A stretch of DNA of 32,449 bases from Phycisphaerae bacterium (lineage in GTDB: Bacteria > Planctomycetota > Phycisphaerae > Phycisphaerales > Phycisphaeraceae): the NCBI GenBank assembly GCA_030432595.1, contig JAUIGU010000042.1:1-32449 (forward strand), given 5' to 3'. A model generated the notes under the pieces. It was not told the origin of the DNA, searched no databases, and saw only the letters and a program-made list of their open reading frames with translations. Every line of letters starts with the position of its first letter. Position 1 is the first letter of the stretch. Positions 1 through 32,449 of the stretch are shown one piece after another. The position numbers and the translations under genes were made by a program.

Positions 1-441
1 GGCATGTACTGCTGCGTCGGCGTGCCCCCCGCCCAGTCCGGCCTGCCCGAAGGCAACCTCAAGTACGTCGAAGAGGGCAAGTTCGAGAGCAAGTACCCCA
101 TCGTGATCGGCGGGAAGAACTTCGGTTGCGGCAGCTCGCGCGAGCACGCGCCGCTGGCGTTTGCCGAGGCCGGCGCAAAGGTCGTCGTCGCCGACTTCTA
201 CGCCCGCATCTTCTACCGCAACTGCGTCAACGGCGGGTACCTGCTGCCCATGGAGTCGCCCGTCCGCCTGATCGAGGGCAAGGTCAAGACCGGCGACGCG
301 TGCACGGTGGACCTCGACGCGGGCACACTGACCAATAACACCACCGGTCAGACCTTCCAGCTCAACCCGCTGGGCGATGTGAAGCCGATCGTCGACGCGG
401 GCGGCGTGTTCAGCTACGCGCGCGACAACGGGATGATCTGA
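1..441 (+). CDS. leuD: 3-isopropylmalate dehydratase small subunit (LeuD-like), 3' part
   Basis: This is the C-terminal part of an aconitase-family swivel domain. With the large subunit (LeuC) the family isomerises 2- to 3-isopropylmalate in leucine synthesis; homoaconitase small subunits look alike. The frame is open from base 1, so the first Met (base 4) need not be the start and the true start probably lies before the window. The diagnostic motif GKNFGCGSSREHAPLAF is at about residues 38-54, followed by DFYARIFYRNCVNGG. The visible 145 residues compare with about 160-200 for full proteins. The stop is followed within 3 bp by a family A repeat. The family call is firm; the exact substrate (isopropylmalate or homoaconitate) cannot be decided without the partner gene. 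Confidence 0.88.
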   Translation, partial: GMYCCVGVPPAQSGLPEGNLKYVEEGKFESKYPIVIGGKNFGCGSSREHAPLAFAEAGAKVVVADFYARIFYRNCVNGGYLLPMESPVRLIEGKVKTGDACTVDLDAGTLTNNTTGQTFQLNPLGDVKPIVDAGGVFSYARDNGMI

Positions 442-443
442 CT

Positions 444-563
444 TCCCCTCCCTTTGGGAGGGGTTAGGGGAGGGTGCTTAGTTCAGATTTCTCACGCTCG
501 CCGACAACCGCGACACGTTGCGTTCCGAGCACCCTCCCCCGGCCCCTCCCGGCGGGAGGGGAG
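444..563. repeat. Family A inverted pair (two ~36-bp units around a 49-bp centre)
   Basis: The left unit (444-478) is a hairpin of CCCCTCCC/GGGAGGGG with a 3-nt loop, then a G-rich tail ending GGGTGCT. The right unit (528-563) is the same unit inverted, starting AGCACCC. The 49 bp between them (479-527) hold no recognisable gene. The geometry, tails facing inward, matches the pair that brackets the nuclease gene at 16785-17242, so this could be a small non-autonomous copy of that element. It starts 2 bp after the LeuD stop and lies in the leader of the SulP gene. With the stretch up to 707 this is the whole 266-bp gap; no other gene is seen there. Confidence 0.8.
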
Positions 564-707
564 TTGAGGCGCTGGCGCTTCGCCGCTACCGTGCCTCGCC
601 ACGCCCGTAAGCACTGCGGGTCAATTTCCAAGAGAACCCGGCCGAATTACAGCGCCCCCGCCGGCGTGCGCTGCCGCCCTATCCGCACTAAGAGAGAAGC
701 TCGTTCG

Positions 708-2540
708 ATGCTCAACTTCTTCCGCCGTCAGACCGCCAACGCCAAGGACGACATCCTCTCGGGCACGACGGTGGCGCTCGCGCTGGTGCCCGAGGCGGTG
801 GCGTTTGCGTTTGTGGCGGGGGTGGACCCGCTGATCGGGTTGTACTCCGCGTTTTTCATCGGGTTGATCTCGGCGGTGCTGGGTGGCCGGCCGGGCATGA
901 TCTCCGGGGCGACGGGCGCGATGGCGGTGGTCGTCGTGTCGCTGGTCGCGATGCACGGCGTGACGTACCTGTTCCCGGCCGTGATCCTCTGCGGCCTCAT
1001 CCAGATCGCCGTGGGCCTCGGCCGGCTGGGCATGCTTATCCGCATGGTGCCGCACTCGGTGATGCTCGGGTTCGTCAACGGGCTGGCGATTGTCATCGGG
1101 CTCGCGCAGCTCGGCAGCTTCAAGACGCTCGGCGAAGACGGGGCTCTGCAATTCATGACCGGCGCACCGCTCGGGGTGATGCTCGTGCTGGTCGCGCTGA
1201 CCATGCTCATCATCTGGGGGTTGCCGAAGCTCACGCGCGCGGTGCCGGCGTCCTTGGCGGCGATCCTGCTGGTCACGGGCATCTCGGTGGCGGTGAACAC
1301 CTACGCCCCGGAGAGCTGGCGGCCCGAAACGCCGGTGGCCAAGGCGTCGGACGCGTCGGGTGAAGTCCCTTCCGGGGGGAACGTGCTGGCCACGGTCGGC
1401 GACATGCTGCGCACCAACCTCAGGGCCGAGGCGGTGCGCGACGCGGTGGCGGAGGTCAATGCGCCGAAGGTGCTCGCGGCCGAGGAAGCCGCGGCCCAGG
1501 CGGGCCTGGTCGTCGCGCCGGTGCCGAGCCACGGCGGCGACGCGCACGGCCCGGTGCTGTCTGACGAACAGCTCGCCGACGCGATGTCGAGTGTCTCTGA
1601 AGACGCGGGGTTGTCGGGTGGGCTGCCCATCCCGTTCTTCGTCGATGCGAAGTACGAAGACCTGCTGCCGCCGATGACGCTGGAGACGCTGTGGATCATC
1701 CTGCCGTTTGCGCTGATCCTCGCCGGCGTGGGTCTCATCGAATCGTTGATGACCATGACGCTGATCGACGAGATCACCGACACCCGCGGCCGCGGCAACC
1801 GCGAGTGCGTCGGGCAGGGCGTGGCGAACGTCACCTGCGGCCTGTTCGGCGGCATGGGCGGCTGCGCGATGATCGGCCAGTCGCTGATCAACGTGAACTC
1901 CGGCGGGCGCGGGCGGCTCTCCGGGGTCACCGCGGCGGTGTTGCTGCTGTTGTTCGTGTTGGTGCTCGCCCCGTGGATCGAGATGATCCCGATGGCCGCG
2001 CTGGTCGGCGTCATGTTCATGGTCGTCATCGGCACCTTCGAGTGGGCGACGCTGAACATGTGGAAGCGCGTGCCCAAGTCCGACGTGCTCGTCATGCTGC
2101 TGGTCACGGGCTACACCGTGTTCATGCACGACCTCGCCACCGCGGTGATCCTCGGCGTCGCCGTCGCCGCCCTGGTCTTCGCCTGGCAGCACGCCACCCA
2201 CATCGGCGCCGACGCCAAGCTCGACGAGCACGGCAGCAAGCACTACCAACTGCACGGCCCGCTGTTCTTCGCTTCCGTCCGCTCCTTCACCGAGCTCTTC
2301 AACCCCAAGGACGACCCCGACGACGTCGTCATCGACTTCTACTACACCCGCGTCTACGACCAGTCCGGCCTCGAAGCCATCAACGCCCTGGCCGAGAAAT
2401 ACCGCGCCGCCGGCAAACGCCTCCACCTCACGCACCTCTCGCCGGAGTGCCGACAACTCCTCGACCGCGCCGCCGACGCCGTCGAAGTCAACCTCAGCGA
2501 AGACCCGCAGTACCACGTCGCGACCGAGCGGCTGGGGTAA
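708..2540 (+). CDS. SulP family anion permease with C-terminal STAS domain
   Basis: A 610-residue inner-membrane transporter of the SLC26/SulP family, which moves sulfate, bicarbonate or related anions. The start is the ATG at 708, preceded by an AGAGAGAAG purine tract; the open frame continues upstream only through the repeat region. Hydrophobic segments begin around residue 18 ([19 protein letters not shown]) and continue to about 200, then resume near 305. The signature [18 protein letters not shown] and the following GCAMIGQS are clear. The last ~100 residues form the cytoplasmic STAS domain ([10 protein letters not shown], then [17 protein letters not shown]). Between about residues 205 and 300 is an extra Ala/Glu/Val-rich hydrophilic stretch not typical of the family. 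Substrate is not deducible; bicarbonate or sulfate are equally possible. Confidence 0.9.
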
Positions 2541-2579
2541 CCCGTCGGACGAGATTAATCACCACGCGTTACGCGTTTC

Positions 2580-2609
2580 CTGGCCTGGTCCCTTAAGTGA
2601 CCAGGCCAG
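2580..2609. terminator. Hairpin between convergent genes, probable bidirectional terminator
   Basis: CTGGCCTGGTC (2580-2590) and GACCAGGCCAG (2599-2609) form a perfect 11-bp stem with an 8-nt loop. It sits between the SulP stop (2540, plus strand) and the stop of the TAXI gene (2631, minus strand), where a shared terminator is expected. No long T-tract follows on either strand, so intrinsic termination is inferred from stem strength and position. Confidence 0.6.
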
Positions 2610-2630
2610 CATTGAAACAGTCGGGTGGGC

Positions 2631-4073
2631 CTACGAGCCTTGCGTGACTTCCAAACGGTCTTCCACCCGTTTGAGCATGTAAGCGATGTGCAAACGCAGG
2701 TTGTAGAACTCCTCCATGTACGACAGCGGGACGTCGGTCTCGGCGACCTCGGTGTCGAGTTCGCGGAGCTGGTCGAGGTCGGCTTCGAGGCGCGCGGGCG
2801 GGACGTCGCCGTGCGAGAGCTCTTCGTCGATGATGCGGAGCTGGCGATACCAGCGGTAGATGCGGCGGCGGACGTTCCACCGGAAGGCCGGCGGCGCGGC
2901 CTTGAGCAGCGGGATGAGCACGACCAGCAGCGGCACGGTCAGGATGATCAGCCGGTCGATCAGCGACGCGAGCCAGAACGGGAAGACGCGGTGCAGGAAG
3001 TTCGGGCCGCGCTCGAAGAAGAACCGCGCCTCGTCCGCGACGGGCAGGTCCATGCGCAGCAGCGACGGGAACTCGCCGGCGTCTTCGATCAGGCCCGGCG
3101 GCAGCGCGTCCTCCTGCGCGGCCTCGACCAGGAGCTGCACCACCGCGCGGTGCGTGTCGGTGCGGACAGCCAGGTACGCGACGGGCGCGACGGTGTGGAC
3201 ATCGGCGGGCGGCAAGTTTCGGGCCGGGTCGAACACACCTTCGTCGAGCGTGACCGACGCGAGGTACGGCAGGCGGTGCGACCACGCCGCGGCGCGACGC
3301 AGGTCCAGCAGCGCGACGCCCGGTGCTTCCAGCAGCGCGCGGATCATCGGCGCCTCGGGCGACATCACGAAGCAGGCGGCGTCGATCTGCCCGTTGCGCA
3401 GGGCGTCGGCCGCGTCCTGGCCGCCCTGCTCAAGCAGTTGCGTGCCCGCCGCCTCGGCCCCGACGCGCAGGCCCGACTCGTCGAGCAGCGCCTCGACCAG
3501 CGTCCGCGTGCCGCTGCCTTCGACGCCGACCGCGACCCGCTTGCCCGCGAGGGCCGTGAGCGAGTCGGTGAGCGTCCGGGGCTGCGTGCTCTCGCCATCT
3601 ACCGCGTCGGCCCGGACGAACACCAGCAGCGGCTCGTACGTCACCGCCACCACCGCCTGCAGCGCGTTCTGCGCCTCGTCGGACACAGTCCCGGCTTGTA
3701 CGAGCGCGGCATCGACTTCGCCGGCCAGCAGGCGTTCGACGTTCTGCGTCGATCCGACCGACGGCACCGACTCGAGCTGCACGCCGTTGTCCCCGAACAC
3801 CACCGCGTACCGCTGGGCGATCCGCTCGTACGCCCCGCCCGGCGAGCCGGTCGAGATGCGCACCTTCGACGGCGGGGCCGGCTCGACGAAGCTCCACGCG
3901 ATGAAGAACGCGAGCAGACCCAGCAGCGCCACCGGGCCCCACACCTTGAGCACATCTTTCCACGTCGACTCGTGGATCCGCCGGTGCGGCGGGGGTGGCG
4001 GCTTCTCGGCGGGCGCTTCCGCGTCGTGTGGCGGCGGAGGCGAAACCTGGGTGGTCGGTGCTTCTTCGCTCAT
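2631..4073 (-). CDS. TAXI-type TRAP solute-binding protein, membrane-anchored
   Basis: A 480-residue protein with a proline-rich cytoplasmic N-terminus (about 1-35), one transmembrane helix (VALLGLLAFFIAWSFV, about 48-63) and a periplasmic binding domain of the TAXI/NMT1 type, opening with VRISTGSPGGAYERIAQRYA. The repeated GSTQNVERLLAGEVDAALVQAG pattern and later NGQIDAACFVM are typical. A second hydrophobic helix (LIILTVPLLVVLIPLL, near residue 380) is followed by a charged cytoplasmic tail. The family normally delivers small organic acids to TRAP permeases, but no DctQ/DctM-type gene is adjacent, and the double anchoring suggests a sensor or scaffold role in place of free substrate shuttling. 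Start: ATG at 4073; a TTG three codons earlier (4082) is an alternative. Confidence 0.82.
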   Translation of the reverse strand: MSEEAPTTQVSPPPPHDAEAPAEKPPPPPHRRIHESTWKDVLKVWGPVALLGLLAFFIAWSFVEPAPPSKVRISTGSPGGAYERIAQRYAVVFGDNGVQLESVPSVGSTQNVERLLAGEVDAALVQAGTVSDEAQNALQAVVAVTYEPLLVFVRADAVDGESTQPRTLTDSLTALAGKRVAVGVEGSGTRTLVEALLDESGLRVGAEAAGTQLLEQGGQDAADALRNGQIDAACFVMSPEAPMIRALLEAPGVALLDLRRAAAWSHRLPYLASVTLDEGVFDPARNLPPADVHTVAPVAYLAVRTDTHRAVVQLLVEAAQEDALPPGLIEDAGEFPSLLRMDLPVADEARFFFERGPNFLHRVFPFWLASLIDRLIILTVPLLVVLIPLLKAAPPAFRWNVRRRIYRWYRQLRIIDEELSHGDVPPARLEADLDQLRELDTEVAETDVPLSYMEEFYNLRLHIAYMLKRVEDRLEVTQGS

Positions 4074-4195
4074 GGCGTTCAAACCCTGTATGCCCCGCAG
4101 CGAACCGTTTCGACCCGATCATAACCCGCTCAAGTTTCGCAAACACGCGAAAGCTTCTCGGGAATGTTCGCGCTATGCTCAGGGTTGAACACGCG

Positions 4196-4873
4196 ATGAA
4201 ACGTCACACCCTCGCCCTCTGCACGGCCCTGCTCATGACCCCGCTCTCCTGCACCCGTTCGACCGCCGACCCCGCCAAAGTCCCCGGCCCTGCTCCGGCG
4301 CCCGAGGGCGTCGAAGTGCTCAACGAAGACGGCCAAGCCCAGGCCGTGTTCGCCGGCGGGTGTTTCTGGTGTACCGAGGCGGTGTTCGAGAAGGTCAAGG
4401 GTGTAGACACCGTCGTCTCCGGCTACGCGGGCGGCGCGGCGACCGACGCGAACTACCAGCTCGTCAGCGCCGGCGCGACCGACCACGCCGAGGCGATCCA
4501 GATCAATTACGACCCCGAGGCGGTGACGTACAGCGAGCTGCTCCGCGTGTTCTTCACCGTCGCCCACGACCCGACGCAACTCAACAAACAGGGCCCGGAC
4601 CACGGCAAGCAATACCGCTCGGCCGTGTTTTATCTGAACGAATCGCAGAAGACCGCCGCGGCGGACTACATCCACCAGCTCGACGAGTCGGGCGCGTTCG
4701 AGAGCAAGATCGTCACCACGCTCGAGCCGCTCGATATGTTCCATCCGGCCGAGAAGTACCACCAGGACTATGTGAAGCTGAACCCCGGCCAGCCGTACGT
4801 CGTGTTCAACGCGCTGCCGAAGGTCGAGAAGCTGGAGAAGTACCTGCCGGAGATGGTGGAGACAGAAGACTGA
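4196..4873 (+). CDS. msrA: Peptide methionine sulfoxide reductase MsrA, exported
   Basis: MsrA reduces the S-epimer of methionine sulfoxide in proteins. The catalytic motif GCFWC is at residues 55-59 (nucleophile Cys56). Further family motifs are VVSGYAGG, HDPTQLNKQGPDHGKQYRSA and FHPAEKYHQDY. The protein has 225 residues, of which about the first 19 form a signal peptide ending in PLSC; the cysteine suggests a lipoprotein, although the -3 residue is not the usual Leu/Val. It probably acts outside the cytoplasmic membrane. The ATG at 4196 gives the cleanest signal peptide; an in-frame ATG at 4175 is the alternative. It diverges from the TAXI gene with 122 bp between them and is followed by the family C inverted repeat. 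Confidence 0.93.
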   Translation: MKRHTLALCTALLMTPLSCTRSTADPAKVPGPAPAPEGVEVLNEDGQAQAVFAGGCFWCTEAVFEKVKGVDTVVSGYAGGAATDANYQLVSAGATDHAEAIQINYDPEAVTYSELLRVFFTVAHDPTQLNKQGPDHGKQYRSAVFYLNESQKTAAADYIHQLDESGAFESKIVTTLEPLDMFHPAEKYHQDYVKLNPGQPYVVFNALPKVEKLEKYLPEMVETED

Positions 4874-4891
4874 ACCGTGGATCTCATGCCC

Positions 4892-4986
4892 GGGTGCCAC
4901 GGTCGCTTGCGACCGTGCGGGTTATGCACCCGCCACAAAGCTGAACACCCACCAAAGGAACACGGTCGCAAGCGACCGTGGCACCC
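4892..4986. repeat. Family C inverted repeat, 26-nt perfect arms
   Basis: Left arm 4892-4917 and right arm 4961-4986 are exact reverse complements over 26 nt, with a 43-bp centre. Each arm is itself largely palindromic: CACGGTCGC, a TT loop, GCGACCGTG. It lies between the convergent msrA and sugar-transferase genes, 18 bp after the msrA stop, so it could terminate transcription from both sides. The layout, palindromic arms inverted around a 40-50 bp centre, is the same as the family A pair at 444-563, although the sequences are unrelated. Confidence 0.85.
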
Positions 4987-5012
4987 CCTCTATCCAAACG
5001 AGTCTTCAATCT

Positions 5013-5783
5013 TCAATACGCCCCGCGTTTCGAGAGCACGGCCTTGACCGTCCGCGCCAGGATCGCCAGGTCGAGTTTGACGCTGCGCTGGCGGATGTAG
5101 AACGTGTCGAGCTCGATGCGTTTTTCGTAGGGCAGGTCGCTGCGTCCCGACACCTGCCAAAGCCCGGTCAGCCCCGGCAACGCCCGGCAGTAGAGCGCGA
5201 ACGCTTTGCCATAGGGGTGGCGTTCGCACATGGGCAGCGGGCGCGGGCCCACGAGCGACATGTCGCCGCGCAGCACGTTGATGACCTGCGGCAGCTCGTC
5301 CAGCGAGGTGCGGCGGAGGAAGCGCCCGACACGCGTCACGCGCGGGTCATCTTTAAGTTTGCGGCGCTGAGACCACTCGAAAGCGTGCTGCGTGTTGACC
5401 GCGAGGTGGTCGGCGAGCGCCTCGTGCGCATCGACGTCCATGGTGCGGAACTTGATCATGGTGAATTTGTTGCCGCCCAGGCCGTAGCGGCGTTGGTAGA
5501 ACAAGGCAGGCCCCTTGGAGTCAAGCCGGATGAGCAGCGCGATCGCGCCCATGACCGGCAGCAGCACCGGCGACGCGGCCAGCACCAACGCCAAGTCGAA
5601 GGCGCGCTTGCGCGGATCGACGCGGCTCACCGCGTTGCGGGCGTGCCGGCGGCGGTGGGTGCGGAGGTAGCGCTGCGCCGCGGCGGCGTCGACGTGCGTG
5701 GACGCAGCGCGCCCCAGGGCGCGGCGGGCCTGGGGTTGGGACCCGGGCGGGACGGCGACGGTCGTGGACAGGCCTGGAGCCAT
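5013..5783 (-). CDS. Polyprenyl-phosphate sugar-1-phosphate transferase
   Basis: A 256-residue member of the bacterial sugar transferase family (WcaJ/WbaP/PglC type), which moves a sugar-1-phosphate from a nucleotide sugar to undecaprenyl phosphate to start glycan assembly at the cytoplasmic membrane. After about 55 Arg/Ala-rich residues comes the membrane helix ([20 protein letters not shown]), then [17 protein letters not shown], the [10 protein letters not shown] motif, SLVGPRPLP and [13 protein letters not shown]. The four-helix N-terminal domain of long forms is absent, so it is a short monotopic enzyme. It ends a minus-strand operon; 61 bp separate it from the preceding GT4 gene. Start: ATG at 5783. 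The donor sugar cannot be read from sequence. Confidence 0.93.
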
Positions 5784-5844
5784 GACGGCAGGGGTGGGCG
5801 GATCGGGTCGGCGGACGGCGGACGGCGGCGAGCGCGGCCCGGGC

Positions 5845-7005
5845 TCAGCGGATCGGCGGGCCCTGATCGGCGAAGCGCTCCCACCAGCCCGTCACCAGCC
5901 GACGCAAGGCGTCGGCGAAACGGTCGGCGGAGAAACGCTCGGCGTGGGCCCGGATCATACCCGCATCGGCCGAAACCCCCGCCGACTCGAATCCTTCCAC
6001 CGCCGCCTGAACGCCTGCGGGCGTGGGTTCCTCGAAAAGAACGCCGGTGACGCCGTGCTCGACGATCTCGCCCGCCCCGCCCCGCCGCCACGCGATCACG
6101 GGGGCCCCGGCCGCCTGGGCCTCGACCAGACCGATCCCGAAATCCTCCTCGCCGGCGAAGACCAGCGCCCGGCACGTCGCGAGAGTCTCCGCCACCGCGG
6201 CGTCGTCCGCGTCCGTGACAAACGTCACGTTCCCCGACGCCAGCGACCGCAGCCGATGCAACTCCGGCCCGTCGCCCAGCACCGTCAGCGGCCGGCCTAA
6301 CTCGTTCAACGCCCGGACCACCACGTCCGTCCGCTTGTACGGCACGAGCCGGCCCAGCGCGACGTAGCGCTCGCCGCGCGGCGCGTCGGCCTTAAATCGT
6401 GCGACGTCCACCGGCGGATGGACCACCTCGGCGTTTCGCCGGTACACCTTGGCGATCCGCCGAGCCACATGGTTGGAGTTCGCGACGTAGTGATCCACGC
6501 GCTGCGCGGCGCATTGGTCCCAGGTTCGGAAGCGATGCAGCGCGCGCCGCTTGATCGGCGATAACTTCCCCGGCGGGACGTGCTCGGGGTAGAGGTCCCA
6601 CGCATAGCGTGCCGGGCTGTGGGTATAGCAGACGTGCATCTGGTCGGCCCGGGTGAGCGCGCCGTGCGCGACCGCGTGGTGTGAGCTGATCACGACGTCG
6701 AAGCCGCGCAGGTCGTGTTGTTCCACGGCGTAGGGCATCCACGGCAGCAGCAACCGGTGGTGGTTACGCAACACGGGAAGTCGGTCAAGGAAACTGGTGC
6801 GGTGGTCGCGGGGTTCGAGCGGCGTGCCGGCCGTGGCGTCGCGCTGGTGGATCAGCGTGTAAATCGGCGCGTCGGGGTAGAGGCCGGCCAGCGCGGCGAG
6901 GACGCGCTCCGAGCCGTGGTACCCGGCGATGCATTCGTGGACGAGCGCGACGCGCATCGGGGCATCGTAAATGTTGCCGGTCGACGGTGACGGATGCCGC
7001 GCCAT
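5845..7005 (-). CDS. GT4-family glycosyltransferase
   Basis: A retaining GT-B glycosyltransferase using a nucleotide-sugar donor on the cytoplasmic side of the membrane. N-terminal acceptor domain: MRVALVHECIAGYHGSERVL near the start. C-terminal donor domain: RYVALGRLVPYKRTDVVVRA, LTVLGDGPEL, and the EEDFGIGLVEAQAAGAPVIA signature with its conserved glutamates. Start choice: the ATG at 7005 overlaps the upstream stop as TGATG, a translational-coupling arrangement, and gives 386 residues. The ATG at 6957, directly before MRVALVHE, would be the minimal domain start (370 residues). The neighbours (membrane GT-C protein upstream, sugar transferase downstream) fit exopolysaccharide or O-antigen assembly. 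Confidence 0.92.
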   Translation of the reverse strand: MARHPSPSTGNIYDAPMRVALVHECIAGYHGSERVLAALAGLYPDAPIYTLIHQRDATAGTPLEPRDHRTSFLDRLPVLRNHHRLLLPWMPYAVEQHDLRGFDVVISSHHAVAHGALTRADQMHVCYTHSPARYAWDLYPEHVPPGKLSPIKRRALHRFRTWDQCAAQRVDHYVANSNHVARRIAKVYRRNAEVVHPPVDVARFKADAPRGERYVALGRLVPYKRTDVVVRALNELGRPLTVLGDGPELHRLRSLASGNVTFVTDADDAAVAETLATCRALVFAGEEDFGIGLVEAQAAGAPVIAWRRGGAGEIVEHGVTGVLFEEPTPAGVQAAVEGFESAGVSADAGMIRAHAERFSADRFADALRRLVTGWWERFADQGPPIR

Positions 7006-8561
7006 CACGGGTTCGTGACCCGCTCAGCGTCTTGCTCCTGCTCTCGCTCTTGAGCTTCCCCAAGCGTCGCGGAACGGTCGACTTCGTGCAGGGTCCAGGC
7101 CACGCCCTCGCGGTCGGGCGGCGTCACCAGCAGCGGCACGCCCAGTTGCCAACGCCGGTGCTTGAGCGCCCGGTGCGCATCCTCGTCGAGCGGCGTGACG
7201 GCGAAGAGCATGCCGGCGCGTTCGGCGGCGCGGTTGACCGCGTCGAGCGTGACCCGGCCGGACCACCAGGTCAGCACCGTGCGCTCGGGCTGGGTGATGA
7301 CCACGCGGGCGCCCGGCGGCGTGTTGTCGCGGAGCCAGTCGGCGGCGTCGCGGGCCGGGGCGTACTTGCCGTCGCGGAACGCCGCGTAGAACGGCGAGGC
7401 CCGCTGCTCGAGGATCAGGTGGCCCACTCCGATCAGGTTGCTGGCCACGCTCAGCCCCAACGCGACAAACACCGCCCACCCCGTGCCCGCGCCCGGCCAG
7501 CGTTTCTCGATCGAAACCATCCCCGACCACATCCCCAGCCATAGCAACGGCAGCACGGGGATCACGTAGCGCGGCGAGGCGATGAAGAGCAGCCACGGCG
7601 CCGCCATCGCCAGCACCAGTACGCCCCAGAACACACGCTGCCGCACCAACGCCACGCCCGCGCCCAGCGCCGCCAGGCCCAACGCCCACCCGACGTACGC
7701 CGACATGTCCAGACCCCACACCGCTTCGGGCACCGCCGCGCGGACGGCTTCCCAGATCGACGCGGCCAGCCCCGACACGCCGGTGTAGCGGAACTTATCG
7801 AGCAGCGCGAACACGTCGCTGCGCAACGCCGGCACGACGAAGAACACCGCGACCGCCGCGCCGAGCGCGCCGACGATCAACAGCCACGCCGACAGGCGCC
7901 GCGGCACGCCGTGACGCAACACCCAGGTCATGGTGGCCGATGCCACGAGCGCCCCCACCACGAACACCGCCACGGACCGCAGCGACGCGGCCCACAGCAC
8001 GAACACCCCGATGACGACCCACTTCAACCACATCCGGCCCGCGCCGCGCGGCCAGGACTCAGCCCACAGCACGCCCGCCACCGCGGTCGCGAAGAGCAGC
8101 CCGGGCATCACGTCCGCCGACGCCTCCATCGTCCGCGCCGACACGCCGCAGAGCAGCGTGACCAGGACCGCGGTCGGCCGGCCGCACACCCGCCGCACGA
8201 AGGCGAAGATGAAAAACAACCACGCCAGCACGCCCGCGGCGTTGACGAACAGCGCGGGACCGGTCGGGTCTTCGCCCAGCACCGACAGCAGACCCGGGTA
8301 GCCGGGCAGGACGCCGTGGGCCTCGCCGCCGAGCGTGCGCATGTTGCCGTGCGTGCGGAGCTTGCGGGAAAGGATGAGGAACTCGGCGCTGTCGTACCCC
8401 GGCCGCCAGCGCCCGGTGAACGCGGCGACGTGCAACGCGACCACCACGCCGAACAGCCACCACCGCCAGCGATCGACGAACGCAAGCGTCCGTGCCGACG
8501 CGGACGCCGGGTCCAGCGCCGGGTCAGCGGGAACCTGAACAGTGGCGGACTCGGCGCTCAT
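7005..8561 (-). CDS. Polytopic membrane protein, GT-C/GT39-like glycosyltransferase
   Basis: An integral membrane protein of 518 residues with roughly ten hydrophobic helices between residues 30 and 370 and a soluble C-terminal domain of about 130 residues. Early positions resemble the GT-C (ArnT/PMT) plan: one helix, then the acidic loop GRWRPGYDSAEFLILSR carrying an Asp-Ser-Ala-Glu that could be the catalytic acidic site, and later RYVIPVLPLLWLGMW. Such enzymes use polyprenyl-phosphate sugars at the outer membrane face. The C-terminal part (DAADWLRDNTPPGARVVIT) is typical of these planctomycete-type proteins. Start ATG at 8561 overlaps the preceding stop (ATGA). The membrane topology is clear; the glycosyltransferase role is inferred from fold and context. 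Confidence 0.75.
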   Translation of the reverse strand: MSAESATVQVPADPALDPASASARTLAFVDRWRWWLFGVVVALHVAAFTGRWRPGYDSAEFLILSRKLRTHGNMRTLGGEAHGVLPGYPGLLSVLGEDPTGPALFVNAAGVLAWLFFIFAFVRRVCGRPTAVLVTLLCGVSARTMEASADVMPGLLFATAVAGVLWAESWPRGAGRMWLKWVVIGVFVLWAASLRSVAVFVVGALVASATMTWVLRHGVPRRLSAWLLIVGALGAAVAVFFVVPALRSDVFALLDKFRYTGVSGLAASIWEAVRAAVPEAVWGLDMSAYVGWALGLAALGAGVALVRQRVFWGVLVLAMAAPWLLFIASPRYVIPVLPLLWLGMWSGMVSIEKRWPGAGTGWAVFVALGLSVASNLIGVGHLILEQRASPFYAAFRDGKYAPARDAADWLRDNTPPGARVVITQPERTVLTWWSGRVTLDAVNRAAERAGMLFAVTPLDEDAHRALKHRRWQLGVPLLVTPPDREGVAWTLHEVDRSATLGEAQEREQEQDAERVTNP

Positions 8562-9352
8562 GCGGATTCCGTGCCGGACGGGTCGCGGTCGATCTCGGCG
8601 GTCGCCGCCGCCAGGTTCGCCTCGATGTGTTTCAGCGACAGCGTCCCGATCACAGCCGTGTCCACCGCGGGCTCGCGCATGAGGAACCGCACGGCCGCTT
8701 CCGGTTCCAGCCGCCCCGCCGCCAATCCTTTCTTGACGATCACGCCGACGCCAGTGTCTTTCGCCTTATTCATAACTTCGTGGTGGCTCGTGTCGTCGGC
8801 GTGGAATTCAACCATCAAGAGGTCCGCCCACGCCAGCGCCGCCTCCGCGCCTTCGACAGTCTTGCCGGACAGACCGATACAACGCGCCTTGCCTTGATCA
8901 CGGAGTTGTTGCAACGCGTCGGCCGCGCCGCGGTTCATGGCGTCGAGGTCATCCCCGTCCGAATGCAGGAGCACCGCGTCGAGCACCTCCGTCCGCAGCC
9001 TTTCCAGCGAGCGCTCGACACTGCGGGTGATCGCGTCGAAAGAGAAATCAAAGCACGACAAACCCGTGTCGTTGTCGAAGTCTTCGCCGGCCTTGGTGGT
9101 CAGCACGAACTCGTCCCGTCTGGTTGCCAGGTGTTGACCGATGCGCTGCTCGCTCGTGCCGTACGCCGGGGCGGTGTCGATGAGGTTGACGCCCAGGTCC
9201 AGTGCGCCGTTCAACAAAGCGGCAACCTGACCATCGTCCGGCAACTCGAACGCGTGGGCGTAGCGCAGCTTGCGGTTGCGGCCGATCTTCACGGCACCGA
9301 ACCCCAGTGGGCTCACGCGCAGCCCCGTGTTGCCCAGCGGACGCCTCAGCAC
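8558..9352 (-). CDS. Aldo/keto reductase
   Basis: A cytoplasmic TIM-barrel NAD(P)H-dependent oxidoreductase of 264 residues. The catalytic tetrad is present: Asp59 and Tyr64 (IDTAPAYG), Lys87 (VLTTKAGED) and His130 (AVLLHSDGDD). The barrel opens with RRPLGNTGLRVSPLGFGAVK and includes LIDTAPAYGTSEQRIG. The start is taken as GTG at 9352, overlapping the upstream FAD oxidoreductase by 7 nt. An upstream in-frame GTG at 9577 would add 75 Gly/Arg-rich residues read from inside that gene and is rejected. The second gene of the minus-strand operon; it may act on a sugar or be ancillary. Substrate unknown. Confidence 0.88.
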   Translation of the reverse strand: MLRRPLGNTGLRVSPLGFGAVKIGRNRKLRYAHAFELPDDGQVAALLNGALDLGVNLIDTAPAYGTSEQRIGQHLATRRDEFVLTTKAGEDFDNDTGLSCFDFSFDAITRSVERSLERLRTEVLDAVLLHSDGDDLDAMNRGAADALQQLRDQGKARCIGLSGKTVEGAEAALAWADLLMVEFHADDTSHHEVMNKAKDTGVGVIVKKGLAAGRLEPEAAVRFLMREPAVDTAVIGTLSLKHIEANLAAATAEIDRDPSGTESA

Positions 9353-10641
9353 GACGCCCCCTCCAACACGCGGTCGCTCGGGGTCCACGGGCGGTCCTGC
9401 TCCCACGGCGGCGACGCAACCCGCGGGCGCTCCAGATCCGCCTCCGGAAGTTGAAACGGGTGTGGGCGAACGCCTGCCGCCTCGGGGAATGAAGAGCCTT
9501 TGTTGAACGTCTTTTTCAACGCTTCGCCCACCAACGCCGCCAGCCGCGGCGCGAGCGCGAGTTTGGTCGGCCAGCACGTCAGTACGTTGCCGCGTTGCTC
9601 GACGAAAGCGTCATCGGGGCGGAGCCCGCCGTCCGTGGTGACCTCCGCCTTGTCCAGAAAATACGTCGCCCACTCCACGCCGCCCGGATCGCCGCGCCCG
9701 AGATCACGACCGCCCAACGACGCCGAGACTTCCCGCAGAGCATGGCGGAGCAGCGCGTCGCGCGACATCACCGTGCCGTCCTCGCTGACCTGCCCGCCGA
9801 CCTGCCAGACGGTTCGGCCCTGCGTGTCCGTGTCGCTCGTAACGGTCACGCGGGTCTTGTTGCCGTCCACGCAGTGCCCGTTGAGTGCCGGCAGCGCGCC
9901 CGAGCCGGGCTGCGTTTCCCGTGCGAGGATCATGTGCACACCGCGCCGCTGCATGCGTGGCTGCGTGATCCCCGCCGCTTCACGCAACGCCGCGTTCCCC
10001 AATCCGGCGGTCAGCACCACCGCTCGGCAACGCACAACGTGTCGCGTCTCACCGCTGACGAAACGCACGGACGAGACCTGTTCGCCCCGCGTTTCCAACG
10101 CCAGCGTGGCCTCGTCGTACTTCACCACGCAATCCGGGTGAAGCCCCGCGAGCGTTTCAATCATGCTCACGGGCGACACGACCTGCTCTTCGAGGCGAAA
10201 CACGTCGCCGACGCCGGCCAACACGCCCGGCCAGTCCGCCTTGTCCACGCGCACCGGCTTGACGCGCAAACCCACCCGCGCCCCGACCATGCCCAGCCGG
10301 CTGCTCCATTTCCCCGTCCGCCACAGCCAGCAGTGTTCGCTGCGCAGTTTGGTTCGGGAAAGGTCCGGGTGTTGCGGGTCCCGGCCGGCCAGCGCGTCGC
10401 GCCACACGGCCGGCATGTCGCGGATCGCCTCGGCCGAGCGGGTTAACGCGCCGGCAAGCGTGTACTTCAGCCCGCCGTGGATGATGCCCTGCGACCCGAC
10501 GGTTTGCCCGGCCCCCAGCTCGTGCGCCTCGAGCAACACGCACGACCACCCCGCCCGCCGCAGCGCGTCCAGCGTCCAAAGCCCCGACACGCCGCCGCCG
10601 AAGATCACCACGTCCACCGCTGAAGTTTCCGCGACCGGCAT
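9346..10641 (-). CDS. FAD-dependent oxidoreductase (DAO / glycerol-3-phosphate dehydrogenase-like)
   Basis: A 431-residue flavoprotein. The dinucleotide-binding fold is at the N-terminus (VDVVIFGGGVSGLWTLDALR, about residues 10-29), followed by an acidic LLEAHELGAGQT segment and SQGIIHGGLKYTL. The second FAD-contact stretch is CRAVVLTAGLGNAALRE. This is the DAO superfamily that includes GlpA and L-2-hydroxyglutarate oxidases. The ATG at 10641 gives a start just before the Rossmann strand and is preceded by a TANNNT hexamer 6 bp upstream. It heads the five-gene minus-strand operon and overlaps the aldo/keto reductase. Substrate is not evident; a polyol or sugar alcohol is possible. Confidence 0.85.
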   Translation of the reverse strand: MPVAETSAVDVVIFGGGVSGLWTLDALRRAGWSCVLLEAHELGAGQTVGSQGIIHGGLKYTLAGALTRSAEAIRDMPAVWRDALAGRDPQHPDLSRTKLRSEHCWLWRTGKWSSRLGMVGARVGLRVKPVRVDKADWPGVLAGVGDVFRLEEQVVSPVSMIETLAGLHPDCVVKYDEATLALETRGEQVSSVRFVSGETRHVVRCRAVVLTAGLGNAALREAAGITQPRMQRRGVHMILARETQPGSGALPALNGHCVDGNKTRVTVTSDTDTQGRTVWQVGGQVSEDGTVMSRDALLRHALREVSASLGGRDLGRGDPGGVEWATYFLDKAEVTTDGGLRPDDAFVEQRGNVLTCWPTKLALAPRLAALVGEALKKTFNKGSSFPEAAGVRPHPFQLPEADLERPRVASPPWEQDRPWTPSDRVLEGASC

Positions 10642-10647
10642 CGCTCC

Positions 10648-10653
10648 ACGATA
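10648..10653 (-). promoter_or_regulatory. -10-like TATCGT, 6 bp before the FAD oxidoreductase start
   Basis: On the minus strand TATCGT is followed by GGAGCG and then the ATG at 10641. The 6-bp gap would place the transcription start at or beside the A of the ATG, giving a leaderless or nearly leaderless mRNA. The GGAG in the gap could alternatively serve as a ribosome-binding site if transcription starts further upstream. Confidence 0.4.
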
Positions 10654-10696
10654 ACGGGCCGGCGCGCGCGGTTCGTCGGTGCCCGTTTTCGTCCGG

Positions 10697-10724
10697 TTGC
10701 CCGCCGCCGCCCGATCTTTATGAT
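10697..10724 (+). promoter_or_regulatory. Probable promoter of the HldE-like gene
   Basis: TTGCCC (10697-10702) and TATGAT (10719-10724) are separated by 16 bp, close to a sigma-70-type promoter. Transcription would begin near 10731. An AGGGAGA ribosome-binding-site-like tract follows at 10738-10745. Because no ATG, GTG or TTG lies between this promoter and the conserved nucleotidyltransferase motif in the right frame, the site bears directly on the start-codon question for the next gene. Confidence 0.5.
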
Positions 10725-10751
10725 GCGGCCGCACGACCAGGGAGACGCACC

Positions 10752-12287
10752 ACGCCCGCCACCGCCCCCCACAAAGTCCTGGACCTCGACGACCTCGCCG
10801 TCCAGCTCGAAACGATCCGCGGCGAGGGCGATCAGACCATCGTCCACTGCCACGGCGTCTTCGACCTGCTCCACATCGGGCACGTCCGCTACCTCGAGCA
10901 GGCCGCCAAGCTCGGCGACATCCTCGTGGTCACCATCACGCCGGACGAATACGTCAACAAGGGCCCGAACCGCCCCGCCTTCCCCGCGGCGTTGCGGGCC
11001 GAGCACGTCGCGGCGCTGGGCTGCGTGACCTGGGCGGCCGTGAACCGCTGGCCGACCGCGATCGAGCCCATCACCCTGCTCAAGCCCGACCTCTACGTCA
11101 AGGGCAGCGAATACCGCAACGAGGACGGCGACATCTCCGGCGCGATCACCGCCGAGCGCGAGGCCGTCGAGGCCGCGGGCGGACGGCTCACCTTCACCGA
11201 CGACATCGTCTTTTCCAGCAGCCACCTGCTCAACCGGTTCATGCCGCAGCTGCCGTCGACCACGCAGCGCTGGCTCGACGGGTTCAACGAGCGCTACGGC
11301 ATCGACACCGTCACCGCCGCCTTCGACCGCGCCAAACCGCTCAAGCTGCTGGTCATCGGCGAGACCGTCATCGACGAATACCTCTACTGCGAGGCCATCG
11401 GCAAGAGCAGCAAAGAGCCGACGCTCGTCGTCAAGTCCGGCCGTCTCGAAAAGATGGCGGGCGGCATCCTCGCCGTCGCCAACAACGCCGCCGCCTGCTG
11501 CGACCACGTCTCGCTCATCACCCAGCTCGGCCAACGCGACAGCCACGAATCGCTCTGCCGCGGCCACCTGCACGACCGCGTCACCCCGACGTTCCTGACC
11601 CGCCACGACGCGCCGACCATCGTCAAGCGTCGCTACGTCGAGAGCTACTTCCAGTCCAAGCTCTTCGAGAGCTACCAGATCAACGACGCGCCGCTGACCC
11701 CGGAGGACAACGAGGCCCTGCTCGAAGCGCTCGAGCCGGCGCTGGCCGACGCGGACGCGGTGCTGGTCGTGGACTTCGGGCACAGCCTGATGACCCCCGA
11801 GGCGGTGGAGATGGTGTGCGACCGGGCGCGCTACCTCGCGCTTAACGTGCAGGCCAACGCGGGGAACCTGGGCTTCAACCTCATCGGCAAGTACCCGCGG
11901 GCGGACCTCTTGTGCGTCGCGCACAACGAGCTACGTCTCGAGTTCCGCGACAAGACCGGCGACCTGCACAACCTGCTCCAGGCCGCCGCCACCCAGCTCG
12001 ACGCCAACGCCGCCGTCTGCACCCGCGGCAAGCACGGCGTCCTGACCTGGTCCAAGCAGACCGGCCGCAGCCACCTGCCCGCCGTCGCCGCCAAGGTCGT
12101 CGACCGCGTCGGGGCCGGCGACACGTTCCTGTCCATCCTCGCCCCGGTGCTGGCCGCGGGCGCCCCGCTGGAGGTCGCGACCTTCCTCGCGTCCGTCGCC
12201 GCCGCCGAGGCCGTCGCCACCGTCGGCCACCAGCGCTACCTCGACCGCGTCGCCCTCCTCAAACACGCGACGACGCTGCTGAAGTAG
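10752..12287 (+). CDS. Fused sugar nucleotidyltransferase / PfkB kinase (HldE-like, reversed domain order)
   Basis: A 511-residue bifunctional enzyme. Residues about 30-165 are a cytidylyltransferase-fold domain: HCHGVFDLLHIGH (HIGH at 41-44), the NKGPNRPAFP loop and LLKPDLYVKGSEY. Residues about 190-505 are a ribokinase/PfkB domain: LVIGETVIDEYLY at its start and DRVGAGDTF near 452-460 with the catalytic Asp. E. coli HldE has the kinase first; here the order is reversed. The family phosphorylates and activates heptose or a related sugar. The frame has no ATG, GTG or TTG before the HIGH motif. ACG at 10752, seven bases after AGGGAGA, is the best start; GTG at 10926 would delete the active site. 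It diverges from the minus-strand glycan operon. Confidence 0.85.
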   Translation, partial: TPATAPHKVLDLDDLAVQLETIRGEGDQTIVHCHGVFDLLHIGHVRYLEQAAKLGDILVVTITPDEYVNKGPNRPAFPAALRAEHVAALGCVTWAAVNRWPTAIEPITLLKPDLYVKGSEYRNEDGDISGAITAEREAVEAAGGRLTFTDDIVFSSSHLLNRFMPQLPSTTQRWLDGFNERYGIDTVTAAFDRAKPLKLLVIGETVIDEYLYCEAIGKSSKEPTLVVKSGRLEKMAGGILAVANNAAACCDHVSLITQLGQRDSHESLCRGHLHDRVTPTFLTRHDAPTIVKRRYVESYFQSKLFESYQINDAPLTPEDNEALLEALEPALADADAVLVVDFGHSLMTPEAVEMVCDRARYLALNVQANAGNLGFNLIGKYPRADLLCVAHNELRLEFRDKTGDLHNLLQAAATQLDANAAVCTRGKHGVLTWSKQTGRSHLPAVAAKVVDRVGAGDTFLSILAPVLAAGAPLEVATFLASVAAAEAVATVGHQRYLDRVALLKHATTLLK

Positions 12288-12298
12288 CCCGTATTCTC

Positions 12299-12334
12299 CT
12301 CCCCTCCCCCCGGGAGGGGCCGGGGGAGGGTGCT
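12299..12334 (+). repeat. Family A repeat, single copy, followed by further hairpins
   Basis: A 36-bp unit differing from the copy at 16785-16820 at one position. It begins 11 bp after the stop of the HldE-like gene, with the CCCCTCC hairpin then the GGGTGCT tail. No inverted partner is found nearby. Next come a 10-bp-stem hairpin (12335-12362, one G-U pair) and a palindrome around CCTCCGCC/GGCGGATGG (12385-12407). Together with a near-palindrome AAGTGGGG/CCCCGCTT near 12450-12467 these fill the 259-bp gap before the TPR gene. A transcription-termination role is plausible. Confidence 0.75.
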
Positions 12335-12534
12335 CCTCTTCCGGGGCCTGGGCCGGAGGAGGGTACCGGTCGGCTCGACGCACCACCCTCCGCCGCGGGC
12401 GGATGGGTATTGCAATGCCAAACAAGCCCGAGTCACGGAGGACCATATAAGTGGGGCCCCGCTTTTGACGGCCAGCCTTGCGGGGGAGCCAACACTCCGT
12501 TTACGTTTCGCTTTCCCGCGACAGCCGTCTGCCC

Positions 12535-12540
12535 CATAAT
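12535..12540 (+). promoter_or_regulatory. -10-like CATAAT, 6 bp before the TPR gene start
   Basis: CATAAT matches TATAAT at five of six positions and is separated by GGCGAC from the ATG at 12547. No convincing -35 is seen (TTTCCC at 12512-12517 has the right spacing). The position implies transcription starting at the ATG. The absence of a purine-rich ribosome-binding site before this start agrees with a leaderless message. Confidence 0.4.
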
Positions 12541-12546
12541 GGCGAC

Positions 12547-14379
12547 ATGCCGGGGCCACGCTCCAAACTCACGCTCGCCACCGCCGTCCGCGAAGGCATC
12601 GACGACCTCCCCGGCACCGTCGCGGTGCAGTACGTCTGCGACGCCCTCAAAAAGTGCATCGACGACCCCGGCCTGGGTTGGCCCGCCGCGGTCACCTCCG
12701 TGGTCGCCGCGGCCGGCGTGGTCAACCCCGTTTCCGTCGCGGGGCTCGTCGGCCTGGGTGTCGCCATCGGCGTCACCCGGCTGCGTAAGAACCGCAAACA
12801 AGCCCAAAAGGTCGAAGCCCAGCTCCGCGCCCAGGCCGCCGCTGACCGCTCGATGCACGACATCCTCCTGGGCCTCAAAGACCGCAGCATCACTGTCGGC
12901 CTCGACGAGCTCGCGCTGACGGACATCCAAGAAATCGTCACCCAAGCGATTAATAACCAGGCCCCCCGACTCAACGACAAACTCGAAGCCGCCTTCAACG
13001 CCGAACTCGACGAGCTCCCGCCCGGCCCCCTGCGCGACGAGTTGGACAACCTGCGCGTCCTCGCCCAAGACACCAACACCGCCGTCCACGACAACGCCGC
13101 AGGCATTGCCACCGCCAACACCGGCATCGGCGACCTCAAAGAAGAACTGGCCGAACTCAAACGCCACATCCTCGCCAATTCACCGCCGTCCCAAGAGGCA
13201 CCGGCTGCCTCCCCCTCGGGCGACGACACCCTCGATAGCGCGCTGCTCCGCCTTGCCCGGGATGCCGCACGTGGCGTGGAGACCGCCCGCAAGGCCGTCG
13301 AGGACAAGTCCCCCCGGGAAGCCGGCGACTACTTCGTCGACAAGCTCGCCAACCTCGACCGCAGCCGGGCCGCCATCGAAAAACGGATGGACCAGGACGA
13401 GATCCAGATCAGCCGCGAGGCCGCCGAACTCCTCTACCGCACCGGCCGCATCGCCGACGCCGAGCGTGCCCTCCAGCGCATCCTCGCCCTTTCCGCCGAC
13501 GACCTCGACGCCACCAATCGCCTCGGCCACATCCACCGACTCCGCGGCGACCTGCCCGCCGCCCAAAGCCAATACGAACGTGTGCTGAAACTTGCCCCCG
13601 GTGACCAAGGCTGGCGAGCCGTCGCGCTGGGCAACCTTGGCCTCATCGCCCGGACGCGGGGCGATCTGGACGGGGCCGAGTCGCTGCTCCGCAAAGGCCT
13701 CGCCATCGAACGCAAGCTCGGCCGCCTCGAAGGGCAGGCCAGCGCGCTGGGCAACCTCGGCCTCATCGCCCGGACGCGGGGCGATCTGGACGGGGCCGAG
13801 TCGCTGCTCCGCGAAGCCCTCGCCATCGAACGCAAGCTCGGCCGCCTCGAAGGGCAGGCCAGCGAACTGGGCAACCTCGGCCTCATCGCCCGGACGCGGG
13901 GCGACCTGGACGGGGCCGAGACGCTGCACCGCGAAGCCCTCGCCATCGAACACAAGCTCGGCCGCCTCGAAGGGCAGGCCAGCGAACTGGGCAACCTCGG
14001 CCTCATCGCCCGGACGCGGGGCGACCTGGACGGGGCCGAGTCGCTGCACCTCGAAGCCCTCGAAATCGACCGCAAGCTCGGCCGCCTCGAAGGGCAGGCC
14101 ATTACCCTTGTCAATCTCTCGGATGTGAAACGAGAACTGGGAGCGTTAAGCGAAAGCCAGAAGCTGGCCGAAAACGCCCTCGCGATCTTTCAACAAATCG
14201 GCCATCGCGAAGGTGCCGCAGAAGCTTTACTGTCGCTCGGGAAAAACGACGAAAAGCGTAGCCATATCGACTCTGCGCGGCAGTATTGGACGCAGAGCCG
14301 CAATCTTTTCCGCACCGTTGGGATGCAGCCCGAGGTCGAGCAAGTGCAAGCACGCCTCGACGGCCTGCCCCCACGCTGA
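12547..14379 (+). CDS. Tetratricopeptide-repeat protein with near-identical repeat units
   Basis: A 610-residue protein. Residues about 1-75 include a hydrophobic Ala/Val/Gly stretch (WPAAVTSVVAAAGVV, then VAGLVGLGVAIGV), possibly a membrane hairpin. Residues 80-250 are helical and charged and could form coiled coils. Two ordinary TPR-like units occupy about 282-358, then four 40-residue units of the kinesin-light-chain/TPR_12 type fill 359-518 (each with GNLGLIARTRGDLDGAE), followed by more diverged units to the C-terminus. TPRs bind partner proteins; no enzymatic domain is seen and the role is unknown. The gene stands alone between the HldE-like gene and the G-rich hypothetical. The high identity of the units suggests recent expansion or gene conversion. 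Confidence 0.85.
   Translation: MPGPRSKLTLATAVREGIDDLPGTVAVQYVCDALKKCIDDPGLGWPAAVTSVVAAAGVVNPVSVAGLVGLGVAIGVTRLRKNRKQAQKVEAQLRAQAAADRSMHDILLGLKDRSITVGLDELALTDIQEIVTQAINNQAPRLNDKLEAAFNAELDELPPGPLRDELDNLRVLAQDTNTAVHDNAAGIATANTGIGDLKEELAELKRHILANSPPSQEAPAASPSGDDTLDSALLRLARDAARGVETARKAVEDKSPREAGDYFVDKLANLDRSRAAIEKRMDQDEIQISREAAELLYRTGRIADAERALQRILALSADDLDATNRLGHIHRLRGDLPAAQSQYERVLKLAPGDQGWRAVALGNLGLIARTRGDLDGAESLLRKGLAIERKLGRLEGQASALGNLGLIARTRGDLDGAESLLREALAIERKLGRLEGQASELGNLGLIARTRGDLDGAETLHREALAIEHKLGRLEGQASELGNLGLIARTRGDLDGAESLHLEALEIDRKLGRLEGQAITLVNLSDVKRELGALSESQKLAENALAIFQQIGHREGAAEALLSLGKNDEKRSHIDSARQYWTQSRNLFRTVGMQPEVEQVQARLDGLPPR
13621..14100 (+). repeat. Four tandem 120-bp units inside the TPR gene
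   Basis: Units 13621-13740, 13741-13860, 13861-13980 and 13981-14100 are exactly 120 bp each. The first 60 bp of the third and fourth units are identical, and their second halves differ at about six positions. The differences sit mainly at the end of the first helix and in the second helix (RKG/REA/HLEA, IER/IEH/IDR). Synonymous sites are also conserved, which indicates young duplication or ongoing homogenisation as well as protein-level constraint. Confidence 0.95.
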
Positions 14380-14876
14380 GCCCGGGGACGCTGCCGGGTG
14401 CCACCCTTCACGGTTTTCCGTGACACGTCTCGGGTCTTGGTCACGGCCCCTCCGGGCGCGGCGGGATGCGGCGAAGGCTCCGCGGCGTACGGCGCGCGTT
14501 CGACTCGATCATTCTTCATGGGCGCGGGGTGTGGCGAAGCTTGAACCGTGTGTTTCCGCGTCTCCGCGGGGTGTTTTCAACGCGCAGCGCGGTGGTCGAG
14601 GGTCGGAGCGACAAGGGTGCGGGTTGGTGCGCTCTGTTTGCGCCCTTGCCCGCGATGGTTCCGGTTTCGAACGAGATGTTTCCAGACGGCGGCGAGAGGT
14701 GGCGAACAAGATGCGCGAGGGTTCCGGGTCGCCGGGGATGCGCTGGCACTCGGAACGGTTTGGTTTTTCGAGCGAGTCTACGGGCCGGCCCTCCGAGTCT
14801 CGGCCCGGAAGTCTGAGCCCGGCGGCTCGGTCGCCCCCGGAAGGGAGCGGCCGGCTCGAACGGCGTTGGAAGGCGT
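14380..14876 (+). other. 497-bp stretch without a recognisable gene
   Basis: This lies between the TPR gene and the G-rich hypothetical gene. Near its start is a 6-bp stem with a TTTT loop (TCACGG/CCGTGA, 14408-14423), a possible terminator of the TPR gene, just after a GGGTGCCAC that matches the outer part of a family C arm. The rest is G-rich on the plus strand and open in several frames, but no translation shows a domain. It may hold the decayed 5' part of the following gene. Confidence 0.5.
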
Positions 14877-15620
14877 TTGGGCGGGGTGATCCGGCTTTTG
14901 GGATTTTGGGGTGGGCGGCCGGGCGCGGTGCGGAGCAACGACCGGGTCGCGGCGTCGGACAAGGCGCGGCTGGGGCTGCGCGTCCGCAAGAAGCCCGGCG
15001 AGGCGGCGCGGGCGGCGAAGCGGGAGGCCGCCGAAGCGCTGCGGGAAGCACCGAGGTTGGCGTTTGTGGGCGCGACGCACCGGACGGGGTGCGTGCCGGA
15101 GCACGAGCTGCGGTTTCAACGACAGCGCGGGCCGGGCCGACCGGCGGGGGCGCTTCCGGGGACGCTTCCGGGGGCGAGGCTGGAGCTGTTTTTCGAGCTG
15201 GTGCCTCCGGACGCGGCGGTGCCGGACGTGCCGGGGGCGGCGGGGTACGGGTTCCATTATTTGCGGTCGTTCGTGAAGAGCCCGGTGGTGCTGCGCCCGC
15301 CGATGGCGGACCGGCCGATTCGGGTGGTGTACTGGGGGCGGTGGGCGGACGCGTCGGGCGAGGTTGGGCCGATGAGCCGGGCGGCGGCGGGCTGGGTGGA
15401 GGGCGGGAGCCATCACCTGATCGGGGTGCAGGTGCCCGGGTCGGCGCACGCGAGGCCGGAGGCGGTGGACACGGCGCGGCTGGCGGCGGTGGCGGCGCGG
15501 CTGCCGCGGCTGGCGACGCCGGCGTCGGGGACGGAGGAGCATCCGACGGCCGAACCCATCGGCGTTGAGGTTTCTGTTCGCGGTGCGCCATCGACGGAGG
15601 GCCGGAGCGCCGCGGCGTGA
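14877..15620 (+). CDS. Hypothetical protein with fibronectin-like C-terminal segment, probably N-terminally truncated
   Basis: The frame from a TTG at 14877 gives 247 residues; GTG at 14928 (before RSNDRVAASDKARLGL) is an equally possible start. The segment around 14928-15000 resembles the helical end of a planctomycete/verrucomicrobial hypothetical family in which such a helix precedes a fibronectin-like strand domain. The pattern FVKSPVVLRPPMADRPIRVV and WGRWADASGEVGPMS fits that domain. The N-terminal half expected of the family is not found upstream in any frame, so the gene may be truncated or decayed. It is unusually rich in G on the coding strand compared with its C-rich neighbours. 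No function can be assigned. Confidence 0.5.
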   Translation: MGGVIRLLGFWGGRPGAVRSNDRVAASDKARLGLRVRKKPGEAARAAKREAAEALREAPRLAFVGATHRTGCVPEHELRFQRQRGPGRPAGALPGTLPGARLELFFELVPPDAAVPDVPGAAGYGFHYLRSFVKSPVVLRPPMADRPIRVVYWGRWADASGEVGPMSRAAAGWVEGGSHHLIGVQVPGSAHARPEAVDTARLAAVAARLPRLATPASGTEEHPTAEPIGVEVSVRGAPSTEGRSAAA

Positions 15621-15728
15621 GCGGGGGCAGACGCGGGGCGGGTGAGCGGAGTGGGGGGAGCGGAGTGGGGGGAGCGAAGCGGCGGCCGGGTACGGTGCGT
15701 CGCGGCAGAACTTCTTCCCTGGGGCAGG

Positions 15729-15734
15729 TAAGCT
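15729..15734 (+). promoter_or_regulatory. -10-like TAAGCT, 6 bp before the epimerase start
   Basis: TAAGCT is followed by GCGCGG and the ATG at 15741. The spacing equals that before the starts at 10641, 12547 and 25795. Just upstream (about 15642-15680) is a short direct duplication of a G-rich GGAGTGGGGGGAGC unit. This would be the promoter of the long plus-strand glycan cluster. Confidence 0.4.
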
Positions 15735-15740
15735 GCGCGG

Positions 15741-16775
15741 ATGTCGAACGACTCCGCAGAACGCTTCCACCACGTCCTCATCACCGGCGGGGCCGGCTAC
15801 GTCGGCGCGGTGCTCACGCCGCAACTCCTCGACGCCGGCTACCGCGTCACCGTGCTCGACCTGTGCTGGTACGGCGACGACGTCCTGCCCGACCACCCGG
15901 ACCTCACGCTGATCAAGGGCGACCTCCGCGATGTCTCGCTGCTCGAACGAACCCTTCCGGGGGTCGATGCGGTGGTTCACCTGGCCTGCGTGTCCAACGA
16001 CCCGTCCTTCGACCTGGACCCGACGCTGGGCAAGAGCATCAACCTCGACGCCTTCGAGCCGCTGGTTGACGCGTCCATTGCCGCCGGCGTCAAACGCTTC
16101 GTCTACGCCAGCAGCAGTTCAGTGTACGGCGTCTCAGAGGCGCCGGACGTCACGGAAGACCACGACCTCAACCCGCTCACCGACTACAGCAAGTTCAAGG
16201 CCCAGTGCGAGCCCGTGCTGCTGGGCAAGTCGTCCGGCACTTCCGGGGGGTTCGTGCCGGTCGTCATCCGCCCCGCCACGGTCTGCGGTTACTCGCCAAG
16301 GCAGCGTCTCGACGTGATCGTCAACATCCTCACCAACCACGCGGTCAACAACCAGAAGATCCGCGTGTTCGGCGGCGACCAGCTCCGGCCGAACCTGCAC
16401 ATCGCCGACATGGTCGACTGCTACCAACGCGTCCTCGAAGCACCGGACGAACAGGTCAACAAAAAAGTCTGGAACGTCGGAAGCACCAACCACCCGGTTT
16501 CCGAGATCGCCGAGATCGTCAAGCGCGTCGTCGAAGAAGAGATGCCCGAACTGGGAGAGATCGCCATCGGCGTCGAGCCCACCGACGACCCGCGCAGCTA
16601 CCACGTCAACAGCGGCAAGGTCGCCGACGAACTCGGTTTCACGCCGCAGCGCACCATCGAAGACGCCGTCCGCGACCTGTGCGCCGCCTTCAAGGCCGAC
16701 CAACTCCCCGACAGCATGACCGACCCGAAATACTTCAACGTGAAGGTGATGCAGAGCCAGCCCGCGGGAGTGTGA
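15741..16775 (+). CDS. NAD-dependent nucleotide-sugar epimerase/dehydratase
   Basis: An extended short-chain dehydrogenase of 344 residues. The NAD-binding motif ITGGAGYVG is at about 14-22, VVHLACVSND at about 77, YASSSSVYG in the middle, and the catalytic pair Tyr-x3-Lys in TDYSKFK. RPATVCGYSPRQRLDVIVN and the NLHIADMVDC motif are typical of UDP/dTDP/ADP-sugar epimerases and dehydratases. It is the first gene of the plus-strand cluster and is followed 10 bp later by the repeat-bounded nuclease element, which separates it from the transketolase genes. It probably modifies an activated sugar in the cytoplasm; whether it epimerises or dehydrates cannot be told. Confidence 0.9.
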   Translation: MSNDSAERFHHVLITGGAGYVGAVLTPQLLDAGYRVTVLDLCWYGDDVLPDHPDLTLIKGDLRDVSLLERTLPGVDAVVHLACVSNDPSFDLDPTLGKSINLDAFEPLVDASIAAGVKRFVYASSSSVYGVSEAPDVTEDHDLNPLTDYSKFKAQCEPVLLGKSSGTSGGFVPVVIRPATVCGYSPRQRLDVIVNILTNHAVNNQKIRVFGGDQLRPNLHIADMVDCYQRVLEAPDEQVNKKVWNVGSTNHPVSEIAEIVKRVVEEEMPELGEIAIGVEPTDDPRSYHVNSGKVADELGFTPQRTIEDAVRDLCAAFKADQLPDSMTDPKYFNVKVMQSQPAGV

Positions 16776-16784
16776 CGTGTCGAA

Positions 16785-17242
16785 CTCCCCTCCCTCCGGG
16801 AGGGGCCGGGGGAGGGTGCTGATAAACTCCCATCACTCATGGCCACCCCGCGCCCACTGCTACCCGCCAAACAGCTGGAAAACGCTCGCAGCATGCGTCG
16901 GCGTCTCACCGCACCCGAGCGATTGCTCTGGGAACGGATTCGAAACCGACAATGCGGGGGATACAAATTCCGGAAGCAGCATCCATTTGGACCGTACATC
17001 CTCGATTTCTATTGCCATGATCTGTTGCTGGCGATTGAAGTTGATGGGCGGTCACACGCTGGGCGACAATTGCACGACGCGGAACGCGAGCGGTTTTTGG
17101 TTCGCCATGGTCTCCAAGTCATCCGCATTCACAACGATCAGATCATCGAAGACGCGGACGGGGCAGCACGGGTGTTGCTGGCGAAGATTCGGGATCGAGA
17201 AGATCGAGCACCCTCCCCCAACCCCTCCCAGAGGGAGGGGCG
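16785..17242. mobile_element. Candidate mobile unit: DUF559 nuclease gene between inverted family A repeats
   Basis: The left repeat (16785-16820, tail inward) and right repeat (17207-17242, inverted, tail inward) enclose 386 bp that is almost entirely the DUF559 gene. The geometry matches the shorter pair at 444-563. No clear target-site duplication is visible at the edges. The unit lies between the epimerase stop and the start of the first transketolase subunit, inside what is otherwise one operon. That it moves is an inference from the bounded structure and the dispersed single repeats; no transposase is present. Confidence 0.55.
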
Positions 17243-17252
17243 TGAAGCATGA
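16839..17252 (+). CDS. DUF559 (Vsr/restriction-endonuclease-like fold) nuclease
   Basis: A 137-residue protein of the DUF559 family, related to the very-short-patch-repair and PD-(D/E)XK nucleases. Visible motifs: TAPERLLWERIR (24-35), GGYKFRKQHPFGPYILDFYC (40-59, with candidate catalytic Asp56), and LAIEVDGRSH (64-73, Glu67 and Asp69), then HGLQVIRIHNDQI. The last 14 residues ([14 protein letters not shown]) are translated from the right-hand family A repeat. The stop overlaps the next start as ATGA. The ATG at 16839 is 18 bp after the left repeat. The family is presumed to cut DNA but is poorly characterised; the link to the repeats is the interesting point. Confidence 0.85.
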   Translation: MATPRPLLPAKQLENARSMRRRLTAPERLLWERIRNRQCGGYKFRKQHPFGPYILDFYCHDLLLAIEVDGRSHAGRQLHDAERERFLVRHGLQVIRIHNDQIIEDADGAARVLLAKIRDREDRAPSPNPSQREGREA

Positions 17253-18091
17253 CGACCGAACTCGCCAAGACCGCCGCCCGACTCCGCGCGACCGTCATCC
17301 AGATGTCGCACGAAAAACACTGCCCGCACCTGGGCTCGGCGTTGTCGTGCCTCGACATCCTTACCGCGCTCTACGGCGGTGTGCTCAGCATCGATCCGAA
17401 GAAGCCCGACGACGCCAACCGCGACCGTTTCATCCTATCCAAAGGCCACGCGGCTCCGGCGCTCTACGCGACACTGAACCACTTCCAATTCTTCGGCGAC
17501 GACGTGCTCGCCCGGTTCAACGAAGACGGCGCCGAGCTCGCCGAGCAGCCCAGCCCCGGCTGCGTGCCCGGCATGGAGGCCGCCACCGGCTCGCTCGGGC
17601 ACGGGCTGCCCATTGGTTTAGGGCTCGCGCTCGCCGCGAAGATCCAACAGCGCGGCTACCGCGTGTACGTCTGCCTCTCCGACGGCGAGTGCAACGAGGG
17701 CAGCGTCTGGGAGGCCGCCATGACCGCGCCCGCGCTCAGCGGTGCCTGGGGCAAGGGGCTGGACAACCTGTGCGCCATCGTCGACTACAACAAACTGCAA
17801 GCCACCGGCCGCAGCAACGACATCCTGCACCTGGAGAACCTCGCCGACAAATGGCGGGCGTTCGGGTGGCACACCGTCGAAGTCGATGGGCACGACCTCG
17901 ATCAACTCGTACAGACCTTCACAACATTCCGCGACGGCAACGAAAACTTCCGGGGGCCCACCGCCGTCATCGCCCACACCACCAAGGGCAAGGGCGTGTC
18001 GTTCATGGAAGACGACAACAACTGGCACTACCGCATCCCCAAGGCCGACGAAGTCGAAGCCGCACACCGTGAACTCGGAGTTTCGGTTTAA
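17249..18091 (+). CDS. Transketolase, N-terminal (ThDP-binding) subunit
   Basis: A 280-residue protein covering the PP domain of a split transketolase. Motifs: SHEKHCPHLGSALSCLD, RDRFILSKGHAAPALYA, GSLGHGLPIGLGLALAAK and the ThDP/Mg site SDGECNEGSVWEA followed by VDYNKLQ. With the next gene it forms a full transketolase, which transfers a two-carbon ketol unit between sugar phosphates. Being inside a glycan cluster, it may supply a specific ketose phosphate (such as sedoheptulose 7-phosphate) or act on an unusual acceptor. The ATG overlaps the nuclease stop by ATGA, and its upstream purine tract (GAGGGAGGGG, 17231-17240) lies within the family A repeat. The stop TAA is formed at the edge of a family B repeat. 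Confidence 0.93.
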   Translation: MTTELAKTAARLRATVIQMSHEKHCPHLGSALSCLDILTALYGGVLSIDPKKPDDANRDRFILSKGHAAPALYATLNHFQFFGDDVLARFNEDGAELAEQPSPGCVPGMEAATGSLGHGLPIGLGLALAAKIQQRGYRVYVCLSDGECNEGSVWEAAMTAPALSGAWGKGLDNLCAIVDYNKLQATGRSNDILHLENLADKWRAFGWHTVEVDGHDLDQLVQTFTTFRDGNENFRGPTAVIAHTTKGKGVSFMEDDNNWHYRIPKADEVEAAHRELGVSV

Positions 18092-18196
18092 CGCAGAGCG
18101 CGCAAAGTGGCAGAGACGCAGAGAAGACAGATGAGATTGAAATCAGGAAGAACTTATTTCCCCTCTGCCTTTCTGCTGATCCGCGACCTCTGCGTT
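18090..18196. repeat. Family B imperfect inverted repeat between the transketolase subunit genes
   Basis: The left arm begins AACGCAGAG at the stop codon and continues with CAGAGACGCAGAG. The right arm (about 18162-18196) carries CCTCTGCCTT and ACCTCTGCGTT, and pairs imperfectly with the left. The centre is AT-richer (AAATCAGGAAGAACTTATTT). It fills the gap between two genes whose products should be made in equal amounts, leaving 11 bp before the next ATG with no purine-rich ribosome site. Confidence 0.8.
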
Positions 18197-18207
18197 GATG
18201 CCACCCC

Positions 18208-19170
18208 ATGAGAAACGCCTTCCGCGATGCCGTTCACGAACTTGCGAAGCGCGACGAGCGTGTCGTGCTGCTGTCCGCCGACATCGGCAACCGGATGTTC
18301 GACGCGTTCAAAGAAGAATTCCCCGACCGGTTCTACAACGTCGGCATCGCCGAGCAAAACATGATCGGGCTCGCGTCGGGCCTGGCGATGGCGGGGCTCC
18401 GGCCGTACTGCTACACGATCGCGAACTTCACAACCTACCGCGTGATCGAGCAGCTCCGCGTGGATCTGTGCTACCACCACCAGCCGGTCGTCGTGGCCGG
18501 CGTGGGCGGCGGGCTGTCTTACGCAACGCTGGGCTCGACCCACCACTCCTGCGAAGACATCGGCATGCTCCGCTCGCTGCCGGGCATGGACGTGTTGTGC
18601 CCGGGCGATCCCCCGGAAGTCACGGCCTGCGTCCAACTCGCCGCGCAACGCGACGACGGCCCGACCTACATCCGCCTGGGAAAAAAGGGTGAGCCGCCGA
18701 TTCACGAAGGCGCGCCGAATCTCGAACCTGGCAAGTGGCTGAAGCTCCGCGACAGCGCCGAGGCCCCCGAAGTCGTGCTGCTGTCGTGCGGCAACGTGCT
18801 GCCCATCGCGGTCGATGCTGCCCAACAACTGAAAGATTCCGGCGTCCCCACGGAGCTGCTCTCCTGCGTGTCCGTCAAACCCCTCGACACCACGGCGTTG
18901 GCGGACGCCTTTTCACGAGCACGCATCGTCCTCACGCTCGAAGAGCACTCGACCCACACCGGCTTCGGCGGCGCGGTCGCCGAGTGGCTCGCCGACCAAT
19001 CCACGCCACCGCCCGCCCGTTTGGTCCGGCTGGGCACGCCCGACGCGTTTCTCCACCGCACAGGGTCACAGGACTACGCCCGCTCGATCACGGGCCTGAC
19101 CGCCGAGAACGTCGTCGCGCAGGCCCGCCTCGCGCTCGCCGAACGCATGGCACCCGAGGCCCGGCGGTGA
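18208..19170 (+). CDS. Transketolase, C-terminal subunit
   Basis: A 320-residue protein with the pyrimidine-binding and C-terminal domains of transketolase. Motifs: VVLLSADIGNRMFDAF, FYNVGIAEQNMIGLASGLA (with the Glu that activates ThDP), STHHSCEDIGMLRSLPGM, and TYIRLGKKGEP; the C-terminal domain includes LLSCGNVLPIAVDAA and LEEHSTHTGFGGAVAEW. It pairs with the preceding ThDP-binding subunit. Its stop overlaps the next gene as GTGA. Start: ATG at 18208, directly after the family B repeat. Split transketolases are common in bacteria; their position here within sugar-modification genes points to a dedicated role. Confidence 0.93.
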   Translation: MRNAFRDAVHELAKRDERVVLLSADIGNRMFDAFKEEFPDRFYNVGIAEQNMIGLASGLAMAGLRPYCYTIANFTTYRVIEQLRVDLCYHHQPVVVAGVGGGLSYATLGSTHHSCEDIGMLRSLPGMDVLCPGDPPEVTACVQLAAQRDDGPTYIRLGKKGEPPIHEGAPNLEPGKWLKLRDSAEAPEVVLLSCGNVLPIAVDAAQQLKDSGVPTELLSCVSVKPLDTTALADAFSRARIVLTLEEHSTHTGFGGAVAEWLADQSTPPPARLVRLGTPDAFLHRTGSQDYARSITGLTAENVVAQARLALAERMAPEARR

Positions 19171-19871
19171 GCCTCGACTTCGACCACCTCATCCCTCAGG
19201 GCGACGGCCGAACCGAGGCGAAGCGCGACGGCTTCCTCAAGCTCTACCTCGGCGTCTGGGCCGTCATCGGCGCGGACGTTCGGGGCGACATCATCGAGTT
19301 CGGCACGCACACGGGCATGACCGCCAAGGTCCTCGCCAAGTCGCTGGCCGACAACACGCTGCCGCGCCGCACGCCCAAGCGCCTGCTGCTGCTCGATAGC
19401 TTCGAGGGCCTGCCCGAGGCGACGTCGGACGTCGATGCCGCTTCACCGCACATCGCGCAGGGGCACTGGCACCCCGGGCTTTGCCGCGGCGCGTCGGCCG
19501 AAGACCTGGCGCAGATGATCGGCACGTTTCTGCCGACCGACCGCGTCGACATCGTGCCCGGCTGGTACGCGGACTCCGTGCCGACGCTGCCCGACGACAC
19601 CCGGCTGGCGTTGCTCCACGTCGACTGCGACCTGTACCAATCAACGATGGACGCGCTCTTGCCCTGCTTCGAGCGCGGTTTCCTCAGCGAAGGCGCCCAC
19701 TTCTACTTCGACGACTGGAACTGCAACCGCGCGTCGCCCGAGTACGGCCAACGCAAGGCGTGGAGCGAACTCACCGCCCGCTTCGACATCGCCTTCAGCG
19801 ATGGCGGAGACTACGGCGCGTTCGGGCACAAGCTGATCGTGCATCAATACGCCGGGATGCCGGCCGAGTAG
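19167..19871 (+). CDS. TylF/MycF-type O-methyltransferase
   Basis: A 234-residue class I SAM-dependent methyltransferase of the macrocin O-methyltransferase family, Mg-dependent enzymes that methylate sugar hydroxyls. Motifs: DIIEFGTHTGMTAKVLAKSL (SAM loop), LLLLDSFEGLPEA, a WHPGLCRG segment, LALLHVDCDLYQST and FYFDDWNCNRASPEYGQRKA with the metal-binding acidic residues. The GTG at 19167 overlaps the transketolase stop by four bases, so it is probably translationally coupled. An in-frame opening far upstream reads through the transketolase gene in another frame and is not used. It likely methylates a cluster sugar in the cytoplasm. Confidence 0.9.
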   Translation: MSLDFDHLIPQGDGRTEAKRDGFLKLYLGVWAVIGADVRGDIIEFGTHTGMTAKVLAKSLADNTLPRRTPKRLLLLDSFEGLPEATSDVDAASPHIAQGHWHPGLCRGASAEDLAQMIGTFLPTDRVDIVPGWYADSVPTLPDDTRLALLHVDCDLYQSTMDALLPCFERGFLSEGAHFYFDDWNCNRASPEYGQRKAWSELTARFDIAFSDGGDYGAFGHKLIVHQYAGMPAE

Positions 19872-19883
19872 ATTACGGGCCGC

Positions 19884-20492
19884 ATGATCCTGGGCATCGA
19901 CTTCGACAACACGATCGCGTGCTACGACGGGTTGTTCCACGCGCTGGCGTCGGAGCGCGGCCTCATCCCCGATGAGCTGCCGACGGACAAGACCGCCGTC
20001 CGCGACTACCTCCGGCGGGCCGGGAAGGAAGACGACTGGACGGAGTTGCAGGGCTTGGGCTACGGACCGGAGATCACACGCGCGTCACCGTTCCCCGGAG
20101 TTGTCGAGACGCTGAGATACGCAACCGAAGCGGGAACCGAAATACACATCGTCAGCCACAAGACGCGCACGCCCTACCGCGGCGAGCCGCACGACCTGCA
20201 CGCCGCCGCGCGTCGGTTTCTCGGCCACCACGGCATCAGCCCGGCCCTGATCCCCGCCGACCGCGTACACCTGCAACCGGAAAAGGAAATGAAGCTCCAA
20301 CGCATCGGCGAGCTCGGGTGCGACATCTTCATCGACGACCTCCCGGAATTCCTGGCCGAGCCCGCGTTCCCGCATAGCGTGACACGCTGGCTGTTCGATC
20401 CGGCCGGACGCTACCCCGAAGAGAAGCGCTTTGCGCGGTTCATCTCGTGGGAACAGATCGAACGGACATTCCGCGATACGGTGTCGGCGTGA
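19884..20492 (+). CDS. HAD-superfamily phosphatase
   Basis: A 202-residue haloacid-dehalogenase-like protein. Motif I is GIDFDNTIA with nucleophile Asp6 and acid/base Asp8; motif II is the Ser of IHIVSHKT near 94; motif III is the Lys in EKEMKLQRI; motif IV is DIFIDDLPEFL. Such small HADs dephosphorylate sugar phosphates or related metabolites. It starts 12 bp after the methyltransferase gene and overlaps the following kinase-like gene as GTGA, so the two may act in sequence on the same compound. The substrate is unknown; a GmhB-like step in a heptose route is one possibility. Confidence 0.85.
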   Translation: MILGIDFDNTIACYDGLFHALASERGLIPDELPTDKTAVRDYLRRAGKEDDWTELQGLGYGPEITRASPFPGVVETLRYATEAGTEIHIVSHKTRTPYRGEPHDLHAAARRFLGHHGISPALIPADRVHLQPEKEMKLQRIGELGCDIFIDDLPEFLAEPAFPHSVTRWLFDPAGRYPEEKRFARFISWEQIERTFRDTVSA

Positions 20493-21538
20493 ACGAGGAC
20501 GCGCCCCAACCTTCAACGCCTCCGGACGACGAGACCTTGCTCGCCTTCGCGCGGTCCGCTCTGGCCGAGTTGAGTCGAGGCACAGCGTCCAAGCTCACCC
20601 CACTCACCGGCGGCGGCAACAACCGCGTCTTCCGGATCGATACCGAAGAACCCGACGTGCCGCCGGCCTTGCTCAAGGCCTACTTCCGCCACCCCGACGA
20701 CCCGCGCGACCGACTCGCGCACGAGTTCGCGTTCAGCCGGTTCGCCTGGGAGCGCGGCCTGCGTTGCGTGCCCGAACCGCTGGCCCTCAACGACGACCTG
20801 GGTGCCGCGCTCTACGGCTACGTGCCCGGCCGGATGCTCAAACTCCACGAAGTCACGCCGCGGCGTGTCGATGAAGCCGCCGCGTTTTTCCGCGGGCTCA
20901 ACGAGCACCGCGACCACGAAGACGCCGCTACGCTCCCGAACGGCTCGGAGTCGTGCTTCACGAATCTCGAGCACGTCGCACTGGTGGATCAACGCGTCCG
21001 CAAACTCGACGCCGTGGACGACCCCGCCGCCGCCGCGTTCATCGAGCGCGAGCTCAAGCCCGCGTGGGCGTCGATCCACCCGAAGATTGCCAAGGCCGAC
21101 GACGCGCTGGCGGAGTCGCCGCGCTGCCTTTCGCCGTCGGACTTCGGGTTTCACAACGCGATCCTCACGGGCGGCCGCGCAGGTGCCCGGGAGCGCGACG
21201 AGTTCCTCGTCTTCCACGACTTCGAGTACGCCGGCTGGGACGACCCCGCAAAACTACTCGGCGACTTCTTCCACCAGCCCCGCCGCCCCGCCCCGTGGTC
21301 TTGCTATTCCCGCTTTGAGGACGCCGTGATCGACACGCTGGGACTACCCGACGCGCAGCGGTCGCGCTTCCGCAAACTGCTGCCGGTCTACCGCGTGAAG
21401 TGGTGCAGTATCATCCTCGCCCCGCTGCTGCCCGGCGCGGCCGACCGCCGCAGGTTCGCCGGCGTCGAGATCGACCCGGACACGATCCTCGACCGCGCCC
21501 GCAGCATGCTGCTTCAATCCCCACTCCCCGACCACTGA
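20489..21538 (+). CDS. APH-fold phosphotransferase (sugar/choline kinase-like)
   Basis: A 349-residue member of the aminoglycoside phosphotransferase superfamily. The N-lobe has a GGGNNRVFRID glycine-rich loop and LLKAYFR with the ATP-binding Lys. The catalytic loop is SPSDFGFHNAIL, where the usual His of HGD is replaced but the Asp and Asn remain. The metal-binding motif is VFHDFEYAGWDDPAK. Such genes in polysaccharide clusters are thought to phosphorylate a sugar or cyclitol, not antibiotics. Start: GTG at 20489, overlapping the HAD stop; an upstream GTG at 20447 lies within the HAD gene. Translational coupling to the phosphatase suggests a joint role. Confidence 0.83.
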   Translation: MNEDAPQPSTPPDDETLLAFARSALAELSRGTASKLTPLTGGGNNRVFRIDTEEPDVPPALLKAYFRHPDDPRDRLAHEFAFSRFAWERGLRCVPEPLALNDDLGAALYGYVPGRMLKLHEVTPRRVDEAAAFFRGLNEHRDHEDAATLPNGSESCFTNLEHVALVDQRVRKLDAVDDPAAAAFIERELKPAWASIHPKIAKADDALAESPRCLSPSDFGFHNAILTGGRAGARERDEFLVFHDFEYAGWDDPAKLLGDFFHQPRRPAPWSCYSRFEDAVIDTLGLPDAQRSRFRKLLPVYRVKWCSIILAPLLPGAADRRRFAGVEIDPDTILDRARSMLLQSPLPDH

Positions 21539-21565
21539 CACCGACACTGCCACTGGCACTGCCCC

Positions 21566-22237
21566 ATGGCCTACCTCGACTTCATGTCCGCCGTCCACAA
21601 GTCCACGTCGCGCGATTACCTCGCGCGCGTGAACGACCCCGAGTACCCCAAGGCCAAGGCGGCCGCGCTCGCCAAGCAGTGGGGCTACGACTACTGGGAC
21701 GGCGACCGGCGGATCAACTACGGCGGGTACAAATATCTGCCCGGCCGATGGCTGCCCGTCGCCGACGCGATGCGCGACCACTACGGCCTCAAGGCCGGCG
21801 ACAAGGTCCTCGACGTCGGCTGCGGCAAGGCGTTCCTGCTCTACGAATTCACACAGTCCGTGCCGGGCCTCGAAGTCGCGGGGCTGGACATCTCCGCCTA
21901 CGCGCTCGAGCACGCCAAAGACGAGATGAAGCCCTTTCTCACCGAAGGCAACTGCACCGAGCTTCCGTACGAGGACGACAGCTTCGACCTGGTCTATTCG
22001 CTGAACACGCTGCACAATCTGCACTGCCACGACCTGGACAAGGCGATCCGCGAGATCGAACGCGTCTCCAAAGGCCACAGTTACATCTGCGTCGAGAGCT
22101 ACCGCAACGAAGAGGAAAAAACGAACCTGCTCTACTGGCAGGTCACCTGCGAAGCGTTCAACACCCCCAAAGAATGGCAGTGGTGGTTCGACCACTGCGG
22201 CTACACCGGCGATCACTCGTTTATTTACTTTGAATGA
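21566..22237 (+). CDS. Class I SAM-dependent methyltransferase
   Basis: A 223-residue methyltransferase. The SAM-binding motif is VLDVGCGKAFLLYEF (about residues 80-94), followed by VAGLDISAYALEHAK with the acidic residue that binds the ribose, and ELPYEDDSFDLVYSLNTLHN as motif IV region. The N-terminal part (KSTSRDYLARVNDPEYPKA, YDYWDGDRRINYGGYKY) is a conserved extension seen in surface-glycan methyltransferases. It follows the kinase gene by 27 bp and is followed by a family B repeat. Acceptor unknown. Confidence 0.88.
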   Translation: MAYLDFMSAVHKSTSRDYLARVNDPEYPKAKAAALAKQWGYDYWDGDRRINYGGYKYLPGRWLPVADAMRDHYGLKAGDKVLDVGCGKAFLLYEFTQSVPGLEVAGLDISAYALEHAKDEMKPFLTEGNCTELPYEDDSFDLVYSLNTLHNLHCHDLDKAIREIERVSKGHSYICVESYRNEEEKTNLLYWQVTCEAFNTPKEWQWWFDHCGYTGDHSFIYFE

Positions 22238-22248
22238 AGCCGGAACTG

Positions 22249-22349
22249 AACGCAGAGAGCGCTGAGATGCAGAGACGCAGAGAAGAACCAGAAAAGAGGC
22301 TGCGACCCAACTTGCTCCCTCTGCGTCTCCGCTACTCTGCGTCTCAGCG
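22249..22349. repeat. Family B imperfect inverted repeat before the dehydrogenase gene
   Basis: The left arm carries AACGCAGAG, CGCTGAGATGCAGAG and ACGCAGAGAAG; the right arm carries CCTCTGCGTCTCCGC and CTCTGCGTCTCAGCG, and pairs with the left. It abuts the next start codon with no space: the last right-arm base (22349) is followed by the ATG at 22350. The dehydrogenase gene therefore has no ribosome-binding site outside the repeat. Confidence 0.85.
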
Positions 22350-23432
22350 ATGAAACCCAACTTGCCCCGAACGACCCGCGCCGCCATCCTCGTTCAACAG
22401 CGACAGCCGCTGGTGGTTGACGAGATCGAACTACCCGACACGCTCGACGCCGGTCAGGTGTTCGTCGAGGTCAAGCACTCGGGCATCTGCGGGTCGCAGC
22501 TCGGCGAGATCGCCGGCGTTAAGGGCCCCGACAAGTGGTTGCCCCACCTGCTCGGGCACGAAGGCGGCGCGGTCGTGCTCAACACCGGACCCGGCGTCCG
22601 TCACGTCGCGCCCGGCGACCACGTCGTCATGCACTGGCGCTCCGGCCGAGGCATCGACGCCGCCCCTGGAAGTTATCGCTGGCGTGGCAGCCCGCTCGAC
22701 GGAAACCGCTTGAACGCCGGGTGCATCACCACCTTCCAGCAGCACGCCGTCGTCAGCGAAAACCGCGTCACCAAGATCCCCGACGACGTCCCGCTCGACA
22801 TTGCCGCCCTGTTCGGCTGCCCCGTCACCACCGGGCTCGGCGTCGTAGAAAACAACGCCCAGCTCAAGCCCGGCCAGTCCGTCGTCGTCTGGGGCGCGGG
22901 CGGCGTCGGCTTAAACATCATCCAGGGCGCCGCGATGGTCTCCGCGACGCCGATCATCGCCATCGACCTGCACGACGGCCGGCTGCAACTCGCCAAGCAA
23001 CTCGGCGCAGCGCACACCGTTAACGCACACCAACAAACCCCTGAAGAAACCGCCGAGCGTGTCCGCACCTTGCTCGGACCACTTCCGGGGGCCGATGTCG
23101 TGATCGACAACACCGGGCTCCCGTCCGTGATCCGCGCCGCGTACGACCTCACCTCACCGCGCGGCCGAACAATCCTGGTCGGCGTGCCCAAGCACGACGC
23201 CGACACCACGCTGCACACGCTGCCGCTGCACTTCGACAAAACCCTCACCGGCTCGCACGGCGGCGAGTGCGTCCCCGACCGCGACATCCCGCGCTATCTG
23301 AAACTCGTCGCGGCCGGCAAACTCGACCTCGCTCCGCTCATCACCCACCGCTACACGCTCGACGACATCAACACCGCCCTGGACGAACTCCGCGACGGCA
23401 CGGTGGTCGGGCGGTGCATGATCGATCTGTAG
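22350..23432 (+). CDS. Zinc-type medium-chain dehydrogenase/reductase
   Basis: A 360-residue alcohol-dehydrogenase-family enzyme. Catalytic-zinc ligands are likely Cys in HSGICGSQ, His-Glu in LLGHEGGAVV and Cys in ALFGCPVTTGLGVV. The Rossmann motif is VVVWGAGGVGLNIIQGA, then IIAIDLHDGRL. The four-cysteine structural-zinc loop is absent; that stretch reads WRSGRGIDAAPGSYRWRG. It resembles sugar/polyol dehydrogenases found in glycan clusters, interconverting an alcohol and a ketone with NAD(P). It sits in the plus-strand cluster between two family B repeats, which may insulate or tune its expression. Substrate unknown. Confidence 0.9.
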   Translation: MKPNLPRTTRAAILVQQRQPLVVDEIELPDTLDAGQVFVEVKHSGICGSQLGEIAGVKGPDKWLPHLLGHEGGAVVLNTGPGVRHVAPGDHVVMHWRSGRGIDAAPGSYRWRGSPLDGNRLNAGCITTFQQHAVVSENRVTKIPDDVPLDIAALFGCPVTTGLGVVENNAQLKPGQSVVVWGAGGVGLNIIQGAAMVSATPIIAIDLHDGRLQLAKQLGAAHTVNAHQQTPEETAERVRTLLGPLPGADVVIDNTGLPSVIRAAYDLTSPRGRTILVGVPKHDADTTLHTLPLHFDKTLTGSHGGECVPDRDIPRYLKLVAAGKLDLAPLITHRYTLDDINTALDELRDGTVVGRCMIDL

Positions 23433-23577
23433 AAAACGCAAGAAAACCCGGAAACGCAGGAAACGCAGCAACAATAACGACGACGATCAGCTATTCCGGT
23501 TTACTGCGTTTCTTGACTTTCTTGCGTTTCCTGCGTTTGCCCTCTGCGTCTCTGCACCTCCGCGCCCTCTGCGTTAA
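23433..23577. repeat. Composite family B repeat
   Basis: Two subtypes are joined. An inner inverted repeat has arms with AAACGCAAGAAAA/GGAAACGCAGGAAACGCAG on the left and TACTGCGTTTCTTGAC/TTTCTTGCGTTTCCTGCG on the right. To its right lies a lone right arm of the other subtype (CCCTCTGCGTCTCTGC, then CCCTCTGCGTTAA), with no left arm. This looks like one element having landed in, or replaced part of, another. It fills the gap to the GMD-like gene (ATG at 23588). Confidence 0.75.
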
Positions 23578-23587
23578 AACTCTCCGG

Positions 23588-24625
23588 ATGCCTGCAAACA
23601 CCGCCCCCACCACCCTCGTCCTCGGCTCCAACTCGTTCTCCGGCCAGGATTTTGTCGACCTGCTGCTCACCGACACCGATCACCAGGTCATCGGCGTCTC
23701 CCGTTCGCCCGAAAAGTCCAGAGTCTTCCTGTCCTATCTCGATCGCAAAGAGCGCGAGGAACGGTTTTCCTTCCACCAGCTCGATTTGAACGACGACTTC
23801 GAAGCGATCTGCGAACTGCTCGACCAAACCAAGCCCGCGTACATCGTCAACTTCGCCGCGCAGTCCGAGGTCGCGCCGTCGTGGCGGCACCCCGAGCAGT
23901 GGGCGATGACCAACGTCGTCGCCATCGCCCGGCTGGGCAACTTCCTCCGCCAGCAAGACTGGCTCGAAAAATACGTCCACATCTCCAGCCCCGAGGCGTA
24001 CGGCACCTGCGAGGGCGTCGTCAAGGAAGGCCACCGCGACAAACCCTCCACGCCCTATGCCGCGAGCAAAAGCGCCGGCGACCAGTTCCTCGCCACCTAC
24101 GTCAAGCAGTACGGCTTCCCCTGCGTCATCATCCGCGCGACCAACGTCTACGGCGCCCACCAACAACTCTTCAAGATCATCCCCCGCAGCGCGATCTACC
24201 TGAAACTCGACAAAACCATCGAGCTCCACGGCGGTGGCCACGCCATCAAGTCCTACATCCACATCCGCGACGTCTCCAAAGGCGAACTCGCCGCGATGCT
24301 CGAGGGCACCCCCGGCGAGATGTACCACCTGTCCCCGAGTGACGAATCCAACGCGGGCTCGGGCGGCGGCGGTGTGGCCGTGCGCGACGTCGTCAGAACT
24401 ATCTGCGACGCGGCGGAAAAAGACTTCGAGCAGGCCACCAAGATCGTCGACGAACGCCCCGGCCAGGACAAGGCCTACGTCATCGACTCCACCAAGGCCC
24501 GCCGACAGTTCAACTGGAAACCGACCATTTCCCTTGAACAAGGCCTGGGCGACGTGTTCGCGTGGGTGGACGGGGATTGGGAACGGATAAAGGACCTGCC
24601 GCTGGCGTACGAGCACAAGGCTTAA
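23588..24625 (+). CDS. GDP-mannose 4,6-dehydratase-like epimerase/dehydratase
   Basis: An extended short-chain dehydrogenase of 345 residues. The nucleotide-binding loop is LVLGSNSFSGQDFVD, a variant of GxxGxxG seen in a polysaccharide-cluster subfamily. Then come VNFAAQSEVAPSW, HISSPEAYGTCEG, the catalytic PYAASKSAGD (Tyr-x3-Lys) and RATNVYGAHQQLFKIIPR. GGGHAIKSYIHIRDV is the usual substrate-domain motif. It probably dehydrates or epimerises a nucleotide sugar in the cytoplasm. The ATG at 23588 follows a family B repeat by 10 bp. The longer open frame upstream reads through the repeat and is rejected. Confidence 0.9.
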   Translation: MPANTAPTTLVLGSNSFSGQDFVDLLLTDTDHQVIGVSRSPEKSRVFLSYLDRKEREERFSFHQLDLNDDFEAICELLDQTKPAYIVNFAAQSEVAPSWRHPEQWAMTNVVAIARLGNFLRQQDWLEKYVHISSPEAYGTCEGVVKEGHRDKPSTPYAASKSAGDQFLATYVKQYGFPCVIIRATNVYGAHQQLFKIIPRSAIYLKLDKTIELHGGGHAIKSYIHIRDVSKGELAAMLEGTPGEMYHLSPSDESNAGSGGGGVAVRDVVRTICDAAEKDFEQATKIVDERPGQDKAYVIDSTKARRQFNWKPTISLEQGLGDVFAWVDGDWERIKDLPLAYEHKA

Positions 24626-24646
24626 AACTATTCTGGGAGACGAAAT

Positions 24647-25105
24647 TTGAATTTGCCGATGCTTCCGCTGAATTCATCACCAACCGAAAGCTGCTTACCA
24701 GCCGACGGCGGATGCGTAATGTGCAAAAACCCTCCGGGAGAACCTTTCGAAGGCGTCAGAATGAATCCTTCAACGGTTCTTTTTAGTGACGAGTCGCGGG
24801 AATTTGGTTCTGGCAACGAACTAATGTCATCAACGCTTGCCATTACTTGGTACGGGCCATTGCCGCCGGAACACCCGCCCGGATCTCATATACGTGAACC
24901 CGGGCGTGAGATGGTGGAATTATTCGTCATCAGAAATATTGTTGGCGGACAACCTGATATTTATTTTTGCTCCATTCAGTGCTTTCGCCAGTTCTGGCAG
25001 TCGCTCACTGATCGGCTTGAAATCGAATCGGAGAAAGCTCGAGTGAAATGGCAAGCAGAAGTCGATCAAGTCAACGCACGAAGACGACAAGAAGACCCGC
25101 AATGA
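24647..25105 (+). CDS. Hypothetical protein with putative zinc-binding cysteines
   Basis: A 152-residue protein not recognised as a known family. It has a CVMCKNPPGEPF pair (Cys-x2-Cys) near residues 23-26 and an YFCSIQCFRQFW pair (Cys-x3-Cys) near 107-111, which together could bind one zinc ion. The C-terminus is a charged helix (about 115-150). The best start is TTG at 24647, six bases after GGGAGA; ATG at 24659 is too far from that site. The stop overlaps the next gene (ATGA). The base composition is clearly lower in GC than all neighbours, with AAT, TTT and ATT codons, which suggests recent acquisition. Confidence 0.65.
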   Translation: MNLPMLPLNSSPTESCLPADGGCVMCKNPPGEPFEGVRMNPSTVLFSDESREFGSGNELMSSTLAITWYGPLPPEHPPGSHIREPGREMVELFVIRNIVGGQPDIYFCSIQCFRQFWQSLTDRLEIESEKARVKWQAEVDQVNARRRQEDPQ

Positions 25106-25746
25106 CATCGAACCTACCCGAAGTTGATGCGTTTCTAAAACAATCCGCCGACTGGCGTGACGAGCTCACAGCACTACGAGGAATCGTACTTGAGTGCGGG
25201 TTAACCGAGGCGTGGAAGTGGCGTGCGCCGTGCTACACGGTGGATGATGGGAACGTGGTCATCCTCGGCCGGCTCAAGGATGGCTGCACGCTCAGCTTCT
25301 TCAAAGGTGCGCTGCTCAAAGACCCCAAGCACCTGCTCGAAAAACCGGGGCCGAACACGCAGGCCGCGCGGGTGATGCGCTTCACCGACGTGAGCAAGAT
25401 CAAGAAACTCACGCCCACGCTCAAGGCGTTGATCCGCGAAGCGGCCGCACTGGAGAAGTCCGGGGCGAAGGTCGAAACCGGCAACGCCCCGAAGCTCGAC
25501 ACGCCGGACGAGTTGCAAAGCCGGTTCGACGAAGACCCGGCCTTTCACGAAGCGTTCGAGGCATTGACCCCCGGCCGGCAGCGGGCGTACCTCATGCACT
25601 TCGCGGCGGCCAAGCAGTCGGCGACCCGTGCGTCACGCATCGACAAATGCACCGCCCGCATCCTCGACGGCAAGGGCCTCAACGACTGCACCTGCGGTTT
25701 GTCGAAACGGATGCCCGCCTGCGACGGGTCGCACAAATACGCCTAA
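25102..25746 (+). CDS. YdeI/DUF1801-like protein with C-terminal CDGSH iron-sulfur motif
   Basis: A 214-residue protein. Residues about 1-130 match the YdhG/DUF1801 fold (LPEVDAFLKQSADWRDELTA, then WKWRAPCYTVDDGNVVI). Residues 135-190 match the YdeI/OmdA helical region (FHEAFEALTPGRQRAYL). The tail carries CTCGLSKRMPACDGSH, which fits the CDGSH consensus C-x-C-x2-S-x3-P-x-C-D-G-S-H for a [2Fe-2S] cluster. The cellular role of this family is unclear. It overlaps the preceding cysteine-protein gene as ATGA. These two genes look unrelated to glycan synthesis and may be a small inserted cassette. Confidence 0.85.
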   Translation: MTSNLPEVDAFLKQSADWRDELTALRGIVLECGLTEAWKWRAPCYTVDDGNVVILGRLKDGCTLSFFKGALLKDPKHLLEKPGPNTQAARVMRFTDVSKIKKLTPTLKALIREAAALEKSGAKVETGNAPKLDTPDELQSRFDEDPAFHEAFEALTPGRQRAYLMHFAAAKQSATRASRIDKCTARILDGKGLNDCTCGLSKRMPACDGSHKYA

Positions 25747-25782
25747 ACCCGTGGCGTCACGGCACTTTGCTCGGCCTCGCGG

Positions 25783-25788
25783 TATGCT
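25783..25788 (+). promoter_or_regulatory. -10-like TATGCT, 6 bp before a methyltransferase start
   Basis: TATGCT is followed by CTCGCC and the GTG at 25795. The same 6-bp spacing occurs before the starts at 10641, 12547 and 15741. There is no purine-rich ribosome site between it and the GTG, in keeping with a leaderless message for the methyltransferase pair. Confidence 0.4.
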
Positions 25789-25794
25789 CTCGCC

Positions 25795-26550
25795 GTGAGT
25801 GACACGGCCTCGACACCCAACAAAAGCAGTGCGGCCAGTACCCACGCGGAAGCTGCGGTCCCCGGCGAGGCCGAGGTCTGGGACGGCGTGCGTGAGCTGA
25901 TCGGCGACGAGCGCATCCCGCTCGGGCACCACTGGTCGTTCAACCTGCGCAACGACCCCAAGCGCTTCCCGTTCGTGCTGTCGCGGTACAAGTTCGCGGC
26001 GAAGATGTCGGCCCCCAGCACCGGCCCGAAGCGCAGCGTGCTCGAGCTGGGGTGCAGCGAGGGGCTGGGCACGATGATCCTGGCCGAGTTCGCGTTGCGG
26101 TACCACGGGGTGGACCTCGACGCGGACGCGGTCGCCACCGCCAAGGCGAACTGGCAGACGGATACGCGGACGTTCGAAACGGCGGACTTCCTCAACACCG
26201 AATTGTCGCAGCCCGGGCCGTTCGATGGCGTCGTGTCGCTGGATGTGATCGAGCACATTGACCCCAACGCGGAGCCTCGCTACTGGGACGCGATCACCAA
26301 GCACCTCAAGCCCGATGGCGTCGCCGTGGTCGGCACGCCCAACCAGACGTCCGAGGCGTACGCGTCGCCCATGAGCAAGGCGGGTCACATCAATTTGTTC
26401 ACCGGGCAGCGCATGGTCGAGACGATGCGGAAGCACTTCCACAACGTGCTGCTGTTTGGGCTCAACGACGAGGTGGTGCACACGGGATATTCGCCGATGT
26501 GTCACTACGTCATGGGCGTCGGCATCCACCCCCGCCCCCGGAAGAAGTGA
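25795..26550 (+). CDS. Class I SAM-dependent methyltransferase, paralogue 1
   Basis: A 251-residue methyltransferase. Motifs: RYKFAAKMSA before the fold, VLELGCSEGLGTMILAEF (SAM loop, about 80-97), GVDLDADAVATAKANW, FDGVVSLDVIEHI and GVAVVGTPNQTS. The C-terminal VHTGYSPMCHYVMGVG is shared with the next gene, so the two are tandem paralogues. Between NW and DFL it has 10 residues (QTDTRTFETA), a useful comparison with the interrupted paralogue. Start GTG at 25795 with a -10-like hexamer 6 bp upstream. It probably methylates a sugar or lipid-linked glycan. Confidence 0.88.
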   Translation: MSDTASTPNKSSAASTHAEAAVPGEAEVWDGVRELIGDERIPLGHHWSFNLRNDPKRFPFVLSRYKFAAKMSAPSTGPKRSVLELGCSEGLGTMILAEFALRYHGVDLDADAVATAKANWQTDTRTFETADFLNTELSQPGPFDGVVSLDVIEHIDPNAEPRYWDAITKHLKPDGVAVVGTPNQTSEAYASPMSKAGHINLFTGQRMVETMRKHFHNVLLFGLNDEVVHTGYSPMCHYVMGVGIHPRPRKK

Positions 26551-26583
26551 AGTGAGACGCCGCCGTACCCAACCGCGACCCGC

Positions 26584-27336
26584 ATGAGCGCACCGACCCC
26601 CACCGAGAAAGACTCGCGCTGGCAGCCCGTCATCGACCTGATGGCCGGCGCGAAGCCCGTCGAGCTGGGCGCGATGCACAGCTACCACGCCCGCAAGACG
26701 CCCCGCCGGCTGCTCTACACGACAAGCTATTACAAGTTCGCCGCGAAACTCATCAGCGCGAACACGCCCAAGCCGGCCCGCATTCTCGACGTCGGCTGCG
26801 GCGAAGGCATCGGCACGTACCTCGTCGCGAAAGAGTGCGGGTTTGCACGCGGTGTGGACTTTGATGCGGACCTGATCGAAACAGCAAATAAAAACTGGGG
26901 GCAAGGAAGCACCCTCCCCCGGCCCCTCCCGGTGGGAGGGGAGGAAGACGCGGACACTTCCGGGGAGCCGTGCTGCGAGTTCGCCGCCAAGGACTTCCTC
27001 GAAGAGCCCAACGCCGACTTCGACGCCGTGATCAACTTCGACGTCATCGAGCACATCCAACCGGGCAATGCCGAGCGCTTCCTCGCGGGCATGACCGCCA
27101 ACCTCAAACCCCACGGGCTGGGGATCGTCGGGACGCCCAACGTCACCAGCGCCCAGTACGCCTCGGCGGTGACCAACGCGGGGCACGTCAATCTCTACGA
27201 CGGCGACCGGCTGCACGACGAGATGTCCATCCACTTCTCGCGCGTGTTCATGTTCGGCGCTAACGACGAGCTGGTCCACACGGGCTACTTCCCCATGTGC
27301 CACTACCTCATCGCGGTGGGCGTGGGCTTGAGATAA
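26584..27336 (+). CDS. Class I SAM-dependent methyltransferase, paralogue 2, carrying a repeat-encoded insert
   Basis: A 250-residue methyltransferase paralogous to the preceding gene: YYKFAAKLIS, ILDVGCGEGIGTYLVAK, GVDFDADLIETANKNW, FDAVINFDVIEHIQPG, GIVGTPNVTSAQYAS, and the ending VHTGYFPMCHYLIAVGVG. Between NW and DFL it has 31 residues where the paralogue has 10. Twelve of the extra residues ([12 protein letters not shown]) are the exact translation of a family A repeat at 26908-26943. The insertion keeps the frame and lies in the loop after the second strand, away from the SAM motifs, so the enzyme may still fold. Start ATG at 26584. Confidence 0.85.
   Translation: MSAPTPTEKDSRWQPVIDLMAGAKPVELGAMHSYHARKTPRRLLYTTSYYKFAAKLISANTPKPARILDVGCGEGIGTYLVAKECGFARGVDFDADLIETANKNWGQGSTLPRPLPVGGEEDADTSGEPCCEFAAKDFLEEPNADFDAVINFDVIEHIQPGNAERFLAGMTANLKPHGLGIVGTPNVTSAQYASAVTNAGHVNLYDGDRLHDEMSIHFSRVFMFGANDELVHTGYFPMCHYLIAVGVGLR
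26908..26943 (-). repeat. Family A repeat inside a methyltransferase coding sequence
   Basis: A 36-bp unit in the AGCACCC-first orientation, differing from the copy at 528-563 at one base. It lies in frame with exactly 12 codons (AGC ACC CTC ...). No inverted partner follows. Together with the comparison to the neighbouring paralogue this shows that the repeat entered the gene after the duplication. Confidence 0.9.
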
Positions 27337-27457
27337 ACGCAGGAAAGCATGAAACTCAGGAAATCCAGGCAACCCAAGTCATGCATTCCCGACAAGCACA
27401 CGCAACGCGATCCATGACGATTCATCGTTCCTGTGTTTCTTAAGTTTCCTGCGTTTT
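27335..27457. repeat. Family B imperfect inverted repeat (ACGCAGGAAA subtype)
   Basis: The left arm AAACGCAGGAAAGCATGAAA and CTCAGGAAA pairs with the right arm GTTTCTTAAGTTTCCTGCG. It starts within the TAA stop of the methyltransferase and ends 6 bp before the GT2 start codon, so it fills the gap. The copy is the more diverged of the four; its centre (about 27378-27420) is unstructured. Confidence 0.75.
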
Positions 27458-27463
27458 CTCCCC

Positions 27464-28510
27464 ATGCCCACGCTCAGCGTCGTCATGCCGAACTTCAACC
27501 ACGCTGGCGAGTTGCCGCGGGCGCTGGACGCGCTGCTCGCGCAATCGGCGCCGGCCGACGAGATCATCGTCGTGGACGACGGCTCGACCGACGAGAGCGC
27601 CGAGACGATCGCGCTCTACGCCTCGCACCACCCGACGGTGCGCCTGCTCCGGCACGAGCGCAACCGGGGGATTGCCGCGGCGTTCAACCACGGGCTCAAT
27701 GCGGCGACGGGCGAGTACGTGTACGGGGCCGGCGCCAACGACGAGGTCCAGCCGGGCTTCTTCGCCCACGTCCGGGACGCGATCGAAGCCCACCCGGGGG
27801 TCGGCCTGGTGTTCGGGCACATCGATTGCGTCGATCGGGGTGGCCGACGCCTCGACACGCTGCGCGTGCCGGCGTGGAACCGCGACGGCTTCCGCAACCC
27901 CAACGTCTATCGGCACGAACACCTCGAACGCGACCCGGCCGGGGCGTCGCTCTCGGCGGCGACGGTGTACCGGCGTGACGCGCTGGTGGACGTCGGCGGG
28001 TTCCGCGAAGAGTTGTCGTTTGCGACGGACCTGTTCGCCGCCCGCGCGCTGGGCCTGCGGCACGGCGTTTACTACCTGGACCGGGTGTGCGTTCGCTGGA
28101 CCCACGAGCCGACGGGGTACTCGCCGCGGTTGTCGCAGGACGTGGACGAGGTGTGTCGCGTCGGTGACCGCTTGTTTGTGTTGATGGCGTCGCCCGAGTT
28201 TACCGACGCGTTTCCCGAAGACCATCGGCAGCGTTGGCGCACCCGCTGGCGGCTCGAGATGGAGCGGGGCTACGACCACATCGCCGACGACGCTGTGCCT
28301 CGGCGTTTGCGCGACGTCCGGCGCGCGTACGCGGAGTTGTCGCGTGGCGGACGGTGGTTCGACCGTGTGCTCGGCGGGGCGCTGCGGGTGATGTTTTTCG
28401 GCGTCGATTGCGCCCGGGCGCGGCGTCCTCGCCAACCGGTCACGCCTGGCCGTCCGTCCCCGGCTTCAACGGACGCCGCGCCGCTGCCCGAACCGCGGGC
28501 CGCGTCGTGA
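27464..28510 (+). CDS. GT2-family glycosyltransferase
   Basis: An inverting GT-A glycosyltransferase of 348 residues. Motifs: LSVVMPNFNHAGELPRALDA, IIVVDDGSTDES, RNRGIAAAFNHGLNAATGEY, and the metal-site region GAGANDEVQPGFF, in which the usual Asp-x-Asp is Ala-Asn-Asp-Glu. SAATVYRRDALVDVGGF and FATDLFAARALG are the acceptor-side motifs. The C-terminal ~100 residues are Arg-rich and have an amphipathic or membrane-associated look. The stop overlaps the RmlD-like gene as GTGA. It probably adds one sugar of the glycan made by the cluster. Confidence 0.9.
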   Translation: MPTLSVVMPNFNHAGELPRALDALLAQSAPADEIIVVDDGSTDESAETIALYASHHPTVRLLRHERNRGIAAAFNHGLNAATGEYVYGAGANDEVQPGFFAHVRDAIEAHPGVGLVFGHIDCVDRGGRRLDTLRVPAWNRDGFRNPNVYRHEHLERDPAGASLSAATVYRRDALVDVGGFREELSFATDLFAARALGLRHGVYYLDRVCVRWTHEPTGYSPRLSQDVDEVCRVGDRLFVLMASPEFTDAFPEDHRQRWRTRWRLEMERGYDHIADDAVPRRLRDVRRAYAELSRGGRWFDRVLGGALRVMFFGVDCARARRPRQPVTPGRPSPASTDAAPLPEPRAAS

Positions 28511-29355
28511 CCGCGGCGAAATTGCACGCGATCGTCGGCGGCGACGGGTTCATCGGTTCAAACCTGTCGCGTCGGCTGGAAGCCCACGGCCAAACGCCGG
28601 TGGTCACCACGCGACGCCCGCCTCCCCTTGACACGGCCTGCGTGCATCTCGACCTCGCCGACACGGACGCGGTCGAACGGTTCGACTTCCACGGGTTGAA
28701 CGGCCGGCTATTTCTGCTGGCGGCGGTCACGTCGCTGCGGGCGTGCCGGGAGTCGTCGACGGCGTCGCGCCGCCTCAACGTCGAAGCGGTGTCACGTCTC
28801 GCCGAGCGCGGCGCGCAATATGGCCTGACGCCCGTGCTGCTGTCGACGGACCTGGTGTTCAGCGGTCAGCACCCCCGACCCAGCGCGGGCGACCGCCCCG
28901 ACCCGGCATGCGAGTACGGAAAACAGAAACGCGACGCCGAGCGCCGTGTGCTGGACGCCGGCGGCGTCGTGGTCCGCCCGGGCAAGGTCATGCCCCCGCC
29001 GCCCGGCCCGGCGTTGATGCGTGAATGGATCGATGCCTTGCGGCGCGGTCAACCGGTCGAAGCTTTCGCCGACCTCTGGTTCGCGCCCGTCTCGCTCGAC
29101 TCGGTGCTGAGTGCTTTGGTCGAAGCACGCCCGGGGATCACACACGTCTCCGCGGCGACGGAGGTCTCGTACCTCGAAGCGGCCCGGCATTTCGCCCGAC
29201 AACTCGGCGCCGACGGCGAGCTGGTGCGCGCCGCCGCGGCGGCCGACGCCGGCATCCCGCCGGAGGAGCGTCCGCGACACAAGGCGCTGGCGTGTGAGAA
29301 CCCGCAGGACCCGTGGGCCGTGCTCGACGCGTCAATGGGTTTGTCGTCGCGCTGA
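28507..29355 (+). CDS. RmlD-like NAD(P)-dependent sugar reductase/epimerase
   Basis: A 282-residue short-chain dehydrogenase resembling dTDP-4-dehydrorhamnose reductase. Motifs: AIVGGDGFIGSNLSRRLE at the start, LLSTDLVFSGQHPRPSAGD (the RmlD STDxVFxG signature), the catalytic CEYGKQKRDAE (Tyr-x3-Lys) and VVVRPGKVMPPPPGPALM. Start GTG at 28507 is coupled to the GT2 stop. The 3' end overlaps the end of the minus-strand gene at 29332-31740 by 24 bp (tail to tail). It may reduce a keto sugar to complete the nucleotide sugar. Confidence 0.85.
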   Translation: MTAAKLHAIVGGDGFIGSNLSRRLEAHGQTPVVTTRRPPPLDTACVHLDLADTDAVERFDFHGLNGRLFLLAAVTSLRACRESSTASRRLNVEAVSRLAERGAQYGLTPVLLSTDLVFSGQHPRPSAGDRPDPACEYGKQKRDAERRVLDAGGVVVRPGKVMPPPPGPALMREWIDALRRGQPVEAFADLWFAPVSLDSVLSALVEARPGITHVSAATEVSYLEAARHFARQLGADGELVRAAAAADAGIPPEERPRHKALACENPQDPWAVLDASMGLSSR

Positions 29356-31740
29356 GCGCGTGGACAGGTGATGGCGGAGGTCGGCCCACTTGCGGCGCAG
29401 CCGGGTCCGCACGGCAAGCGCCCGCAGCCACCCGACCTCGTCCACGCGCTGACGCAGGCGCTCGCGCTTGTATTGATAGCGCTGGGTATGGCGGATCAGC
29501 CAAGGCTGGCTCTGAAGTTGTGCCGTGGCGGCCAGCGCCGCGCGGGCCTGTGCGAAGACCGGCATCTCGACTGTCCGGTGTACCCGGCCCAACACTTCCG
29601 CGGCCACGCCCGACGCGAACGACTCGACCCTGACCCAGCGCTCGTCGATCCCGCCCGTGTGCACCCGGACGCCCCGCTCGTAGAACGCCCGCTGGTAGCC
29701 GTTGGTCCACTCCAGCGCGAACCCCACGATGTCGTCCGCGGTGAAGATGTGGTCGCTGAACATGCTCTCCAGATGTCCGCCCCGCGCGATGTCGATCACG
29801 GCCATCTCGTCGGTGTCGCGGACCTGGTGGACCATGTGAAGCGGGACCGCATTCGCGAGGTACTCGTGGTCGAGCGTCTGGCCTTCGGGCACGGGCGTGC
29901 CGGGCTCGGTCGGCCAGACCGCGACCGGGTGGATGTGGAAGCAGTGCGCCACGAAGCCGTCCGGCCCGACCGGGAAGTAGTAGTGCGGGTGCAGGCGCGG
30001 GCCGTGGGCGTCGCAGGTGTGCGCTTGCGTGATCGGGTGCGGGTGCCGCAACAGCCAGCGCACCAGGTCGCGCGGCGCGGCGCTGAGCGCCACGCCGTCC
30101 GCCTCGACGTGGTGGTCGAGCAGCGGCTCGATCGCCGTGTCTTCGAGCACGCGGAAGCCGGGCAACGCCACCGCGCGGAAGCCTTCGTCGAAGCGCTTCG
30201 CGATCGCCGTGAACATGCCGTCGGAGAAAACGCCCTCGGGCGTCAGGAACACGTGTGCGACGTCGGGCTCGGCGGCCTCCTGGATCGCGGCGTTGTAGTA
30301 CCGCGTCATCTTGGCGTAGCCGAGCGAGTCTTCACTCAGCGGGTGGGCCAGAGCGTGCGCGTCGGGGGTCAGGAAACGCACGTCCACCAGCGACGCCAGC
30401 CGATCCATCGCCGGATGGTCGGCGAACAGCGCGCGGTCGGCCTCGTCGGTCACGATGTCAAACGCGAACGTGCGGTGCGCCGTCGCGGGCAGGTTGCCCT
30501 CGGCCAAAAACGACGGCAGGCCCCAGCGCAGGAACCGCTCGATGTAGCCACGCCCCCAGACGGGGACCATGAAGTGCAGTCGGCAGCGCGGCCCGGCCGG
30601 CGCGCTCGGGGTCGGCGACGCCGAGACGCCGTGCGCCGCATCCGCCTGACGCCTCGTGCGCTGACGACGGACCTGGTCACGCACGGCCTCCAACACGGCG
30701 TCGGCCCGCGCGAGCGTCGATGAATACACCTCGTCGGAAACGTCGCCGTCGTGCCAAAGGACCGGCGTGTCCATGCGCTTCGAGGCGGACGGATCACGAC
30801 CCTCACACATCGCCTCAGCGATGGCGGCCGCGCGGCCGGCGCGACCCCGCCGCAACTCGCTTTCTGAGGATAACTCCGCATCCATCAGACGCAGCATCGC
30901 GAACGTGTCGCTGTCGGTGACCAAATGCTCGTCGCCGGGGCGCAGCGGCGGCGGTTCGGCTGAGGGTTCCGATGGCGCGTCGAACTGAGCCCACCAGGCC
31001 GGCGTGTCCGGCGCTTCCATGACCGGGTACGGACGCCAGGCGTGGGCGACCCAGCTGCGCGGCGTGCCGCTTGAATGGTTCGGCTGATCCGAGGGTTCCA
31101 GAGACAAAGGAAACAGCACCTGCCCCGCGCCGACGTCGAACGCGTCGGCGTCCCACCGCTGCGCCGCGGCCGTGTCGTGGAGGTGGTCCCACGCGGCGGA
31201 CACCGCGGCCCGCGGCGGCAGCGCCCACACCGCCGACGGGTCCGGCCCCGCGTGCCGGCGCGCCGCCTTCGTCCAAGAATCAACCTCCACCGCCAGGGCC
31301 GAAACCCAGACCTTCTTCACCCCCCACGCCGCCAGTTGCCGCAGCCGCGCCAAGCCCCCGTCCGCGACGACCGCGTCGGCCGGCAGAAACACCGCCGCCG
31401 CCCCGGCGTTACGCGCCGCGGCCAGTACGTCGCGACGCCACGACGACTGCCGCCAACCCAACGCGTGGCAAAAGTCTGCGCTTTCGTTGTGTTCAACAAA
31501 CCGTACTTCAACAAAACCGCGCACGACCTCCAGCACCGGCGCGCCTTCGATCGCCGCGCGGTCGCGCGGCGTCGTGTGGATGCATAACACATCCCCCGGG
31601 TGATCGCTGCACGCGCCCAGGTTGCCCGGCGCGGCCAGTGTCGGCAAGACCACATCGACCCACCGGCGGGTTTCGTCGGCCCCCACGACGGCGGTGACGA
31701 CATGCAGCCGGGGCCCGGCCAGGGGCGAAAGTGAAACCAT
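29332..31740 (-). CDS. Large protein with two glycosyltransferase-like domains in tandem
   Basis: An 802-residue protein. The first half (about 1-330) and second half (about 395-720) share the same plan. Each has an opening strand (HVVTAVVGADETRRW / HFMVPVWGRGYIERF) and an LPTLAAPGNLGA / LPSFLAEGNLPA motif. Each then has a VEVRFVE / VDVRFLT strand, VFLPADAVVADG / VFLTPEGVFSDG and a VAHAWRPYPV / VAHCFHIHPV motif, and ends with LVTDSD / QVRDTDE. The domain resembles an uncharacterised GT-A-like family seen in polysaccharide clusters of several phyla. The C-terminal ~80 residues are basic. The ATG at 31740 has GGAG 12-15 bases upstream. Function inferred: glycan assembly. Confidence 0.7.
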   Translation of the reverse strand: MVSLSPLAGPRLHVVTAVVGADETRRWVDVVLPTLAAPGNLGACSDHPGDVLCIHTTPRDRAAIEGAPVLEVVRGFVEVRFVEHNESADFCHALGWRQSSWRRDVLAAARNAGAAAVFLPADAVVADGGLARLRQLAAWGVKKVWVSALAVEVDSWTKAARRHAGPDPSAVWALPPRAAVSAAWDHLHDTAAAQRWDADAFDVGAGQVLFPLSLEPSDQPNHSSGTPRSWVAHAWRPYPVMEAPDTPAWWAQFDAPSEPSAEPPPLRPGDEHLVTDSDTFAMLRLMDAELSSESELRRGRAGRAAAIAEAMCEGRDPSASKRMDTPVLWHDGDVSDEVYSSTLARADAVLEAVRDQVRRQRTRRQADAAHGVSASPTPSAPAGPRCRLHFMVPVWGRGYIERFLRWGLPSFLAEGNLPATAHRTFAFDIVTDEADRALFADHPAMDRLASLVDVRFLTPDAHALAHPLSEDSLGYAKMTRYYNAAIQEAAEPDVAHVFLTPEGVFSDGMFTAIAKRFDEGFRAVALPGFRVLEDTAIEPLLDHHVEADGVALSAAPRDLVRWLLRHPHPITQAHTCDAHGPRLHPHYYFPVGPDGFVAHCFHIHPVAVWPTEPGTPVPEGQTLDHEYLANAVPLHMVHQVRDTDEMAVIDIARGGHLESMFSDHIFTADDIVGFALEWTNGYQRAFYERGVRVHTGGIDERWVRVESFASGVAAEVLGRVHRTVEMPVFAQARAALAATAQLQSQPWLIRHTQRYQYKRERLRQRVDEVGWLRALAVRTRLRRKWADLRHHLSTRSARRQTH

Positions 31741-31847
31741 GACAGAACGCTCCGCGACCCTTCGCAATCCCGCTCGCGGCCGGCGCAGCCCCGTTCGCGC
31801 GGCCCGGCACCACATTACACTACCGCGTTCCCCGCCACGCCTCGACG

Positions 31848-32449
31848 ATGAACCCGCCCCAGCCCCAAGCCCCCGGGACGCCGACCGGCGCCGCGCCCGA
31901 CCGGCCCGACCCCGCCGACCCGCTGCCGCACCTGCCGCACGACGAACGCGAGGCCGCGGCGCTGCTCGACGCCGCGCAGCGTGCCCGCGACACGATCTCA
32001 CGCGGGCAGTACGACGGCCGACTCACCTGCGTGTTTGGCGTCGCCAAGTCCGCGTCGCGCCGGTTCTCGGCGATGCTCGCGACGCTCAACGATGAAAGGT
32101 CGCAGCGCCGCAACCTCGCCCGGCTCGACTACGCCTCCCGGTTCCGCGCGTTCGAGCTGCGCCCCGACACCGCCGTCGAAGCGCCCGCCGGCGGCGTCAT
32201 GCACATCCAGTCGCACCCCACGCCGCCCACCCTCGCGGCGCTCGAGACGCTGGGCGCACGCTACGTGATCCTCCTGCGCCACCCCGCCGACCAGGTCAGC
32301 GCCTACACCTGCTACATGCGCTACCTCCGGTACCGGCGGATGTGTGCCGAGGCCGGCCTCGAGGTCGAGCGCGGCGTCGAACCGCCCGGCTGGCGCGACG
32401 CCGTCGCCGAGATGTCCGTCGCCCACTTCGTCGAGCACGCGCTGCACCG
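31848..32449 (+). CDS. Sulfotransferase-family protein, 5' part (runs off the window)
   Basis: The frame from the ATG at 31848 is open to the window end (200 codons). After a proline-rich N-terminus (about 1-35) comes LTCVFGVAKSASRRFSAML, which fits the 5'-phosphosulfate-binding loop with its Lys-Ser. Then GGVMHIQSHPTPP and YVILLRHPADQVSAYTCYM, which fits the 3'-phosphate-binding motif (Arg-x-Pro then Ser). Such enzymes transfer sulfate from PAPS to sugar or lipid hydroxyls. It diverges from the large minus-strand gene with 107 bp between them. The end of the protein is missing, so the subfamily is open. Confidence 0.7.
   Translation, partial: MNPPQPQAPGTPTGAAPDRPDPADPLPHLPHDEREAAALLDAAQRARDTISRGQYDGRLTCVFGVAKSASRRFSAMLATLNDERSQRRNLARLDYASRFRAFELRPDTAVEAPAGGVMHIQSHPTPPTLAALETLGARYVILLRHPADQVSAYTCYMRYLRYRRMCAEAGLEVERGVEPPGWRDAVAEMSVAHFVEHALH

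Follow-up and report, generated by a model that had tools for sequence, protein, structure and literature searches.

How did a short palindromic repeat come to lie in frame inside an intact methyltransferase gene, and to which class of repeats does it belong? The question is raised by an open reading frame (ORF) at positions 26584-27336 (plus strand) of the window, which is the whole 32,449-nucleotide stretch of Phycisphaerae bacterium DNA analysed here. The ORF encodes a class I SAM-dependent methyltransferase of 250 residues and matches five Pfam methyltransferase families, each above cut-off. The best Methyltransf_25 and Methyltransf_31 stretches stop at residues 105 and 104, respectively, directly ahead of the insert. 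The insert is a CGG-type, BoxC/TM_ECO-like unit (26908-26943, plus strand; AGCACCCTCCCCCGGCCCCTCCCGGTGGGAGGGGAG) of a repeat family termed family A, which begins on a codon boundary of the ORF and encodes residues 109-120. The initial annotation of the window had claimed 12 complete codons from the repeat, and the in-frame 36-bp unit within the open methyltransferase ORF is confirmed. A tandem paralogue of the gene (25795-26550, plus strand; 43-45% identical) is repeat-free.

Family A and its likeness to known palindromic repeats

The window contains four matches to the family A pattern at ≤3 mismatches, compared with 0.00 expected (100 shuffles), and two further, more diverged units (443-478 and 17207-17242) were identified by repeat search. 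The 443-478 unit (minus strand, TAA type) and the 528-563 unit (plus strand, CGG type, also seen by repeat search) form the left and right halves of a head-to-head pair. A single unit found by pattern match at 12299-12334 (minus strand) is intergenic by the codon-score gene call. The units at 16785-16820 (minus strand, pattern match) and 17207-17242 (plus strand, CAA type) form the left and right borders of a 386-bp stretch. The 4.39-Mb genome contains 61 core copies at ≤2 mismatches (31 and 30 by strand), and the reversed-pattern control gives 0. A chance or low-complexity match is ruled out by the shuffles and by this control.

Core matches are present in 5 of the 37 genomes searched: the window genome (61 copies), G001 (7 copies), G041 (5), G010 (1) and G044 (1). 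The count in G001, the one same-genus genome available for comparison, may be low given its fragmented assembly (260 contigs, 96% complete). The 35 relatives other than G001 have 7 core copies in total, five of them in G041, and this presence outside the genus is a point against the mobile-family reading given below. A GCA-tagged core is also found in nine stretches of named genomes (two from one Phycisphaera MAG, four Blastocatellia, one Pyrinomonadaceae, one alphaproteobacterium and one Anaerolineae). The GCA-tagged stretches of other genomes are all negative by a coding score that was trained on the window genome and is unsuited to lower GC.

Forty genome stretches were taken, 38 around pattern matches and two around Y1-type genes, and the 38 stretches and the window together yielded 64 units at ≤4 mismatches. 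Base counts were made on 61 copies, with three units of >2 mismatches excluded. The consensus of these copies is CCCTCCCC-N3-CCCCTCCC-N3-GGGAGGGG. Bases are conserved between position 2 (GCACC) and approximately positions 37-38 (GGGGAGT), and the first base and the flanks are variable, so that the 36-bp length proposed in the initial annotation stands as a convenient cut and not as a proven element length. On the opposite strand, the unit reads CCCCTCCC-NNN-GGGAGGGG-NNN-GGGGAGGG, usually with CCG, TTA, TTG or TCA as the second loop. All six reading frames are open in 51 of the 61 copies, compared with fractions of 0.535 for same-base shuffles and 0.343 for random 36-mers. Six open frames were rejected as a special property, as the excess over shuffles is mild and base composition accounts for much of it.

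The consensus of the 61 copies contains, as a sequence build, three triplex-type blocks with short loops. A build of this kind is described for TM_ECO (formerly BoxC or PIT), an intrastrand triplex motif of the form CCCTCNCCC N3-6 GGGNGAGGG N3 GGGNGAGGG, in which a TTA second loop defines type A and a CCG second loop defines type B (Holder et al. 2015; PMC4666352). As reported there, Escherichia coli MG1655 carries 23 copies, all intergenic, and five inverted pairs, each composed of one type A and one type B unit (PMC4666352). Family A and the TM_ECO of that description share the order of C-block, G-block and G-block, 3-nt loops, TTA-like and CCG loops, much of the rule that inverted pairs mix loop types and an uneven distribution among related genomes. 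They differ in the stems, which are 8 nt long in family A (CCCCTCCC/GGGAGGGG/GGGGAGGG) with a flanking GCA and 9 nt long in TM_ECO, and in location, with one quarter of the family A sites lying within open frames whereas the reported E. coli MG1655 copies are all intergenic. Among the matches listed from the open-licence literature, no report places BoxC/TM_ECO units within coding sequences. Because the three-block build, the loop types and the head-to-head pairing are held in common, the window unit is assigned, by sequence, to the BoxC/PIT/TM_ECO intrastrand-triplex class as a putative local variant with shorter stems.

The strict 9-nt TM_ECO pattern itself matches only once in the window and the 40 stretches (L132:1818), outside family A. 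It is found in 27 of 61 related genomes, with 15 copies in the window genome, 0 in G001 and 98 in G034, and other genomes of the same family lack it. The strict copies of G010 have family A-like loops and form inverted pairs at 81-87 bp.

Other classes of repeats were also compared. Rickettsial palindromic elements, to which the initial annotation likened the unit, are described in a review as 105-146 bp long and as present in 19 reading frames (PMC2229807). Like family A, they are mobile palindromes that occupy numerous conserved genes in frame, but the described length of the rickettsial elements sets them apart from the family A unit (~36-38 bp) and its typical pair (~115-120 bp). The likeness therefore holds for behaviour, namely in-frame inserts in many genes, and fails for membership, given the BoxC/TM_ECO-like triplex motif. 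GTAG/CGTC REPs are reported from several species, with some copies intragenic, many of them in repair genes and others in tRNA synthetases (PMC3733652). By that account they resemble family A as short palindromes with head-to-head dimers and some copies within ORFs. Family A differs in lacking a GTAG or CGTC tag, its consensus ending in GCACC and GGGGAGT. No RAYT gene of the kind linked to GTAG REPs was observed next to family A copies at the two Y1-type genes examined.

Pairing, folding and the search for a mover

The 64 family A sites include 15 pairs with units <400 bp apart, of which 14 are head-to-head. The start-to-start spacing is 81-87 bp in eight pairs and ranges from 40 to 332 bp in the others. 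Exactly one CGG-type (CCG-loop) unit is present in 11 pairs, none in four and two in no pair, and the partners of the CGG-type units are of TAA, TGA, CAA or other types, beyond the TTA loop alone. REPINs consist of two inverted copies of a short palindrome that together form a long hairpin. Family A is REPIN-like in its inverted orientation and in the spacing of about half of its pairs, and unlike REPINs in that 34 of the 64 units stand without a family A partner, some of these being paired with a different palindrome. Folded as a single strand, the 121-nt pair at 443-563 reaches -38.6 kcal/mol (z -6.3), and a second pair that was folded gives a z of -9.3. A single unit folds into a plain hairpin of -11.9 kcal/mol (z -1.5; z -1.1 for the opposite strand), barely more stable than shuffles.

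The spacers of four pairs and two longer interiors gave one weak 27-nt match against the genome stretches. In the window, the inverted units of 16785-17242 enclose 386 bp, and the syntenic contig of G001 has ~25 bp between the matches that lie ~500 bp apart in the window; by this comparison, the entire stretch looks inserted.

Family A units also pair with a second palindrome, family B (GCACCCCCTCCGACCGGCTNCGCCGGCCACCTCCCCCG; L121:1905, L134:2507, L142:1880, L144:1933, L149:1883, L143:2091 and L132:1908). In seven of nine cases, family B, at ≤9 mismatches, is separated from family A by 72-119 bp, compared with 0.64 expected and with 0 of 5000 simulations, in which family B was placed randomly inside stretches that had been selected for containing family A. 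Five of the seven close couples are head-to-head. Within the genes for NuoM and UbiE, family B stands alongside family A and encodes EHPLRPAxPATSP. The proximity in seven of nine cases suggests that families A and B are exchangeable ends.

A search for a mover gave three Y1_Tnp matches in the genome, the third of which (C32:27068) is under the cut-off. No family A unit was found at ≤8 mismatches in the 7-kb stretches around the two of these three genes that were examined (C17:179290 and C32:4185), and the better Y1 match scores 57.8 bits against NCBIfam REP_Tyr_transpos, below the cut-off of 80. A RAYT as the proven mover is accordingly unsupported. One of the two genes, which is Y1-type transposase-like, carries at its called start (L152:2920-3020) an inverted repeat of 30 nt with GTAG at one end, likely a classical REP of another family.

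The family A repeats are probably best read as a mobile palindromic family of the BoxC/PIT/TM_ECO type with 8-nt stems, recently spread, moved in trans as a folded single strand and tolerated in genes. Family A would have spread recently in the window genome (61 copies versus 7 in G001). In single-stranded form, the head-to-head pair would adopt a long hairpin structure, and the folded pair would be moved in trans, most simply by an enzyme of the Y1/HUH type. Gene inserts would persist only where frame and fold are preserved, helped by a GC-rich, stop-poor sequence. We infer the movement as a folded single strand, a proposal limited by the lack of a transposase beside family A at the two Y1-type genes examined and by the near-shuffle fold of the single unit.

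Family A may instead have spread without a transposase, through template switching or illegitimate recombination at forks stalled by the triplex or hairpin, the unit being a by-product of its own instability. This route is rather unlikely, although several observations agree with it. Besides the absence of a transposase at the two Y1-type genes examined, target-site duplication does not exceed chance (the observed level is reached in 130 of 500 shuffles for 32 single units and in 379 of 500 for the 15 pairs), and the related TM_ECO is reported to be tied to local instability and to be unconnected with mobile elements (Holder et al., PMC4666352). In contrast, the conserved unit borders, the head-to-head pairing and the 81-87 bp spacing of eight of the 15 pairs resemble a defined mobile unit, and the pairing with a second palindrome family is unlike copied debris. 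GGAAG occurs on both sides of the methyltransferase unit (26905-26909 and 26943-26947) and was rejected as a target duplication, the family-wide test being at chance level.

A broader version of the mobile-family reading can be offered tentatively. Family A, family B and perhaps the classical TM_ECO might be interchangeable ends of one modular unit (end, ~50-nt spacer and end, arranged head-to-head) that an unrecognised enzyme would move in trans. With GC-rich ends that are mostly free of stops in all six frames, such a unit would be a protein-permissive transposon and would repeatedly have added loops of 12 to 40 residues to core enzymes in the window lineage.

Apparent insertions in other genes

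Gene calls were made by an in-house ORF caller based on codon score, with no trained gene finder, and ORFs are called as open, so that the in-frame state of the inserts is partly built in. By these calls, 16 of the 64 family A sites lie inside 13 ORFs, and with close pairs counted once, genes hold 13 of the 49 insertion loci. Twelve of the ORFs could be identified: the window methyltransferase, EboE, FabF, NuoM, NuoL, a fusion ORF with PDH-E1beta, lipoyl and FabH-like parts, BioF, ValS, UbiE, a SpoU-family RNA methyltransferase, MutY and a Cu/Zn transporter of the SO_0444 family. The thirteenth (133 residues) has no Pfam match. The fusion ORF (L122:1559-4102) combines transketolase-type E1beta, lipoyl and FabH-like parts in a single frame of 847 residues and represents either a fusion or an artefact of the caller. 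Because the intragenic fraction of 13 of 49 loci is far below the called coding fraction of the stretches (0.80), genes are avoided overall by family A insertion. No out-of-frame gene insertion was recognised among the 48 sites called intergenic by a 180-bp coding score, which is a weak test.

Several inserts lie at or near breaks in alignments of the predicted proteins. FabF aligned to solved structures has a gap at its insert (residues 343-354), and the corresponding BioF alignment is broken around residues 172-184. The UbiE profile matches in two stretches with edges at residue 137 and residues 185-186, next to an insert at 140-151, and the FabH profile likewise matches in two stretches with an edge at residue 658, next to inserts at 661-701. 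The MutY alignment stops at residue 288 and gives no information on the inserts, which lie further on (296-335). In all seven of the 13 ORFs that were compared with G001 (methyltransferase, NuoL, NuoM, ValS, FabF, MutY and transporter), the repeat is absent from G001. The exact insertion borders are clear for the methyltransferase only, the surroundings being too divergent in the other six.

The location of inserts in core genes, such as those for ValS, FabF, NuoL, NuoM and MutY, could mean that they were selected, with the peptides or the DNA or RNA structure tuning the host protein or its expression. This explanation is very unlikely: the peptides vary, all six reading frames are used among the 16 intragenic units (although nine lie in two frames), genes are avoided overall and the inserts are absent from G001 in every gene compared. 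The data indicate that repeats of the BoxC/TM_ECO class, reported as intergenic in E. coli, can insert into core genes with the frame preserved in a lineage remote from Rickettsia. FabF, ValS, MutY, NuoL, NuoM and BioF would then offer natural loop insertions in well-studied enzymes, with measurable effects, and the spread of BoxC-type repeats becomes testable through the comparison of empty and filled sites.

Pre-insertion state of the methyltransferase gene

The residues between NW and DF number 31 in the methyltransferase and 10 in its paralogue, a count from the initial annotation that was correct on recounting. The repeat had been proposed as the source of the longer loop, and it accounts for 12-13 of the 21 extra residues but not for the other eight. 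The best match in G001 is the orthologue, which is split into two contig pieces and is 87-88% identical. Its loop, NW-AQGTAETDGQALCEFAAK-DF, has 18 residues and no repeat. Compared with this orthologue, the window gene is a net 13 codons (39 bp) longer here, the difference consisting of the 36-bp unit and one additional GAA codon (26944-26946, plus strand). In G018, which belongs to the same family, the orthologue (64% identity) has a loop shorter than that of G001 and is also repeat-free. The insertion thus appears in frame and tolerated, as initially claimed, and neither of the two orthologues compared carries an unrelated 31-residue loop in place of the repeat.

Both methyltransferase paralogues are present in G001 and G018. 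Because the orthologues in these genomes are repeat-free, the most likely order by sequence is duplication, split from G001 and then insertion, which tightens the earlier date of an insertion younger than the duplication. The paralogue comparison alone gives the correct order and overstates the size of the insert. That the unit is ancestral and was lost from G001 and the other relatives is highly improbable, since G018 also lacks the repeat and family A is expanded in the window genome only, among the 37 searched, even though gain and loss are inseparable within the genus when a single same-genus genome is compared.

The insert presumably comes after the helix next to the GVDFD strand and ahead of the strand that succeeds it, in a class I loop that we take to face away from the SAM pocket. 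Because of this assumed position, the likeliest effect of the insert would be neutral, that of a tolerated loop. An AlphaFold model for the surface-loop idea, with two sequences as input, has a mean pLDDT of 33.4, too low for use. The unit and its surroundings (501 bp) had no match among plasmids.

Other repeats are present in the window. An ORF contains tandem 120-bp repeats at 13493-14212, whose overlapping 240-nt copies are 66-95% identical to the reference and which are probably TPR-like. A dispersed repeat, AACGCAGAG...GCAGAGACGCAGAG, occurs in both orientations at 18087-18123, 22249-22282 and 23542-23578.
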